Assembly: GCF_900166635.1 (NCBI RefSeq)
Contig: NZ_LT800497.1
Span: 2,322,378 to 2,386,377 of the forward strand
Reading direction: 5' to 3'
DNA length: 64,000 bases
Origin: Oceanobacillus timonensis
Lineage (GTDB): Bacteria > Bacillota > Bacilli > Bacillales > Amphibacillaceae
Below, in pieces: positions 1 through 64,000 of this stretch (positions are counted from its first letter, which is position 1; each line of letters opens with the position of its first letter). Position numbers and translations under genes: made by a program. The notes under the pieces were generated by a model. It saw only the letters and a list, made by a program, of their open reading frames with translations, did no database searches and was not told the DNA's origin.

Positions 1-1224
1 AGCGAAAGATGCAGTTGCTTTAGCAGCAACGCCAATTGTATTTTCTAATCCTTCGCCTACAACCATCACAACTGCCAAATCACGATGAACACTTACGGTA
101 TCTACGTTTAATTCATCACGAATCCGGTCAATAACCACTTTTTCTTTCTCTGGTGTAAATTGATTATCTCTGAAAATAACAGACATATCATCGATTCCGG
201 AAGGTGTATGTTCAAACGAAATCCCTTCATCCTCGAATATATTCAAAAGCTTTCTGCCAAAACCTACTTCCCGGTTCATTAAGAATTTACTTACATATAA
301 ACTGCAAAAACCGACATCACTTGCGATACCGACAACACATTGGTCTGTTGCATCTTTTTCCGCAACAACCATCGTCCCGGGTGCATCCGGGTTATTCGTA
401 TTTTTTATACAGACAGGAATTTGTTCTTTAAACGCCGGGATAAGTGCTTCATCGTGAAAAACAGAAAAACCGGCATAGGAAAGTTCCCGCATTTCTTTAT
501 AAGTTAATACCGTAATATCTTTTGGATTTTTTACGAAGTTTGGATTTACTGTAAAAACGGAATCCACATCTGTGAAATTTTCATAAAGATCCGCTTTGGT
601 TCCGGCAGCCAGAATAGCTCCCGTGATGTCCGAACCGCCCCGTGAGAACGTTACTAAATCATCATCCGCTGAATAGCCAAAGAAACCGGGGACAACAGAT
701 ACACCTTCCCGTTCTCTTAATTGATAGATAAGAGAAAAGCTTTCTGGAAGCAATTGTGCATTGCCTGGTTCATTACTTACAAAGATACCTGCATCTTTGG
801 GATTTACATAGCTTGCATGTAAATCGATATGTTCTAAATAAGCACTCACAATTTTAGCAGAACTGTCTTCTCCAACAGATTTTAACGCATCAAGCTGTGC
901 CATTGGAGATATATCAAATTGGAGATATTTTTCAATGGTTTGCTGAATATCTTCCAAAATATAGTGGCCAAGATCTAAATCATCTATAATTTCCTGGAAT
1001 CTGGACATAATTTTTTGTAAAAACAAATCATAATCCTGATTATTTTGTTTGGCATAACAAAGATCGATTAATAAATCGGTCATTTTCACATCATTTGAAA
1101 ATCGTTTTCCCGGCGCGGATACAACAATCACTTTTCGGGAGGAATCGGATTTGATAATATCCGCTACCTTTTTAATTTGTGTTGCATTTGCTACAGAACT
1201 TCCTCCGAATTTTGCTACTTTCAT
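1..1224 (-). CDS. aspartate kinase (5' part, runs off the left edge)
   Basis: The reverse strand is open for 408 codons from an ATG at 1224 and continues past base 1. The first residues, MKVAKFGGSSVANATQIKKV, are the amino-acid-kinase nucleotide loop (KFGGSS). The segment RGGSDITGAILAA near residue 205 is the conserved aspartate-kinase catalytic stretch, and the visible C-terminal part enters the regulatory ACT domains. The enzyme phosphorylates aspartate in the first step of lysine, threonine and methionine synthesis. The insertion-rich N-terminal half resembles the YclM/ThrA-type (class III) kinase of about 450 residues more than the LysC alpha/beta type, so roughly 45 residues should be missing. 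I found no lysine riboswitch in the 245-bp upstream gap. A GGGG ribosome site lies about 10 nt before the start. Confidence 0.9.
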   Translation of the reverse strand, partial: MKVAKFGGSSVANATQIKKVADIIKSDSSRKVIVVSAPGKRFSNDVKMTDLLIDLCYAKQNNQDYDLFLQKIMSRFQEIIDDLDLGHYILEDIQQTIEKYLQFDISPMAQLDALKSVGEDSSAKIVSAYLEHIDLHASYVNPKDAGIFVSNEPGNAQLLPESFSLIYQLREREGVSVVPGFFGYSADDDLVTFSRGGSDITGAILAAGTKADLYENFTDVDSVFTVNPNFVKNPKDITVLTYKEMRELSYAGFSVFHDEALIPAFKEQIPVCIKNTNNPDAPGTMVVAEKDATDQCVVGIASDVGFCSLYVSKFLMNREVGFGRKLLNIFEDEGISFEHTPSGIDDMSVIFRDNQFTPEKEKVVIDRIRDELNVDTVSVHRDLAVVMVVGEGLENTIGVAAKATASFA

Positions 1225-1470
1225 TTACAAGATACCCCATTTCAAAATTCTCGCAATAAACCAGCGATTAGTCTGCAGATTTTAGCCGCATGGTATATTT
1301 TATTTTTACTAATATAACATATTTTCTGTTAAATTAAAGGGGGAAACGGAAAAAAGAAAGAAAAATGCCAAGATAACGTTTCCATTCCCCCTGATTAAAT
1401 CAATTATTACAATTTCTGTTAACCCGGAATGGGGAAACAGCAAGGAAGGTAAGACTGTGATAGCTGCTTA

Positions 1471-1704
1471 TCAGCTTGCCGATTTTTTTTCTTGATTACG
1501 CTTCTTCCTGTCCCGATAAACAATAAAGCCTGCAAGAAATATCAGTCCGCCGAGAAAAAGAATTAAACCGGCAATAAATTGAATGCTTCCATACATAAAA
1601 ACAGGATAAAATGTATCAAACAGGGTGTCACGCATTAATTTAATACCAAAAGCTGCAATTACTCCAGGAATAAATAGAATGAGTAAAGCGAGGTTTCTTT
1701 GCAT
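1471..1704 (-). CDS. yqzF: small membrane protein, YqzF/DUF2627 family
   Basis: This 77-residue protein has two hydrophobic segments (about residues 5-25 and 38-63) and a very basic tail (YRDRKKRNQEKK). An AAAGGAG ribosome site stands 10 nt before the ATG. Its length, topology and divergent position beside bkdR match YqzF of Bacillus subtilis. The family is conserved in Bacillaceae and its function is unknown. The gene is read away from bkdR and the two share a roughly 200-bp promoter region. The assignment rests on context and overall character. Confidence 0.75.
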   Translation of the reverse strand: MQRNLALLILFIPGVIAAFGIKLMRDTLFDTFYPVFMYGSIQFIAGLILFLGGLIFLAGFIVYRDRKKRNQEKKSAS

Positions 1705-1909
1705 AAAACTTCTGCTCCTTTATATATGTACTTTCATTAAGGTAAGACGCTTCTTCTGACTCGAAATGCTTTATTTCTAATGATTTCATTTCAACTTGCA
1801 TATCATTATATCAAAATCTGTCGATAAATAGAAATAGAATTCATTTGCTAAATTATGCATGGTAACGTATGATGAAACTGTGCAAATAAATTCAAGGTGG
1901 ATGGATAGC

Positions 1910-3952
1910 ATGAAGCAAATTCTGATAGTTGGCGCTGGTAAAGGTGGTACTGCATTATTCCACCTGTTTAAAGAAATGAAAAGCATGCAGATTCATGCAA
2001 TTGTTGACAGAGATTCCAATGCTCCTGCTATGAAATTGGCGGAAGAAGTGAATATTCAGACCAGTACAGATTGGAAAGATTGGGTTGACCATCCTATTGA
2101 TATTGTTGTCAATGTGACTGGTGAAGAAAACTTATTCGAAAAAATGATTGCGTTATTTCCAAGAAAGACAATCATTATTCCCGGGTCTGTAGCAAATATT
2201 ATTTATGAATTAATTCATGAGAAAACCGCTTTAACAGATGAAGTAAAAGTGCAGGCAAGTCGGCTTGAACTTATTCTCAATCATATGAATGACGGGATGA
2301 TTGTTGTTAATAAGAAGGAACAGGTACAGCTGTTAAATCGGCGTGCAGAACAAATTCTCGGTAAAAAAGAAAGAGATTATAAAGAGAAACCTATTAAAGA
2401 ATTACTAAAAACAAGCCGTTTATCCCATGTTTTAAGAAGCCAGAGAAAAGAATTGAATCAAAAGACCATTTTGGATAATGGTAAAAAAGTGATTGCTTCC
2501 CGTATTCCCATTATTAATAAAACAGGTGATTTAGTCGGAGCTTTTGCTGTTTTCAAAGATATTACCGAAGTGGTTCAATTAGCGGAAGAAAATACGGATT
2601 TAAACGAAATTAAAACCATGCTGGAAGCTATTATTAATTCTTCAGACGAGGCTATCAGTGTTGTCGATGAGCACGGAAACGGCCTGATTATTAATCCTGC
2701 CTATACAAGGATAACCGGGTTAACGGAAGAGGAAGTCATCAGCAAACCGGCAACAGTGGATATCTCAGAAGGTGATAGTGTTCATATGCAGGTTTTAAAG
2801 ACCAGGCGTGCAGTTCGCGGCGTACATATGAAGGTCGGGCCAGCCAGGAAAGACGTTATTGTGAATGGGGCGCCGGTTATTGTCCAGGGAAAAATGAAAG
2901 GCAGTGTCGGAGTGCTTCACGATGTCAGTGAATTACAATCTGTGACAAAAGAGTTAAAACGCGCTAGGCAGATTATCCGTAATCTGGAAGCGAAGTATAC
3001 ATTTGATGATATTATTGGTAACTCGCCGGAAATGAAACTTGCTTTAGAACAGGCGAAAGTAGGAGCGAAAACACCAGCCACGGTTCTCTTGAGAGGGGAG
3101 ACAGGTTCTGGGAAAGAGTTATTTGCTCAGGCTATACATCATGAAAGCGACCGGAAATTTAATAAATTTATTCGTGTGAATTGCGCCAAGCTATCCGGAC
3201 CTGCTTTGGAAAAAGAGCTGTTCGGCTCTGTAGAAGAAGAGACCGGAAAGTTAGCTAAAACAGAAGGACTGTTTGAACAAGCGGATAAAGGGAGTATCTT
3301 TCTTGATGAAATTGGCGAATTACCCTTAACTATTCAAAAAAAATTGCTTGATGTGCTAAAGGAAAATAAAGTCACTCCCGTGGGAGCGTCAAAACCTGTT
3401 TCTGTTGATGTCCGGGTGATTGCGGGTACAAATATTAATCCAGAGAAGGCTGTCATGAATCATCAGTTCGATGAAAATCTCTACTACCAAATCAATAAGC
3501 TACCAATATCGATCCCCTCATTAAAAGAGCGGGAAGAGGATATTCCAATGTTAATTGAGCATATTATTTATCAGTTGAATGAAGAATATGGGAAAAATGT
3601 TCAAAGAATATCCGATGAAGCTTTAACAAAACTGATGGAATATCATTGGCCCGGAAATGTCAGAGAAATGGCTAATGTCATCAGCCACTCCATGATATTT
3701 ATCGGCAATATGGAAGAACAGATCGAGGCATCTCATTTGCCAACATTGCAAACAAAGGAAATACCTGCAAATCAAGATATAGTACAGACGGATAAACCAT
3801 TAAAATTACAGGAAGCTTTAGATCGTTATGAAAAGAAATATTTACAAGAAGTGTATCTGCAATGTAATAAAAATAAGACGAAAACTGCTAAAGCATTACA
3901 AATATCTGTCCGCAATCTGTATTATAAGCTTGAAAAATATCAAATTGAATAA
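1910..3952 (+). CDS. bkdR: BkdR-type regulator (sigma-54 activator family) with a degenerate GAFTGA loop
   Basis: In the family, BkdR activates branched-chain keto-acid catabolism genes. This 680-residue protein has a Rossmann-like N-terminal domain (VGAGKGG at about 6-12), two PAS-like regions (about 120-235 and 240-355), an AAA+ domain (about 370-600) and a Fis-type helix-turn-helix at the C-terminus (about 635-680). Walker A (GETGSGKE, 396-403) and Walker B (GSIFLDEIGEL) are present. The sigma-54 contact loop is not: after ELFG (436-439) the protein reads SVEEETGK instead of a GAFTGA-containing sequence. The usual LYYRL motif reads LYYQI. I chose the ATG at 1910 because AAGGTGG lies 9 nt upstream. 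The open frame extends 17 codons further without a ribosome site. It may regulate without sigma-54, as TyrR does; that is inference. Confidence 0.88.
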   Translation: MKQILIVGAGKGGTALFHLFKEMKSMQIHAIVDRDSNAPAMKLAEEVNIQTSTDWKDWVDHPIDIVVNVTGEENLFEKMIALFPRKTIIIPGSVANIIYELIHEKTALTDEVKVQASRLELILNHMNDGMIVVNKKEQVQLLNRRAEQILGKKERDYKEKPIKELLKTSRLSHVLRSQRKELNQKTILDNGKKVIASRIPIINKTGDLVGAFAVFKDITEVVQLAEENTDLNEIKTMLEAIINSSDEAISVVDEHGNGLIINPAYTRITGLTEEEVISKPATVDISEGDSVHMQVLKTRRAVRGVHMKVGPARKDVIVNGAPVIVQGKMKGSVGVLHDVSELQSVTKELKRARQIIRNLEAKYTFDDIIGNSPEMKLALEQAKVGAKTPATVLLRGETGSGKELFAQAIHHESDRKFNKFIRVNCAKLSGPALEKELFGSVEEETGKLAKTEGLFEQADKGSIFLDEIGELPLTIQKKLLDVLKENKVTPVGASKPVSVDVRVIAGTNINPEKAVMNHQFDENLYYQINKLPISIPSLKEREEDIPMLIEHIIYQLNEEYGKNVQRISDEALTKLMEYHWPGNVREMANVISHSMIFIGNMEEQIEASHLPTLQTKEIPANQDIVQTDKPLKLQEALDRYEKKYLQEVYLQCNKNKTKTAKALQISVRNLYYKLEKYQIE

Positions 3953-4098
3953 AATAGTCTGCAAATTTTTGCGTGATAGCATGCTTACCAACCGTGGATA
4001 ATAACAGATGCATCATACTATATGTGATACTTTTGCGTCTGTTGTTTGAAATAACATGCAAGAAGAATGAATCTCGAGTTACTATAGGAGGGTTTAAC

Positions 4099-5196
4099 AT
4101 GGAAATCTTTAATTACTTAGAAAAATACGATTATGAACAGGTGCTTTTTTGTCAGGATAAACAATCAGGGCTAAAAGCTATTATAGCAATTCATGATACG
4201 ACATTAGGGCCGGCGCTGGGCGGAACCAGAATGTGGGAATATGATTCCGAAGCAGAAGCTATCGAGGATGCACTGCGTCTGGCACGTGGGATGACTTATA
4301 AAAATGCAGCAGCCGGCTTGGACCTGGGCGGCGGGAAAACCGTGATTATCGGGAATCCTGAGAAGGATAAGAACCCGGAAATGTTTCGTGCTTTCGGCCG
4401 TTATGTTCAAAGTTTAAACGGCAGATATATCACTGCTGAAGACGTTGGAACAACGGAAGCAGACATGGATCAAATTGGGCTTGAAACGGAATATGTAACA
4501 GGATTATCTGCATATAGCGGCACAGCGGGGAATCCATCGCCTATTACAGCACTTGGCATTTTTCAAGGAATGAAGGCTACCGCAAAGGAAGCTTTTGGAT
4601 CAGAATCTTTAGAAGGAAAGACCATTGCTGTTCAAGGAGTCGGAAATGTCGCTTACAGCTTATGCGAATTATTGCATGAAGAGGGCGCACATTTAATTGT
4701 TACAGATATTAATAAAGAAGCGGTGAAGCGTGCGCAAGATAATTTTAATGCCAAAGCTGTTGATCCGGATGATATTTATGATGTGGAATGTGATATTTAT
4801 GCCCCTTGTGCACTGGGAGCGACCATTAATGATAATACCATCCCAAGACTGAAAGCAAAAGTAGTAGCAGGATCGGCAAACAATCAGTTAAAAAGCCGTG
4901 AACATGGCGAGATTCTGCATCAAAAAGGGATCTTATATGCCCCTGACTATGTCATTAATGCTGGGGGAGTCATTAATGTTGCAGATGAATTAGTTGGTTA
5001 TAATCGTGATCGCGCATTACAAAATGTACAGCGCATTTATAAAAATCTGGAGCAAGTCTTTGCTATCTCGAATCGTGATGATATTCCAACAGATATTGCA
5101 GCTGATCGGCTTGCAGAGGAAAGAATTCAGGCAAAATTAAAATCACGTAATCAATTTATGACAAATGAACGAAATATATTAGACCGTAGACAATAG
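4099..5196 (+). CDS. bcd: leucine dehydrogenase (branched-chain amino acid dehydrogenase)
   Basis: The enzyme converts leucine, valine and isoleucine plus NAD+ to the 2-oxo acids and ammonium, feeding the Bkd complex. The product is 365 residues, the usual length. It has the glycine-rich motif GLDLGGGK with catalytic Lys80, the GTTEADM segment of Glu/Leu/Phe dehydrogenases, and the NAD fold ([13 protein letters not shown]). The ATG at 4099 was chosen because AGGAGGG lies 6 nt upstream; the frame is open for 42 more codons but without a ribosome site or conserved sequence. It is the first gene of the operon here. In B. subtilis ptb precedes it. Confidence 0.95.
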
Positions 5197-5250
5197 ATTG
5201 GATCATTAGTTATTGACAGACAGGAATAGTAACATGATGGAGGTTGTTTT

Positions 5251-6345
5251 GTGAACCAAAGGGCTCGTATTTTAGTTATCTATCCTGACTTGTATTTCAC
5301 CACGATTGGTGTGTTTGAGGAGAATCATCTTTTATATCAGCAAAAGATTACGCATAACGAAGATGAATTGTATCATTTTGACCAGCTGATTGACCAAGTT
5401 CCATACAGAAAGCAGGCTATATTTGAACAGTTGGACTTGGATGGGATGAATACATCACATTTCATCAGTGTGTGCGGCCGGGGCGGCCTATTACGACCAA
5501 TCAGTGGTGGAACATATCGCGTAAACGATGCGATGTTGTACGATTTAAAAACGAATGCTTATGGGGAACATGTATCGAATTTGGGTGCGATATTAGCGCA
5601 TGAGATAGCTGATAATTTAAATATCCAGGCATACATTGTCGATCCCCCGGTTGTAGATGAAATGCACAATATAGCAAAATATACCGGTATTCCTGAAATA
5701 AAAAGAACAAGCATTTTTCATTCTCTGAATCACCGGCATGCCGGCAGAATTGCTGCCAAGCAACTTGGGGTAACATACCGTACATTAAAGCTGATTTCCG
5801 TTCATATTGCCAGAGGAATTACAATCGCTTCGCATTATCAGGGGAGAATTATCGATGTAACCAACGGGGTAGATGGAGAAGGCCCATTTACCGTTGACCG
5901 GTCGGGAAGTATCCCGTTAAAAGGTTTCTTGACCTATCTGTCTGACCACTATGCTCTGAATGAAGGTTTCTTATGGAACCATGTACAGCATGCCGGCGGA
6001 ATAAAAGCTTATTTGCATACAGAGGATCCATTGATTATCCGCTCCAGATTATTGCAAGAAGATCAGCAAACAAAAGAAGTCATAGAAGCACAAGCATACC
6101 AGATTGCCAAAGAAATCGGGGCAATGAGTGCTGTGTTATGTGGGGAAGTAGACGGGATTGTTTTTACTGGAAAGATAGATGAAAATGATTTTGTCATTGA
6201 CGCGATTATTCCGAGAATAAACTGGATTGCGGATGTGATGGTTTTTTCTGGAAAAAATGATTTAGAAGCGATGAATGAAGGGGTTTTAGAAGTATTAAAT
6301 AGCCCTGGAGAAGCGAAGATATATGTTGCAGAGGAGGCTGAGTAG
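5251..6345 (+). CDS. buk: butyrate / branched-chain carboxylate kinase
   Basis: This acetokinase-family enzyme interconverts acyl phosphates (butyryl, isobutyryl, isovaleryl) and the free acid with ATP production. The 364-residue protein contains VDPPVVDEM and GEGPFTVDRSG, typical of Buk. Translation starts at GTG 5251, 8 nt after GGAGG. The stop codon directly abuts the ATG of lpdV. Its normal partner, phosphate butyryltransferase (Ptb), is not encoded in the window, so its acyl-phosphate supply must come from elsewhere. Confidence 0.93.
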   Translation: MNQRARILVIYPDLYFTTIGVFEENHLLYQQKITHNEDELYHFDQLIDQVPYRKQAIFEQLDLDGMNTSHFISVCGRGGLLRPISGGTYRVNDAMLYDLKTNAYGEHVSNLGAILAHEIADNLNIQAYIVDPPVVDEMHNIAKYTGIPEIKRTSIFHSLNHRHAGRIAAKQLGVTYRTLKLISVHIARGITIASHYQGRIIDVTNGVDGEGPFTVDRSGSIPLKGFLTYLSDHYALNEGFLWNHVQHAGGIKAYLHTEDPLIIRSRLLQEDQQTKEVIEAQAYQIAKEIGAMSAVLCGEVDGIVFTGKIDENDFVIDAIIPRINWIADVMVFSGKNDLEAMNEGVLEVLNSPGEAKIYVAEEAE

Positions 6346-7767
6346 ATGGCCACAGAATATGATTTAGTCATTTTAGGGGGCGGAACAGGCGGCTACGTTG
6401 CTGCTATCCGTGCGAGTCAGTTAAATATGAAAGTAGCAATCGTAGAAAAAGCCGAATTAGGAGGAACCTGCTTACATAGAGGTTGTATTCCTTCCAAAGC
6501 ATTATTGCGCAGTGCGGAAGTTTACCAGCAAACGATAAAAGCTGATACATTCGGGGTTGAAGTGCATTCACCTACATTAAATTTCGCAAAGGTGCAACAG
6601 AGGAAAAATAACATTATTGAACAGTTACACAAAGGTGTCCAAGGTTTAATGAAAAAAGGAAAAATTGATGTTTATCAAGGTTTTGGCCGTATTTTGGGAC
6701 CTAGCATCTTTTCTCCTATGCCTGGGACGATTTCTGTTGAATATGAAAACGGAAATGAAAATGACATGCTACTTCCAAAAAATGTATTAATCGCTACTGG
6801 ATCGCAGCCAAATACGTTACCTGGACTGGATTTCGATGGTGAATATGTCATCAGCTCGAATGAAGCTTTAGAAATGGAAGAACTTCCAAAGTCCGTCGTT
6901 ATAGTTGGCGGCGGCGTTATTGGTATCGAATGGGCATCCATGCTGAATGATTTCGGAGTAGATGTCACGGTTTTAGAATATCAAAAACAAATTTTGCCGA
7001 CAGAGGATAAAGATGTTGCGAAAGAAATGGAAAAACAGCTGAAAAAACGGGGCGTACACATTATAACAGGAGCTAATGTTCAAACAGATACATTAGAAAA
7101 AGATAACGGAGTAATGGTGGAAGCAATAATTGGTGATAAACAAGAACGTTTTGAAGCAGACAGATTACTCGTATCTGTTGGCAGACAAGCGAATACGCAA
7201 AATATTGGTTTGGAGAATACAGATATTCAACTTTCTAACCATACGATTGATACGAATCCATTTTATCAAACCAAGGAATCGCATATTTATGCTATTGGTG
7301 ATGTTATTGGAGGCATGCAGCTTGCACATGTGGCTTCCCATGAAGGAATCACAGCTGTAGAACATATGGCAGGTAAATACACACAGGAAATAGACTACCA
7401 GTCGGTATCAAGCTGTATTTATGCAAGCCCGGAAGCTGCAAGCGTCGGTTTAACTGAAGAACAGGCAAAAGAAGAAGGATATGAACTCGTTATCGGGAAG
7501 TTTCCTTTTAAAGCTGTTGGGAAAGCATTAGTATATGGAGAAACAGATGGTTTTGTTAAAATGATTACCGATAAAAAAACACAGGATTTATTAGGGGTTC
7601 ATATGATTGGACCTCAAGTAACAGACATGATATCCGAAGCAGGTCTAGCAAAAGTGCTCGACGCAACTGCATGGGAAATCAGCCAGACCATTCATCCGCA
7701 TCCTTCTTTATCAGAAGTAATCGGTGAAGCAGCGCTGGCAGTTGATGGAATACAAATTCATGGATAA
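6346..7767 (+). CDS. lpdV: dihydrolipoamide dehydrogenase (E3) of the branched-chain complex
   Basis: This FAD enzyme reoxidises the lipoyl group of E2 and makes NADH. The 473-residue product has an N-terminal FAD loop (GGGTGGY), the redox-active disulfide Cys42/Cys47 in GGTCLHRGCIPSK, an NAD-binding loop (VGGGVIGIEWAS), and the C-terminal HPHPSLSEVIGE with the His-Glu catalytic pair. It follows buk with no spacing, so translation is probably coupled. Position inside the bkd operon identifies it as LpdV rather than the E3 of pyruvate dehydrogenase. Confidence 0.94.
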   Translation: MATEYDLVILGGGTGGYVAAIRASQLNMKVAIVEKAELGGTCLHRGCIPSKALLRSAEVYQQTIKADTFGVEVHSPTLNFAKVQQRKNNIIEQLHKGVQGLMKKGKIDVYQGFGRILGPSIFSPMPGTISVEYENGNENDMLLPKNVLIATGSQPNTLPGLDFDGEYVISSNEALEMEELPKSVVIVGGGVIGIEWASMLNDFGVDVTVLEYQKQILPTEDKDVAKEMEKQLKKRGVHIITGANVQTDTLEKDNGVMVEAIIGDKQERFEADRLLVSVGRQANTQNIGLENTDIQLSNHTIDTNPFYQTKESHIYAIGDVIGGMQLAHVASHEGITAVEHMAGKYTQEIDYQSVSSCIYASPEAASVGLTEEQAKEEGYELVIGKFPFKAVGKALVYGETDGFVKMITDKKTQDLLGVHMIGPQVTDMISEAGLAKVLDATAWEISQTIHPHPSLSEVIGEAALAVDGIQIHG

Positions 7768-7814
7768 ATGAGCACCATAGAATCATGTGAAATGGCTGAA
7801 GGAGGGAAAAAATA

Positions 7815-8828
7815 ATGGCACAAACATCTTGGGAAAATGTAAGTGACGAACTGGCTTTAGAAATGTTTGAAATGATGCTGTTAGCAAGAAAAATTGACGA
7901 AAGAATGTGGCTGTTAAACCGTTCCGGGAAAATTTCATTTGTGGTTTCTTGCCAAGGACAAGAAGCAGCACAAGTGGGAGCTGCATTTGCATTGAATCGC
8001 AAGGAAGATTATATTGCACCTTATTATCGGGATTTAGGCGTTGTTCTTGCGTTTGGAATGACTGCTCAAGATATTATGCTTTCCGCTTTTGGTAAAGCAG
8101 AAGACCCAAACTCTGGCGGAAGACAAATGCCGGGACATTTCGGTCAGAAAAAAAATCGCATACTAACTGGATCTTCTCCAGTAACAACCCAACTTCCGCA
8201 TGCTGTTGGCGTAGCGCTCGCTGCTAAAATGGATAAGAAAGACATCACCGCTTTTGTCACTTTAGGAGAGGGTTCTTCCAATCAAGGTGACTTTCATGAA
8301 GGATTAAATTTTGCCGGCGTTCAAAAACTTCCGGTTATTACCATGGTCGAAAACAACCAATATGCCATTTCTGTGCCTTATGATAAGCAAGTAGCAAGTA
8401 AGACCGTCGCAGAACGTGCGTCTTCTTATGGCATGCCGGGAATTACCGTGGACGGAAATGATCCAATTGCGGTTTACCAAGCGGTAAGAGAAGCGAGAGA
8501 ACTGGCAGCGAGTGGCGGAGGGCCAACTTTGATTGAAGCTTTAACCTATCGTTTTACAGCTCATTCCAGTGATGATGATGATCGTGCTTATCGGGAAGAT
8601 GATGAAGTGAAAGAAGCGAAAGAAAAAGATTCGATTGTAACATTTGCTGCAACCTTGAAAGAAAAGCAAATTTTAGATGACTCCAAAGAAAAAGAAATTC
8701 ATGAGCGGATTGACAAACTGATCAATAGTGCAACGGATTATGCAGAAAAAGCTGCTTTTGCGGATCCGGAAGACACATTAAAATACGTATATGAAGAACT
8801 GGATGAAGGAGGCGAAAATAATGCCTAA
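7815..8828 (+). CDS. bkdAA: 2-oxoisovalerate dehydrogenase E1 alpha subunit
   Basis: E1 decarboxylates branched 2-oxo acids with thiamine diphosphate and passes the acyl group to the lipoyl arm of E2. The 337-residue subunit shows the thiamine-diphosphate motif from GEG (151) to the ENN pair (179-181). The phosphorylation-loop region near YRFTAHSSDDDD is typical of E1 alpha chains. A GGAGGG site lies 6 nt before the ATG. Its stop codon overlaps the start of bkdAB by 8 nt. Confidence 0.94.
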   Translation: MAQTSWENVSDELALEMFEMMLLARKIDERMWLLNRSGKISFVVSCQGQEAAQVGAAFALNRKEDYIAPYYRDLGVVLAFGMTAQDIMLSAFGKAEDPNSGGRQMPGHFGQKKNRILTGSSPVTTQLPHAVGVALAAKMDKKDITAFVTLGEGSSNQGDFHEGLNFAGVQKLPVITMVENNQYAISVPYDKQVASKTVAERASSYGMPGITVDGNDPIAVYQAVREARELAASGGGPTLIEALTYRFTAHSSDDDDRAYREDDEVKEAKEKDSIVTFAATLKEKQILDDSKEKEIHERIDKLINSATDYAEKAAFADPEDTLKYVYEELDEGGENNA

Positions 8829-9804
8829 TATGTCTTATATTCAAGCAATTACCAGCGCTTTACGAGAAGAAATGGAGCGGGATGAAAGTGTCTTTCTTCT
8901 TGGAGAAGATGTAGGGAAAAAAGGCGGTGTATTTAAAGCGACGGAAGGGCTTTACCAGCAATTTGGCGAAGACCGCGTTTTAGACACCCCGTTAGCAGAG
9001 TCGGCGATTGCCGGAGTTGCTATTGGTGCAGCGATGTACGGAAAGCGTCCAGTTGCTGAAATGCAATTCGCTGATTTTATTATGCCTGCTGTCAACCAGA
9101 TTATTTCCGAAGCAGCTAAAATGCGTTACCGTTCTAACAATGATTGGAATGCGCCCATTACGATACGTGCGCCATACGGGGCTGGTGTGCATGGCGGATT
9201 GTATCATTCTCAATCCGTTGAAGCAGTATTTGCAAATCAGCCGGGGTTAAAGATTGTTATGCCATCGACACCTTATGACGCAAAAGGTCTATTAAAAGCC
9301 TCCATTCGAGATAACGATCCAGTTTTATATTTTGAACATAAACGTGCTTATCGCTTGTTAAAAGAAGAAGTACCAGAAGAGGATTATGTCGTTCCAATTG
9401 GAAAAGCAGACGTCAAAAGAGAAGGGGATGACATTACGGTAATTACCTATGGTTTATGTGTTCATTTTGCTTTGCAGGCAGCTGAAAAGTTAGCAGCGGA
9501 TGGAATCGAAGCACATATTCTTGATTTGCGTACGGTCTATCCTCTTGATAAAGAAGCCATTCAAGAAGCAGCAAGTAAAACAGGAAAAGTATTACTAATC
9601 ACGGAGGATAATAAAGAGGGAAGTATTATTAGTGAGGCTGCTGCGATTATTTCTGAAGAATGCCTTTTTGATCTGGATGCTCCCATTCAGCGTTTGGCTG
9701 GACCTGATACGCCGGCAACACCATTTGCGCCAGTATTGGAGAAGTTCTTTTTGCTAAATCCGGACAAAGTAGAAAAAGCAATGCGTGACCTTGCAGAATA
9801 TTAA
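8821..9804 (+). CDS. bkdAB: 2-oxoisovalerate dehydrogenase E1 beta subunit
   Basis: This is the beta chain that completes the E1 active site. The start at 8821 (MPNMSYIQAI) is chosen because GGAGG lies 8 nt upstream, it gives the family length of 327 residues, and the first residues match the family's N-terminus. The frame is open 10 codons further upstream, inside bkdAA. Conserved blocks include GEDVGKKGGVF, DTPLAESAI and the C-terminal transketolase region (LITEDNKEGSI). Confidence 0.93.
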   Translation: MPNMSYIQAITSALREEMERDESVFLLGEDVGKKGGVFKATEGLYQQFGEDRVLDTPLAESAIAGVAIGAAMYGKRPVAEMQFADFIMPAVNQIISEAAKMRYRSNNDWNAPITIRAPYGAGVHGGLYHSQSVEAVFANQPGLKIVMPSTPYDAKGLLKASIRDNDPVLYFEHKRAYRLLKEEVPEEDYVVPIGKADVKREGDDITVITYGLCVHFALQAAEKLAADGIEAHILDLRTVYPLDKEAIQEAASKTGKVLLITEDNKEGSIISEAAAIISEECLFDLDAPIQRLAGPDTPATPFAPVLEKFFLLNPDKVEKAMRDLAEY

Positions 9805-9818
9805 TTGGAGGTAGAAAT

Positions 9819-11090
9819 ATGACTGTGGAAAAAATGACAATGCCTCAGCTTGGTGAGAGTGTAACAGAGGGAACGATCAGTATCTGGCTTGTTTCTGTCG
9901 GGGATCAGGTAAATAAATACGACCCGATTGCGGAAGTGATGACGGATAAAGTAAATGCCGAAATTCCCTCTTCCTATACAGGGAAAATAACAGAACTGAC
10001 AGCAGCAGAAGGGGAAACGATAGAAGTTGGAACCCTGATTTGCTATATCGAAACAGAAGAGGCTGCATCAGAGGATGCAGAAGCACCTTCTGATACAGAA
10101 ACAAGTAAAGAGGAAAATACTGCTGATAAACAAGTTGAGAATACAGACAGCTCGATGAAAAAAAGATATTCGCCGGCCGTATTACGCTTGTCTCAAGAGC
10201 ATCAGATTGATTTAAATAAAATCGAAGGATCTGGAAGAGGCGGAAGAATTACCAGGAAAGATGTGGAAAAATACATTGAAAATGGCGATGCTGTCCAGAA
10301 GCAATCTGCGCCGTCACAGGAGAAGAAAACGGAGACTGCTGCTGTGAAAGAAACACCTTCGACACAACAAGAAAGCACCCAGAGCGCTGCTGGAGATACC
10401 GAAATTCCTGTAAAAGGAGTTCGAAAAGTGATTGCCGAAAATATGGTCCGTTCTACACAAGAAATCCCCCATGCCTGGATGCAGGTAGAGGTAGATGTGA
10501 CCGAATTAGTGAAATACCGTAATAGTGTGAAAGAATCCTTTAAAGAGCAGGAAGGTTTTTCATTAACCCCCTTTGCTTTCTTCGTCAAAGCAGTTGCTCA
10601 GGGGCTAAAAGAATTCCCTGAATTAAACAGCATGTGGGCAGGAGATAAAATTATTCAAAAAAAAGATATTCATTTATCGATTGCGGTGGCAAAAGACAAT
10701 GAATTATTCGTTCCTGTCATCAAACATGCGGATGAAAAAACGATTAAAGCAATCGCCCGTGATATTACAACGCTTGCTGCCAAAGCACGTCAGGGAAAAC
10801 TGTCTCAGGAGGATATGCAGGGCGGTACATTTACGGTCAACAATACAGGTTCTTTTGGTTCGGTCTCTTCAATGGGAATTATTAATTCCCCGCAGGCTGC
10901 GATTTTACAAGTTGAATCGATTGTAAAACGACCTGTTATTATCAATGATATGTTTGCCGCTCGTGACATGGTGAATCTATCTCTTTCTTTAGATCACCGT
11001 ATTTTAGACGGTCTTGTATGCGGCAGATTTTTATCTCGTGTGAAAGAAATTTTAGAAGGGATGAATGCATCATCCGTAAGCCTTTATTAA
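9819..11090 (+). CDS. bkdB: branched-chain keto-acid dehydrogenase E2 (dihydrolipoyl acyltransferase)
   Basis: E2 is the scaffold that transfers the branched acyl group to CoA. The 423-residue protein has an N-terminal lipoyl domain with Lys44 in MTDKVNAEIP, an acidic linker (about 75-112), a peripheral-subunit-binding domain (about 116-150, SGRGGRITRKDV), a second polar linker, and the catalytic domain ending with DHRILDG, whose His and Asp are catalytic. It is the last gene of the complex. The product acyl-CoAs prime iso/anteiso fatty acids, as established for bacilli. Confidence 0.94.
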   Translation: MTVEKMTMPQLGESVTEGTISIWLVSVGDQVNKYDPIAEVMTDKVNAEIPSSYTGKITELTAAEGETIEVGTLICYIETEEAASEDAEAPSDTETSKEENTADKQVENTDSSMKKRYSPAVLRLSQEHQIDLNKIEGSGRGGRITRKDVEKYIENGDAVQKQSAPSQEKKTETAAVKETPSTQQESTQSAAGDTEIPVKGVRKVIAENMVRSTQEIPHAWMQVEVDVTELVKYRNSVKESFKEQEGFSLTPFAFFVKAVAQGLKEFPELNSMWAGDKIIQKKDIHLSIAVAKDNELFVPVIKHADEKTIKAIARDITTLAAKARQGKLSQEDMQGGTFTVNNTGSFGSVSSMGIINSPQAAILQVESIVKRPVIINDMFAARDMVNLSLSLDHRILDGLVCGRFLSRVKEILEGMNASSVSLY

Positions 11091-11168
11091 GCAGATGCTA
11101 ATAGATTGAATTTTTAAGCACTAGCTGATAAGCTATAACTATATTTTAAGTAAAAAGGGTGAGATATA

Positions 11169-11600
11169 ATGGATTTTGATTTATTTATGCAAGATGTCGT
11201 GAATGTAGCACGAACAGATATAACGGAATCAGGCTATGAAGAAGCGCGTACTGCAGAAGAAGTGGATACAGCATTAGCACGTGAAGGTACAACACTTGTG
11301 ATGGTTAATTCAACTTGTGGCTGTGCCGGCGGAGTGGCTCGTCCAGCTGCAGGTAATGCCATTCATTACGATAAGCGTCCAGACCATCTAGTAACAGTAT
11401 TTGCCGGACAGGACAAGGAAGCAACGGATCAAGCAAGAACTTATTTTGAAGGCTATGCACCTTCTTCCCCAAGTTTTGCACTGCTGAAGGATGGAAAAAT
11501 CCTTGATATGGTAGAACGTAACCAGATTGAAGGACATAGTGCCATGGATGTATCTGTGAAGCTTCAAAACCTGTTTGATGAATATTGCGAAGAAGTGTAA
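11169..11600 (+). CDS. brxB: bacilliredoxin BrxB (YqiW/YphP family)
   Basis: Bacilliredoxins remove bacillithiol from oxidised proteins. The 143-residue product carries the family CGC active site at Cys50-Gly51-Cys52 (NSTCGCAGG). In B. subtilis the BrxB gene (yqiW) also follows bkdB, which favours BrxB over BrxA. A strong terminator follows, so this is the end of the unit. The bacillithiol disulfide reductase YpdA, which completes the same cycle, is encoded at 56767 in this window. Confidence 0.92.
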
Positions 11601-11610
11601 GAAACCATAA

Positions 11611-11638
11611 AAGGCTGTCGTCTGACAGCCTTCTTTGT
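11611..11638 (+). terminator. terminator after brxB
   Basis: A 9-bp perfect stem (AAGGCTGTC / GACAGCCTT) with a 4-nt loop is followed by a T-rich run. It separates the bkd-brxB unit from yqjA. Confidence 0.85.
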
Positions 11639-11667
11639 CTATGTGAAAATATATCAGGAGGTTCACG

Positions 11668-12654
11668 GTGAAAATAGGATATCGCACCCTCAAAACTGCT
11701 GTTGGAACGCCCATTTCCATTTCGTTAGCCCAATGGATTGGTCTTTCAAACTTTATTTCAGCAGGGATATTAACCATTCTTTGTATACAGCCCTCGAGAA
11801 AGTCTTCCTTTTTGAGTGCTTGGCAGCGATTTGTTGCGTGTACAGCAGCCGTTATTTTTTCGTGTATTATTTTTGAATTAGTTGGCTATTACAGCCTTTC
11901 TATATTTTTATTACTTCTTTTATTTATTCCTGCAATGGTCAGATTAAAAGCAACTCCAGGAATTGCATCCAGTTCAGTTGTGGTGCTGAACCTGTATGGT
12001 TCCGGGAATATAACACTCTCCTTAATTGGCGAGCAATTCGTTCTAATTACTGTCGGGCTGGGAGTAGGGCTGTTACTGAATGTTTATATGCCGAGCTTAG
12101 ACAACAAATTAAAGAAACTGCAATCACAATTAGAAATGAATTTCAGCCGCATTTTGTATGAATACTCTTTGTATATCCGGGATCAAAACGACAAATGGCA
12201 AGGGGAAGAAATTGCAGCTACAGAGGATATTCTTTCCGAAGCAAAACAATTAGTTATCCGGGATAAAGATAATCATTTATTACGAAATGAACATACCTAT
12301 TATAATTATTTTAAAATGAGAGAAAGACAATTTGAACTATTAAAGCAAATGCTGCCGCTTGTAACTCATTTACCAAGAACAGATCATATTGCGCTTGAGA
12401 TTGCGGATTTCTTTGAACATTTATCTAAAGCTGTTCACCCAGGGAATACAGCTATTACGTTTTTAGAGCAATTAAAAGAGTTAAGGCGGGAATTTCATGC
12501 AGAGGATTTACCGGAAACGAGAGAGACATTTGAAACAAGAGCACATTTATTTCAGTTATTACATGAAATGGAAGAATACTTAATTATAAAAAATAAATTC
12601 AAGAAAAGCGATGTGACTCCCTGGAAGAAAAGGAAGTTAAAAAGGGAAAAGTAA
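11668..12654 (+). CDS. yqjA: aromatic acid exporter family membrane protein (YqjA-like, ArAE/DUF939)
   Basis: The N-terminal half (about residues 1-145) contains four to five hydrophobic helices (for example IFLLLLLFIPAMV). The C-terminal half is charged and helical, ending with KKRKLKREK. This layout is typical of the ArAE_1 family, proposed to export aromatic acids or other organic anions. It starts at GTG 11668, 6 nt after AGGAGG. Length 328 is close to B. subtilis YqjA, which occupies the same place after yqiW. The substrate is unknown. Confidence 0.82.
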   Translation: MKIGYRTLKTAVGTPISISLAQWIGLSNFISAGILTILCIQPSRKSSFLSAWQRFVACTAAVIFSCIIFELVGYYSLSIFLLLLLFIPAMVRLKATPGIASSSVVVLNLYGSGNITLSLIGEQFVLITVGLGVGLLLNVYMPSLDNKLKKLQSQLEMNFSRILYEYSLYIRDQNDKWQGEEIAATEDILSEAKQLVIRDKDNHLLRNEHTYYNYFKMRERQFELLKQMLPLVTHLPRTDHIALEIADFFEHLSKAVHPGNTAITFLEQLKELRREFHAEDLPETRETFETRAHLFQLLHEMEEYLIIKNKFKKSDVTPWKKRKLKREK

Positions 12655-12681
12655 CTTACACTTTCCTGTTACATACATCAA

Positions 12682-12729
12682 AAAGGCAGTGCAGAAAAGC
12701 ATGATACTTTTCTGCACTGCCTTTATATG
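12682..12729. terminator. bidirectional terminator between yqjA and the Prli42-like gene
   Basis: Perfect 18-bp arms (12682-12699 and 12707-12724) surround a 7-nt loop. The arms begin AAA and end TTT, so the hairpin can end transcription from both converging genes. Confidence 0.85.
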
Positions 12730-12858
12730 TTAAACAAAAGCTGCTAGTCCGGCTGTAACCGCTGAAATAATCATCAGAGCGACCATGAAATATATAATAA
12801 GCTTGGTACGGAATGCGCGTTTGGAACGTTTCTTTTGTACGGATTGCTTTGCTGCCAT
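12730..12858 (-). CDS. 42-residue membrane miniprotein, Prli42/DUF4044-like
   Basis: Reading the reverse strand from an ATG at 12858 gives 42 codons: a strongly basic head (MAAKQSVQKKRSKRAFRTK), one membrane helix (LIIYFMVALMIISAVTAGLA) and a stop. AGGGGG lies 9 nt upstream, and a terminator follows at once. A basic start plus a single helix of the form K-IIY-M---M-IS---AGLA is what I know of the stressosome-anchoring miniprotein Prli42 family. I see no other coding explanation for this strand. The family name is a motif-level judgement. A 65-codon frame on the opposite strand is its shadow. Confidence 0.65.
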   Translation of the reverse strand: MAAKQSVQKKRSKRAFRTKLIIYFMVALMIISAVTAGLAAFV

Positions 12859-13043
12859 GAAATATCCCCCTTCATCATCCGATATTGTCTATCGCTATTT
12901 TAACGTGAAATGCTTTATCAGACAAGTTAATCGTATTGTTTTTCTGAATTTAAAGGATAGAAGCATAGAAACAGGCCATTGAATTCATTCTACTGTAAAA
13001 AAACCAAAAATTGTAGTAGCCTATACATTAGGAGGTTACGCAA

Positions 13044-14165
13044 ATGAGTGTGAAACAAGAAAGATTAGTAAATGAATTTATAGAACTTGTTCAAACAGAT
13101 TCGGAAACAGGTTTTGAAACAGAAATAGCAAATGTTTTAACCAAAAAATTTGAAGCTTTAGGTGTTCAAGTGGAAGAAGATAATGCAAAAGAGCAAACAG
13201 GTCATGGTGCAGGGAATTTAATATGTACACTGCCGGCCACCAAAGAGGATGCAGATGCCATTTATTTTACTTCTCATATGGATACCGTGGTTCCTGGGAA
13301 GGGGATCAAACCGATAATAACAGATGGTGTGATTTCTTCAGAAGGAGACACCATTCTCGGATCAGATGATAAAGCAGGCTTAGCTGCTATGTTTGAGCTG
13401 ATTAGAGTACTTCAGGAAAATAATATTCCTCATGGACAGATTCAATTTATTATTACTGTTGGAGAAGAATCTGGTTTGGTAGGCGCAAAAGCATTGGACG
13501 CTTCCAAATTGGATGCCCGTTATGGTTACGCCTTGGACAGCAATGGAACGGTTGGTGATATTGTTGTTGCTGCACCGACACAGGCAAAAATTCATGCAAC
13601 GATTACTGGCAAAACAGCACATGCCGGATTGGAGCCTGAAAAAGGAGTGTCTGCTATTACCATTGCGTCCAAAGCGATTTCTAAAATGCCATTAGGACGC
13701 ATTGATAAAGAAACAACCGCGAATATCGGACGTTTTGAAGGCGGCAAGCAAACCAATATTGTCGTAGACCACGTGGAAATTTTAGCTGAGGCACGTTCCT
13801 TATCTGAAGAAAAGATGAAAGACCAGGTTGAAAAAATGAAATCAGCTTTTGAAGAAGCTGCTGAAGAGCTTGGCGGTTCAGCTGATGTCAACATCGCTAT
13901 TGCTTATCCCGGTTATCATTTTGAAGAGGGAGACCAGGTTGTCGAGGTAGCTAGAGAAGCCGCAAAAGCGATTGGCAGAGAAAGTACCTTGGAACAGAGT
14001 GGCGGCGGTAGTGACGCCAATGTCATCGCAGGGTATGGCATTCCAACAGTCAACTTAGCTGTTGGCTATGAGGGAATTCATACAACCGATGAACGTATTA
14101 AAGTAGCGGATTTGGTGAAAGTAACAGAATTTGTTGTGGAGATTGTTAAAACGGCAGCAAAATAA
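13044..14165 (+). CDS. yqjE: PepT-like M20 metallopeptidase (YqjE family)
   Basis: The protein is a predicted di-zinc aminopeptidase of the tripeptidase/M20 family. The metal and catalytic residues are visible: H78-M-D80 (SHMDTVVPGKG), D108-D109-K-A-G and E141-E142-S-G. A dimerisation domain lies in the middle (TAHAGLEPEKGVSA) and the final SGGGSDANV segment is conserved. Length 373 matches YqjE of B. subtilis, which lies in the same neighbourhood just before the DNA polymerase IV gene. The natural substrate is not established. GGAGG precedes the ATG. Confidence 0.88.
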   Translation: MSVKQERLVNEFIELVQTDSETGFETEIANVLTKKFEALGVQVEEDNAKEQTGHGAGNLICTLPATKEDADAIYFTSHMDTVVPGKGIKPIITDGVISSEGDTILGSDDKAGLAAMFELIRVLQENNIPHGQIQFIITVGEESGLVGAKALDASKLDARYGYALDSNGTVGDIVVAAPTQAKIHATITGKTAHAGLEPEKGVSAITIASKAISKMPLGRIDKETTANIGRFEGGKQTNIVVDHVEILAEARSLSEEKMKDQVEKMKSAFEEAAEELGGSADVNIAIAYPGYHFEEGDQVVEVAREAAKAIGRESTLEQSGGGSDANVIAGYGIPTVNLAVGYEGIHTTDERIKVADLVKVTEFVVEIVKTAAK

Positions 14166-14205
14166 GATACAGCTTCCATATTTGGAGCGACTTTCTGTGA
14201 AATAA

Positions 14206-14242
14206 GGGGAACGCATTCCATAATGGGATGTGTTCTTCTCAC
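14206..14242 (+). terminator. possible terminator after yqjE
   Basis: GGAACGCATTCC and GGGATGTGTTCTTC can pair with G-U wobbles around a short loop. The T-run is weak, so this is a modest call. Confidence 0.45.
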
Positions 14243-14258
14243 TGTAAGGGGGGTTGTC

Positions 14259-15512
14259 ATGACGCAATCAGTCAATTCCAAAAGACGTATTATCTTTCAT
14301 ATTGATATGAACTGTTTTTATGCTTCGGTGGAAATGGCGCATAACCCGGAATTAAAAGGGCGTCCTATTGCGATAGCCGGGAATCCGGAAGAACGTAAGG
14401 GCATTATTGTTACAAGCAGTTACGAGGCTAGAGCAAAAGGTGTGAAAACAACCATGCCGGTTTGGCAGGCGAAAAAATTATGTCCTCATTTATTATTGAT
14501 GCGACCTAATTTTGACAGGTACCGGGAAGCTTCCCGGAAGATTTTTAAGATGCTTTCGGAAATAACGCCGCTTGTTCAGCCGGTTTCAATTGATGAAGGT
14601 TATTTGGATATTACAGATACAGAAGGACTGGGAACGCCCATCGAAATAGCTGAATATCTGCAGCAAAGAATATTAAAAGAGCTGGATATTCCATGCAGTC
14701 TCGGTATTGCACCCAATAAATTTTTGGCAAAAATGGCTTCAGACATGAAAAAACCTTTAGGAATAACCATCCTTCGTAAGCGAGAATTATCTACCATGTT
14801 ATGGCCGCTTGCCATTGAAGAAATGCACGGAATTGGTAAGAAAACAGCAGAAAAATTGAGGAAAGTATCTATTCAAACGATTGGCGATTTGGCCATACAT
14901 GATGTATATCAGTTAAAACAGCTATTAGGTGTGAATGGAGAAAGAATGAAGAATCTTGCCAACGGGATAGATTATCGACTTGTTGACCCGGAAGCGGTAC
15001 ATGATTTTAAAAGTATCGGCAGTTCTCAAACATTAGCTCATGACACGACGGATTGGGATGAACTGCATCAGTTGCTGGATCAACTTGTTTCTAATGTAGC
15101 AAGAAGGGTGAAACGAAAAAGTGCGACAGGAAAAAGTGTCCAATTAATGATTCGCTTTCATAATCACCAAACGATTACACGCAGTAAAACATTACAAGGA
15201 TATATCGATGAAAAAGAAGATATTCTTTTTGTGGCAAAAGAATTATTAAAAACCCATTGGAATGAAGATCCTGTACGGCTGTTAGGTGTCTCTTTGCAAA
15301 ACTTAGAGGAGAAGAGGCAGGTTGGAGAGCAACTTGATTTATTTACCTATCGGGATAATGCCAAGAAGGAAAAACTGTATGAAACGATGGAAGCATTAAC
15401 AGATAAATACGGGAAGGATATCTTTTTACCTCTAAACAGCGAGAAAGAAAAAGATCAGCAGCCGCGCACAAGCTTTCAAAAAGATTTCTTGGACGACTAT
15501 AAAAAGCCTTGA
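14259..15512 (+). CDS. dinB: DNA polymerase IV (Y-family translesion polymerase)
   Basis: This error-prone polymerase bypasses lesions. Catalytic acidic residues are seen in FHIDMNCFYASVE (Asp16) and SIDEGYLD (about residue 110), followed by the thumb helix-hairpin-helix (MHGIGKKTAEKLRKV) and the little-finger domain. I take the ATG at 14259, 8 nt after AAGGGGGG, giving 417 residues. The frame opens 12 codons earlier without a good ribosome site. It corresponds to YqjH of B. subtilis by position. Confidence 0.93.
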   Translation: MTQSVNSKRRIIFHIDMNCFYASVEMAHNPELKGRPIAIAGNPEERKGIIVTSSYEARAKGVKTTMPVWQAKKLCPHLLLMRPNFDRYREASRKIFKMLSEITPLVQPVSIDEGYLDITDTEGLGTPIEIAEYLQQRILKELDIPCSLGIAPNKFLAKMASDMKKPLGITILRKRELSTMLWPLAIEEMHGIGKKTAEKLRKVSIQTIGDLAIHDVYQLKQLLGVNGERMKNLANGIDYRLVDPEAVHDFKSIGSSQTLAHDTTDWDELHQLLDQLVSNVARRVKRKSATGKSVQLMIRFHNHQTITRSKTLQGYIDEKEDILFVAKELLKTHWNEDPVRLLGVSLQNLEEKRQVGEQLDLFTYRDNAKKEKLYETMEALTDKYGKDIFLPLNSEKEKDQQPRTSFQKDFLDDYKKP

Positions 15513-15554
15513 TTTTCTATTTGGTAAAATAGAATAAAATCAAGGCTTTTTGTT
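15501..15554. terminator. bidirectional terminator between dinB and the aldehyde dehydrogenase
   Basis: A long stem (AAAAAGCCTTGATTTT with AAAATCAAGGCTTTTT, plus an inner AT-rich extension) has an A-run before and a T-run after it. It serves the two convergent genes and overlaps the last dinB codons. Confidence 0.85.
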
Positions 15555-15556
15555 AT

Positions 15557-16936
15557 TTAAGATAAAAATTTCTTTAAAATATTTGAAGTAACCGTACCGC
15601 CTGAATAACGAAAAGGAATATCAAATTTCGTTGTCTGCTTTAAAATACTTTTCTGATGTGAAAAAGTATCGAAGCTGGCTTTTCCATGATAACTTCCCAT
15701 TCCGCTCTGTCCGACACCGCCAAAAGGCAAATACGGATTGGCCAAATGAAAGAAGGTATCATTAATAGAACCGCCGCCAAAAGAAACATATTCCATTACT
15801 TGAGATTGCATTCTTGGATTTTCTCCAAAGTAATATAAAGCTAGCGGCTTTTCTCTTGATTTAATCAGTGAAAGGGCGTCTTCTATATTTTCGAAGTGTA
15901 ACACCGGCAGAATCGGGCCGAATATTTCTTCTTGCATGATAGCATCTTCCCAATCTATTTTATCAAGAATCGTAGGTTCAATGATTAATTCTTCCTCGTT
16001 ATATTCTCCGCCGTGCACAATATGATCTTCATTTAAAAATGCGGTCAGACGCTTAAAATGGTCATAGTTAATGATTCTGGAGTAGTTTTCACCTTGGAGA
16101 GCATTCTTGCCGAATAACGATTTAATTTGTTTTTTCATTGCTTTTAAAAGCTTAAATTTAACAGATTCCTGAACTAATAAATAATCTGGAGCAACACAAG
16201 TTTGACCGGCGTTTGTATACTTTCCCCACACGATTCGCTTGGCTGCCATCTGGATATTGGCATCTTCATCAACAATAGCCGGGCTTTTCCCGCCTAATTC
16301 CAAGGTAACCGGCGTTAAATGTTCACTTGCTGCACGCATGACGATTTTTCCAACAGCACTTCCCCCGGTGTAGAAAATATGATCAAATCGTTGCTTTAAC
16401 AGCTCTGTTGTTTCCTCGACAGCACCCTGTACAACAGTGAAATAAGCGGGATCAAAGTTTTCTTCCACCACTCTGGCGAGAAAGTCAGACGTGTGCGGAG
16501 CATGTTCAGAAGGTTTTAAAACCACTGCGTTGCCAGCTGCAATCGCTCCGACAATAGGCGCAAGCGATAACTGCAGAGGGTAATTCCAAGGTGCAATAAC
16601 CAGAACAACGCCAAGCGGTTCTTTTAGAATATAGCTTTTCGACCCTTTATGCGTTAATGGAGAAGCCACTTTTTCAGGCTGCATCCAATAGCGGAGATTT
16701 TTGATGGCAACTTCCAATTCGCTTTGAATAATGCCGATCTCCGTAAGTACAACCTCGTGATCGGGTTTATTTAAATCTTTTTTTAAGACATCGTATATTT
16801 CTTTTTCATTATCTTTTAATATTTTTTTTATATTTTCTAATTGTTGTTTACGAAACGTATAATCAACCGTGTTTCCCTGGTCAACATATTTTCGCTGATC
16901 ATCAACAATTTGTTGGTAGTTTTCTTGTAAGGTCAT
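15557..16936 (-). CDS. NAD(P)-dependent aldehyde dehydrogenase (class 3-like, YwdH type)
   Basis: The 459-residue enzyme oxidises aldehydes to acids. It has the conserved APWNYP segment (115-120), Glu213 in TLELGGKSP and the catalytic Cys247 in GQTCVAP. The short length and lack of a long N-terminal arm place it in the class-3 / fatty-aldehyde type group. The ATG at 16936 is preferred, with GGGAG about 11 nt before it; a GTG eight codons upstream is an alternative. The substrate cannot be told from sequence. Confidence 0.88.
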   Translation of the reverse strand: MTLQENYQQIVDDQRKYVDQGNTVDYTFRKQQLENIKKILKDNEKEIYDVLKKDLNKPDHEVVLTEIGIIQSELEVAIKNLRYWMQPEKVASPLTHKGSKSYILKEPLGVVLVIAPWNYPLQLSLAPIVGAIAAGNAVVLKPSEHAPHTSDFLARVVEENFDPAYFTVVQGAVEETTELLKQRFDHIFYTGGSAVGKIVMRAASEHLTPVTLELGGKSPAIVDEDANIQMAAKRIVWGKYTNAGQTCVAPDYLLVQESVKFKLLKAMKKQIKSLFGKNALQGENYSRIINYDHFKRLTAFLNEDHIVHGGEYNEEELIIEPTILDKIDWEDAIMQEEIFGPILPVLHFENIEDALSLIKSREKPLALYYFGENPRMQSQVMEYVSFGGGSINDTFFHLANPYLPFGGVGQSGMGSYHGKASFDTFSHQKSILKQTTKFDIPFRYSGGTVTSNILKKFLS

Positions 16937-16995
16937 CAAATCTGTCTCTCCCTTTCTCACTTCAAAAGGATGTGCAAGCTTATGCTACACACATA

Positions 16996-17913
16996 CTATA
17001 ATTGAAACACACTAAAGTCTCTGGCAACAAATGTATTCGAAAAAACTTCTTTTGCCTCTTCCAGAAATTGATCCATTTTCTGGAATTGATACCTTGAAGA
17101 TATATGTGTCAAAATAAGTTGTTTACAATTTGCGTCAAGTGCTAATTTTGCAGCTTGTCTATTGGTAGAATGAAAATAGTTTTCTGCTAGCGTTGCTTGA
17201 TTTGCAGCAAAAGTTGCTTCATGAATGAACAAATCGCTATGGCTAATAAAATCTTTATGTGCTGACTGGTATTTGGTATCACCTAGTATGGAAATGATTC
17301 TTCCTTTCTTAGGCTGGCCGATAAAATCACGTCGGTTGATGATGGTACCGTCTTCCAACGTAACAGAAGGATTGTCTTTTATTTCTCCATAAATCGGACC
17401 TGGTCGTATCCCTTTTGCTTTTAATTTTTCAACAAGCAGTTCCCCCGGCTTATCTTTCTCAACAATTCGAAAACCAAAGCTCGGAACACCATGTGCAAGC
17501 TTTTTAGTATATACTTTTACTGCTTCTGTTTCAAGTAATAATCCTTCTTCGATTTCAATGATTGTCAGAGGATATGTTAAATGGGTATAGCTTAATTTCA
17601 AAGCAGACTGAACAAACTCCCTGATTCCCTCAGGGCCATAAATGGTTAAGGGTCTATCTGTACCCGCCTGGAAAGAACGGCTGCTGAGAAAGCCCGGTAA
17701 ACCGTAAATATGGTCTCCATGCATATGCGTAATAAAAAGTTTATTTATTTTTCCCGGTTTAATTTTAGTATGAAGAAGTTGATGCTGTGTCGCTTCACCA
17801 CAATCGAACAGCCAGACCTCATTCAGTTCCTGCAGCATACTGAGCGTGATAGCTGTTACGTTCCTTTCTTTGGAAGGAAGACCGGCTCCGGTGCCTAAGA
17901 AAGTAATATCCAT
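16996..17913 (-). CDS. rnz: ribonuclease Z (tRNA 3'-processing endonuclease)
   Basis: RNase Z cuts 3' trailers from tRNA precursors lacking an encoded CCA. The 305-residue metallo-beta-lactamase-fold protein has the zinc motif H63-M-H65-G-D67-H68 and GDTKYQ, plus the exosite-containing loop GPIYGEIK. AAGGTGAG lies 7 nt before the ATG. It is the counterpart of yqjK in B. subtilis. Confidence 0.95.
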   Translation of the reverse strand: MDITFLGTGAGLPSKERNVTAITLSMLQELNEVWLFDCGEATQHQLLHTKIKPGKINKLFITHMHGDHIYGLPGFLSSRSFQAGTDRPLTIYGPEGIREFVQSALKLSYTHLTYPLTIIEIEEGLLLETEAVKVYTKKLAHGVPSFGFRIVEKDKPGELLVEKLKAKGIRPGPIYGEIKDNPSVTLEDGTIINRRDFIGQPKKGRIISILGDTKYQSAHKDFISHSDLFIHEATFAANQATLAENYFHSTNRQAAKLALDANCKQLILTHISSRYQFQKMDQFLEEAKEVFSNTFVARDFSVFQL

Positions 17914-18057
17914 GTTTTAATCTCACCTTCATATCGTATGTTCAAAATCATCCAATCTTTTGAACGTACGCTAATATCTATTTATATTTTAAAATTTTAC
18001 CCAAATATCCAGCATTCATCAATGTATAACTTCAAAAATATGCATGTTTCCTCTCAA

Positions 18058-18801
18058 TCAGACCAAAAAACGCCGATAGAGTTTTTTACGGATGGCAAAT
18101 GCTCTATCAGGTACATTTGTAAAAACACTGTCTACTTTGTAAGCAAAGCACCGATTTAATAAACGGGGCGAATTCACTGTATAAACCCTGACAGGAATGC
18201 CATTTTTCATCGCTTCTTTTACAAGCCGCTGCCGCAATAATGTATGTTTGATGTGAATGGCTGTAGCGCCGATAGACGAAGCATATGCTAATAAATCTCT
18301 TCGCTGCCGCTTTGTTAACCAGCCGATATGCGTAATTTCCTGAAATCCAGCGAGACAAGAAATACTGCTGTCCGAAAACGTAGAAAAATAGGTCTGATTT
18401 AACAATTGATGCTGCTCGATAAGGTTATATGTAATTTTTTCCAAGTTCTTATGTGCAATCTTATTATTTTTCAGTTCTAAATGCAGGGTTAATGGTTTAT
18501 CTTTTATCCAAACCAAAAATTCTTCAAGGGTTACGATGCTTGTACCTGTGAATGCAGTATGAAACGACTTTCCCATATCCAATTGCTTTAAATCAGCAAG
18601 CGTGTATTGATTAATCCATCCACTTATTCCAAAAATACGCTTCAGACTTTCATCATGAAACAAGACAGGGATATTATCTTTTGTCAGTTGAACATCTGTT
18701 TCAATGCCATCAGCTTTCATTTCATAAGCCAGTTCAAACGCCGAAATACTGTTCTCAGGTGCATAATGACTTGCTCCCCGGTGTGCGATAATGGATGTCA
18801 T
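18058..18801 (-). CDS. glycerophosphodiester phosphodiesterase
   Basis: The enzyme hydrolyses glycerophosphodiesters to glycerol 3-phosphate and an alcohol. GDPD-family residues are visible: His7-Arg8 (AHRGASHYAPENS), Glu34 and Asp36 (GIETDVQLTKD) and FHDESL. No signal peptide is present, so it is likely cytosolic. The ATG at 18801 (247 residues) is chosen because GGTGAT lies just upstream and the conserved start MTSIIAHRG begins there; the frame is open 16 codons further. Confidence 0.9.
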   Translation of the reverse strand: MTSIIAHRGASHYAPENSISAFELAYEMKADGIETDVQLTKDNIPVLFHDESLKRIFGISGWINQYTLADLKQLDMGKSFHTAFTGTSIVTLEEFLVWIKDKPLTLHLELKNNKIAHKNLEKITYNLIEQHQLLNQTYFSTFSDSSISCLAGFQEITHIGWLTKRQRRDLLAYASSIGATAIHIKHTLLRQRLVKEAMKNGIPVRVYTVNSPRLLNRCFAYKVDSVFTNVPDRAFAIRKKLYRRFLV

Positions 18802-18948
18802 CCTATCACCCCCAAACCTTATTGTGTTTGATTTCTGCCCGTAAGTCAATGTTTAAACTAGTGTACGGCATGATTGTTTCGTTGTACAATATATGTATAT
18901 GTAGCGTATGTCCATTTCAATCATTATATGAAGTAAGGGTCGATAAAT

Positions 18949-19755
18949 ATGAAAATAAGAAGAAATCGTTCTGTTTATGACAAGAAAATCATTATTACTG
19001 GTGCATCGAAAGGAATTGGCAGAGAAATTGCGAAAGAAATTGCTGCGCAGGGAGGCATACCTATTTTGGTTGCTAGATCGACAGAGTTACTGGAAGAATT
19101 AGCTGAAGAAATCGAAGTAAACAATGGTATTTGCAAAATTTATCCCATAGAAACATTCTCAAGGGAAGCCATTGCCGAACAAATAAATACGATGATGGAA
19201 AAAGAGGAACGTATTCATGGGTTAATTAACAATGCAGGTTTTGGTATATTTGATTCGATAGAAGACCTGAATATAGAAGATGTAGAAGAAATGTTTCAAG
19301 TGAATGTTTTAGCAGGAATTCAATATGCAAAAGGGTTTCTGCCACATTTTTTACAGTTTAAAGGAAAGTCGCATATAATCAATATTGTCTCTCAATCTGC
19401 TAAGTTACCAACACCGAAAACAGCAGGATATGCTGCTTCTAAACATGCTATGCTAGGGTTTACAAATGTACTAAGACAAGAAACAAGGGAAAGCAGTCTG
19501 ACTGTCACTTCTGTTAATCTTGGACCTGTCAAAACATCCTTTTTTGAGGTAGCGGATAAAAATGGGGAGTACCAGCAAAATGTTGAAAAATACATGCTCA
19601 AGCCTGAAAAAATCGCTTCTAAAGTTGTCCATTCTCTATTTACAAATAAAAGAGAGATTAATATGCCATGGTGGATGGAGGCGGGGAGTATCTTTTACCG
19701 TCTGTTTCCCGGATTGATGGAAAAAATGTTGAAATCGCAATTTGATAAAAAATGA
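18949..19755 (+). CDS. yqjQ: short-chain dehydrogenase/reductase, YqjQ-like
   Basis: The 268-residue protein has the NAD(P)-binding motif TGASKGIG (about 17-24), NNAGFG, and the catalytic Ser...Tyr-x-x-x-Lys (YAASK). The C-terminal MPWWMEAGSIFYRLFPG segment suggests membrane association, as in the DltE/YqjQ subgroup. The position between rnz and nudF matches yqjQ of B. subtilis. The substrate is unknown. Confidence 0.82.
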   Translation: MKIRRNRSVYDKKIIITGASKGIGREIAKEIAAQGGIPILVARSTELLEELAEEIEVNNGICKIYPIETFSREAIAEQINTMMEKEERIHGLINNAGFGIFDSIEDLNIEDVEEMFQVNVLAGIQYAKGFLPHFLQFKGKSHIINIVSQSAKLPTPKTAGYAASKHAMLGFTNVLRQETRESSLTVTSVNLGPVKTSFFEVADKNGEYQQNVEKYMLKPEKIASKVVHSLFTNKREINMPWWMEAGSIFYRLFPGLMEKMLKSQFDKK

Positions 19756-19777
19756 TAGATTCGATACATCTAATAGA

Positions 19778-19823
19778 AGCAGGTCTGCTTTAGATACGTT
19801 TCATCTTTCAAAGCAGACCTGCT
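19778..19823. terminator. bidirectional terminator between yqjQ and the aldo/keto reductase
   Basis: Perfect 14-bp arms (AGCAGGTCTGCTTT / AAAGCAGACCTGCT) surround an 18-nt loop between two converging genes. Confidence 0.8.
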
Positions 19824-19851
19824 CTGTTAACTGCTGCCGGGAAATACCGGT

Positions 19852-20778
19852 TTAACGATGCTGCTGATACTGGGATGCTTTTGTCAGCTGTTGCAAGTTA
19901 GGATAAGCTGCATCGGTAATTTCATTGATAGTCTGATGAACAGCAATATTCTGTTCCAATTGTTCCAAAGAGCTAGCTCCAAATACAGTCGAAGTGATAG
20001 CCGGATGGTTAGCGACATAGTACATTGCCAATTGCTGCAGTGTGTTTTCAGGCAGCGCCTGTTCGAGTTCATAGTAAAGTGATTTTAGTTCACTGTAAGA
20101 ATAATCAAGATACCCGTCTTTTCCTTTTTTATCAAGGACTTGAGCGGCTTTATTACTTAGCAGTCCCTTTGCCAGCGGCCCGCGGGAAACAACGCTGATT
20201 TGGTTTTGTTCTGCAAGTGGTAAAAGGCTTTCTTCCGGACGTCTATCCAGCAGGCTATATTGGGTCATTAAAACATCAATAGAAGACCGGAGTGCATATT
20301 CCCTAAAAACATTGGGACGAATAGATGAAATACCATATGCACGAATCAGACCGTCTTTTTTCAGCTCTTCAAAAGCTTCAATCGTTTCATCAATAGGATC
20401 TTCTAATGTGCCGCCATGAAGCATATACACATCAATATAATCCGTGTTTAATCTTTGAAGACTGGCCCGGGCAGCTTCATGAATATGTTTTTTGGAAGGG
20501 TCCCAGAACCAGCCGTCATCTGGATTTTCTTCATTAAAGTGATTTCCGACTTTCGTTGTCACAACAACGTCTGATCTGCGATGTTTTATAGCTTCTCCTA
20601 CGATTTTTTCGTTTTCTCCAAAGTTATAAAGGTCTGCTGTATCCAGGTGATTAATCCCTTTATCCAACGCATAATCAATCATTTTTTTTCCATGTTGTGT
20701 ATCCGTGCCCAGTGACATACAGCCAAGGGTTAGATCAGAAATTTCAATATCGCTTTTTCCAAGCTGGCGTTTTTTCAT
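19852..20778 (-). CDS. yqkF: aldo/keto reductase (YqkF-like)
   Basis: This is an NADPH-dependent oxidoreductase with a TIM-barrel fold. It has the N-terminal GCMSLGTD, the catalytic Asp/Tyr segment DTADLYNFGENE, the catalytic Lys in VVTTKVG and the conserved His in YMLHGG. AAGGAGG lies 6 nt before the ATG at 20778, giving 308 residues; an upstream start has no ribosome site. In B. subtilis yqkF likewise sits next to nudF. The substrate is not known. Confidence 0.86.
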   Translation of the reverse strand: MKKRQLGKSDIEISDLTLGCMSLGTDTQHGKKMIDYALDKGINHLDTADLYNFGENEKIVGEAIKHRRSDVVVTTKVGNHFNEENPDDGWFWDPSKKHIHEAARASLQRLNTDYIDVYMLHGGTLEDPIDETIEAFEELKKDGLIRAYGISSIRPNVFREYALRSSIDVLMTQYSLLDRRPEESLLPLAEQNQISVVSRGPLAKGLLSNKAAQVLDKKGKDGYLDYSYSELKSLYYELEQALPENTLQQLAMYYVANHPAITSTVFGASSLEQLEQNIAVHQTINEITDAAYPNLQQLTKASQYQQHR

Positions 20779-21014
20779 GTTAATCCTCCTTATGAACTCC
20801 GTATGCATACATTGTAGAGGGTGAAAGAACAGAATACAATCAATATACTTTTTCAGGATGTATATCTGCTTGTATATGGAACAAATTAAAAAAATAGTTT
20901 CGGAAATAGAATAGAAAACGAATCAGAAGAAAAAAAGACATAGACTTGCTACAATAGAGTCTGACAAATTAAAATAAGAAGAACAGATTAATCTGAAAAG
21001 GTGGAATAGAAAAC

Positions 21015-21557
21015 ATGCATCGTTTTGAAGAAAAAACAGTAACATCCAAAAAAATATTTGAAGGGAACATCATAGATGTGCAACTGGACGAGGTAAAGCT
21101 CGCGAATGGCAAAACAGCCCAAAGAGAGTTAGTATACCATCCAGGGGCGGTAGCAGTTATCCCGATTACACCTGATAACAAGATTGTCCTTGTGGAACAA
21201 TACCGTAAACCATTAGAAAGAACATTAATAGAAATTCCGGCAGGGAAGTTGGAAGAAAATGAGAACCCGTTAACAGCTGCAGTCCGTGAACTGGAAGAAG
21301 AAACGGGGTATACAACAACGAATCTATCACAGGTAACGTCTTTTTATACTTCTCCAGGCTTTGCAAATGAGTTGGTGTATGTCTATGTCACTAATGACTT
21401 AATTCAAATGGAAAATCCGCCGGCAGGGGACGATGATGAATTTGTTGAAATAATGGAAGTAACGTTAGATGAAGCGAAAGAGCTTGTAGAAGAAGAACGG
21501 ATTCAAGATGCAAAAACAAACTATGCTATTCTTTATTTACATGCTTTAAATAAGTAA
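21015..21557 (+). CDS. nudF: ADP-ribose pyrophosphatase (Nudix hydrolase)
   Basis: The enzyme splits ADP-ribose into AMP and ribose 5-phosphate. The full Nudix box is present at about residues 76-98: G, five residues, E, seven residues, RELEEETGY. Length 180 and the PGFANELVYVYV segment fit the ADP-ribose subfamily. GGTGG lies 8 nt before the ATG. It precedes spoIIM as in B. subtilis. Confidence 0.93.
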   Translation: MHRFEEKTVTSKKIFEGNIIDVQLDEVKLANGKTAQRELVYHPGAVAVIPITPDNKIVLVEQYRKPLERTLIEIPAGKLEENENPLTAAVRELEEETGYTTTNLSQVTSFYTSPGFANELVYVYVTNDLIQMENPPAGDDDEFVEIMEVTLDEAKELVEEERIQDAKTNYAILYLHALNK

Positions 21558-21626
21558 AGATAGAGAGGGAGCAGGCGGATTTCAGCTGGTGTGTGATTAT
21601 GCTCTATTAAAAGTTAAAAATGATAG

Positions 21627-21655
21627 GTATGTTTTGAGGAAGATTCTCATAGTTT
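21627..21655 (+). promoter_or_regulatory. possible sigma-E promoter for spoIIM
   Basis: GTATGTT, a 14-nt spacer and CATAGTTT agree with 5 of 7 and 6 of 8 positions of the sigma-E consensus, 33 bp before the start codon. spoIIM is a mother-cell sigma-E gene in B. subtilis. It is a weak match. Confidence 0.35.
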
Positions 21656-21687
21656 GAAGTATAGGAACTTATACGAGGAGGATCGAC

Positions 21688-22332
21688 ATGTATCATACAT
21701 CTCATCACTTACTTATTGGGCATATAAAACGGCATACCACGGTTTATTTATTTACAAGCCTTCTTTTTCTGACAGGTATTGTTTTTGGTGCTATCTTAGT
21801 AAATAGTATGGATTTTGTGCAAAAGCAGAATCTGTTCTTTTATTTAGAGCGTTTTTTTACACAACAAACCGTTGACGGGGAAGTTATTGGACGGAAAGAC
21901 ATCTTCATCCAAAGCCTCCTCTATCATATCAAGTATCTTACCGTTATGATTTTGCTGGCATTAAGTATGATCGGGCTTCCTGTTATTTGGGTGATGGTCT
22001 TTATGAAAGGACTTGTCGTCGGGTTTTCCGTTGGTTTTATGGTAAGCCAGCTTGGAGGACAAGGGCTGCTTTTATCAACTATATCGATTGCCCCGCAAAA
22101 TGTATTAATTATCCCAATATACATCATTGCCGGAAGTGTTGCGATGGTATTTTCGATTGGATTATGGCAGAAGTTATTATTGAAGCATCATCATCAGGAA
22201 GTATTACCTCCTTTTATCAGGCTGCTTATCATTTTTGCCGTTCTGATTGTATTCGCAGCACTCGCGGCGTTAATGGAGGCTTATTTATCAAATACATTCT
22301 TGTTAGAATGGATAGAAAGGTATAATGGATAG
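21688..22332 (+). CDS. spoIIM: stage II sporulation protein M
   Basis: SpoIIM is the membrane partner of the SpoIIP-SpoIID complex that degrades septal peptidoglycan during engulfment. The 214-residue protein has about five hydrophobic helices (for example LFTSLLFLTGIVFGAILV, VMVFMKGLVVGFSVGFMV and a C-terminal LLIIFAVLIVFAALAALM), the family topology. GAGGAGG precedes the ATG. The place between nudF and fur is conserved in Bacillus. Confidence 0.92.
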   Translation: MYHTSHHLLIGHIKRHTTVYLFTSLLFLTGIVFGAILVNSMDFVQKQNLFFYLERFFTQQTVDGEVIGRKDIFIQSLLYHIKYLTVMILLALSMIGLPVIWVMVFMKGLVVGFSVGFMVSQLGGQGLLLSTISIAPQNVLIIPIYIIAGSVAMVFSIGLWQKLLLKHHHQEVLPPFIRLLIIFAVLIVFAALAALMEAYLSNTFLLEWIERYNG

Positions 22333-22402
22333 TTGTTTGTTTTGCTTGTATCTCGTTTACATCACTTGCTTATCACTTGATAAAAGAAGTGCATCTATTA
22401 TA

Positions 22403-22417
22403 TAATAATCATTATTA
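22403..22417. promoter_or_regulatory. Fur/PerR-like palindrome upstream of fur
   Basis: TAATAATCATTATTA is a perfect 7-1-7 palindrome. It differs at two symmetric positions from the Fur box (TGATAATnATTATCA) and also at two from the PerR box (TTATAATnATTATAA). It lies 36 bp before the -35 hexamer of the fur promoter. B. subtilis fur is PerR-controlled; here the choice between the two regulators is open. Confidence 0.5.
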
Positions 22418-22453
22418 CTTTATAACGTTTATTAATAATAATTGAGAATTCCT

Positions 22454-22482
22454 TTGACACATGGAAGATAGATGCATATAAT
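22454..22482 (+). promoter_or_regulatory. sigma-A promoter of fur
   Basis: A perfect TTGACA and a perfect TATAAT are separated by 17 bp, 31 bp before the fur start codon. Confidence 0.85.
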
Positions 22483-22512
22483 TAAGATGTAAAATGAGGG
22501 AGGCGACTATCC

Positions 22513-22983
22513 ATGGAACACCGGATTGAAAAAATTAAAAAACAGCTACATTCGCATAGCTACAAATTAACTCCCCAAAGGGAAGCTACGGTTCGAGTAC
22601 TTCTGGAAAGAGAAGATGATCATCTAAGCGCGGAAGATGTATATCTTCTTGTAAAGGAGAAATCACCGGAAATTGGTCTGGCAACCGTTTATCGTACATT
22701 AGAATTATTATCCGAATTGAAAATAGTAGACAAAATTAATTTTGGCGATGGTGTATCAAGATATGATTTACGCAAAGAAGGTGCAAAGCATTTCCACCAT
22801 CATTTAGTGTGTATTGAATGTGGATCGGTAGAAGAGATTGAGAATGATTTGTTGGGTGAGGTAGAGCAAATTGTTGAAAATGACTGGGGCTTCGAGGTGA
22901 AAGACCATCGCTTAACCTTTCATGGAGTTTGTCGTCAATGCCAGGAATCTGCAGTAGAAGAAGATGTTCAAAAAGCAACATAA
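22513..22983 (+). CDS. fur: ferric uptake regulator Fur
   Basis: This is an iron-responsive DNA-binding repressor. The 156-residue protein has a winged-helix N-terminal half (LTPQREATVRVLLE, GLATVYRTLELLSEL) and the metal-binding HFHHHLVCIECG and CRQCQ segments. The upstream HKEG-like region and location between spoIIM and the yqzK-xerD pair identify it as Fur rather than PerR or Zur. It has its own strong promoter and a possible iron/peroxide operator, and is followed by a terminator. Confidence 0.92.
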   Translation: MEHRIEKIKKQLHSHSYKLTPQREATVRVLLEREDDHLSAEDVYLLVKEKSPEIGLATVYRTLELLSELKIVDKINFGDGVSRYDLRKEGAKHFHHHLVCIECGSVEEIENDLLGEVEQIVENDWGFEVKDHRLTFHGVCRQCQESAVEEDVQKAT

Positions 22984-22993
22984 TCATCCAAGT

Positions 22994-23027
22994 AAAACCT
23001 TTTTCCGGGAGAGAAAGGTTTTATTTA
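22994..23027 (+). terminator. terminator after fur
   Basis: A 9-bp stem (AAAACCTTT / AAAGGTTTT) is followed by ATTTAGT, directly after the fur stop codon. Confidence 0.7.
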
Positions 23028-23067
23028 GTAACTACATACACAGAGGAGGCAGGGAGGATAGCATATT

Positions 23068-23110
23068 GGTCTGTCAAAAATGCACGATCTACATGAACAG
23101 ACCTTTTTAT
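23068..23110 (+). terminator. possible second hairpin downstream of fur
   Basis: GGTCTGT and ACAGACC pair around a 22-nt loop and are followed by TTTTTAT. The large loop makes it a weak terminator. Confidence 0.4.
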
Positions 23111-23160
23111 AATAATTCTTGTAAATCCTTCATTTATCACAATGTAACGAACTTTGTGAT

Positions 23161-23205
23161 ACTTCTATTCAGCGGAGAGAATTCATGTCCCCGCTGAATA
23201 GAAGT
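23161..23205. repeat. palindromic repeat, ATTCAGCGG family
   Basis: Perfect 15-bp arms (ACTTCTATTCAGCGG / CCGCTGAATAGAAGT) flank a 15-nt loop. There is no T-run on either side, so it is not an obvious terminator. Related palindromes occur at 37623-37664 and, as a half, at 34907-34923. Confidence 0.7.
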
Positions 23206-23234
23206 CCATTTCACTTATCTTTTGGAACATCTAT

Positions 23235-24098
23235 TTAGGATGTATATCTCTTCAGAATTCGATCTACACTTCCTCCATAAACTTCTCCAAACATATTCAA
23301 ATGGACAAGTAAATAGAACAGCTGATATATAGGCTTGATTTCTTCGTAGTAATCTTCTAATGGAAATACATTCTGATATTGAGAGTAGAATGTATTTGAA
23401 AACCCGCCAAAAACTTCCGTAAAGGACAATTCAAATAAATGGTCGCCATAGAGTATGGAAGGATCAATCAAATAAGGTTTCCCGGCCTGTCCTGCAATCC
23501 AATTTCCTCCCCATAAATCGCCATGCAGCAGAGACACTTGCGGCTGTTTCGGAAGGTATTTATCCAAGTTATCCATTAACTTTTCTAATTTCATGCGTCT
23601 GTTTTGATTCATCCGGTTCAATTGCACAGCTATATCGAATTGCGGCTGCAGACGGCATTCCCGGAAATAATCAGCCCAGTCAGTATACCATCCGTTTGGC
23701 TGATGCAGTTTTCCGACATAAGTTGATTGGTCCAGTCCATATTGGCCGGATCCACCAGCAGCATGCATCGAGGCGAGCTGTTCACCTAATTGTTGTTCAG
23801 TGGTTGCTGTCTTTTCTCCTTGAATCCATTCCATTATTAATGTCATTTCCTGGTCTCCGGAAGATTGGTCAAAGTAATAGACTTCTGGTACAGCGATTGT
23901 TTGCGTCGAACGAATCCTTTCCAGTCCGTTTGCTTCTACTTGAAAAAAACCGCTTTCCGCTTGGCGATTCACTTTTATAAAGTATGCTTGTTTCCCGGTT
24001 TGTATATAATAAGCCTGGTTAATATCCCCGCCGGAAACAGGTGTCTTTGTTTGAATCGACGTATTGTCACCAATGTGTTTTAATTTTTCTTCTATCAT
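23235..24098 (-). CDS. fructosamine kinase family protein
   Basis: These kinases phosphorylate protein- or sugar-bound fructosamines, allowing deglycation. The 287-residue protein has the kinase-like fold residues FIKVNR (Lys), the catalytic LLHGDLWGGNWI loop and the metal-binding YLIDPSILYGD. The ATG is preceded by AGGAGG. It is read opposite to fur and yqzK and is not in this place in B. subtilis, so it is a lineage-specific insertion. The physiological substrate is not known. Confidence 0.85.
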   Translation of the reverse strand: MIEEKLKHIGDNTSIQTKTPVSGGDINQAYYIQTGKQAYFIKVNRQAESGFFQVEANGLERIRSTQTIAVPEVYYFDQSSGDQEMTLIMEWIQGEKTATTEQQLGEQLASMHAAGGSGQYGLDQSTYVGKLHQPNGWYTDWADYFRECRLQPQFDIAVQLNRMNQNRRMKLEKLMDNLDKYLPKQPQVSLLHGDLWGGNWIAGQAGKPYLIDPSILYGDHLFELSFTEVFGGFSNTFYSQYQNVFPLEDYYEEIKPIYQLFYLLVHLNMFGEVYGGSVDRILKRYTS

Positions 24099-24206
24099 TC
24101 GATGAACCTCCTTTTCCGTTACCTTCCGTATGTCATTATACAGAATGATGCAAAAGCGTAAAAGTGTTTGTGGTTATCGTTGGGAATACAGTTTTCGATA
24201 GGATAA

Positions 24207-24241
24207 GTAAGCGCAGTAATGTTGTCAGGTTAATGAATTTT
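24207..24241. repeat. solitary end of an inverted-repeat element
   Basis: The sequence from GTAAGCGCAG through AATGTTGTCAGGTTAAT matches, with few differences, both ends of the nested element at 58359-58580. Only one end is seen here, in the intergenic gap before yqzK. It looks like a relic or a short member of that family. The rest of the 24099-24414 gap shows only a possible TATAAT at 24279. Confidence 0.6.
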
Positions 24242-24414
24242 ATAAAGCGAAACTTTATCTCTGGTACCAACCATTGTATAATATTAACAGAGAGATGTTT
24301 TTATTTTTAAGCGTCTGCATCTTTTTCTGGTATTTTTTAAATTGTTTTGTGCATATTCTAACTGTAAAAGTGTTTGTTTTACGATACAGCGTAACAGCAC
24401 TGGGAGGTTGGAAT

Positions 24415-24612
24415 ATGGGGAAACATGTTAAAGAAGTATGTAAAATATTTATCTGGTTTATGGTAGGTGCATGTTTTTTCACGGTATGTTTGCACTTTAT
24501 TTATAAAGAGTTTCAGGAAATGCATCGTTATGATTTACCGGAAGGACCAGCGGTTAAGGTAACAGAAGAAGGGGTTCCCTGGCTGCCATTTGATTTTCTG
24601 AAAGGGGAATAA
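24415..24612 (+). CDS. yqzK: small membrane protein YqzK (DUF4227)
   Basis: This 65-residue protein has one membrane helix (about residues 10-30, [20 protein letters not shown]) and ends with [11 protein letters not shown]. The ATG is preceded by GGGAGG. The position between fur and xerD is that of yqzK in B. subtilis. The function is unknown. It is five bases from xerD, so the two are probably cotranscribed. The frame runs 47 codons further upstream, but without a ribosome site and over the promoter region. Confidence 0.8.
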
Positions 24613-24617
24613 TAGCT

Positions 24618-25508
24618 ATGTTAAAAGATGCATTAGAAGATTTTTTTCATTTTCTTCGGGTAGAAAGAGGATTATCTGATAATACCATTAACTCTTATCA
24701 AAGAGATCTTACGGCTTATGAAAAGCATTTAACAAAAATTGGATATAATGAATGGAATGATATAACCCGAAATGATATTATGCGTTTTTTATATGAACTA
24801 AAAGACAATGGCAAATCAACTGCTACGATTTCCAGGCACATTTCTTCTATTCGATCCTTTCATCAATTTTTAATACGGGAGCGAATCGCTGAGACGGATC
24901 CCAGTCTGCATATTGAGACACCGAAAAAAGACCGGAAGCTTCCGGACATCCTTTCTCAGGAAGAAGTGGACAACCTATTAAACATTCCCGCGGAAACACC
25001 GCTGGCACTGCGAAATAAAGCAATGCTGGAGTTATTATATGCTACCGGGCTCCGTGTTTCTGAAATGATAAACTTGAAATTGGAAGATTTACACTTAACG
25101 ATGGGTTTTGTTCAGTGTATGGGCAAAGGGTCAAAAGAAAGAATCGTCCCATTGGGAGATACAGCAAATCATGTTTTAGAGAAATATGTGGAGACAGCGA
25201 GAAAAGAAATGGTGAAGAAAAATAAACAGGAAAACGTGCTCTTTTTAAATCAGCACGGACGTCCTTTAAGCAGACAGGGATTCTGGAAAATTTTAAAAGG
25301 ATTGACGATGGAAGCAGGGATTCATAAAACGATTACGCCGCATACATTAAGGCACTCCTTTGCGACACATTTATTAGAAAACGGAGCAGACTTGCGGATT
25401 GTGCAGGAAATGCTGGGGCATGCGGATATATCCACCACACAAATTTATACACACGTGACAAAAGCAAGATTGAAAGATATTTATCAATCGTATCATCCCA
25501 GAGCATAA
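24618..25508 (+). CDS. xerD: tyrosine recombinase XerD
   Basis: With XerC/CodV it resolves chromosome dimers at dif. The 296-residue protein has the N-terminal SAM-like core-binding domain (about 1-85) and the catalytic residues Arg (TGLRVSE), Lys ([11 protein letters not shown]), His-x-x-Arg (HTLRHSF), His (LGHADI) and Tyr (TQIYTHV). Immediate linkage to fur-yqzK upstream and deoB downstream identifies XerD rather than XerC. Confidence 0.95.
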
Positions 25509-25582
25509 TAAGTGGACGAACATGTCTTTTGTATAATAAAAGCTTTCCACGCGAAAGAAATGTATTTTTGCTTGTGTGGTCA

Positions 25583-25608
25583 GACATCTAACATCTATAA
25601 TAGATGTC
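25583..25608. promoter_or_regulatory. palindromic operator over the -10 box of the deoB-pdp promoter
   Basis: ACATCTATAATAGATGT (25591-25607) is a perfect 8-1-8 palindrome containing TATAAT (25596-25601). An extra direct ACATCTA half-site lies immediately upstream, and GACATCTA / TAGATGTC forms an outer pair. A TTGTGT hexamer 18 bp upstream could be the -35. A repressor bound here would block RNA polymerase. Its identity is not known; a nucleoside regulator is a guess from the genes. Confidence 0.55.
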
Positions 25609-25656
25609 ATACGGAGCACTTATTACGGGAATATAGTACATAGGAGGTTGTTAGGA

Positions 25657-26835
25657 ATGAAACCATTTAAACGCGTATTTTTAATTGTTATGGACTCAGT
25701 TGGAATCGGGGAAGCTCCGGACGCTGAGAAGTTTAATGATTTGGGAGCGGATACATTAGGACATATCGCAGAAAAGATGGATGGGCTGGATATGCCGACC
25801 ATGGGAAGCTTAGGTTTGAGCAATATTCGAGAAATTAAAGGAATTGCTCCTGTAGACAATCCAAAAGCACACTATACAAAAATGCAGGAAGCTTCTAATG
25901 GGAAAGACACGATGACAGGACATTGGGAGATTATGGGTCTCCGCATTGAGCAGCCATTTCGAACTTTCCCGGAAGGATTTCCGGATGAACTTATTCAAGC
26001 CTTGGAAGAGAAGACCGGGAGGAAAGTGATTGGCAATAAACCCGCTTCCGGTACAGAAATATTGGTTGAACTCGGAAAAGAACATATCGACACAGGGAGC
26101 CTGATTGTCTACACTTCAGCGGACTCTGTTTTGCAGATTGCTGCTCATGAAGACGTGGTCCCAATTGATGAATTATATCGTATTTGTGAAATTGCCAGAG
26201 AACTTACCCTGGATGAAAAATACATGGTAGGACGTGTGATTGCCCGCCCGTTTATTGGAGAGCCTGGCGCATTTGAACGTACTTCCAACCGCCATGATTA
26301 TGCTTTAAAGCCTTTTGGCCGTACAGTAATGAATGAATTAAAAGATGCTGGGATTGATGTAATTGCACTTGGCAAAATAAATGACATTTATGATGGGGAA
26401 GGAGTGACAGAAGCCGTCCGTACGAAAGATAATGATGATGGCATGGTAAAATTAAGCGACGCATTAAAGCAGAATTTTACCGGGTTAACCTTTCTTAATC
26501 TCGTTGATTTTGATGCAAAATACGGGCACCGCAGAGACCCGATTGGTTATGGGGAAGCTCTGGAAACGTATGATAAGCAGCTCCCGGAAATACTTGAACA
26601 ATTACAGGATGATGATTTATTGATTGTAACCGCCGATCACGGGAATGACCCGATTCATCACGGGACCGATCATACCCGCGAGTACGTGCCACTGCTTGCG
26701 TATCATACCAATATTGAACAAGGAAAAGAGCTGCCGCAACGGACAACTTTCGCTGATATCGGGGCAACCATCGCTGATAATTTTCAGATTCCATCACCTG
26801 AACATGGCACCAGCTTTTTAGACGATATTAAATGA
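25657..26835 (+). CDS. deoB: phosphopentomutase
   Basis: DeoB converts (deoxy)ribose 1-phosphate to the 5-phosphate, letting nucleoside sugars enter central metabolism. The 392-residue alkaline-phosphatase-fold enzyme has the metal/active-site blocks [23 protein letters not shown] and TADHGNDP. The ATG at 25657 follows AGGAGG by 8 nt; a 27-codon upstream extension crosses the promoter palindrome and is rejected. It is drm of B. subtilis. Here it is paired with pdp instead of punA. Confidence 0.95.
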
Positions 26836-26851
26836 TAAAAGGATGGTTAAA

Positions 26852-28144
26852 ATGAATACGATAGAGATTATCAATAAGAAAAAATATGGGGAAGTATTAT
26901 CTTATGAAGAAATCGAGCATATTGTAAATGGTTATGTCAACGATACGATTCCGGATTATCAAGTCTCAAGCTGGCTAATGGCTGTTTATTTTCAAGGTTT
27001 AAACAGCGATGAAACCTCTGCCCTCACGGATTTAATGGTAAAGTCCGGGGAGACAATTGATTTGTCCTTTTTAAATACAACCGTTGTAGACAAACACTCT
27101 ACCGGCGGCGTAGGAGATAAGGTTAGTCTGGTTGTTGCACCGATTATTGCATCCTTAGATATTCCTTTTGCAAAAATGAGCGGACGAGGACTCGGCCATA
27201 CAGGCGGGACAGTAGATAAGCTGGAATCAATTCAAGGATTTCATACAGAACTTCCGTTAGATAGATTTAAGGAGCAAGTTAAGGATCTGGGTATCTCTTT
27301 AGTTGGACAGTCCGGGAATTTAGTGCCGGCAGATAAAAAAATCTATGCATTAAGAGATGTGACAGGTACAGTGGATTCGACGCCATTAATAGCAAGCTCT
27401 ATTATGAGTAAAAAAATTGCTTCTGGAGCAGATGCGATTGTTCTGGATATTAAAGTCGGCAATGGGGCATTTATGAAAACAGAAGAAGAGGCAAAAGAGC
27501 TTGCGGAGACAATGGTTGCCATCGGGAATAAATTGAATCGGGAAACGGTAGCTGTTTTAACCAATATGGATCAGCCACTTGGATTCGAAATCGGCAACGG
27601 GAATGAAGTCTTGGAAGCAGTAAAATTATTACGCGACCAGGAATATAGCCAGGATTTATATGATATTTCCGTAGAAATCGCAGCACAAATGGTCTTCTTA
27701 GCAGGAAAAGCAACAACAGAAGAACAAGCTAGAAAACTTGTTAAAGAAGTGATTGAAGATGGCGAGGCTTATGAGAAATTTGTTACCTTTATTGAAGCGC
27801 AGGATGGAGATATGTCAAGTATCCATGAAATAGAAGCAGGGCATACCATTGATGTCACTGCAGATAAGGCTGGATATATTGCTTCTGTCGAAACGCAGCA
27901 AATGGGAGAAGCCGCCATGCTGCTTGGTGCCGGCCGGAAAACGAAGGATGATCAAATTGACCATCAAGCAGGAATCAGCTTTCATGTGAAATTAGGCAAT
28001 AAAGTACAAGCAGGCGATAAGTTGGCAACCATTCACACCAATAGAGAAGATAATAACGCGGTGATTCAAAAAATAAAGGATGCCATTGCATTTTCAGACA
28101 GTCCTGTTCAAGTAAAACCAAGTATTATCGGCATTATTCAATAA
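26852..28144 (+). CDS. pdp: pyrimidine-nucleoside phosphorylase
   Basis: The enzyme cleaves uridine, deoxyuridine or thymidine with phosphate to base and (deoxy)ribose 1-phosphate, the substrate of DeoB. The 430-residue protein has the thymidine-phosphorylase signature SGRGLGHTGGTVDKLES and the phosphate loop KHSTGGVGDK. I chose ATG 26852 because AAGGATGG lies just upstream; an ATG at 26843 lies within that ribosome site. It is 16 nt from deoB, so the two form a nucleoside-salvage operon. Confidence 0.94.
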   Translation: MNTIEIINKKKYGEVLSYEEIEHIVNGYVNDTIPDYQVSSWLMAVYFQGLNSDETSALTDLMVKSGETIDLSFLNTTVVDKHSTGGVGDKVSLVVAPIIASLDIPFAKMSGRGLGHTGGTVDKLESIQGFHTELPLDRFKEQVKDLGISLVGQSGNLVPADKKIYALRDVTGTVDSTPLIASSIMSKKIASGADAIVLDIKVGNGAFMKTEEEAKELAETMVAIGNKLNRETVAVLTNMDQPLGFEIGNGNEVLEAVKLLRDQEYSQDLYDISVEIAAQMVFLAGKATTEEQARKLVKEVIEDGEAYEKFVTFIEAQDGDMSSIHEIEAGHTIDVTADKAGYIASVETQQMGEAAMLLGAGRKTKDDQIDHQAGISFHVKLGNKVQAGDKLATIHTNREDNNAVIQKIKDAIAFSDSPVQVKPSIIGIIQ

Positions 28145-28160
28145 AAATCAATGTAACAGT

Positions 28161-28205
28161 AAAAAGAGCTTTCAAACACAGCAACGTGTTCGAAAGCTCT
28201 TTTTG
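28161..28205. terminator. terminator between pdp and the SDR gene
   Basis: AAAAAGAGCTTTC pairs with GAAAGCTCTTTTT, with an inner ACAC/GTGT extension. A- and T-runs on the two sides suit both converging genes. Confidence 0.88.
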
Positions 28206-28210
28206 CATTA

Positions 28211-28933
28211 TTAGAATGGATTCGTTGCCCATTGAGCAGACTGTTTAATAAAGATACGTTGATTTAATTTTAATTGCGCAACGATATATTCGGCAATATC
28301 TTCCGGCTGCATCCATTTCTCTTCATTTTTTTCCTCTAATTCATCACCAAAAACTAATTCTGTAGCTACCATACTTGGATTCATCGTAAATACTCTGATA
28401 TTTTCTCTGCGAACTTCCTGCATTAAAGCTTCAGACAAACCTTGAACAGCAAATTTAGAGGCACTGTAAGCAGTAGATCCTGCTGTTGCTTTTAAACCGT
28501 TGCTGGAAGAAATATTGAAGATATCTCCTTTTTGCTTGCTGACCAGATGCGGCACAACTTCTTTTAACATATGGTACGTTCCAAAAACATTTACTTCAAA
28601 AATATGTTTCCAGGTTTTCTCGTCCATCTCCTGAAAATTGCCATGTTCGCTGATTCCTGCATTATTGATTAAAATATCTGCTTTGCCTAATCTTTGTTCT
28701 AATGTCTTTACAGCGTTTTTTACCTCTTCCTGTTTTGAAATATCTGCACTGCAGGTAACCACATTGACATCGTACCCTGCTAATGCTTCTTCGATTTTAG
28801 CAAGCTTTTCCGGATTTCTGGCAATGATGCCGAGATGCACGCCTTCTTTTGCAAATTGATGGGCGGTTGCTTTGCCTATTCCGCTGCTTCCACCTGTGAT
28901 ATAAGCAACTTTATCACGTATATTTTGACCCAT
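28211..28933 (-). CDS. short-chain dehydrogenase/reductase (classical SDR)
   Basis: This 240-residue oxidoreductase has the nucleotide motif TGGSSGIGKAT, the structural NNAGISE, and catalytic Ser-Tyr-Lys (SSNGL, YSASKFA). The ATG at 28933 is preferred because AAGGTGAT lies 7 nt upstream; the frame extends 10 codons more. It resembles YqjQ/FabG-like reductases of unknown substrate. It is inserted between the nucleoside operon and dacF and is not syntenic with B. subtilis. Confidence 0.82.
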   Translation of the reverse strand: MGQNIRDKVAYITGGSSGIGKATAHQFAKEGVHLGIIARNPEKLAKIEEALAGYDVNVVTCSADISKQEEVKNAVKTLEQRLGKADILINNAGISEHGNFQEMDEKTWKHIFEVNVFGTYHMLKEVVPHLVSKQKGDIFNISSSNGLKATAGSTAYSASKFAVQGLSEALMQEVRRENIRVFTMNPSMVATELVFGDELEEKNEEKWMQPEDIAEYIVAQLKLNQRIFIKQSAQWATNPF

Positions 28934-29022
28934 TTTCCAATCACCTTCCTTATCGCTTTTCATTTTATTATAGATGAGAACGTTTAAAACAACAAAAAGG
29001 ATGCTTTTACATCTTAAAAATA

Positions 29023-29052
29023 GTATGAAATCTATCGCAAATGGAAACCCTA
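29023..29052 (+). promoter_or_regulatory. possible sigma-F/sigma-G promoter of dacF
   Basis: GTATG, a 15-bp spacer and GGAAACCCTA fit the forespore promoter pattern (GYATA - 15/16 - GGnnAnAnTR) with one or two differences. It ends 31 bp before the dacF start. dacF is a forespore gene in B. subtilis. Confidence 0.5.
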
Positions 29053-29083
29053 AAAGTATGATTGTAATTTGGAGGGAAGCAGT

Positions 29084-30262
29084 ATGAAGCGACGAAGCTT
29101 ATTAATGATTGGATTACTGATTGTTTCAATGTTTTTTAACTACAGCACTGTTTTAGCAAATGAGGAGAATCCAGAAAATCAAGGGTTGGCAGAAGATGCA
29201 TTATCAGGTGTTTTAATCGAACAGAATACGGGGAAAATACTGTTTGACAAAGACGCACACGAACAATTACCACCTGCCAGTATGACAAAAATAATGACCT
29301 TGCTGCTTATTATGGAAGCATTAGAAGCAGAAAAAATTACGAAAGAGGATATGGTGGTTGTAAGTGAATATGCTGCTTCCATGGGGGGATCCCAAGTTTT
29401 TCTTGAAGCAGGAGAAGAAATGTCTGTCAATGATTTAATCAAAGGAATCGCTATTGCTTCTGGAAATGATGCCAGTGTTGCAATGGCTGAAATGATTGCG
29501 GGAACCGAAGAGGAATTTGTTAAAGAAATGAACAAACGAGCAGAAGAACTCGACCTGGAAAACACGCATTTCGCAAATACCACTGGTCTTCCAGCAACAG
29601 ACCATTACAGCAGCGCCTATGATATGGCTGTGATGACAAGAGAATTATTAAAATATGAAGATATTACAAACTATACCTCCATCTATGAAGACTACTTGCG
29701 GCAGGGAGAAGAAGACGAATTTTGGCTTGTCAATACGAATAAACTGATTCGTTCGTATACTGGTGCAGATGGCATGAAAACAGGCTATACCAATGAAGCG
29801 AAGTATTGTTTAACTGCTACTGCAAAAAGAAATGATATGCGCCTTGTTGCCGTTGTTATGGGGGCTGAAACACCGAAAGAACGAAATAAGATGGTGTCTG
29901 GATTACTTGATTATGGTTTCCAAAGCTATCAGACAAAACAGCTTTTTGCAAAAGAAGAAACAGTTATGGAGCTGGATAAAATAAAAGCCAAACCGCATTC
30001 TTTTGATATTGTAACCGAACAGGCTGTTCACAGCTTGTATAAAAAAGGACAGGAAGAGCCTGCTGTTACCACAGATGTTTCCATACAAGAGGATTGGGAA
30101 TTTCCGATTAAAAAAGGAACGGTGGTTGGTGAACTGACGGTCAAAGAAAATAATGAACCTGTTCATTCAACGCCACTGGTTGTAAAAGAGGATATCACGG
30201 AAGCATCTGTACTGGAATTATCAAAAAGAAGCCTGCAAAAAATGGTGAAATCAGGAGATTAA
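29084..30262 (+). CDS. dacF: D-alanyl-D-alanine carboxypeptidase DacF
   Basis: This penicillin-binding protein trims peptide side chains of spore peptidoglycan. The 392-residue precursor has a signal peptide (RRSLLMIGLLIVSMFFNYSTVLA) and the SxxK (SMTK), SxN (SGN) and KTG motifs of the low-molecular-weight PBPs. A C-terminal beta domain (PBP5_C) and a weak amphipathic tail follow. The ATG at 29084 follows GGAGG. It directly precedes the spoIIA operon, as in B. subtilis. Confidence 0.94.
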   Translation: MKRRSLLMIGLLIVSMFFNYSTVLANEENPENQGLAEDALSGVLIEQNTGKILFDKDAHEQLPPASMTKIMTLLLIMEALEAEKITKEDMVVVSEYAASMGGSQVFLEAGEEMSVNDLIKGIAIASGNDASVAMAEMIAGTEEEFVKEMNKRAEELDLENTHFANTTGLPATDHYSSAYDMAVMTRELLKYEDITNYTSIYEDYLRQGEEDEFWLVNTNKLIRSYTGADGMKTGYTNEAKYCLTATAKRNDMRLVAVVMGAETPKERNKMVSGLLDYGFQSYQTKQLFAKEETVMELDKIKAKPHSFDIVTEQAVHSLYKKGQEEPAVTTDVSIQEDWEFPIKKGTVVGELTVKENNEPVHSTPLVVKEDITEASVLELSKRSLQKMVKSGD

Positions 30263-30290
30263 TACGTATTTCCACTTCTTTTGTCGACTA

Positions 30291-30320
30291 GCAGGAAATA
30301 GGCATCTGCATAGAGAATAA
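30291..30320 (+). promoter_or_regulatory. sigma-H promoter of the spoIIA operon
   Basis: GCAGGAAAT, a 12-bp spacer and AGAGAATAA match the sigma-H consensus (RnAGGAWWW, 11-12 bp, RnnGAATWW) at essentially every position. It lies 49 bp before spoIIAA. This agrees with known sigma-H control of spoIIA. Confidence 0.85.
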
Positions 30321-30368
30321 ATATATGCAAAGGCAACTATTTCACAACAAAGAGGAGGAACATAGCGC

Positions 30369-30722
30369 ATGAGTTTACAGACTGAATTCGAAGTAAGAGA
30401 CGATGTGCTGATTGTACGTATGGAAGGAGAATTAGACCATCATGAGGCAGAAGGTTTAAGGGATGCGTGGAAGGATTGGATTTACATGCATTCCATTAAA
30501 CATATCATCCTGAATTTACAAGGAATAAGCTTCATGGACAGCTCTGGATTAGGAGTTGTACTGGGGCGTTATAAAGAAGTAGTACAATTAGGGGGAGAGA
30601 TGGTTCTTTGTTCTGTAGCTCCTTCCCTGCATCGTCTTTTTGATATGTCAGGCTTTTTTAAGATTATCCGCTTAGAAGAAAATGAAGAACGCGCACTTCA
30701 AGGGTTGGGGGTGACATCATGA
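30369..30722 (+). CDS. spoIIAA: anti-anti-sigma factor SpoIIAA
   Basis: When dephosphorylated, SpoIIAA binds SpoIIAB and frees sigma-F in the forespore. The 117-residue STAS-domain protein carries the phosphorylatable serine in [14 protein letters not shown] (about residue 57-58). AGGAGG lies 9 nt before the ATG. It overlaps spoIIAB by 4 nt. Confidence 0.95.
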
Positions 30723-31159
30723 AAAATGAAATGTCTTTTTCTTTTTCAAGCATCAGCGAAAATGAAGCATTTGCCAGAGTGGCTGTTGCATCTTTTATCA
30801 CACAGCTGGATCCGACGATGGAAGAGTTAACAGAAATAAAAACGGTTGTCTCAGAAGCGGTGACCAATGCCATTATCCATGGTTATGGAAGCGAACCGCA
30901 TCATAAAGTCTATATTGACTGTGTATTATATGATGGAGAGATAGAATTAACCATCCGCGATGAAGGACAAGGTATTATAAATATTGATGAAGCAAGGGAA
31001 CCTTTATTCACATCAAAACCGGAAATGGAACGGTCCGGCATGGGTTTTACAATTATTGAAAATTTCATGGACGCCGTGGAAGTCATTTCTGCTCCTGAAA
31101 AAGGGACTTCCGTTTTTATGAAAAAGCAATTATCCAAATCAAAAAAGGTCTATAATTAG
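30719..31159 (+). CDS. spoIIAB: anti-sigma-F factor / serine kinase SpoIIAB
   Basis: SpoIIAB binds and holds sigma-F and phosphorylates SpoIIAA. The 146-residue GHKL-fold kinase shows the N box ([13 protein letters not shown]), the G1 box (IRDEGQGI) and the G2 box ([14 protein letters not shown]). Its start overlaps spoIIAA by 4 nt (ATGA), typical of coupled translation that keeps the partners in ratio. Confidence 0.95.
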
Positions 31160-31169
31160 GACAGCTGTC

Positions 31170-31922
31170 GTGAATATTCATAAAACGGAGGAAAGAGAGC
31201 AGCTTTCCAATGAGCAGGTAAAGAAAATGATCCGGTTAAGCCAATCAGGGGACATTGAAGCGAGAGAAGAACTTATTCGCCGAAATGTCCGGCTTGTCTG
31301 GTCTGTCGTTCAACGATTTGTCAACCGGGGGTATGACCCGGATGACTTATTTCAAATTGGAAGCATCGGGCTGATCAAAGCCGTAGATAAATTTGATTTG
31401 TCCTATAATGTGCGTTTTTCTACCTATGCCGTTCCCATGATTATTGGTGAAATACAACGTTTTATTCGAGATGATGGCAGTGTAAAGGTCAGCAGATCTT
31501 TAAAAGAAATGGGAAATAAAATTCGCCGTAAACGGGAAGAAATGGCGAAAGATTTAGGACGTTCCCCGTCTGTGAATGAACTGGCAGAAGCGTTGGAGCT
31601 GGAACCAGAAGAAATTGTGCATGCACAGGAGGCTGCCAAATCGCCTCAATCCATTCACGAAACAGTCTATGAAAGTGATGGAGATTCCATTACTTTGTTG
31701 GATCAAATTGCTGAACAGGATTCCCGGTGGTTTGAAAAGCTATCTATTCAAGAAGCTGTTCGCTCTCTGACTGAAAGGGAACGATTGATTATTTACTTAC
31801 GCTATTATAAAGATCAAACGCAGACAGAAGTAGCGGAAAGGCTTGGTATTTCCCAGGTACAGGTCTCCAGGCTGGAGAAAAAGATCCTAGAGGATATGAA
31901 AAAAAATATGGATGCCGGATAG
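31170..31922 (+). CDS. sigF: RNA polymerase sigma-F factor
   Basis: SigF is the first forespore-specific sigma factor. The 250-residue protein shows region 2 (DPDDLFQIGSIGLIKAVDKFD, with the polymerase-binding and -10-recognition helices), region 3 and region 4 with a helix-turn-helix (TQTEVAERLGISQVQVSRLEK). It starts at GTG 31170, 10 nt after spoIIAB. The gene is followed by a strong terminator. Confidence 0.95.
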   Translation: MNIHKTEEREQLSNEQVKKMIRLSQSGDIEAREELIRRNVRLVWSVVQRFVNRGYDPDDLFQIGSIGLIKAVDKFDLSYNVRFSTYAVPMIIGEIQRFIRDDGSVKVSRSLKEMGNKIRRKREEMAKDLGRSPSVNELAEALELEPEEIVHAQEAAKSPQSIHETVYESDGDSITLLDQIAEQDSRWFEKLSIQEAVRSLTERERLIIYLRYYKDQTQTEVAERLGISQVQVSRLEKKILEDMKKNMDAG

Positions 31923-31928
31923 AATGCG

Positions 31929-31965
31929 AGCTTATTTGTGTATATAACACAGATAAGCTTTTTTC
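31929..31965 (+). terminator. terminator after sigF
   Basis: AGCTTATTTGTG pairs with CACAGATAAGCT around a short loop and is followed by six T residues. Confidence 0.85.
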
Positions 31966-32095
31966 GTATTCGTGCATTCCATTCACTGTAAGACATCTTC
32001 ATTCATAAAGCCGTACTTTATATTTAAGGCTTATAATTTGTTCACTTTTAACAAATACTATCTGTTAAGGATATGAAGACAGGGGTGTATTAGCG

Positions 32096-32713
32096 ATGGC
32101 AGAGCTTGTTTATATTAGAATGCGGAAAAAAGTAATTCTCGAAGCGTGGCAAGAGCTCAAATTGAAAGATATTGCTTATATATCTACACATTCAAACAAG
32201 AAGGAATTACTGGAAAATACATCAATATACCGCTTATCAAAAAAAGATAAAAATATATTAGTAATCGACAGTTTTTTGGTGATTGACCATCTTACAAAAG
32301 AATATTCCAATGTTGAATTTCAACTGCTCGGACCGGAGCAGACTTTAATACAAATTGAACCGCGTAAGAAACCGGCGCATCCACTCATTCTAACTTTTAT
32401 CTGGTTACTTCTCTTTGTCGGATCGGCAATGACTATTATGAATTTTCATTATGACGTCAGTATGCAGCCCGTTCAGCAAAAACTGCATTTTATTTTGACC
32501 GGTGTGGAAAATGCGTATCCATTGTGGATTCAAATCCCTTACTCTTTAGGACTTGGAGTTGGAACGATTCTTTTTTTCAACCATTGGTTCAAAAAAAGAT
32601 TTAATGAAGAACCGAGTCCATTAGAAGTTGAAATCTTTAACTACCAGCAGGACCTACAGCAGTATATTAATACGATGGAAAATGAATTGAATGATTCAGG
32701 AAATTCTTCTTAA
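32096..32713 (+). CDS. spoVAA: stage V sporulation protein AA
   Basis: SpoVAA belongs to the membrane system that moves dipicolinic acid into the forespore. The 205-residue protein has a soluble N-terminal half (about 1-95) and two membrane helices (FIWLLLFVGSAMTIMNF and IPYSLGLGVGTILFF), then a charged C-terminal tail. This is the family layout. Its end overlaps spoVAB by 23 nt. Confidence 0.9.
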   Translation: MAELVYIRMRKKVILEAWQELKLKDIAYISTHSNKKELLENTSIYRLSKKDKNILVIDSFLVIDHLTKEYSNVEFQLLGPEQTLIQIEPRKKPAHPLILTFIWLLLFVGSAMTIMNFHYDVSMQPVQQKLHFILTGVENAYPLWIQIPYSLGLGVGTILFFNHWFKKRFNEEPSPLEVEIFNYQQDLQQYINTMENELNDSGNSS

Positions 32714-33119
32714 TGTCTTACAGGTTTTTATCGGTTTTAGTAGCGGTATTGCTGTTGGTGCAGGTTTTGTAGCATTTATTACGGTATTGGGAATTATTCC
32801 GAGGCTTATTCAATTAAGTAAGACAGAGAAGTATATCAAAGTCTACGGAGCTTCCGTAACGATTGGAATGCTGGCAGGGGCTTATTTTTCGTTTACCCCA
32901 GTTTCAACATCACAATCGGTCATAGCATTAATTTTGTGGGGAGCATTACATGGTATTTTTAATGGTATGCTTGCCGCCGCTTTGACAGAAGTATTAAATG
33001 TTTTTCCTATTCTCACCCGGAGAATCGGAATGAAAGATTACGTTATCCTATTTATGATGGCGTTAATGCTGGGCAAGGTATTTGGCTCGCTGTTTCAATG
33101 GATTTATTTTGTCCGTTAA
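32691..33119 (+). CDS. spoVAB: stage V sporulation protein AB
   Basis: SpoVAB is a 142-residue membrane protein with four hydrophobic helices (for example VFIGFSSGIAVGAGFVAFI and VILFMMALMLGKVFGSLF). It acts with SpoVAA in dipicolinate uptake during sporulation. The ATG lies inside the end of spoVAA. The next gene is spoVAF after only 94 bp; spoVAC, spoVAD and spoVAE, which should follow, are absent here. Confidence 0.9.
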   Translation: MIQEILLNVLQVFIGFSSGIAVGAGFVAFITVLGIIPRLIQLSKTEKYIKVYGASVTIGMLAGAYFSFTPVSTSQSVIALILWGALHGIFNGMLAAALTEVLNVFPILTRRIGMKDYVILFMMALMLGKVFGSLFQWIYFVR

Positions 33120-33213
33120 AAAGCATCAATCATTCAAAAACTTTTCGGCTCGAAAACAATGACTCCGTTCGTCATCCGTTTTTAATATAAGCCAATAATC
33201 AGAAGGTGAACAC

Positions 33214-34686
33214 ATGCAGACAGATAAGAAAAAGAAAACATCTATTTCTCCTCATATTGAAGATACGCATGCATATATGAAAAAGAAGATAGGTTTAGAT
33301 AAATCCTGGGATCTGGGATATAGGGAATTAGTTATTTTAGGTCACCGTATACAGCTTTATTATGTTACGGGGCTATGTGATACCTCTGTCATACAAGAGA
33401 TTTTAAAAATATTGATTGAAATTAATGATAATGAATCGGAAAGTAAGAAAATCGGAGAAATTATTGAAAATAGACTGGTTCATCAGCAAGTAGAACATGT
33501 GGACACCATGGACGAAGCAGTTGATGAAGTTTTAAGCGGTCTAATTGCAGTATTTATTGACGGGAAAGATTATGCACAGATCATAGATGTGCGTAATTAT
33601 CCGGGCAGAACGCCGGAAGAGCCGGATACAGAAAAAGTTATTCGTGGATCCAGAGATGGCTATACGGAAAATATTGTAGAAAATACGGCACTTACCAGAA
33701 GACGTCTGCGTGATGAAAATTTACGCAATGTCATGCTGAAAGTCGGGGAACGTTCTAAAACAGATGTCTGTCTCACTTATATTGAGGAAGTAGCTAATCC
33801 GGATTTAGTGACGTATTTAAAAGATCTGATTGAGAAAGTGGAAGTAGACGGTCTTTCGATGACGGATAAATCATTGGAAGAATTTTTACTCGTTAAAAAG
33901 TGGAATATTTATCCTTTGGTACGGTATACAGAAAGACCCGATGTGGCAACAAGCCATTTATTAGAAGGTCATGTGATTGTTTTTGTAGACACATCCCCAA
34001 GCGCTATTATCGTGCCGACAACGTATTTCCACCATATGCAGCATGCTGAGGAATTCCGGCAAGTACCTGCAATTGGAACTTGCATCCGGTTTATTCGGTT
34101 TTTGGCTGTGTTTGCGGCTTTATTTCTATTACCGACATGGTTGTTATTTGCAGTGGAACCATCATTGCTTCCGGATAAATTGAGTTTTATTGGTCCAAAT
34201 GATGAAGGAAACGTACCGATTACTGTACAGATTATTATTGCAACCATTGGTATTGAATTTTTAAGAATGGCGGCGATACATACTCCGACCCCTTTATCAA
34301 CAGCGATGGGGTTAATTGCAGCTGTGTTGATTGGAGAGATAGCCATTGAGGTCGGGTTATTTTCACCAGAGGTTATTTTGTATATTTCAACAGCTTCTAT
34401 CGGAAATTATGTTACACCGAGTTATGAGTTAAGTGTCGCCAATAAGGTCGTGACCATTCTTCTGGTTCTTTCTGTCGGTTTTTTTGGCTTCCCCGGATAT
34501 ATGATCGGTATTACATTATATCTTTTATTCCTTATCCAAATCAGGTCTTTACGAACACCTTATATGTGGCCTTTGCTGCCATTTAATTTTAAAGCGATGA
34601 CACATATCATATTTCGTATGCCGGTCCCGAACACCAAACACCGTCCGAGCATCGTACACCCGCGAAATAATTATCGCCGGCCTTAA
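33214..34686 (+). CDS. spoVAF: stage V sporulation protein AF (GerA-type A-subunit paralogue)
   Basis: SpoVAF is related to GerA-type germinant receptor A subunits and influences germination. The 490-residue protein has a long soluble N-terminal domain (about 1-285, with SGLIAVFIDG and the conserved NPGRTPEEP-like YPGRTPEEPDTEKV), then four to five membrane helices, then a basic tail. The length is normal for SpoVAF (about 490). It is separated from its usual spoVAE neighbour. Confidence 0.9.
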   Translation: MQTDKKKKTSISPHIEDTHAYMKKKIGLDKSWDLGYRELVILGHRIQLYYVTGLCDTSVIQEILKILIEINDNESESKKIGEIIENRLVHQQVEHVDTMDEAVDEVLSGLIAVFIDGKDYAQIIDVRNYPGRTPEEPDTEKVIRGSRDGYTENIVENTALTRRRLRDENLRNVMLKVGERSKTDVCLTYIEEVANPDLVTYLKDLIEKVEVDGLSMTDKSLEEFLLVKKWNIYPLVRYTERPDVATSHLLEGHVIVFVDTSPSAIIVPTTYFHHMQHAEEFRQVPAIGTCIRFIRFLAVFAALFLLPTWLLFAVEPSLLPDKLSFIGPNDEGNVPITVQIIIATIGIEFLRMAAIHTPTPLSTAMGLIAAVLIGEIAIEVGLFSPEVILYISTASIGNYVTPSYELSVANKVVTILLVLSVGFFGFPGYMIGITLYLLFLIQIRSLRTPYMWPLLPFNFKAMTHIIFRMPVPNTKHRPSIVHPRNNYRRP

Positions 34687-34996
34687 TATGAAGCTGTTTT
34701 CTTCCATCTAATTAGAGAATGGTATATCGGAATAAAACTGGTTGCAAAGCTTCCGTATCAAGCAATATGGAATGCTTTCATTTTTAAGCGGAAGATAGGC
34801 AGCCAGTATCCATCCGATTGACCCCGGAGCAAGTTAACAAAATGTCATGGAACAGAGACTGGGTTGTGGTTACGCGCCTTATCAAAACATTGTTACGTAA
34901 AAACCTCCCACTGAATGAAGTTTCGTTTTACGCTTTCATTATTAGCACTATTATGATAAAGTGTTTTTATTATTTGAGAATGATGGGGGAAATAGA
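34687..34996. other. intergenic gap before lysA
   Basis: These 310 bp hold no recognised gene. I looked for a lysine riboswitch (L-box) because lysA follows and did not find its conserved blocks. A half copy of the ATTCAGCGG palindrome lies at 34907-34923. A 60-codon TTG-start frame (34818-35000) has no ribosome site. Confidence 0.6.
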
Positions 34997-36322
34997 ATGA
35001 TACTTGATGCACACCCCTTTAACGTAAATACAAAGGGACATTTAGAAATTGGTGGTGTGGATACCATCGAATTAGCAGAAAAATACGGAACACCTTTATA
35101 TGTCTATGATGTGGAAATGATTCGCAATCATGCCAGAGCTTTTGTTCAAGCATTTCGTGATGCCGGGGTTACCGGAAGAGTCGCTTATGCCAGCAAGGCT
35201 TTTTCAACTATTGCCATGCTTCAGGTGGCAAAACAAGAAGGATTATGCTTGGATGTTATTTCGGAAGGTGAATTATATACTGCGCTCCAAGCAGACTTTC
35301 CAACGGAAAAAATCCATATGCATGGTAATAATAAAAACAAACAGGAAATCGCGATGGCAGTAAAACATGACATAGGCTGTATCGTGCTTGATAATTTTCA
35401 TGATATTGAATTATTAGATCAGGAACTGTTCAAACAGAATAAAACAATGGACGTGCTGTTTCGTGTAACTCCGGGCGTGGAATCAAAGACGCATAGATAT
35501 ATAATGACCGGAAATGAAGATTCTAAATTCGGGTTTGATTTGCAAAACGGCCAAGCAGAAGCTGCTTTGAAAAAAGTATTGGGACATCCGAGAATGCATA
35601 TCAAAGGACTACACTGTCACATTGGTTCACAAATATTTGAAACAAATGGTTTCCGCGCAGCAACAGACAGGCTCTTTGCTGTATTAGAAGAATGGAAACA
35701 AACCTATCAATTTGAATCGGACATTTTAAATTTAGGCGGAGGTTTCGGTATTCGATATACGGAAAATGATGAACCTCTTCCGCTCGGAGCGTACGTAAAA
35801 GATATGATTCAAGGTGTAGAAGATAATTGTCGAAAATATAATATGAAGTTTCCGGAAATTTGGATTGAGCCGGGGCGCTCTATTGTGGGTGACGCAGGAA
35901 TTACTTTATATACAATCGGAGCAAACAAAAACATTCCTGGTGTCAGAGAATACTATTCTGTGGACGGCGGAATGACAGATAATATACGTCCAGCATTGTA
36001 TCAGTCCCGATATGATGCGGTGGTTGCCAATCGGCCGGAAGCAGAGACGGTAAAAGAAGTTTCCATCGCCGGAAAGTGTTGTGAATCTGGGGATATGCTG
36101 ATTTGGGACTTACCGGTACCCCGTATTGAAGATAAAGATATACTGGCTGTTTTCTCAACAGGGGCTTATAATTATTCGATGGCCAGCCACTATAATCGGT
36201 TGACAAAACCTGCCGTTGTTTTTATTGAAGATGGACAGGATCATCTTGTTGTTAAGAGGGAAATGTATCAGGATATTGTTAAAAATGACTTGTCTTATGA
36301 CGAAATAAAGAGCTTTACTTGA
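34997..36322 (+). CDS. lysA: diaminopimelate decarboxylase
   Basis: LysA is the last step of lysine synthesis, removing CO2 from meso-diaminopimelate. The 441-residue PLP enzyme has the PLP lysine in VAYASKAFS, HCHIGSQ, the GGGFGIRY phosphate loop and the C-terminal CESGDML (substrate-binding Cys-Glu). GGGGG lies 10 nt before the ATG at 34997. Linkage spoVAF-lysA-ppiB is as in B. subtilis. Confidence 0.95.
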   Translation: MILDAHPFNVNTKGHLEIGGVDTIELAEKYGTPLYVYDVEMIRNHARAFVQAFRDAGVTGRVAYASKAFSTIAMLQVAKQEGLCLDVISEGELYTALQADFPTEKIHMHGNNKNKQEIAMAVKHDIGCIVLDNFHDIELLDQELFKQNKTMDVLFRVTPGVESKTHRYIMTGNEDSKFGFDLQNGQAEAALKKVLGHPRMHIKGLHCHIGSQIFETNGFRAATDRLFAVLEEWKQTYQFESDILNLGGGFGIRYTENDEPLPLGAYVKDMIQGVEDNCRKYNMKFPEIWIEPGRSIVGDAGITLYTIGANKNIPGVREYYSVDGGMTDNIRPALYQSRYDAVVANRPEAETVKEVSIAGKCCESGDMLIWDLPVPRIEDKDILAVFSTGAYNYSMASHYNRLTKPAVVFIEDGQDHLVVKREMYQDIVKNDLSYDEIKSFT

Positions 36323-36377
36323 GCTGAATAAGTGGTAAAATAAAGTATAATTGTTTTTAGAAGGAGATTTTGCCGAA

Positions 36378-36809
36378 ATGAAAAAAGGTTATATTGAAAT
36401 GGAAAACGGAAATAAAATTGAATTTGAATTATATCCAAATGAAGCGCCGGGAACAGTAGCTAACTTTGAAAAATTAGCGAATGAAGAATTCTATGATGGT
36501 TTGACTTTCCACCGTGTCATTCCTGGTTTTGTCAGCCAAGGAGGCTGTCCGGTCGGGAATGGTACAGGTTCTGCAGGGTATACAATCAAATGTGAAACAG
36601 AAGGAAATCCGCACAAGCATCAAGAAGGTTCTTTATCTATGGCACACGCAGGAAAAGATACAGGAAGCTGTCAATTTTTCGTGGTGCATGAACCACAGCC
36701 GCATTTAGACGGTGTTCATACTGTTTTTGGACAAGTAACATCCGGTATAGAACATGCAAAAGCAATGTCTAACGGGGATGTTATGAAAGAAATTCGGGTA
36801 GAAGGATAA
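36378..36809 (+). CDS. ppiB: peptidyl-prolyl cis-trans isomerase (cyclophilin)
   Basis: This cytosolic prolyl isomerase assists protein folding. The 143-residue protein has the catalytic [13 protein letters not shown] block, [16 protein letters not shown] and [11 protein letters not shown]. The ATG at 36378 lies 11 nt after AAGGAG; an upstream nine-codon extension includes that site and is not used. Confidence 0.95.
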
Positions 36810-37111
36810 TCTTATTTTTATCACGATAGATACGTATGTAAAATGACAGGAAATGACGTTTTGTTCTATGTAGTAGAGACGAATCTGGAAGAAAGATAGC
36901 TAAAAAGGCTTTGATATGATTGTTTTGATAAAAGGAAACAAATACGTTCTGTGAATGATTTTGAAAGGCTTCCTTTATGTCTGTCATCATTAGTTTTACT
37001 TAAATTTTAAAATGGTGCTTTTCATTATATTGGAAATGCGTTATACTTTCAGAGTAAATACTGATTAAAATTTAAGAGGATTACCATACAAGAATTTAAT
37101 GAGGGGTAATT
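36810..37111. other. intergenic gap between ppiB and ribT
   Basis: No gene is seen in these 302 bp. A possible sigma-A promoter (TTTTCA, 17 bp, TATACT) ends near 37055. In B. subtilis the riboflavin genes ribD-E-A-H precede ribT; nothing resembling them or an FMN riboswitch is present here. Confidence 0.55.
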
Positions 37112-37480
37112 ATGTTAATTCGCTTTAAACGAAACTTAGAAAAAATTGCTATGGGATTATTATCATTTATGCCTGAGGGAAAAGATGTAAAAAAACTGCA
37201 GGAAACCATACGGGAGTATGAAGAAAATGACCAAATGCATTTACATTTGTGGAAAGAAGGCGATGATGTTCTCGGAGCAATAGGCGTACAAATCGTGAGT
37301 GACAATCAATTGGTTATTAACCACCTTACTGTGAATCCTTCCCATAGAGATCAAGGGATAGGGTCACGAATGATTGCAGAAATTCATCGTATTTATTCCA
37401 ATAAATATGATATTATACCTTCTGAAAGTGTTAAAGCCTTTTATGAGAAAGCAAAGGATGATTATAAAAGCCAACCCTGA
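37112..37480 (+). CDS. ribT: RibT-like GNAT acetyltransferase
   Basis: The 122-residue protein begins with the RibT signature (LIRFKRNLEKIAMGLLSFMP) and has the acetyl-CoA-binding loop HRDQGIGSRMI of GNAT enzymes. In B. subtilis RibT is the last gene of the riboflavin operon, with undefined substrate. Here it is alone, so it probably has its own promoter and a role not tied to riboflavin transcription. Confidence 0.88.
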   Translation: MLIRFKRNLEKIAMGLLSFMPEGKDVKKLQETIREYEENDQMHLHLWKEGDDVLGAIGVQIVSDNQLVINHLTVNPSHRDQGIGSRMIAEIHRIYSNKYDIIPSESVKAFYEKAKDDYKSQP

Positions 37481-37497
37481 TATGGGTTGGCTTTTCA
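37466..37497 (+). terminator. terminator overlapping the end of ribT
   Basis: AAAAGCCAACCC and GGGTTGGCTTTT pair around a 4-5 nt loop. The first arm lies within the last ribT codons. Confidence 0.85.
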
Positions 37498-37622
37498 TTC
37501 GTTGCTATATCTATTTATCACAGTAGCACTGTTTGTAAGATTCCCACTTCAAGAATAGGGAAAACCTGAAAATTCGAAATGGGAGAGCAAACAGCTGGAT
37601 AACAGGACAGCCCGATTGGTTC

Positions 37623-37664
37623 AACTGTCATTCAGCAAGGGGGCAACGCCCCGCTGAATGAAGT
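37623..37664. repeat. palindromic repeat, ATTCAGC/GGGG family
   Basis: CATTCAGC / GCTGAATG arms enclose a GGGG / CCCC inner stem, with partial AACT / AGTT extension outside. It lies just downstream of the YjcZ-like gene, whose transcripts it may terminate. It is related to 23161-23205. Confidence 0.65.
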
Positions 37665-37685
37665 TTGATCTTATTTCAAATCGTT

Positions 37686-37778
37686 TTAGAACCAAGCTGC
37701 TCCTACGATTACTAATAAAATAAATAGTACAACGATTAGAGCAAATCCACCTGCATAACCACCAGAATAACCACTCAT
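37686..37778 (-). CDS. 30-residue YjcZ-family sporulation miniprotein
   Basis: The reverse strand from ATG 37778 encodes 30 residues: MSGYSGGYAGGFALIVVLFI followed by LLVIVGAAWF. AAAGGAGG stands 6 nt upstream. A Gly/Tyr-rich head followed by one membrane helix is the hallmark of the YjcZ family, often annotated as sporulation proteins. A possible sigma-K promoter lies upstream. It is inserted between ribT and scpA. Confidence 0.85.
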   Translation of the reverse strand: MSGYSGGYAGGFALIVVLFILLVIVGAAWF

Positions 37779-37839
37779 TTTATTTCCTCCTTTTTAGTTC
37801 AGTCCATAAATGTTTTGTGCTAACATTTATATTACGTTA

Positions 37840-37867
37840 TAACTTATGTAAGATAAGCAAAGAGTGT
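37840..37867 (-). promoter_or_regulatory. possible sigma-K promoter of the YjcZ-like gene
   Basis: On the reverse strand an AC, 17 bp and CATAAGTTA fit the late mother-cell consensus (AC, 16-17 bp, CATAnnnTA). It lies about 60 bp before the start codon. Confidence 0.45.
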
Positions 37868-37934
37868 ATGGGCTCTTGCAAAATTTTTTGGGATAACCGG
37901 CACATTTTTTAATTAGTTGAGGGGAATGACAGCG

Positions 37935-38693
37935 ATGATTCAAGGATATGAAGTGAAATTAGAAAAATTTGAAGGTCCGTTGGATTTGTTGCTTCATTTG
38001 ATAAATCAATATGAAATCGACATTTATGATATTCCGGTGGCTCAAATTACACAACAGTATATGGATTATATTCATACCATGCAACACCTGGAATTAAACA
38101 TCGCCAGCGAATACTTGGTGATGGCCTCTACATTGCTGGCAATCAAAAGCCAGATGCTTCTCCCCAAACAAGAATTGGAAGAAGAAGAGATGGATGATGA
38201 AGCATATATGGAGGATCCGCGTGAAGAACTGATGCACCGTCTAATTGAATACCGGAAATATAAAGAAGCTGCGGAAACACTCAAAGAAAAAGAAGCGAAT
38301 GAGCAGCATGTGTATACACGCTCTCCTGTCGTGTTTGATTTCAAAGATGTACTGCCTGAAAATACAAATGCAGGAAATGCATCTATTTTCGATATGGTTG
38401 ATGCGCTGAAAAAAATGATGCAGAGAAATCAATGGAAAGAGCCGCAAGATACGGTCATCCAGCGAATGGATATTCCGATAGAAAAACGGATGGAAGAAGT
38501 TCTGCAGCAAGTTAAGAACAGCAAAACCGGTGTTCCTTTCCATACACTGTTTCCAGATTCGACAAAGTCATATATCGTATCGACCTTCGTAGCTATTTTG
38601 GAATTAATGAAAAAAAGAGAAGTATATGCCATGCAAGAAAAGGCTTTTGAAGAATTATATGTTTATAACATGGAGGAGTCATCGTGGAATTAG
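37935..38693 (+). CDS. scpA: segregation and condensation protein A (kleisin)
   Basis: ScpA bridges the Smc heads in the chromosome-condensing complex. The 252-residue protein begins IQGYEVKLEKFEGPLDLLL, the diagnostic kleisin N-terminus, has an acidic mid-region (ELEEEEMDDE) and a C-terminal winged helix. ATG 37935 lies 10 nt after GAGGGG. It overlaps scpB by 10 nt. Confidence 0.94.
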   Translation: MIQGYEVKLEKFEGPLDLLLHLINQYEIDIYDIPVAQITQQYMDYIHTMQHLELNIASEYLVMASTLLAIKSQMLLPKQELEEEEMDDEAYMEDPREELMHRLIEYRKYKEAAETLKEKEANEQHVYTRSPVVFDFKDVLPENTNAGNASIFDMVDALKKMMQRNQWKEPQDTVIQRMDIPIEKRMEEVLQQVKNSKTGVPFHTLFPDSTKSYIVSTFVAILELMKKREVYAMQEKAFEELYVYNMEESSWN

Positions 38694-39259
38694 ATTATTT
38701 AAAAGGGGCTGCGGAAGGCCTGTTATTTGCCGGCGGAGACGAAGGGATAACAATCAATGAGCTTGGGAATATACTTGATATTTCCTTAGATGAAGTCCGT
38801 CAAATTGTGGAGGAGCTTCAGACAGATTATAAAGAGCAGCACCGCGGATTAATGATTCTAAATGCTAACGGGATGCTCAGCTTAACAACGAAACCGGAGC
38901 ACAGTGATTTTTTTAAGAAATGGGTTATCCAGCCGAAGCCAAATAGAATGTCTCAGGCAGCGTTAGAAACACTGGCTATTATAGCTTATCAGCAGCCGAT
39001 AACGCGGACGGAAATTGATGAAATTCGTGGTGTCCGCAGTGAAAGACCGCTGCAAACATTGGTTTCCCGAATGTTGGTAGAGGAATGTGGCAAAAAAGAA
39101 ACAGTCGGCCGTCCAACCCTTTTTAGAACAACAAAAGAATTTCTTACCTTCTTCGGCTTATCAACGCTGGAAGAATTACCGGAATTAGAAAGTTCCTTCG
39201 ATACGGAAACAGATACATCCGATGTGGATTTATTTTTCGACCGGTTCCAAGATGAATAA
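38684..39259 (+). CDS. scpB: segregation and condensation protein B
   Basis: ScpB forms a dimer of tandem winged-helix domains that binds ScpA. The 191-residue protein shows LKGAAEGLLFAGGDEGI and ALETLAIIAYQQPITRTEI, both highly conserved in the family. The start is GTG 38684 with GGAGG 7 nt upstream, inside scpA. Confidence 0.94.
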   Translation: MELDYLKGAAEGLLFAGGDEGITINELGNILDISLDEVRQIVEELQTDYKEQHRGLMILNANGMLSLTTKPEHSDFFKKWVIQPKPNRMSQAALETLAIIAYQQPITRTEIDEIRGVRSERPLQTLVSRMLVEECGKKETVGRPTLFRTTKEFLTFFGLSTLEELPELESSFDTETDTSDVDLFFDRFQDE

Positions 39260-39306
39260 AAAGACCTCCTAGCTAAGTGATTGCTGCTTAGCTAGGAGGT
39301 CTTTTT
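39260..39306 (+). terminator. terminator after scpB
   Basis: AAAGACCTCCTAGCTAAG pairs perfectly with CTTAGCTAGGAGGTCTTT, followed by TTTAT. The 9-nt loop and 18-bp stem make it very strong. Confidence 0.92.
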
Positions 39307-39636
39307 ATATATAAGATACATAATAGCTTGTTCCACACATATAAATAAATCAGGAAGTATTTCATCGACCGGCTTATAAATAAAGGGATTTTTATTTGGT
39401 AGCGTTTCTGATGTCCTGCTGTCTAAGGAACAAATGATACATTCACTATAACGTGAGTGGAAGAATGCTTTCTGCCGAAAACCGATGTCTTGGGGCTTCG
39501 TGACCTACATCCTGTAGTCCGGAACCAAACAGGCTGTTACCGGTTCTTTGATCTTTCGTTTCCACTTTTCTTAAGATGGAAGTTTTCCAGTCAGCCCGCT
39601 GCGACAGACCTGTATTTTGTGAGAGGAGCCAAGCTA
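39307..39636. other. intergenic region before dacB
   Basis: There is no conserved gene in these 330 bp. The dacB reading frame stays open back to 39457, but those 60 codons have no ribosome site and precede the signal peptide. I expected a sigma-E promoter here and found no convincing match. Confidence 0.5.
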
Positions 39637-40665
39637 ATGCGTTTTGTATTATGGGTAGTTATTATCATTTTTAGTCTTTTATCCTTCCCGACTCATGGAC
39701 ATGCTGCGGTAGATGTTTCTGCACAGCATGCTATTTTGATAGAAAAATCATCAGGAAGAGTGTTATTTGAAAAAAATGCCGAGGAAGAGGCATCTATAGC
39801 AAGCATAACTAAAATAATGACAGCCATCATTGCAGTAGAGTCTGGAAAAATGAATGAAAAAGCAACGGTTTCCAGAAATGCAATTTATACAGAAGGCTCA
39901 TCGATTTATTTGGAGCAAGGAGAAAAAATGACGTTAAACGATCTAGTGTATGGACTTATGCTGCGGTCCGGGAATGATGCTGCTGTAGCAATTGCTGAGC
40001 ATGTCGGCGGCAGTGAAGAAGGATTCGTTTATTTAATGAACCAAAAGGCGGAATGGCTTGGGATGGATCATACCCATTTTGATAATCCGCATGGTCTGGA
40101 TTCAGACACGCATTATTCAAGCGCTCACGATATGGCAATTCTCATGCAATATGCAATGGATAACCCTATCTTCCAGGAAATAAGTGGATCGGAAAGTTTT
40201 ATATCTGAAAACCGATCTTATCATTGGCGTAATAAAAATAAACTTCTGACGTATTTCTATGAATATTGTACCGGCGGCAAAACCGGTTATACAAAACAGA
40301 CAGGAAGAACGCTTATTACTACTGCCGAAAAGGACGGGATGGAGTTAATCGCTGTCACTTTGGATGCTCCCGATGATTGGCAGGACCATATCTCCATGTT
40401 TGAATGGGGGTTTGAGCAATTTGAAATGAAAGAAGTCAATCAGAACGGAGAAGCAGTATCAAATAAGAAGCCATCTGAAAATAGCGTTCATGTGCCGCTT
40501 TATAAAGATAAGCAGGATAATTGGGCAAAAGATGTGTACCTCAAACGAAACGTGCCGGCATTTCAGGCAAGCAATATAGGAATAGAGGAACAGCACAAAG
40601 AGGGGTTGATGGATAATGTAACCCGTGTATTTCATTCAATTCTAAGGTGGGATACAAATGATTAA
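39637..40665 (+). CDS. dacB: sporulation D-alanyl-D-alanine carboxypeptidase DacB (PBP5*)
   Basis: DacB controls cross-linking of cortex peptidoglycan and thus spore dehydration. The 342-residue precursor has a signal peptide ([22 protein letters not shown]), the active-site SITK, SGN and KTG motifs. The ATG at 39637 follows GAGAGGAG. It lies in an operon with spmA and spmB (8-nt overlap with spmA), which identifies it as DacB rather than DacA or DacF. Confidence 0.93.
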
Positions 40666-41248
40666 TTGGATTTGGATCGCTATGGCTCTGATCGGTATTA
40701 TATATGCCATGTTTTCAGGGAATATGGAAGCAGTAAACGAAGCGATTTTTGAAAGTGCTGCCCAGGCGGTCACCCTGGCTATTGGACTGATCAGCATTCT
40801 GGTTTTTTGGTTGGGAATGATGCGCATTGCTGAAGAAGCAGGTATTTTACGGGGGCTTGCCAAGCTTTTTCGTCCGATTATTTCAAAAATATTTCCGGAA
40901 ATCCCAAAGGATCATCCAGCGCTGGGATATATTCTATCTAATTTAACAGCGAATATGTTTGGTCTGGGAAATGCAGCTACTCCTTTAGGGATTAAAGCAA
41001 TGGAAGAAATGAACAAACTCAATAATCATTCCGAAAAAGCGTCCCGTTCGATGATTACCTTTCTTATCTTAAATACAACCGGGCTAACCTTGATCCCTAC
41101 TACCGTCATTGGAATCCGAATGCAGTATGAGTCCGCTTCTCCTACAGAAATTGTCGGTGCAACTTTACTGGTTACATGTATAGGTACTCTTGCCGGACTG
41201 GCTATCGATCGTTTTTTTCATTTTAGAAGTACGTGGAGGAAATCATAA
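40658..41248 (+). CDS. spmA: spore maturation protein A
   Basis: SpmA is a membrane protein needed for spore core dehydration, of the nucleoside-recognition (gate) family. The 196-residue protein has several hydrophobic helices and the conserved [18 protein letters not shown] segment. It overlaps dacB by 8 nt and spmB by one base (TAATG). Confidence 0.93.
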
Positions 41249-41778
41249 TGGGGTTTATCAGCGCACTAAGTATCTGGATGATACCTTGTTTTATTTTAAT
41301 TATTATGATAGCAGCCAGTATCCGGAAATTGCCTGCATATGATTTATTTGTGGAAGGGGGAAAAGAAGGGATAAAAACAGCTGTTTCGTTACTTCCTTTT
41401 TTAGTAGGCATGATAACAGCTATTTCGATATTACGCAGTTCTGGTGCTTTAGATGCTTTTGTTGACTTATTAACCCCTGTGCTGGCTTTTATTGGGTTTC
41501 CAGCAGAAGTTTTGCCACTTGCGCTTATCCGGCCAATATCCGGAACAGCTGCATTAGGTATGACAACAGAGATCATCGCAACTTATGGGCCGGATTCGTT
41601 TATCGGAACGCTTGCTTCCGTTATGCAAGGGAGTACGGACACCACCTTATATGTACTTACAATCTATTTCGGTGCGGTTGGCGTCAAAAAAATACGCTAT
41701 GCGCTGCAGGCAGGTTTATTAGCTGATATAATTGCTATACTTACAGCTGTGTTTCTTGTTACAATAATGTTTGGGTAG
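41248..41778 (+). CDS. spmB: spore maturation protein B
   Basis: SpmB acts with SpmA. The 176-residue membrane protein has the gate-family segment RPISGTAALGMTTEII and GSTDTTLYVLTIYFGAVGV. GGAGG lies 7 nt before the ATG at 41248, which overlaps the spmA stop by one base. Confidence 0.93.
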   Translation: MGFISALSIWMIPCFILIIMIAASIRKLPAYDLFVEGGKEGIKTAVSLLPFLVGMITAISILRSSGALDAFVDLLTPVLAFIGFPAEVLPLALIRPISGTAALGMTTEIIATYGPDSFIGTLASVMQGSTDTTLYVLTIYFGAVGVKKIRYALQAGLLADIIAILTAVFLVTIMFG

Positions 41779-42101
41779 AATCGATTGAACTGGAAATATT
41801 TACTCTGAAAAAATTATCCTTTCCTAACATGTCAAATAAGGCTATGATGTAGATAGATGAAAAATGATATCGCATCATAGGCTTTCTTATTGTACAGAAG
41901 GAAATACCTATAGCAACAGTTTTCACCTTTTACCAGGAAACAGACGGTGCATCCAATCATCTGTTATTCTCTTTTTTTAGTGGAGAAGTTTTACAGCAGG
42001 TTCCACCGTGATATTATGAGTATAATAGAAAAATGGAAATTTCTATTTCATTATCCCAAACCAGCTGGATAGCAAATATAAATAAAGAACAGGAGATTAA
42101 T
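41779..42101. other. intergenic region between spmB and rluB
   Basis: The 323 bp contain the probable spmB terminator at 41838-41887 and, near 42014, a TATAAT-like hexamer for rluB. No gene is evident. A 61-codon reverse frame over the rluB start is a shadow. Confidence 0.5.
41838..41887 (+). terminator. terminator after spmB
   Basis: AAGGCTATGATG pairs with CATCATAGGCTT (one mismatch) around a 23-nt loop, and a T-rich stretch follows. Confidence 0.6.
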
Positions 42102-42836
42102 ATGTCGAAGCATGAAGAAAGATTACAAAAGGTCATTGCCCAAAGCGGAGTGGCATCCAGAAGAAAAGCAGAACAGCTTATTTCAAATGGAAACGTCAAA
42201 GTAAATAATCAAACAGTAACGGAAATGGGCATCAAGGTTACGCCTGATGATAAAGTAGAAGTTGATGGTGTTCCGATTGAAAAAGAGGCATTTGTATATT
42301 ATTTGTTGTATAAACCCCGCGGAGTCATTTCCAGTGTCAAAGATGACAAAGACAGAAAAGTAGTGACAGATTATCTTCCGGAAGTCAGCGAACGGGTTTT
42401 TCCGATTGGCAGGCTGGATTACGATACATCCGGGATACTCCTTTTAACAAATGATGGGGAATTTGCGAACCAGCTGATGCATCCCAGTAAAGAAGTTAAT
42501 AAAGTGTATGTCGCAAAAGTCAAAGGTATTCCTCATAAGAAAGAACTGTCCAAATTTCGGAAAGGTGTCGTATCTGATGGTGAAAAATTAACAGCGGACC
42601 ATGTTCAAATACTGTCCAGTGATAAAGAAAAGAAGACATCGATCATTGAATTAACATTACATGAGGGGAAAAACAGACAAGTTCGCAGAATGTTTGAAGC
42701 AATAGGTCTGCAGGTTTTAAAACTGAAGCGTGAACAATACGCTTTTTTGACTTTACATGGATTAAAAGCGGGGGAATATCGAGCATTGACGCCGAAAGAA
42801 GTCAACCAGCTCCGGAATATGTCCACAAAATTGTAA
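42102..42836 (+). CDS. rluB: 23S rRNA pseudouridine synthase RluB
   Basis: This enzyme modifies 23S rRNA in the peptidyl-transferase region. The 244-residue protein has an N-terminal S4 RNA-binding domain (about 5-60, GVASRRKAEQLI) and the RsuA-type catalytic motif GRLDYDTSGILLLTNDGE with its aspartate. AGGAG lies before the ATG at 42102. It is followed by the res operon as in B. subtilis (ypuL). Confidence 0.93.
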   Translation: MSKHEERLQKVIAQSGVASRRKAEQLISNGNVKVNNQTVTEMGIKVTPDDKVEVDGVPIEKEAFVYYLLYKPRGVISSVKDDKDRKVVTDYLPEVSERVFPIGRLDYDTSGILLLTNDGEFANQLMHPSKEVNKVYVAKVKGIPHKKELSKFRKGVVSDGEKLTADHVQILSSDKEKKTSIIELTLHEGKNRQVRRMFEAIGLQVLKLKREQYAFLTLHGLKAGEYRALTPKEVNQLRNMSTKL

Positions 42837-42901
42837 GATAATATTCAAATTTAAACGCTTTAGTCAATGTTATAATGTGTTGGAAAGGGGATGGGGCCAT
42901 T

Positions 42902-43480
42902 ATGGGTAAAGAAGAAAAAGAGATACAAAAACAAAAAAAGAAACGAAAGCGCCTCATTTTTCGGTCCTCTATTTTAGCTGTTTTGGTTGCTGCTGTCGTA
43001 TTTGTACTATTTTCAAATTCAAAAGATGAAGATGAAATATACCATTCGGGTGACCATGCTCCTGACTTTCAACTGAAGCAAGTAAATGACGCATTTGATG
43101 AGGATGTAACACAGCTCAGCGATTTGGAAGGAAAAGGGGTTATGCTGAATTTCTGGGCGACATGGTGCGGACCGTGTAAAGAGGAAATGCCATATATGCA
43201 GGATTTATATCCGGAATATAAAGATAAAGGGGTCGAAATTGTTGCAGTCAGTCTGGATAGCACAGAATTAGTCATTGATAATTTTATCGAAGAATATGGA
43301 TTGACTTTTGCAATTCCTCAAGACATAAATGCGGATGTGAGGGACCTATATAAAATCAGGCCGATGCCGACGACTTACTTTATCAATCCGGACGGGACCA
43401 TAAACGAAATTGTTCAAGGGGCTCTGACATTAGATAAATTAGAAGGCCATCTGGATGATATAACGCCGGATGCATCATAA
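42902..43480 (+). CDS. resA: thiol-disulfide oxidoreductase ResA
   Basis: ResA is an extracytoplasmic, membrane-anchored thioredoxin-like protein that reduces apocytochrome c cysteines. The 192-residue product has a basic start (KQKKKRKR), one membrane anchor (about 25-45) and the active site WCGPC. The ATG at 42902 lies 9 nt after a GGATGGGG stretch. It heads the resABC cluster. Confidence 0.94.
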   Translation: MGKEEKEIQKQKKKRKRLIFRSSILAVLVAAVVFVLFSNSKDEDEIYHSGDHAPDFQLKQVNDAFDEDVTQLSDLEGKGVMLNFWATWCGPCKEEMPYMQDLYPEYKDKGVEIVAVSLDSTELVIDNFIEEYGLTFAIPQDINADVRDLYKIRPMPTTYFINPDGTINEIVQGALTLDKLEGHLDDITPDAS

Positions 43481-43505
43481 TGATCCGTAAGAATGGGGGC
43501 AGACA

Positions 43506-45155
43506 ATGAGTAAAATAAAGTGTGAATGCGGACACATGAATCCGGAGGGTACTGTGTTATGTGAAGCATGTGGAAAGCCTGTAGAAGGTAACCAGTACAT
43601 CGATGGAAATGATGATAAAAAACTGTTAAATATGCGTTATGACGGCAGTGCCCGCCGCTCACAAATATACCGGAAATCAATCATAGATAAAATCTGGAGT
43701 TTTTTCTCCTCCGTCAAAGTAGGCGTCTGGCTGATTGTTTTAGCTTTAATAGCCTCTATCTTTGGAACGCTTCTCCCGCAGGAGCAATTTATACCACAGG
43801 ATGCTGTATCAAGAGATCCGGCAATCTTTTATGAAGAGACTTATGGTATTTTTGGATTGATGTATTATCAACTCGGGTTTCATCATATGTACAGTTCTGT
43901 TTGGTTTATTACCTTAATTGCATTAATAGGTATATCCTTGGTTATCGCCAGCCTGGATCGTTTCGTTCCGCTTTATCGTGCTTTAAAAAATCAGAAACCT
44001 AAAAAACATAAGAAATTTTTATCCAGACAGCGTTTATATAGTGAAACACCAAATGTTGATGACGCGGATGTGGATAAATTAGTTAAAAGGTTAAGAAAAT
44101 CAAGGTATAAAATCACGGAAGAAGACGGGCATATATTAGCCGAGAAAGGCCGTTTTTCCCGGTGGGGACCTTACGTCAATCATATAGGTCTTATTATTAT
44201 ATTAATCGCTGCTATTTTACGTACAACACCGATTATGTTTTCCGAAGAATATATGTGGGTTCGTGAAGGAGAACAAAGAAGTATACCTGGTACCGATAAC
44301 CAGTACTACATAGAAAATAAAGATTTTATAATGGAAACATATGATCAGGAAGACGGACAGGATCCTGCTGAAGAAGGTTCGTTGGATGAAGAGGAAATTG
44401 CAAGTAATTTCCAAACTGATGTTGTTATCTATGAAGCACAGGATGCTGATGTTGTCGGTGCGGAACCGGAATTGGAACCAATTATGGAAGAGTCTATTCA
44501 AATGAACCATCCGGCAAAGTTTGATAAATATACACTGTACCAACAAGGCTTCCAACAAGGTGAGTTTGAAAGTATGAGCTTTTATATTCATGAAACAGCG
44601 GACGAAGATGGGGAATCGTTAGGTACGTTCACTATTGATTTAACCAATCCGGAATCGGTTTATGAATTAGACAATGGCTTCCAGGTGGAGTTAACAAACT
44701 ATTATCCGGATTATATTATGACCGAAGAGGGAGAGCCTGCTTCGGAAACGAATTTCCCGAGAAACCCTGCTTTTGTTGTGACGGTATACCCTCCTGATTC
44801 GGAAGAAGGAGAGGTCAGCTTTCTTGGTATTGGCATGAATGTCGATGCTACAGGAGAAAATCAATATAAAGTAGCTATTGATAACGTGGAATTCAGGGAT
44901 GTCAGCGGGATAACCGTAAGTTCAGATCGTACCATTCCGTTCTTTTTTGCCGGAGCGATGATTTTTATGATAGGTGTCATTCAAGGAATGTATTGGCAGC
45001 ATCGCCGAATTTGGATTAATAAACAAAATGACAATACACTTCTTTTGGCAGCCCATACAAATAAAAATTGGTATGGAGTCAAACAGGATATTGAAAAAGC
45101 TATAGAAGATACCGATGTTACAATGGTTGAAGACCAGCAGGAACTGGATAAGTAA
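43506..45155 (+). CDS. resB: cytochrome c biogenesis protein ResB
   Basis: ResB is one half of the system II haem handling and attachment machine. The 549-residue protein has a short zinc-ribbon-like N-terminus (CECGHMNPEGTVLCEACG), three N-terminal membrane helices (about 65-165), a roughly 220-residue acidic extracytoplasmic domain, and a last helix near 490. GGGGGC lies before the ATG. Confidence 0.93.
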   Translation: MSKIKCECGHMNPEGTVLCEACGKPVEGNQYIDGNDDKKLLNMRYDGSARRSQIYRKSIIDKIWSFFSSVKVGVWLIVLALIASIFGTLLPQEQFIPQDAVSRDPAIFYEETYGIFGLMYYQLGFHHMYSSVWFITLIALIGISLVIASLDRFVPLYRALKNQKPKKHKKFLSRQRLYSETPNVDDADVDKLVKRLRKSRYKITEEDGHILAEKGRFSRWGPYVNHIGLIIILIAAILRTTPIMFSEEYMWVREGEQRSIPGTDNQYYIENKDFIMETYDQEDGQDPAEEGSLDEEEIASNFQTDVVIYEAQDADVVGAEPELEPIMEESIQMNHPAKFDKYTLYQQGFQQGEFESMSFYIHETADEDGESLGTFTIDLTNPESVYELDNGFQVELTNYYPDYIMTEEGEPASETNFPRNPAFVVTVYPPDSEEGEVSFLGIGMNVDATGENQYKVAIDNVEFRDVSGITVSSDRTIPFFFAGAMIFMIGVIQGMYWQHRRIWINKQNDNTLLLAAHTNKNWYGVKQDIEKAIEDTDVTMVEDQQELDK

Positions 45156-45197
45156 ATAGGAATATGAAATGGTTAAGAGAGGATTGGAGGTAAGGGA

Positions 45198-46388
45198 ATG
45201 GACTTATTTAGCGTCAGTAGCGGAGCCTTGCTCATTGCTTTTCTTTTATATTTGGTTGCCACTTTTTTCTTTGGAGGAGCCATTCGTCAAAATAAAAATG
45301 AGCGGCATCAGAAAACGAAATCCGGAAGTATCGGGTTAGTTATTACCGTGATTGGTTTTATTTCTCAATTAGTTTACTTTATTACAAGGTGGATAATGAC
45401 TGGTCATGCACCTGTAAGTAATCTTTTTGAGTTTACCACCTTTTTGGGAATGTCGATGATTTTGGCATTTATTATTATATATATCTACTATAAAACAGCA
45501 TTTTTAGGCGTATTTGCATTACCTGTAGCTACTATCATCATTGCTTATGCAAGTATGTTTTCTACCGAAGCTGAGCCATTGGTTCCATCTTTACAAAGCA
45601 ACTGGCTGCATATTCATGTTACAACAGTAGCGTTAGGACAAGGAATTTTATTTATCAGCTTTGTAGCTGGATTAATGTATTTAATTCGTCAAATTGACCA
45701 GACACAACTTTCTTTTCGAAATACAATGCTTGAGATAGTTATCTATTTTATCTTTTTATTTATTGGATTCATTGCTGTCACAACGATATTTAATTCACTT
45801 TCCTACCAAGCTACTTTTGAAGTGGAAAGCGAAGGGAAGCAGATGACGACAGAATATCACCTTCCGCCGATTGCAGCTCCCGGTGATAGCACACTATTAT
45901 CAGAAAATGTGATGACGCCATGGTTTGAAGCACCGGGTTGGATGCAGGGCGAAGACGCCGGAAGAAAATTAAACACCGTGATTTGGTCATTTATTGGCGG
46001 AACCCTTATTTATGGAATAGCCTTTTTAATTTCCAGAAAGCGGATTGGTAAAAGGTTGCAGCCGCTTCTTAAAGGAATAAAACCCGATATGCTGGATGAG
46101 ATTATGTACCGTTCAGTTACGATTGGTTTCCCTGTCTTTACGCTGGGAGGATTAATTTTCGCAGCGATTTGGGCTCAGATTGCCTGGGGAAGATTCTGGG
46201 GCTGGGATCCAAAAGAAGTCTGGGCCTTAATTACCTGGTTCTTCTATGCAGCATTCTTACATTTGCGGCTTTCCAGAGGCTGGCATGGAGAAAAATCCGG
46301 TTGGCTGGCAGTAGTTGGATTCGCTATTATCATGTTTAATCTGATTGTAGTAAACTTGATACTTGCCGGTTTGCACTCCTATGCTTAA
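45198..46388 (+). CDS. resC: cytochrome c biogenesis protein ResC (CcsA)
   Basis: ResC is the haem-channel partner of ResB. The 396-residue polytopic protein has the tryptophan-rich haem-handling motif WGRFWGWDPKEVWALITWF (about residue 330) and conserved histidines in WLHIHVTTVALG and HLRLSRGWHG. AGGTAAGGG lies before the ATG. Confidence 0.93.
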   Translation: MDLFSVSSGALLIAFLLYLVATFFFGGAIRQNKNERHQKTKSGSIGLVITVIGFISQLVYFITRWIMTGHAPVSNLFEFTTFLGMSMILAFIIIYIYYKTAFLGVFALPVATIIIAYASMFSTEAEPLVPSLQSNWLHIHVTTVALGQGILFISFVAGLMYLIRQIDQTQLSFRNTMLEIVIYFIFLFIGFIAVTTIFNSLSYQATFEVESEGKQMTTEYHLPPIAAPGDSTLLSENVMTPWFEAPGWMQGEDAGRKLNTVIWSFIGGTLIYGIAFLISRKRIGKRLQPLLKGIKPDMLDEIMYRSVTIGFPVFTLGGLIFAAIWAQIAWGRFWGWDPKEVWALITWFFYAAFLHLRLSRGWHGEKSGWLAVVGFAIIMFNLIVVNLILAGLHSYA

Positions 46389-46425
46389 AAAGGATTTTCG
46401 AAACATGTCAGACTCAAACTAAGAC

Positions 46426-46469
46426 AAAAAAAGAATTGTTATCAATTATTTGGTAGCAGTTCTTTTTTC
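46426..46469 (+). terminator. terminator after resC
   Basis: AAAAAAGAATTGTT pairs with AGCAGTTCTTTTTT (two G-U pairs) around a loop. It separates resABC from resDE, although read-through is known in B. subtilis. Confidence 0.75.
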
Positions 46470-46527
46470 TATGGGAATTTATCAGCCTCTGGCATACTCG
46501 TTAATCATGCAGGATGCTTTTAATTCC

Positions 46528-46556
46528 TTAACTTTTCAAACAGGTTCGTTTATAAT
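46528..46556 (+). promoter_or_regulatory. sigma-A promoter of resDE
   Basis: TTAACT and TATAAT separated by 17 bp lie 34 bp before the resD start. Confidence 0.6.
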
Positions 46557-46590
46557 GCTAATTAGAGTTGAAATGAGGAGTGAAATGTAA

Positions 46591-47307
46591 ATGAGCGACG
46601 CACAGAAATTATTAGTGGTAGATGATGAAGAAAGGATACGCCGTTTAATAAAAATGTACTTGGAAAAAGAAGATTTTGAAATAGACGAAGCGGCAGACGG
46701 AAAGACTGCATTAGAAATGGCTTTGCAAAATAATTACAGTGCTATTATTTTGGATATCATGATGCCGGAAATGGATGGCATTGAAGTATGTGAAGAGTTG
46801 AAAAAAGAAAAGGATACACCAGTAATCATGTTAACAGCCCGGGGAGAAGAATCTAACCGCGTACAAGGCTTTGAAGTAGGGGCAGATGATTATATCGTGA
46901 AACCATTCAGTCCCAGAGAAGCTGTATTACGTGTCAAAGCGATTCTGCGTAGAGTATCCAACCTGAATTACCAGGAGTCTGATACAACTGCCAAAAATTT
47001 ATTAGTATTCCCGCACTTAACGATTGATCATGATGGGCATCGGGTAACAGCAGATAATCAGGAAGTAAGCTTAACCCCGAAAGAATATGAATTGCTTTGC
47101 TTTTTAGCGAGTGCGCCGGATAAAGTATTTAATCGCGAGCAATTATTAAAAGAAGTATGGCAATATGAATTCTTTGGTGACCTCCGCACCGTAGACACCC
47201 ATGTAAAACGGTTACGGGAAAAATTAAACTCGGTCTCTCCGGAAGCTGCTAAAATGATCGTAACGGTTTGGGGTATCGGCTATAAGTTTGAGGTTGAACA
47301 AGACTGA
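46591..47307 (+). CDS. resD: redox response regulator ResD
   Basis: ResD controls respiration and anaerobic genes, including resA and cytochrome genes. The 238-residue OmpR-type regulator has DDEE, the phospho-acceptor aspartate in IILDIMMPEMDG (about residue 55), VIMLTARG and the lysine in VKPFSPRE, then a winged helix. It overlaps resE by one base (TGATG). Confidence 0.93.
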   Translation: MSDAQKLLVVDDEERIRRLIKMYLEKEDFEIDEAADGKTALEMALQNNYSAIILDIMMPEMDGIEVCEELKKEKDTPVIMLTARGEESNRVQGFEVGADDYIVKPFSPREAVLRVKAILRRVSNLNYQESDTTAKNLLVFPHLTIDHDGHRVTADNQEVSLTPKEYELLCFLASAPDKVFNREQLLKEVWQYEFFGDLRTVDTHVKRLREKLNSVSPEAAKMIVTVWGIGYKFEVEQD

Positions 47308-49061
47308 TGTTTTGGAAAAGTGTTGTCGGCAAACTATCATTAACGATTCTATTATTAGTATCCTTTGTATTATGTGTATTGATGTTTTTTTTAATGCAAT
47401 TTTTTGAAACCTACCATATACAAGAAGCAGAAAATGATATGACCCAAATGTCTGAGAAAATTTCTTCTTTAGTGGACTCCGACTATGATTCGGAATTTAT
47501 TGAAGATGCCACGGAGATGTTAAAAGACCCCTCCAGCCGGGTAGTTGTTTATAACGCTGACGGGGATCAGTGGATTTCTGACACAGAGGATACCGACTTG
47601 AATTTTATAGATGAATCATGGATGTTAAATAACCCCGATGCAACAGATTTGAGGGAGCGAATTTCAGCACAGAACTCACAAGGATTAATCGTAAATGAGA
47701 ATGAGATTATTTCTGTGGGCTCTCCGTTAGATAATGGGGGAGGGGTATTTGTTTTTAAATCCCTGGATATGATTAATGAAACGAGGGATCAAACAACCAA
47801 GCTGATTTTGTTGAGTGGTGGAATTGCTATTTTGTTAACGACATTTTTTGCTGTGTTTTTATCATCCCGTATAACGGCACCACTGATAAAAATGCGGGAA
47901 GCAGCATATAATTTAACCCGTGGTGAATTTAACACGAAGGTACCGGTATTGACACGGGATGAAATTGGCGATTTGGCCATAGAGTTTAATCGGATGGGCA
48001 ATCAGTTGAATTATCATATTCACGCGCTGAGACAGGAAAAAGAACAATTATCCAGTATTGTCAGCTCCATGGCAGATGGTGTTTTCACATTAAATCGGGA
48101 TGGTGAAATTGTTGTTATAAACCCTCCTGCAAAAGCCTATTTAGATAACTGGAACTATGAGAACTCTCTGGATGAAGAGAAAGAAAGACAACTTCCGACA
48201 GAGCTTAAAACGGCTCTTAATGAAGTCATTGCAGAAGAGCGCGCTGTTTTAAAGGAATCGGTAGTACAAGGAAGAAACTATGTAATGCTTGTCACTCCTT
48301 TATATGATGAATCCCATGTCCGCGGCTGTGTTGCAGTTATCCGTGATATGACGGAAGAGCGCCGTCTTGATAAATTACGGAAGGACTTTATCGCAAATGT
48401 TTCGCATGAATTACGCACGCCTATTTCCATGCTTCAAGGGTATAGTGAAGCGATTGTTGATGATATAGCAGAAACAAAAGATGATAAGAATGAATTGGCT
48501 AAAATTATTTATGATGAGTCTCTCCGGATGGGCAGACTTGTTAATGAATTACTTGACTTGGCAAGAATGGAAGCAGGTCAAATTCAGCTGCATATTGATT
48601 CTGTTGCCGTTCAAGCATTCGTTGAACGGGTTGTCCATAAATTCCAGGGGCTTTCCCAGGACAATGAAATCGAACTTTCCTTAACGATGGATATCCATGA
48701 ACAAATTGGTGAAATGGATGCAGATCGGGTGGAGCAGGTTTTAACCAATTTAATTGATAATGCCATCCGTCATTCGGAAAAAGGCGGGAAAGTCGAGATT
48801 CATGCACTAAGTAATTCCGATTTCTTTCATGTAGAAGTGAAGGATAACGGCAGCGGTATTCCGGAAGAAGACTTGCCTTTTGTTTTTGAACGTTTTTATA
48901 AAGCGGATAAATCAAGAGTGAAAAAAGAAAAACAAGGAACCGGCTTAGGTTTAGCTATCGCAAGAAATATTATTGAAGCGCACCAAGGAAAAATCCAAGT
49001 AAGAAGTAAGCTCGATATTGGTACAACCTTTAGTTTTGAAATACCTATGAAACATTCCTGA
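47307..49061 (+). CDS. resE: sensor histidine kinase ResE
   Basis: The 584-residue kinase has two membrane helices (about 8-30 and 165-190) enclosing an extracytoplasmic sensor region, a HAMP domain, a PAS domain (about 245-345), the H box FIANVSHELRTPISML, and the N (NLIDNAIRHSEKG), G1 (DNGSGIP), F and G2 (GTGLGLAI) boxes. It signals to ResD. Confidence 0.93.
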   Translation: MFWKSVVGKLSLTILLLVSFVLCVLMFFLMQFFETYHIQEAENDMTQMSEKISSLVDSDYDSEFIEDATEMLKDPSSRVVVYNADGDQWISDTEDTDLNFIDESWMLNNPDATDLRERISAQNSQGLIVNENEIISVGSPLDNGGGVFVFKSLDMINETRDQTTKLILLSGGIAILLTTFFAVFLSSRITAPLIKMREAAYNLTRGEFNTKVPVLTRDEIGDLAIEFNRMGNQLNYHIHALRQEKEQLSSIVSSMADGVFTLNRDGEIVVINPPAKAYLDNWNYENSLDEEKERQLPTELKTALNEVIAEERAVLKESVVQGRNYVMLVTPLYDESHVRGCVAVIRDMTEERRLDKLRKDFIANVSHELRTPISMLQGYSEAIVDDIAETKDDKNELAKIIYDESLRMGRLVNELLDLARMEAGQIQLHIDSVAVQAFVERVVHKFQGLSQDNEIELSLTMDIHEQIGEMDADRVEQVLTNLIDNAIRHSEKGGKVEIHALSNSDFFHVEVKDNGSGIPEEDLPFVFERFYKADKSRVKKEKQGTGLGLAIARNIIEAHQGKIQVRSKLDIGTTFSFEIPMKHS

Positions 49062-49086
49062 AAAAGGATAAATATGATAATATAAT
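49058..49086 (+). promoter_or_regulatory. possible sigma-A promoter for the DUF4430/ECF pair
   Basis: CTGAAA, 17 bp and a perfect TATAAT lie directly after resE. A transcript from here would have a leader of roughly 155 nt, in which GGAGAGA (near 49100) can pair with TCTCTCC (near 49187). Confidence 0.5.
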
Positions 49087-49251
49087 GGTATGTAAAACGG
49101 GAGAGACAGGAAGGAAATTTACAAAAGTGGAAGAAACATTTCCCAGGTCTGGCAAATAAGCTTTTTATGGAAGACAACTCCTTTCATCTCTCCTGATACT
49201 ATTTATTTAAAAAGGCCTGGCTGGAATGGAGTACGAGAGGAGATAAAACAA

Positions 49252-49689
49252 ATGAACAAATGGTTGAAGTTTTTAGGAATCATGCTATTATCCTTTACTC
49301 TGCTGGCAGCTTGCGGTAACGGAGAAGAAGCAGAGGACGATGAAAGCACCAATACTTCTGTCAGCACGAATGAATCAAGCGGGGAAGACCAAGAACTTGC
49401 CGAAGATGAAGTACGTTTAACAATAACGATTGATGAAGGCAACGAAAATGTAGCAGAAGAAGTTGCACAAGTGGAAGAAGGAGACATCTTGTTAGATGTG
49501 TTAAACGATACTTTCTACGTGGAAGAAGATGATGGATTTATCACTTCTATTGAACGTGTATCAGATGATGAAGAAGAAGGAAAATATTGGATGTATACGG
49601 TAGACGGTGAACCAGCGCAGGTAGGAGCCGGGGAATACGAACTGAATGGCGGCGAAGAGATTACATTTGACCTGCAATCGATGGAATAG
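49252..49689 (+). CDS. DUF4430-domain lipoprotein
   Basis: The 145-residue precursor has a lipoprotein signal ending in the lipobox LLAAC, an acidic Ser/Glu-rich linker (about 25-55) and a C-terminal DUF4430 domain (about 58-140; GDILLDVLND, GKYWMYTVDGEPAQVGAG). DUF4430 resembles the C-terminal domain of transcobalamin-like proteins. Three bases later comes an ECF S-component, so a substrate-capture role for vitamin (possibly cobalamin) uptake is likely. This is inference. Confidence 0.8.
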   Translation: MNKWLKFLGIMLLSFTLLAACGNGEEAEDDESTNTSVSTNESSGEDQELAEDEVRLTITIDEGNENVAEEVAQVEEGDILLDVLNDTFYVEEDDGFITSIERVSDDEEEGKYWMYTVDGEPAQVGAGEYELNGGEEITFDLQSME

Positions 49690-49692
49690 AAA

Positions 49693-50208
49693 ATGAGCAC
49701 ATACAAGCTGACATTGCTTGCACTGCTAGCAGCTCTGGCGGTAGCAGGCAGATATGCCTTTCAATTTATCCCTAATGTCCAACCTGTGACAGCAATTATT
49801 ATTTTAACAGGTATTTTTCTCGGTCCGCTATCATCCCTTTTATTAGGAATATTAACTGTATTCTTGTCGAATATGTTACTTGGTATGGGGATATGGACCA
49901 TCTGGCAGATTATTGCGTGGTGTTTGATTGGCTTGGCAGCAGGAGGTATCGGAATGGTTTGGAAAAAAGTGCCGTTCCTCTTCATTATTCTCTTTTCCGT
50001 ATTTAGCGGTTATTTTTATGGATTTATTATTTCATTAACAACCTACCAGGTAACTGGACATTTTTGGCCTTATTATCTGGCTGGGCTTCCATTTGATACA
50101 GCACATGCTATTGGTAACGGGGTATTTACCGTTCTTTTATATCCATTGCTTCACGTGTTGTTTCGAAAGTATGCTAAAAATAGATTTCAAATGAAGGATT
50201 CCCAATAA
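49693..50208 (+). CDS. ECF transporter S-component (substrate-binding membrane subunit)
   Basis: The 171-residue protein has five to six hydrophobic helices with the N-terminal LTLLALLAALAVAGRYAFQFIP and the PVTAIIILTGIFLGPLSSLLLG pattern of ECF S-components. It would need the shared EcfA/EcfA'/EcfT energising module, which is not in the window. It starts three bases after the lipoprotein gene without a strong ribosome site, so translation is likely coupled. The substrate is unknown; coupling to DUF4430 suggests cobalamin. Confidence 0.8.
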   Translation: MSTYKLTLLALLAALAVAGRYAFQFIPNVQPVTAIIILTGIFLGPLSSLLLGILTVFLSNMLLGMGIWTIWQIIAWCLIGLAAGGIGMVWKKVPFLFIILFSVFSGYFYGFIISLTTYQVTGHFWPYYLAGLPFDTAHAIGNGVFTVLLYPLLHVLFRKYAKNRFQMKDSQ

Positions 50209-50254
50209 TAACCACAGAAAAATCTGCTGACCAGCAGTCTTTTCTGTGGTTATC
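50208..50254 (+). terminator. terminator after the ECF S-component
   Basis: A perfect 14-bp stem (ATAACCACAGAAAA / TTTTCTGTGGTTAT) encloses a second small CTGCTG/CAGCAG hairpin. It overlaps the stop codon. Confidence 0.8.
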
Positions 50255-50267
50255 TATTTATCACGGA

Positions 50268-50673
50268 CTCAACTTGCGAACTTTAATAAAGTAATTTCCT
50301 TTCTATAGGAACAGAGGTTGTTTGTTTCTCCCATACATCTGTTGACAAATATTAGCAGGTGAAGTGTAAGGCGACCGCTGCGGCGGACCGTTTTGCTTTC
50401 CTAGGGGCACGCTCTTCAGCTAACTTTTGCCAAGAAGAGCACTTGGCAAAAGGGCATCTTCAGATGGTGCTAATCCCTCAGGAGTCAAAACGGTCCGCCT
50501 CCGCTAGCAGAATGTTCTATACGGTTGAAATGGCTGAACAAATAAAAATTAGATAAGACAGAACAGAATTTTCGTGGAGCATGATAAAAATGATCAGCAA
50601 GCATGATAATAGCGATCATGTTCATCCTGGAACAGCAAGGGTTTTATGCTTATTCTTAGGTGCGAAAGTTGAG
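50268..50673. mobile_element. MITE-like element, copy A (non-coding)
   Basis: The 406-bp element begins CTCAACTTGCG and ends CGAAAGTTGAG, forming terminal inverted repeats. It is flanked by a perfect 7-bp duplication TCACGGA (50261-50267 and 50674-50680). Inside, GGCGGACCGTTTTG (50382-50395) pairs with CAAAACGGTCCGCC (50486-50499), and CTTTTGCCAAG (50424-50434) with CTTGGCAAAAG (50442-50452). It has no convincing gene. A related copy is at 57923-58770; 50368-50452 is identical there. Confidence 0.8.
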
Positions 50674-50867
50674 TCACGGAGAAAAAGCTCTGGGAGACGT
50701 TATGTTTTGAATTTCAAATAATATAAACAACGAGGTATTCGTGGTATACTTTTTATGAAATTAAAGTAATTCCAGATGATATGAAAACAAGGAGTCCAGT
50801 TCATAGACTGTGCTTTGGGCTGCCTTTTTTCAATTCGGATGTTTTCAGTATGAACGGTGGTGTGAGA

Positions 50868-51905
50868 ATGCTTTTTCAGGGGATCATTATCGATTGTTTC
50901 CAAAAAATAAATCAAGAACGTACATCTTCGAGCGTTTATAATCTTTTAGTCGGAAAAAAAGCCATTCAGACGATTCAAGATGCCAAGTTTTATCATATTG
51001 CTGACTATTATGGTATTTATCCGGATTTGGAAAAAGCGGTTTATAACCAGCAGCTTCAGCAATTGTTGCATGCAAGGTACATACAGGAAGAGGAAGCTCA
51101 TAAGCTGCAAATAACTGCTAAAGGACAAACTTGGATGTTATCCCATAAAACGGATCTTAATGGTTTTCAAGGATCGAAATACGCAAAAATAATCGAACCA
51201 TTCAAGCAGCGGCTCTTGCTTTTTATCCAAACTTTCACAAACACCTCTAAGAACCAATACCGGTTCATTCCTATTACCGATAACGTTGACATTGAACAGT
51301 TTATTAAATGGACTTATAAACAATATAAACATCGTTCTGCAGAGATTCTGCAGCAATTGTACAAAGAATTGGAAGAGGCTTTATCCGGACTGTCCAATAT
51401 CGAGGCAGCCATGTTTGTCGATCGTATAACCAGCTTTTTTTCTTATGGAAGCAGTTTGCAACAGCTCTCCCAAGATTATCAGCTCTCTATTCCAGATTGC
51501 TATCTGACCTTGCAGAAAACATTTTATCATTTGCTAAACGTACAGGAGAATAGCGAAAATTATCCGATGTTAACCCTATTAACAAAACACTTGCGAACCG
51601 TTGATACGTCTTTGAGTCAAACCGCACAATGGACACGCCGGTTATTACAGAAAAAGCATTCGTTTGAAGAGATTATGCAGATTCGCAGGTTAAAAGCAAA
51701 TACGATTCAGGATCATTTTGTAGAGATTGCCATGCAGGAAGATGCATTTCCTTTTTTTGATTACTTAGATTCTGCTATTTATGAAGAAATTAAAGCATTT
51801 GTACATACCAAACAAACGTACCGTTTAAAAGAAATTAAAAATAATGTTCATCCGGATATCACTTACTTTCAAATTCGCTTGGCACTGGTTTTATATAATA
51901 AGTAG
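50868..51905 (+). CDS. ypbB: YpbB family protein with helix-turn-helix domains
   Basis: The 345-residue protein begins LFQGIIIDCFQKINQERTSS, like YpbB of B. subtilis, and has a C-terminal HTH-like helical region (HSFEEIMQIRRLKANTIQDH). This C-terminal HTH_40-type domain is usually found in RecQ helicases, and YpbB is encoded immediately before recS, so the two may act together. The ATG at 50868 has a GGTGGTG site before it; the 29-codon upstream extension lacks one. Confidence 0.8.
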   Translation: MLFQGIIIDCFQKINQERTSSSVYNLLVGKKAIQTIQDAKFYHIADYYGIYPDLEKAVYNQQLQQLLHARYIQEEEAHKLQITAKGQTWMLSHKTDLNGFQGSKYAKIIEPFKQRLLLFIQTFTNTSKNQYRFIPITDNVDIEQFIKWTYKQYKHRSAEILQQLYKELEEALSGLSNIEAAMFVDRITSFFSYGSSLQQLSQDYQLSIPDCYLTLQKTFYHLLNVQENSENYPMLTLLTKHLRTVDTSLSQTAQWTRRLLQKKHSFEEIMQIRRLKANTIQDHFVEIAMQEDAFPFFDYLDSAIYEEIKAFVHTKQTYRLKEIKNNVHPDITYFQIRLALVLYNK

Positions 51906-51919
51906 AGGGGGTGGGAAAT

Positions 51920-53449
51920 ATGCGTTTGGAAGAAGCATTGCGTCATTATTTTCATTATGATTATTTTCGGCAGGGACAAAAGGAAATTATATCGGACGTC
52001 TTGCGCGGAGAAGATGTACTTGGCGTGTTGCCGACAGGTTCCGGTAAATCTATCTGTTACCAGCTCCCTGCAAAACTATTGGACGGAATCACCATTGTCG
52101 TTTCTCCGTTAATTTCTTTAATGATTGATCAGGTAAAGGAATTAAAAGCGGCTTCTTTTAAAGAAGTGATTGCTTTAAACAGTTTTTTGCCTTTTCCGGA
52201 GCAACAGAGAGCACTGAACAATTTACACACATATCGGCTTATTTTTGTATCTCCGGAGTGGCTGCAAAAAAAGGCCCATCAATATTATCTCAAGCAGCTG
52301 CCAATTAAACTGTTTGTTGTGGATGAAGCACACTGTATATCACAGTGGGGACATGAGTTCCGACCGGATTACCAGCGGCTTGCAGAAGTAATCGAAACAC
52401 TAAACCATCCGCCAGTTTTAGCTCTGAGTGCCACAGCAACACCAGATGTGCAGGCAGATATTATCGAGAGCTTGCATAAGCCGAAGATGAAAAAACATAT
52501 TTATCCAATGGATCGGAAAAATATTGCTTTTTGCATCGAAGAAGTAGAAAATGATCAGGAAAAGTTAAAGCAGATTACAGAAATCACAACGTCATATGTT
52601 GTCCCTTCTTTAATTTATTTTACAAGCAGGCAAACCGCAGAAGAGACAGCGCTGTCGCTTGCTGCCAAACATCCGAAACGCAACATCGCCTACTATCATG
52701 GCGGAATGGAAGCGTCCGAACGCCTGCGAATTCAACAGCAGTTTATGAATAATCAAATTGATATCATCTGCTGTACTAGTGCCTTCGGAATGGGGATTAA
52801 TAAACCGGATATCCGGCTGGTCATTCATTACCATCTCCCACTTCAAATTGAATCTTATATTCAGGAGGTGGGAAGAGCTGGCAGAGACGGGAAACCAAGT
52901 GTCGGCGTTATTCTTTACCAAAAAGGAGATTTTCGTCTGTCAGCAAGTATGGTTAAAAATGAGCTGCCGGCGATGGAAGATATAGACCGTCTGGTTGCAA
53001 CAGTTTTAAACGAGCAACAACATCCTATGGAGCTGCCACCTCCTGACCAATTGCATATGTTTTTCGATATGAATGAAGGAGCCGCGCGTTTTATACAAAG
53101 ACAGTTGCAAAAACACGGCTTGGTTCGTGATAATGAATGGATGATAGATGAAACAAAGTGGAAGCAGGTCAGAAGTAAGGTGATGAATTATTTGGAAGAA
53201 AGAAAACGATATAAAAATAGCAAACTGTACGAATTATATGAGTGGGTTCAGACGAAAGAATGTTTACGAAAAACACTTTATCAGCCTTTTCAGGATGATT
53301 TCGAGGAACCATCCGGGCAATGTTGCAGCAACTGTGGATTCGATTGGCGGAAGTGGGATCCTGTATCGCCTCTTCATACCAGAGAAACGTCATATCCTGG
53401 AGATTGGCGAAAAAAACTTCAGAAAATCTTGCATTTAAAAGAGGCATGA
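51920..53449 (+). CDS. recS: RecQ-family ATP-dependent DNA helicase (RecS type)
   Basis: The 509-residue helicase has Walker A (GVLPTGSGKS), the DEAH box with VVDEAHCISQWGHEFRPDY, motif III (LSATATP) and the C-terminal QEVGRAGRDGKPS. The zinc-binding cysteines (ECL, QCCSNC) follow. It ends without an HRDC domain, as expected of the short RecS/YpbC type. AGAGGGGGTG precedes the ATG. Linkage to ypbB and ypbD supports the name. Confidence 0.92.
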   Translation: MRLEEALRHYFHYDYFRQGQKEIISDVLRGEDVLGVLPTGSGKSICYQLPAKLLDGITIVVSPLISLMIDQVKELKAASFKEVIALNSFLPFPEQQRALNNLHTYRLIFVSPEWLQKKAHQYYLKQLPIKLFVVDEAHCISQWGHEFRPDYQRLAEVIETLNHPPVLALSATATPDVQADIIESLHKPKMKKHIYPMDRKNIAFCIEEVENDQEKLKQITEITTSYVVPSLIYFTSRQTAEETALSLAAKHPKRNIAYYHGGMEASERLRIQQQFMNNQIDIICCTSAFGMGINKPDIRLVIHYHLPLQIESYIQEVGRAGRDGKPSVGVILYQKGDFRLSASMVKNELPAMEDIDRLVATVLNEQQHPMELPPPDQLHMFFDMNEGAARFIQRQLQKHGLVRDNEWMIDETKWKQVRSKVMNYLEERKRYKNSKLYELYEWVQTKECLRKTLYQPFQDDFEEPSGQCCSNCGFDWRKWDPVSPLHTRETSYPGDWRKKLQKILHLKEA

Positions 53450-53450
53450 G

Positions 53451-54017
53451 ATGAAACAATCTGAGTTAATCAAACAACTGTCCAATAAAGAACTGAGAAT
53501 ACAGTTATTTTTTTCACAAGGCTTATTGTTGTTGGCAGCCTTTGTTCTGAGCTTTTTTCTATTCGACTCGTTTTTCGATTGGTTTCATCTATTCAGATGG
53601 GATATACAGGATATGATGACCTTTGGTTTATTGTCTGCTATTCTCGTAGTCCTGATTGAGCTTGCTGCTATGTATATCCTGCCCGAAGAGTGGCAGGATG
53701 ATGGCGGAATAAATGAGCTTATATTTCAACACCAGCCAATAAGTTTTATTTTTATATTCACGCTTACCGTTGCAATTTGTGAAGAGTTTTTATTCCGGGG
53801 TGTTATCCAGACAACATTTGGGTATGTATTTGCAAGTATTCTTTTTGCCGTTGTCCATATACGCTATTTAAAGAAGCCTTTACTATTTATTGCTGTGCTG
53901 CTTCTTAGTTTTTATATTGGCTGGGTTTATGAACATACAGCTAATTTGATTGTACCAATTATCATGCATTTTTTTATTGACTTTCTACTTGGTTTAGTTA
54001 TACGGTTAAAGAAATGA
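53451..54017 (+). CDS. ypbD: CPBP-family intramembrane metalloprotease (YpbD-like)
   Basis: The 188-residue polytopic protein has the CAAX/CPBP protease motifs: EE in CEEFLFRGVIQ, His in VVHIRYL and His-x-x-x-D in IMHFFIDFLLG. The substrate is unknown. It starts one base after the recS stop codon. It occupies the ypbD position of B. subtilis. Confidence 0.87.
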   Translation: MKQSELIKQLSNKELRIQLFFSQGLLLLAAFVLSFFLFDSFFDWFHLFRWDIQDMMTFGLLSAILVVLIELAAMYILPEEWQDDGGINELIFQHQPISFIFIFTLTVAICEEFLFRGVIQTTFGYVFASILFAVVHIRYLKKPLLFIAVLLLSFYIGWVYEHTANLIVPIIMHFFIDFLLGLVIRLKK

Positions 54018-54027
54018 GGTGGTCGCA

Positions 54028-54306
54028 TTGAGCTCCAAACAAAATGATCAGGCAGAAGCACTAAGACAAGCTATTGAAGACGTAACGGAACATCAACCAG
54101 AAGAATCGGAACAAACGGAGGAAGACAAACATGAAACAACGGAGCATACCAAGATTGAAGTTGATATATTGAATTTACCTCCGAGAAATGAAGTGCATAA
54201 AGACAACCGTAAAATGCGTATTAAATTGAATCTTCCACTATTACGATTTCTGTTTATTGTTGTGTTACTCTTGATTCTTGCTGGTGTTATTATTTGGTTT
54301 ATTTGA
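54028..54306 (+). CDS. short YpbE-like single-pass membrane protein without LysM
   Basis: The 92-residue protein has an acidic, polar N-terminal region (about 1-65) and one C-terminal membrane helix (PLLRFLFIVVLLLILAGVIIWFI). I chose TTG 54028 because GAGGTGG lies 6 nt upstream; a GTG three codons earlier has no site. In B. subtilis the gene here, ypbE, is longer and carries an extracytoplasmic LysM domain after the helix. No LysM sequence follows here. Confidence 0.6.
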   Translation: MSSKQNDQAEALRQAIEDVTEHQPEESEQTEEDKHETTEHTKIEVDILNLPPRNEVHKDNRKMRIKLNLPLLRFLFIVVLLLILAGVIIWFI

Positions 54307-54546
54307 TTTTTGAATAAACACGTTCAATAAGCATAATAGGATTCAACAAACACATAAAATGTTATAATCAGTGTACAAGTATAAGTATAGAAAGCAAACC
54401 GAATAACATACAATATATACATTCGATGCACATCTATAAACCCATTTTCAAAACGATACAAGCAGGTTGTGTTCATCATTTGGAGATGGTGCATATATTA
54501 ATATTAATACTTGTTGCAAATGTGAAGAAGATAAGGGGGATGCAGT

Positions 54547-55134
54547 ATGCGGATCGAACGAATTTCAACAGACCAGTTTAAAATTTTTCTTACGTTCGAT
54601 GATCTGATAGAAAGAGGATTTACCCGTGAGGACTTATGGCATGATGCATCTAATGTTCGTACACTGTTCAGCGATATGATGTACGAAGCAAGCAGTGAAC
54701 TTGGAATGGAGTTTGAAGGGATGTTGCTTGTACAGGTACACCTCATGCAAGCTCAAGGAATGCATATTTTTGTGACGCATCAATATGAAGATATAGATAT
54801 AGAAGAAGATGATGAATATATTGAAATGAAAGTGACACTTGATGAAAGCAAAGAGCTTATATTTTCCTTTGATGATTTTGAAGATGTTATTGGAGTAGCA
54901 GGGTATTTATCCAATATGCAAATCAAAGAATCCAACGTATATTTTATGGAGAACCGTTACTTTATGATGCTGGATCCTTATGTGCATACAGTCAGACATA
55001 AAGAAAATATCATTGGGCTTATGTCTGAATTTGCTCATCCGAGTATCATAACATCTTATCGTTTACAGGAATATGGGAAAGTCATTTTTGAAAGAGACGC
55101 CATTTCTAAAATCAATCATTATTTTGCTTCATAA
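54547..55134 (+). CDS. mecB: MecA-family adaptor protein (MecB/YpbH-like)
   Basis: MecA-type adaptors bring substrates such as ComK to ClpC. The 195-residue protein starts MRIERISTDQFKIFLTFDDL, like MecA, has an acidic hinge (DIDIEEDDEYIE) and a C-terminal ClpC-binding domain (LIFSFDDFEDVIGVAGYL, MLDPYVHTV). The position before gudB is that of ypbH/mecB in B. subtilis, so the paralogue MecB is preferred over MecA. This cannot be decided from one copy. Confidence 0.85.
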   Translation: MRIERISTDQFKIFLTFDDLIERGFTREDLWHDASNVRTLFSDMMYEASSELGMEFEGMLLVQVHLMQAQGMHIFVTHQYEDIDIEEDDEYIEMKVTLDESKELIFSFDDFEDVIGVAGYLSNMQIKESNVYFMENRYFMMLDPYVHTVRHKENIIGLMSEFAHPSIITSYRLQEYGKVIFERDAISKINHYFAS

Positions 55135-55287
55135 AGAAGCGGAGTATTTTTTGGAAATAAACGGATTATTTCCTGTTATAACCGTATCATCAGACCAGCC
55201 GCCTCTTTCGTTGCATATTTCGTATGAAAGTGTATACTGAACTTGGAGTGAGTAAAACATTGATATCATGGCAGGGGGTAAATATTG

Positions 55288-56571
55288 ATGGCAAGCGATA
55301 AAGCAGAAGATACTTCTCAAACAAAAAACGAAGAAAATACAGATGTGTTACATTCGACGTTATCCATTGTGGAGACCGCATTAAATAAACTCGGTTACCC
55401 TGAAGAAGTATTTGATTTATTAAAAGAACCTTTGCGTATGCTTACTGTTCGTATTCCAGTCCGTATGGATGATGGTAAAGTAAAAGTTTTTACCGGCTAT
55501 AGGGCGCAACATAATGATGCTATTGGACCGACAAAAGGAGGTATCCGATTTCATCCGGATGTTACAGAAACAGAAGTGAAAGCACTTTCGATTTGGATGA
55601 GTTTAAAAGCTGGTATTGTCGACTTACCTTATGGAGGAGCAAAGGGCGGTATCATTTGTGATCCAAGGAAAATGTCTTTTAAAGAATTAGAAGCTTTGAG
55701 CCGCGGATATGTTCGTGCTGTCAGCCAGATTGTCGGACCGACAAAAGATATTCCGGCTCCCGATGTATTTACAAATTCACAAATCATGGCATGGATGATG
55801 GATGAATACAGTAAAATTGATAAATTCAATAACCCGGGATTTATCACCGGTAAACCAATTGTTCTCGGCGGTTCGCACGGCAGAGAATCAGCTACCGCTA
55901 AAGGGGTAACGATTGCTTTAAATGAAGCAGCGAAAAAGAAAGGTATTGATTTAAAAGGAGCTCGAGTTGTTATTCAAGGATTTGGAAATGCAGGCAGTTT
56001 CCTTTCTAAATTTTTACATGATGCCGGTGCGAAAGTTGTCGCAATTTCAGATGCGTATGGGGCATTATACGATCCTAAGGGTTTAGATATTGATTATTTA
56101 CTGGATCGCCGGGATAGTTTCGGAACGGTAACGAAATTATTTGATCAAACAATTACCAATAAAGAACTATTTGAATTGGATTGTGATATTATTGTTCCGG
56201 CTGCAGTTCAAAATCAAATTACAAGAGATAACGCACATAATATCAAAGCCTCCATTATTGTTGAAGCAGCGAATGGCCCAACTACGATGGAAGCAACCAG
56301 AATACTTACAGATAGAGATATTCTGATCGTTCCCGATGTACTGGCATCAGCAGGAGGGGTTACTGTATCCTACTTTGAATGGGTACAAAATAACCAGGGA
56401 TTCTATTGGACAGAAGAAGAAATTGACAAACGGCTTCATGAAATCATGATTAAATCTTTTAATAGTATATATAATATGTCCAAAACAAGAAAAATTGATA
56501 TGAGGCTTGCTGCTTACATGGTAGGTGTGCGAAAAATGGCCGAAGCTTCCCATTTCAGAGGCTGGGTATAA
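55288..56571 (+). CDS. gudB: NAD-specific glutamate dehydrogenase
   Basis: GudB oxidatively deaminates glutamate to 2-oxoglutarate. The 427-residue protein has the substrate-binding KGGIRFHPDVT and catalytic LPYGGAKGGI motifs and an NAD fold (VVIQGFGNAGSF). GGGGG lies before the ATG at 55288. Its length equals the active GudB form, with no sign of an inactivating duplication. It is followed by a terminator. Confidence 0.95.
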   Translation: MASDKAEDTSQTKNEENTDVLHSTLSIVETALNKLGYPEEVFDLLKEPLRMLTVRIPVRMDDGKVKVFTGYRAQHNDAIGPTKGGIRFHPDVTETEVKALSIWMSLKAGIVDLPYGGAKGGIICDPRKMSFKELEALSRGYVRAVSQIVGPTKDIPAPDVFTNSQIMAWMMDEYSKIDKFNNPGFITGKPIVLGGSHGRESATAKGVTIALNEAAKKKGIDLKGARVVIQGFGNAGSFLSKFLHDAGAKVVAISDAYGALYDPKGLDIDYLLDRRDSFGTVTKLFDQTITNKELFELDCDIIVPAAVQNQITRDNAHNIKASIIVEAANGPTTMEATRILTDRDILIVPDVLASAGGVTVSYFEWVQNNQGFYWTEEEIDKRLHEIMIKSFNSIYNMSKTRKIDMRLAAYMVGVRKMAEASHFRGWV

Positions 56572-56596
56572 ACAGGAACATCAAAAGACAATAAAT

Positions 56597-56628
56597 AAAA
56601 AACTCTTCTTTGCCGAGAGTTTTTTATT
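56597..56628 (+). terminator. terminator after gudB
   Basis: AAAAAACTCT pairs with AGAGTTTTTT around a 9-nt loop, followed by ATTTTT. Confidence 0.85.
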
Positions 56629-56766
56629 TTTGTGGTAAGCTGACCTTTTGTATTTGCGATGCAGTGCGCCTCGTTGTACGATAGATAATGAAAAATTTAT
56701 GTGAAAACATCATATAAAAAGCGAATGTACCGCTTTTGCGAGCGATGGATGAAGGAAGGATAAACA

Positions 56767-57738
56767 ATGCTAGATGAAAAAATAATTATTATCGGAGCCG
56801 GTCCATGCGGAATGGCATGTGCATTAGAGCTTCAAAAAAAGGGCGAAAACCCATTATTGATTGAAAAAGGAAATGTTGTACAAACAATCAGTAACTTTCC
56901 TACACACCAAACTTTCTTTAGCTCAAGTGACCGATTAGAAATTGGCGGTGTACCATTTATTTCAGAAAATAAAAAACCGGTGCGAAATCAAGCAATGGTT
57001 TATTATCGGGAAGTTGCCGAAAGAAATGAACTGCGGATAAACGCATTTGAAAAATTAGTATCTCTTGACAAAGACGGCGAAAGCTTTTATTTAAAAACCG
57101 TCAAAAGAGATGGCAGCGAGAATGCATATCGTGCGGAAAAAGTAATTATGGCTACAGGGTATTATGATCAACCTCATTATTTAGATATCCCTGGAGAATC
57201 ATTGCCAAAAGTGATGCATTATTTTAAAGAAGCACATGAATATTATAACCAAAAAGTGGCAGTTATCGGCGGTAAGAATTCATCTGTTGATGCTACGCTG
57301 GAATTGCATAAAGCAGGAGCGCATATCACGGTTATTTATCGAGGAGATAACTATTCGGAAAGTATTAAACCGTGGATTCTGCCTGAATTCGAATCACTTA
57401 TTCGAAACGGAAAAGTAGATATGATATTTAACGGGTCTGTGACAGAGATAACAGATACACACCTGACTTATGAAACAAATGGGCAAGAAGTGACGATTGA
57501 AAATGACTTTGTTTTTGCTATGACAGGTTATCGTCCGGATTATAGCTTATTAGAACAAGTTGGCGTAAAGATTAATCTTGAAAACGGCAAACCTATTCAT
57601 GATGAGAAAACAATGGAAACGAATGTGCCAAACTTATATATCGCAGGTGTCGTCGCAGCTGGTTATGATAATAATAAAGTGTTTATTGAAAATGGCCGTT
57701 TTCATGGCAAGCAGATTGCTGCATCTATTTTCTCTTAA
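56767..57738 (+). CDS. ypdA: bacillithiol-disulfide reductase YpdA
   Basis: YpdA reduces oxidised bacillithiol with NADPH, complementing bacilliredoxins such as BrxB. The 323-residue flavoprotein has an FAD loop (IIGAGPCGMACALE, with Cys at about 14), an NADPH loop (VIGGKNSSVDA) and the C-terminal AGVVAAGYDNNKVFIENGRFHG. GAAGGAAGG lies before the ATG. The order gudB-ypdA is conserved in Bacillus. Confidence 0.92.
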   Translation: MLDEKIIIIGAGPCGMACALELQKKGENPLLIEKGNVVQTISNFPTHQTFFSSSDRLEIGGVPFISENKKPVRNQAMVYYREVAERNELRINAFEKLVSLDKDGESFYLKTVKRDGSENAYRAEKVIMATGYYDQPHYLDIPGESLPKVMHYFKEAHEYYNQKVAVIGGKNSSVDATLELHKAGAHITVIYRGDNYSESIKPWILPEFESLIRNGKVDMIFNGSVTEITDTHLTYETNGQEVTIENDFVFAMTGYRPDYSLLEQVGVKINLENGKPIHDEKTMETNVPNLYIAGVVAAGYDNNKVFIENGRFHGKQIAASIFS

Positions 57739-57922
57739 ACAACATGCTTAAGAAGAACCGGGTTAAAAGAGCGATTCTTACCCCTTTTTCAAAATAGGAA
57801 TATACAGTTGCGCAACGAACTGTTATATTTTGGAGACAGGGAATATAACATTCCGTTCCAGTGAAACAGGCAGCGGGAGGTTTTATTCCTCCCGCTGTAA
57901 CATGTGTTTTGTAAGTTAATGT
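57739..57922. other. gap after ypdA with two hairpins
   Basis: TGTTATATT (57821) can pair with AATATAACA (57842), and CAGCGGGAGG (57871-57880) with CCTCCCGCTG (57888-57897). Neither has a clear T-run, but one of them probably terminates ypdA. The last seven bases (TTAATGT) are the target duplication of the following element. Confidence 0.6.
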
Positions 57923-58770
57923 CTCGACTTCCGCACTTTAAGAAGTAACTTCTTTCTATTGGAACAGGGGATGATCGTTACTTCCATACAGCTGTTGACA
58001 AAAATAGAAGGTAAGGTGAAAGGCGACCGCTGCGGCGGACCGTTTTGCTTTCCTAGGGGCACGCTCTTCAGCTAACTTTTGCCAAGAAGAGCACTTGGCA
58101 AAAGTGGATCTTCAGATGGTGCTGATCCCTCAGGAGTCAAAACGGTCCGCCTCCGCTAGTAGGATATTCTATACGGTTGCAATAGCTGAACAAATAAAAG
58201 TTCAATCAGACAGAACACATTTTTCTTAGTGCATGTCAAAAGATGTTATTACTTCCATGCGCTGCAGAATTCTATTAGAGCGCAGGCTAAAACGGTGACT
58301 CCTGGAGTTAGGACTGGGGCTGCGATTACTCGCCCCACCGAAGAGCTTTTGCGCTTACCAATGTTGTCAGGTTAATAAATTTTCAAAAAATAATAGTTGC
58401 TATAAGCATAGAGCAATAAAGCTAACCAGCGGAGGAAAAACACGGAGACTCCTGCGGGAAAGCGCAGTGGGAAGACCCCGCAGGAAAAAAGCGAACTTCT
58501 TTTTTCCGAGGAGGCTGAGCTCAAGCCCGCGGAAAGCGTAGTGTTTTTCCGTAGCGGTCATACTAACCTGACAACATTGCTGCGCTTACTCACCCCATCG
58601 AAAACATTTGTACGTCGGAAAGCGGAGTGGTTGGCCGGAGCCGAGCTATACACCATACCCTGTTCAAAAAATAGAAGGATGATATAACGAAATCCAAACA
58701 TGATAATAGCAAGCATGTTCATCCTGGAACACCAGTTTTTTTATGCTTATTCTTAGGCGCGGAAGTTGAG
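57923..58770. mobile_element. MITE-like element, copy B, with a nested insertion
   Basis: This copy begins CTCGACTTCCGC and ends GCGGAAGTTGAG. It is flanked by TTAATGT (57916-57922) and TTAATCT (58771-58777), a 7-bp duplication with one mismatch. The stretch to about 58235 aligns with copy A, with 58020-58104 identical to 50368-50452. From about 58236 to 58698 there is inserted repeat sequence, after which homology resumes (CATGATAATAGC). It has no gene. Confidence 0.8.
58359..58580. mobile_element. nested inverted-repeat element inside copy B
   Basis: Perfect 16-bp inverted ends (CAATGTTGTCAGGTTA at 58359-58374 and TAACCTGACAACATTG at 58564-58579) enclose a structured, GC-richer core (GGAGACTCCTGCGGGAA, GAGGAGGCTGAG, CCCGCGGAAAGCG). 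The core resembles an intergenic repeat common in Bacillaceae, as I recall. The same 9 bp TGCGCTTAC lies outside both ends (58350-58358 and 58581-58589), within a longer imperfect direct repeat (58321-58351 and 58581-58611). Confidence 0.7.
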
Positions 58771-58821
58771 TTAATCTTAAAAAAGAAAGTTAATTACATA
58801 ACTGGCAAAGAAGGTAATGAC

Positions 58822-59787
58822 ATGAAAAAAGTTTTAATGATTGCAACAGGCGGCACCATCGCAAGTGATAAAAATGAGGAAAGCGGTAAATTAGCATCAG
58901 GTGTATTAACTGGAGAAGAAATCATTGAAAAATGTGATATACCGGATGATATTCACGTGAAGGTGGATTCTTTCGTCCAAAAAGCAAGTATGCATTTACA
59001 TTTTTCCGATTTAATCAAAATCAAAGAAAAATTAGATGAATACTTAAAAAAAGAGACTTGGGATGGTATTGTTATTACACAAGGTACAGATACGTTGGAA
59101 GAAGCATCTTATTTTATGCATCTTATTTCGAATTACAGTATTCCAATTGTATTTACCGGGTCACAACGTTCTCCCAAGGATATAGGTACAGATTCTTTTA
59201 TTAATATTAAAAATGCTGTTTTGGCAGCATGCAGTGAAGATTTAAAGGATGTCGGCGTAACAGTGGTATTCAATGAACGTATTTTCCATTCCCGCTATGT
59301 CCGAAAAGAGCATGCTTCCAATATTCAAGGGTTTAATGCTTTTGGCTACGGCTATTTAGGTATTATTGATAATAATACTGTGCGTGTATTCCAAAAACCA
59401 ACTTACCGCGAATATTTAGAAATTAAAACAGAGCTTCCAACTGTTGATATTATCAAAGTATATATGGATGCGGATGGAAAATATATTCAAGCAGCGATAG
59501 ATAGTGGTGTAGATGGTCTTATTCTGGAAGGGGTAGGAAGAGGACAAGTTTCAAAGGCAATGATGCCTGCTATTCAAGCATGTATCCGACAGGGTATAAA
59601 AGTAGTGATTACCACTTCTGCTGTAGAAGGCGAAGTTTATCCGACTTATGATTATGAAGGAAGTACGTATGATCTCCTGGAAAATGGCGTTCTTTTAGGA
59701 AGAGATTATGATAGTAAAAAAGCGAGAATAAAACTGCTTGCCGGCCTGGCAAGTAACGTGGAATTAAAACATTTATTTGATATATAA
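58822..59787 (+). CDS. ansA: type I (cytosolic) L-asparaginase
   Basis: The enzyme hydrolyses asparagine to aspartate and ammonia. The 321-residue protein begins KKVLMIATGGTIASDK with the first catalytic threonine, and has the second block QGTDTLEEASYF. It lacks a signal peptide. GAAGG lies about 7 nt before the ATG. It is immediately downstream of element copy B, which separates it from ypdA; ansA lies elsewhere in B. subtilis. Confidence 0.93.
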   Translation: MKKVLMIATGGTIASDKNEESGKLASGVLTGEEIIEKCDIPDDIHVKVDSFVQKASMHLHFSDLIKIKEKLDEYLKKETWDGIVITQGTDTLEEASYFMHLISNYSIPIVFTGSQRSPKDIGTDSFINIKNAVLAACSEDLKDVGVTVVFNERIFHSRYVRKEHASNIQGFNAFGYGYLGIIDNNTVRVFQKPTYREYLEIKTELPTVDIIKVYMDADGKYIQAAIDSGVDGLILEGVGRGQVSKAMMPAIQACIRQGIKVVITTSAVEGEVYPTYDYEGSTYDLLENGVLLGRDYDSKKARIKLLAGLASNVELKHLFDI

Positions 59788-59895
59788 TTTTTCATTGTTT
59801 GATATGGAGTTACACGAGTCCAGTCATGCAGGAGCTGCCCTTGACATGAATATAGGATGTACCTGTCATCGATGAAAGAAGAGGAGTAAGAAACC

Positions 59896-60573
59896 ATGAT
59901 AGCTGCTCTATCTGCTGGTATAGCCCCCGCTGTTGCTTTTATGACATTTATTTATTTACGTGATCGCATTACAGAACCGCTTTGGTTGATAGCGCGTATG
60001 TTTATTGCTGGTGCCTTAATTGTATTACCGATTATGTTTATCCAGTACGGTCTTCACGCGGAACTGGGCAATGTTCCCATTGTTGTCGAAGCGTTTCTTT
60101 TCAGTGCGTTCTTAGAAGAGTTTTTTAAATGGTTTATGTTTATGTTCTTGATTTATCAGCATGAGGAATTTGATAATCATTATGACGGAATTGTATATGC
60201 CAGCGCAATCAGTCTGGGGTTTGCTTCCTTAGAAAATGTGTTTTATTTATTATCAAATGGCATTGAGTTTGCATGGATGCGAGCTTTGTACCCGGTTTCT
60301 TCACACGCCCTTTTCGGGATTATTATGGGATATTATTTAGGAAAAGCAAAGATGAAACCAAAATATAAACATAGATATTTAACAATTGCTTTTGTGATGC
60401 CATTTCTATTACATGGTATCTATAACTACATACTGCTTGGATTAAATCAATTTATTATTATCTTGTCGGTCTTTTTAATTGGTGTATGGATTTTCGCGAT
60501 TTACCGTTTAAAGCACGCCAGAATGTATGATAGTCGATTTCCTCTCCTCAAAATATATAAAAAAGATAGCTAA
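59896..60573 (+). CDS. prsW: intramembrane protease PrsW
   Basis: PrsW makes the first cut in the anti-sigma factor RsiW, activating sigma-W under envelope stress. The 225-residue protein has multiple membrane helices and the catalytic EExxK (EEFFKW) and following conserved ENVFYL and HALFGIIMGYYLG segments. GAGGAG lies before the ATG. sigW and rsiW are not in the window. Confidence 0.92.
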   Translation: MIAALSAGIAPAVAFMTFIYLRDRITEPLWLIARMFIAGALIVLPIMFIQYGLHAELGNVPIVVEAFLFSAFLEEFFKWFMFMFLIYQHEEFDNHYDGIVYASAISLGFASLENVFYLLSNGIEFAWMRALYPVSSHALFGIIMGYYLGKAKMKPKYKHRYLTIAFVMPFLLHGIYNYILLGLNQFIIILSVFLIGVWIFAIYRLKHARMYDSRFPLLKIYKKDS

Positions 60574-60609
60574 AAAGCTGATGAACTTCTTGTTCGTCAG
60601 CTTTTTTTA
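60572..60609 (+). terminator. terminator after prsW
   Basis: AAAAAGCTGATGAAC pairs with GTTCGTCAGCTTTTT around a short loop, followed by more T residues. Confidence 0.88.
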
Positions 60610-60802
60610 GTTATAAAAAACATCATCTGAAGAGAAAAAAGGAACTGCTCATCCGTTATTAATTTGTTTTCTATAGTTTATGAATAAAAAGTAGAATTGC
60701 ACAAAAAATAGCCTTAGGTAAATATTTCTCTTTTACTCATCTTTTTGTTTCTCAATTGAATGATTCAAAAGAATGAGGAGAGAAAGAAATGGAGGCATCA
60801 TT

Positions 60803-61588
60803 ATGATAAATTGTCACAAATCGATGGTTTACAGCTTAACACTTTTGGTATTCCTATCTGCATTTATGTTTGCAAAACCAGTACAAACAAATGCATTTAG
60901 TGACCAAGTGATTCAACAGGGGGCAGTTGGAGACGACGTCATTGAATTACAAGCCAGATTAAAACACATTGGTTTTTATAATGGGGAAATCGACGGTGTA
61001 TTTGGCTGGGGAACTTACTGGGCTTTAAGAAATTTCCAATATGAATTTGGTATGGAAATTGATGGGATGGCCGGGCAAGCAGCAAAAGATAAGCTCACAC
61101 AGGCGACAGAATTTGATAAAGAAAAGGTACAGCAAGAAATGTACGGAACCGGGAATGATTCTACCCCATCAGAAGGGAACAATGAAGGAGGGGAAAGCGC
61201 GCCCACCAGTTCTGTAAATGTTCCTCAAGGATACTCCAATAATGATATCCAGCTCATGGCAAATGCCGTATATGGCGAAGCGAGAGGAGAGCCTTATGAG
61301 GGACAAGTAGCCGTTGCATCGGTAATTCTTAATCGAGTGGATAGCGAGTTGTTTCCTGATACGGTATCCGGCGTTATTTTTGAACCAAGAGCATTTACAG
61401 CAGTTGCAGATGGCCAAATATGGCTGGAACCTAATGAACAAGCCAGAGAAGCAGTAATTGATGCGATTAATGGCTGGGACCCTTCCGGCAATGCAATCTA
61501 TTATTTCAACCCCGATACCGCAACATCAGGATGGATTTGGTCAAGACCGCAAATTAAAACAATTGGAAAACATATATTCTGCAGCTAG
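60803..61588 (+). CDS. sleB: spore cortex-lytic enzyme SleB
   Basis: SleB degrades cortex muramic-lactam peptidoglycan at germination. The 261-residue precursor has a signal peptide (MVYSLTLLVFLSAFMFA to about residue 32), a peptidoglycan-binding domain (about 36-95, DDVIELQARLKHIGFYNGEIDG), a linker and the catalytic hydrolase_2 domain with ANAVYGEARGEPYEGQVAVA and its glutamate. The ATG at 60803 follows GGAGG. It is paired with ypeB. Confidence 0.94.
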   Translation: MINCHKSMVYSLTLLVFLSAFMFAKPVQTNAFSDQVIQQGAVGDDVIELQARLKHIGFYNGEIDGVFGWGTYWALRNFQYEFGMEIDGMAGQAAKDKLTQATEFDKEKVQQEMYGTGNDSTPSEGNNEGGESAPTSSVNVPQGYSNNDIQLMANAVYGEARGEPYEGQVAVASVILNRVDSELFPDTVSGVIFEPRAFTAVADGQIWLEPNEQAREAVIDAINGWDPSGNAIYYFNPDTATSGWIWSRPQIKTIGKHIFCS

Positions 61589-61604
61589 AAAGGTGTGAAA
61601 ATAA

Positions 61605-62948
61605 ATGTATCGTTGGATTACAATTACATTGTTGACCGTAGCTCTAATTTCGGTTTCTATTTGGGGCTACCAAACCAATAAACAAAAAAATGATCTATAT
61701 GTTCAAACAGAGAATGAATATCAAAGGTCCTTTCACGAGCTCACTTACAATATGGATGTGTTAAACGATCAGATAGGTACTTCGTTAGCAATGAATTCAC
61801 CTGACAAATTATCACCGCAGTTTGTGGATATTTGGCGTATCAGTTCCGATGCACATGCAAATACTGGACAACTGCCAATGGGGTTACTGCCGATTCATAA
61901 AACAGAACAGTTTCTATCCGATTTAGGAGATTTCACATATCAGACTGCTGTTCGTGACTTGGATGACGACCCATTAACGGATGAAGAAACAGCGCAGTTA
62001 GAAGAGTTCTACCAGCAATCCGGAGAAATACGGGATGAACTCAGAGAAGCGCAGCATCTATCCTTAAGTGATGGATCGAAATGGATGGATGTAGAACAAA
62101 CGTTATTAAATAAGGATGAAGCAAAAGATAATGATATGGTAAACAGCTTCCAAACTGTAGAAGACTCTTTTGATACTTCTACAGAGGAGACGCCTGAAGA
62201 CAGTACTACCAGTACAAGAACGGAAGATCATTCCTATAAAAATGTAACAGGCGATGACCTCACAGAAGAAGAAGCGTTGAAAGAGGCTGAAAAGATTTTT
62301 GGTAAAGAAAATGGAACCGATTGGACAATTACGAAATCAGGCGATGGAGCATTAACCCCGATGTATAGCATTTCCTATGATGAAAATGGAGAAAGAGGCT
62401 ACGCAGATTTAACGGTGAAAGGCGGCCACCCGCTTCATTTGTTAGTTTCCAGAGACGTAGAAGAAAAGCAGATAAGTCTGAATGAAGGAAATGAAATTGC
62501 GGAAGATTATCTTTCTGAACTTGGCTTCGATGAGATGGAGCTTTTCCAAAGTAGCGAATATGATCAGATCGGTGTATACTCTTTTGTTTATGAAGAAGAT
62601 GGTGTGCGCGTGTTCTCTGATGCTGTGGAAGTGAAAGTAGCTTTAGATAATGGAGAGATTACAGGTTTGACGGCAAATAATTACTTTCAAAATCATACGG
62701 ACCGGGAGATACCAGAACCTGCTATCTCAGAGGAAGAAGCACGGGACGCAGTTAATCAGGACGTTACGATCCAAGAGAATCATTTAGCGATTATTGATGA
62801 TGATCAAGGAGAAGAGGTTCTCTCTTATGAATTTTTAGGAACCAGAGATGATGCGACCTATCGAATATTTATAAATGCAGAGACAGGCGAAGAAGAAAAA
62901 ATTGAGAAACTGACAGAAGCAGAAATTAATTATAATTCTGTGGTATAG
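61605..62948 (+). CDS. ypeB: germination protein YpeB
   Basis: YpeB is required to localise and stabilise SleB in the spore. The 447-residue protein has an N-terminal membrane anchor (about 5-22, ITLLTVALISVSIWGY), a helical N-terminal region and three PepSY-like repeats in the C-terminal half (LTEEEALKEAEKIF, ISLNEGNEIAEDYL, ISEEEARDAV). AAAGGTG lies before the ATG, 16 bp after sleB, so the two are cotranscribed. A strong terminator follows. Confidence 0.93.
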   Translation: MYRWITITLLTVALISVSIWGYQTNKQKNDLYVQTENEYQRSFHELTYNMDVLNDQIGTSLAMNSPDKLSPQFVDIWRISSDAHANTGQLPMGLLPIHKTEQFLSDLGDFTYQTAVRDLDDDPLTDEETAQLEEFYQQSGEIRDELREAQHLSLSDGSKWMDVEQTLLNKDEAKDNDMVNSFQTVEDSFDTSTEETPEDSTTSTRTEDHSYKNVTGDDLTEEEALKEAEKIFGKENGTDWTITKSGDGALTPMYSISYDENGERGYADLTVKGGHPLHLLVSRDVEEKQISLNEGNEIAEDYLSELGFDEMELFQSSEYDQIGVYSFVYEEDGVRVFSDAVEVKVALDNGEITGLTANNYFQNHTDREIPEPAISEEEARDAVNQDVTIQENHLAIIDDDQGEEVLSYEFLGTRDDATYRIFINAETGEEEKIEKLTEAEINYNSVV

Positions 62949-62967
62949 GAAGATATCAAATAAACGA

Positions 62968-63009
62968 GCCTTCGAAAATATTTTTTCTTATTTTCGAAGG
63001 CTGTTTTTA
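62968..63009 (+). terminator. terminator after ypeB
   Basis: GCCTTCGAAAATA and TATTTTCGAAGGC form a perfect 13-bp stem, followed by TGTTTTTA. Confidence 0.9.
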
Positions 63010-63166
63010 TCAATATCCTGAAAAAGTCGGATCACTTGTTGTAGAATGTGGCCATGTAATTCCTGTCTTACTCACGGCTGTTTAATCAATTACAGATATG
63101 TTATGATAATATAGTGTAGAACTTGCTTGGCATTCGTCAGGCTTTTTAATGGCAGGAGTGAAGAGA

Positions 63167-63853
63167 ATGGAAAGTATTTCAATTGCAATTGACGGCCCGG
63201 CGGCAGCTGGAAAGAGCACGGTTGCCAAGCAGATTGCAAAAAAACTTGGAATTATTTATGTGGATACAGGAGCGATGTATAGGGCGCTCACTTACCAGGC
63301 GCTGCAAGAAAATATCGACCTGGAAGATGAAAATGCGGTTATGGAAATTTTAAAAAAGATTGATATCAGACTTGCACAACAGGAGAATGGACAGCGCGTA
63401 TTTATCGATGAGAAGGATGTCACTGCTGTAATCCGTTATCCGGATGTGACGGCTTCTGTTTCCGTGATTGCGAAACACCCGCTGGTTCGAAAAAAAATGG
63501 TAAAAGCACAACAAGAACTTGCACAAGATCATAGTGTAGTAATGGATGGACGCGATATAGGATCCCATGTTTTACCAGATGCAGATGTAAAAATATTCCT
63601 TATTGCTTCTGTAACAGAGCGTGCAAAGCGCCGTTTCGAGGAAAACAAAGAAAAAGGCATCCCCGCTGACTTACATACACTAGAAAAAGAAATAGAGAAA
63701 CGGGATGAACTTGACTCTACCCGGAAAGCATCCCCATTAATTCAAGCAGATGATGCGATTGAATTGGATACTACTTCCCTATCCATCAATGATGTGACAG
63801 AGAAAATTCTCGATATTTGCCAGCCATTTATTAAAAAACGCGGTGTCCGGTAA
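63167..63853 (+). CDS. cmk: cytidylate kinase
   Basis: Cmk phosphorylates CMP and dCMP. The 228-residue P-loop kinase has GPAAAGKST (about 10-18), the CMP-binding DTGAMYRALT, the GRDIGSHVLPDADVKIFL block and RRFEEN. The ATG at 63167 is chosen because AGGAGTG lies 6 nt upstream; the frame is open six codons earlier. In B. subtilis ypfA and ypfB lie between ypeB and cmk; they are absent here. The final 147 bp contain no complete gene. Confidence 0.94.
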   Translation: MESISIAIDGPAAAGKSTVAKQIAKKLGIIYVDTGAMYRALTYQALQENIDLEDENAVMEILKKIDIRLAQQENGQRVFIDEKDVTAVIRYPDVTASVSVIAKHPLVRKKMVKAQQELAQDHSVVMDGRDIGSHVLPDADVKIFLIASVTERAKRRFEENKEKGIPADLHTLEKEIEKRDELDSTRKASPLIQADDAIELDTTSLSINDVTEKILDICQPFIKKRGVR

Positions 63854-64000
63854 GTTTTCAGGCAAATGTCTCCCGTGTATTTTTACGGACTCATCGTTTA
63901 TGTACATAGTCTGCAATAATGGGCCAGGTTGAATTTATTCAGACGGTTCCTTTGCATACTATGTCCGACATGCAAGCAGAAAAGGGTGAAAACAGGGGGT

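Follow-up and report, generated by a model that had tools for sequence, protein, structure and literature searches.

The GAFTGA motif has been called invariant in sigma-54-specific activators (PMC12316311, available text). How, then, is a bkd operon, which serves the breakdown of branched-chain amino acids, controlled when the regulator encoded next to it, BkdR, carries no such motif? This question is raised by a locus in the window, that is, the whole 64-kb stretch of DNA analysed here, in which bkdR lies directly 5' of the bkd operon. Here, we compare the regulator, its neighbouring promoter region and the presence of SigL (RpoN) across related bacteria, and weigh the explanations that this comparison leaves standing.

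A BkdR protein without the sigma-54 contact loop

BkdR is composed of two PAS domains, an AAA+ domain (Sigma54_activat, PF00158, 178 bits) and a Fis-type helix-turn-helix, and it can be aligned over its full length with its relatives, which together with its position places it in the BkdR orthologue group. The longest open reading frame begins at 1859 (a 697-aa reading). The closest database protein among the matches listed, P0001, which is annotated Oceanobacillus locisalsi and is 93% identical to BkdR, has 680 aa and matches a start at ATG 1910. The features of the gene are as follows:

1910..3952, + strand: bkdR coding sequence, likely start ATG 1910, 680 aa, with an AGGTGG ribosome-binding site at 1895-1900
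3215..3226, + strand: ELFG, immediately 5' of the sigma-54 contact loop
3227..3262, + strand: SVEEETGKLAKT where intact relatives have the GAFTGA stretch; the loop that contacts sigma-54 is gone
3467..3493, + strand: FDENLYYQI, replacing FREDLYYRL, with neither arginine left
3824..3940, + strand: Fis-type helix-turn-helix, intact (PF02954 match at residues 656-694 when the frame is read as 697 aa)

A first-pass annotation of this DNA had claimed that GAFTGA is lost after ELFG at residues 436-439, and alignment bears this out, with the numbering being right if the protein starts at ATG 1910. BkdR reads ELFG-SVEEETGKLAKT-EGLFEQ, the residues after ELFG being SVEEETGKLAKTEGLFEQA, and most relatives have GAFTGA or GAFSGA at that place. 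From ELFG to FEQ there are 22 residues in BkdR versus 24 in the intact relative L016, and no remnant of the motif is present, indicating that GAFTGA was replaced with a net deletion of two residues. The loop is therefore absent, rather than present but shifted, which was the alternative that the annotation had itself named. Domain search and alignment also uphold its description of Walker A (GETGSGKE), Walker B (GSIFLDEIG) and the C-terminal helix-turn-helix as intact. Its change of LYYRL to LYYQI holds as well and can be extended, as the first arginine of FREDLYYR is gone too (FDENLYYQ). Judging by PspF, we take the two arginines of this motif to be the arginine fingers needed for ATP hydrolysis. 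Among the hallmarks of an enhancer-binding protein, BkdR has neither GAFTGA or an accepted variant of it nor these fingers (FDENLYYQI). The NCBIfam model for TyrR gave it 238.6 bits, under the cut-off of 576.

A sequencing error is an unlikely cause, since L010-L015, from six further species of the genus and 86-89% identical, do not have the loop either. The second arginine is gone in 7/7 species of this clade, where it is replaced by Q or L. Among the clade proteins compared, FDEN occurs in the window and P0001 only, and other members show YYQ or YYL. P0015, which is basal to the clade in a quick, unrooted 66-row tree, has no loop and keeps FREDLYYRI with both arginines, which suggests that the loop went before the second arginine and the second arginine before the first.

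A wider set of 172 database proteins, formed as the union of the best 120 of 7102 matches and the best 120 of 7283 matches and containing many near copies, was also searched for the strict motif G[AS]F[TS]GA. It is found in 127 proteins, all of which keep both arginines. The 45 proteins that miss it comprise 15 from the window's clade, 26 from another group, to which O. luteolus and O. alkalisoli belong, and four others.

The bkd operon and its missing sigma-54 promoter

Downstream of bkdR, the window holds the following region, in which the names bcd, bkdAA, bkdAB and bkdB are presumed from synteny:

3953..4098, + strand: bkdR-bcd gap without the -24/-12 site of intact relatives, best score 12.0 of 20
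4099..5196, + strand: bcd, leucine dehydrogenase type, first bkd gene (synteny; best NCBIfam model under cut-off)
5251..6345, + strand: buk, butyrate kinase (TIGR02707 above cut-off)
6346..7767, + strand: lpdV, dihydrolipoyl dehydrogenase, E3 (TIGR01350 above cut-off)
7815..8828, + strand: bkdAA, E1 alpha type (synteny; NCBIfam E1 alpha models under cut-off)
8821..9804, + strand: bkdAB, E1 beta type (synteny; NF006667, an E1 beta subfamily model, above cut-off; start set by the length of relatives)
9819..11090, + strand: bkdB, E2 type (synteny; NCBIfam E2 models under cut-off)

No ptb lies beside bkdR, and the single PTA/PTB-family match of the genome is far off (G000:C3:484578), so that buk may be without its usual partner.

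To place the empty gap in context, 123 BkdR loci were compared, 101 of them from the window's family and 22 from other families of the order. These were picked by eye at an E of 1e-138 or better, with the family matches G157 and G158 left out. A profile search of genome contigs with alignment A1 returned mostly distant activators and does not enter the counts. In each locus, the region from the bkdR stop to the next gene (bcd or ptb) was scored for TGGCACN5TTGCW, using the consensus of PMC4428206 (available text) with our own weights and a threshold of 17 that was set after the first 21 loci. L159, for which the next gene was not located, was scored over 300 nt and counted as intact with a site.

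Motif and site agree in 120/123 loci. The motif is intact and the site present in 88 loci, and both are gone in 32; three intact loci (L246, L247 and L257) have no site, and no altered locus has one. First-order Markov shuffles of the gaps would yield 3.27 sites in the 91 intact loci and 0.13 in the 32 altered ones, and Fisher's test, which ignores kinship, gives 2e-26. The absence of a -24/-12 site here and in all 32 altered loci supports, at the level of sequence, the earlier suggestion that this BkdR has switched to sigma-54-independent control. Elsewhere in the 64-kb window there are three sites scoring 18.5, so a lone -24/-12 match is not proof.

Kinship was taken into account on a tree of the 123 loci that was built without the loop and arginine columns and is quick, unrooted and marked by long branches among the degenerate sequences. 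On this tree the motif needs eight changes (seven of them forced by well-supported starred branches), the site nine and rpoN ten; on the smaller 66-row tree, motif and site need five each. Among seven independent pairs, the site moves with the motif in 5-6, shows no difference in 1-2 and moves in the opposite direction in none, a result that is borderline by sign test (median p 0.06, range 0.03-0.06). The paired loss of motif and predicted site is thus a pattern repeated in several related lineages. That three loci lost the site and keep the motif suggests that the promoter can go first. One of these, L246, is sister to L029, in which the sole motif change is first G to D, and L246 looks like an intermediate state.

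Several loci stand out in other respects. L023 (G026) keeps GAFTGA and the -24/-12 site, and four residues are missing directly after the motif. L050 (G013) has a perfect -24/-12 site (20/20) before bkdR too, 46 nt 5' of the start used. In genus g61 (L270, L272-L278), a heavily degenerate AAA+ domain occurs together with a conserved helix-turn-helix, and bkdR lies 18-25 nt 5' of ptb. Loss of ptb from beside bkdR was considered as a correlate of motif loss and rejected on the counts of next genes, which are ptb 56, bcd 34 and one not located in the 91 intact loci, and ptb 16 and bcd 16 in the 32 altered ones.

Putative operators and a probable sigma-A-type regulator

If the bkd operon has no sigma-54 promoter, other control elements might be expected around bkdR. 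The candidates in the window are:

1845..1873, + strand: sigma-A-like bkdR promoter TTGCTA-N17-TATGAT, kept in 7/7 clade members
1846..1859, + strand: O1, operator-like TGCTAAATTATGCA within the bkdR promoter, 8/10 matches, identical in 7/7 clade members
1881..1894, + strand: O2, degenerate putative operator TGCAAATAAATTCA just 5' of the ribosome-binding site, 8/10 matches
3960..3973, + strand: O3, operator-like TGCAAATTTTTGCG 3' of the bkdR stop, 9/10 matches

The promoter scan taken alone gives nine matches versus a shuffle mean of 10.6, which is no excess. The palindromes are read as putative BkdR sites from their position and symmetry. O3 has one mismatch in the window, is exact in 5/6 sister species and is lost in L010; it scores 9 or 10 of 10 in 6/7 clade members versus 0.11 expected. 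The same palindrome, TGCAAN4TTGCA, is found soon 3' of the bkdR stop in 73/91 intact loci (at least 9/10) versus 4.6 expected. Its extended form, CTGCAAN4TTGCAG, was searched for in five genomes and occurs at 1-3 sites in each, including the post-bkdR site in G009, G019 and G018. For the window's bkdR-bcd gap, no convincing sigma-A promoter was found, as promoter-like matches there are not above shuffles, and such a promoter was rejected because by eye no candidate is common to the sister species.

Taken together, it is quite probable that BkdR is a former sigma-54 activator that now serves as a local sigma-A-type regulator of bkdR and bkd. In the sequence, the contact loop and the presumed arginine fingers are gone along with the sigma-54 promoter of bkd, and SigL, BkdR, its DNA-binding domain and a putative operator are kept. 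ATP-driven remodelling would be gone from such a protein. It would instead bind near bkdR and bkd and modulate sigma-A RNA polymerase in the manner of TyrR. Its likeliest role would be that of a repressor or roadblock acting at the putative O1 and O3 under the control of a PAS-domain signal. The promoter would have been lost first or with the loop, followed in the clade by the second arginine and then the first. Against this reading stand the post-bkdR palindrome, which is kept in only 1/24 other altered loci whose gap spans 14 nt or more, versus 0.08 expected, and the longer form of O1, TTTGCTAA..ATGCA, which is rare outside the clade (9/60 scannable intact loci, 0/9 other altered loci).

A related explanation names the start of the transcript and is compatible with a sigma-A-type regulator. 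After loss of the sigma-54 promoter, bkd would be read from bkdR's sigma-A promoter, and the ancestral autoregulation of bkdR by its own product would come to control bkdR and bkd together. We give this a little under an even chance. It is favoured by the length of the gap between bkdR and the next gene, which is at least 99 nt (median 133) in the 87 intact loci that have a site and for which the next gene was located, and has a median of 62.5 nt in altered loci (n=32; Mann-Whitney p 7e-7, kinship ignored). Outside the window's clade, 22/25 altered loci have gaps of 79 nt or less, the shortest being 8 nt, and terminator-like structures in the gap are rare (1/91 intact and 1/32 altered loci). 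Such short gaps suggest that, in most altered lineages, transcription of bkd starts at the sigma-A promoter of bkdR. Supporting this, a TGCAAN4TTGCA-like operator (9-10/10) is found 25-36 nt 5' of the bkdR start in 57/60 intact and 9/9 non-clade altered loci, counts from a scan that was possible for 76/123 loci, the other 47 being unscannable. A 250-nt scan 5' of bkdR (at least 9/10) found matches in 71/91 intact loci versus 1.95 expected and 21/25 non-clade altered loci versus 0.85, several of them far from the bkdR start, and in 0/7 members of the window's clade. However, the window's clade keeps a gap of 135-191 nt together with O3, which makes transcription from bkdR's own promoter a weaker claim there. 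Its O2 is degenerate (8/10 and identical in 7/7 clade members, with 0/7 reaching at least 9), and three other altered loci have gaps of 141-322 nt.

More tentatively still, the loci may reflect one general series, in which the promoter is lost first, then the loop and, in some lineages, the arginine fingers, with capture of bkd by bkdR's sigma-A promoter and autoregulatory operators. Some eight such events would have taken place, in lineages that lost SigL as well as in lineages that kept it.

Selection on BkdR and genomes without bkdR

Alternatively, BkdR could be a decaying relic, bkd now being expressed from a sigma-A promoter that is either unregulated or controlled by CcpA. This is improbable for the window's clade, although the genus does provide examples of bkd genes without the regulator. 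G004, G006, G011, G016 and G022 have bcd and no BkdR orthologue, their best matches reaching only E 1e-68 to 1e-77. In those five genomes, the 1500 nt 5' of bcd showed no remnant of bkdR. In all five, lysC lies beside bcd on the other strand, and by eye three have a TTGTAC-N17/18-TATAAT promoter and a cre-like site 5' of bcd. The gene is thus dispensable there. The strongly degenerate AAA+ domain of genus g61 would also fit a relic.

In the window's clade, however, the bkdR frame is open in 7/7 species, the putative operator is kept in six of the seven, and dN/dS is low, at 0.01-0.07 across the PAS and AAA+ parts. Within the clade, PAS1 has values of 0.011-0.023, PAS2 of 0.017-0.038 and AAA+ of 0.027-0.067, with the helix-turn-helix part at 0-0.12 and the N-terminal part at 0.05-0.18, as computed for 8/21 pairs, with PAS1 undefined in one and dS near or beyond saturation in several. 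Six intact pairs gave mostly similar or higher values (PAS1 0.03-0.20, PAS2 0-0.03, AAA+ 0.03-0.12, helix-turn-helix part 0.02-0.28, N-terminal part 0.07-0.22).

Protein identities point the same way. Eighteen clade pairs with a PAS2 identity of 0.90-0.96 were compared with 68 intact pairs in the same range, the two sets being imperfectly matched in PAS2. Median identities in the clade are 0.957 for PAS1, 0.939 for PAS2, 0.879 for AAA+ and 0.938 for the helix-turn-helix part, versus 0.791, 0.908, 0.866 and 0.708, respectively, in the intact pairs. PAS1 and the helix-turn-helix therefore show higher conservation here than among intact pairs with comparable PAS2 identity, and AAA+ is the least conserved part in the clade and second-ranked in the intact pairs. 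As far as its sequence tells, BkdR is under purifying selection, is no obvious relic and is in use.

SigL is present in the window's lineage

The host genome carries rpoN (TIGR02395 above cut-off), as do 28/28 genomes of the genus. The same genome also encodes two activators that keep both motif and site: L001, with GSFTGA and a -24/-12 site alongside that scores 18.5/20, and L003, with GAFTGA and a site alongside that scores 20/20. We take L001 to be RocR-like and L003 to be LevR-like. These two activators are an internal control.

With SigL present, the altered loop of BkdR could in principle still contact sigma-54 at an atypical promoter elsewhere and activate other genes, and working activators are described as accepting single-residue variants of the motif (PMC3162934, available text). 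We consider this very unlikely, as the motif is wholly gone, both arginines are lost and none of the altered loci has a site by the operon. The first-pass annotation had proposed that the switch came about perhaps because the lineage lost or no longer uses SigL, an idea that fits other lineages (14/32 altered loci are in rpoN-less genomes) and can be set aside for this one, given rpoN in its own genome and throughout the genus and the motif and site of L001 and L003.

Beyond this lineage, the relation between motif and SigL is looser. Of the 32 motif-altered loci, 18 have rpoN in the same genome; for the other 14, the genome gave no PF04552 match and, in 14/14, no PF04963 match either. By comparison, rpoN is present for 89/91 motif-intact loci, the exceptions being L257 (G070), which has lost the site too, and L265 (G171), which keeps it. 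These counts suggest that loss of SigL may be one way in which the motif goes and that the window's clade followed a different route. A joint difference in motif and rpoN is seen in only about 2/7 independent pairs. L265 combines an intact GAFSGA and a perfect -24/-12 site with a genome that has neither a PF04552 nor a PF04963 match, which reflects either a recent loss of SigL or an assembly gap. A second, weaker match to the sigma-54 DNA-binding domain was seen in two sister species (G014:C2:177430-177846 and G018:C1:1678354-1678770).

Relation to known systems

Regulators of this fold without a functional GAFTGA have been described before, although the sources cited in this section are drawn on here only for their available text. 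In enteric bacteria, TyrR arose from PhhR, a sigma-54 activator, by disruption or loss of GAFTGA, and it regulates sigma-70 promoters, mostly as a repressor (PMC1173090). BkdR resembles TyrR in being, in all probability, an ex-sigma-54 activator, and in being without GAFTGA. Unlike TyrR, it belongs to another subfamily, and its target operon still adjoins its gene, which makes the loss of the target promoter traceable. NtrC of Caulobacter and Rhodobacter capsulatus has a deletion in the same loop and is reported to regulate sigma-70 promoters (PMC10274813). These are nitrogen-control response regulators, whereas BkdR is a PAS-type catabolic regulator from Bacillota that has lost its arginines too. 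TyrR, DhaR, HupR, VpsR and YplP are listed as being without a functional GAFTGA, and B. subtilis BkdR as having S in place of T4 of the motif (PMC3162934). VpsR (Vibrio cholerae; structure 7v2b), DhaR and HupR share the enhancer-binding-protein fold with BkdR and differ from it in pathway and subfamily.

The nearest comparison is with the Bacillus cereus group. In B. thuringiensis, the bkd promoter TTGGCACGGTATTTGCT requires both sigma-54 and BkdR (PMC4428206), and bkd is down in a B. cereus rpoN mutant (PMC4524646). In both, as in the window, bkdR adjoins the bkd operon, and the B. thuringiensis protein also has two PAS domains; unlike the window's BkdR, it has a GAFTGA-type motif. In the available text of the open-licence literature on BkdR, Oceanobacillus sigma-54 and GAFTGA loss, no description of a BkdR without GAFTGA was found.

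The principle is known from PhhR and TyrR, and the repeated series in a Gram-positive BkdR varies it in a new way. Earlier examples of sigma-54 activators that became sigma-70 regulators are single cases, such as PhhR to TyrR. Here, regulator, target promoter and SigL can be scored in 123 loci, among which the change occurred several times independently and apparent intermediates occur, so that the order of steps in such a switch, and its cause, can be tested. The case also highlights that annotation by domain only ("sigma 54-interacting transcriptional regulator") can mislead for whole clades.

The same genome also encodes a 589-aa PrpR-type regulator (L004:835-2604, - strand) with a partial Sigma54_activat match and no GAFTGA. 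Its best NCBIfam matches are to PrpR, under cut-off, and it is perhaps a second former activator.
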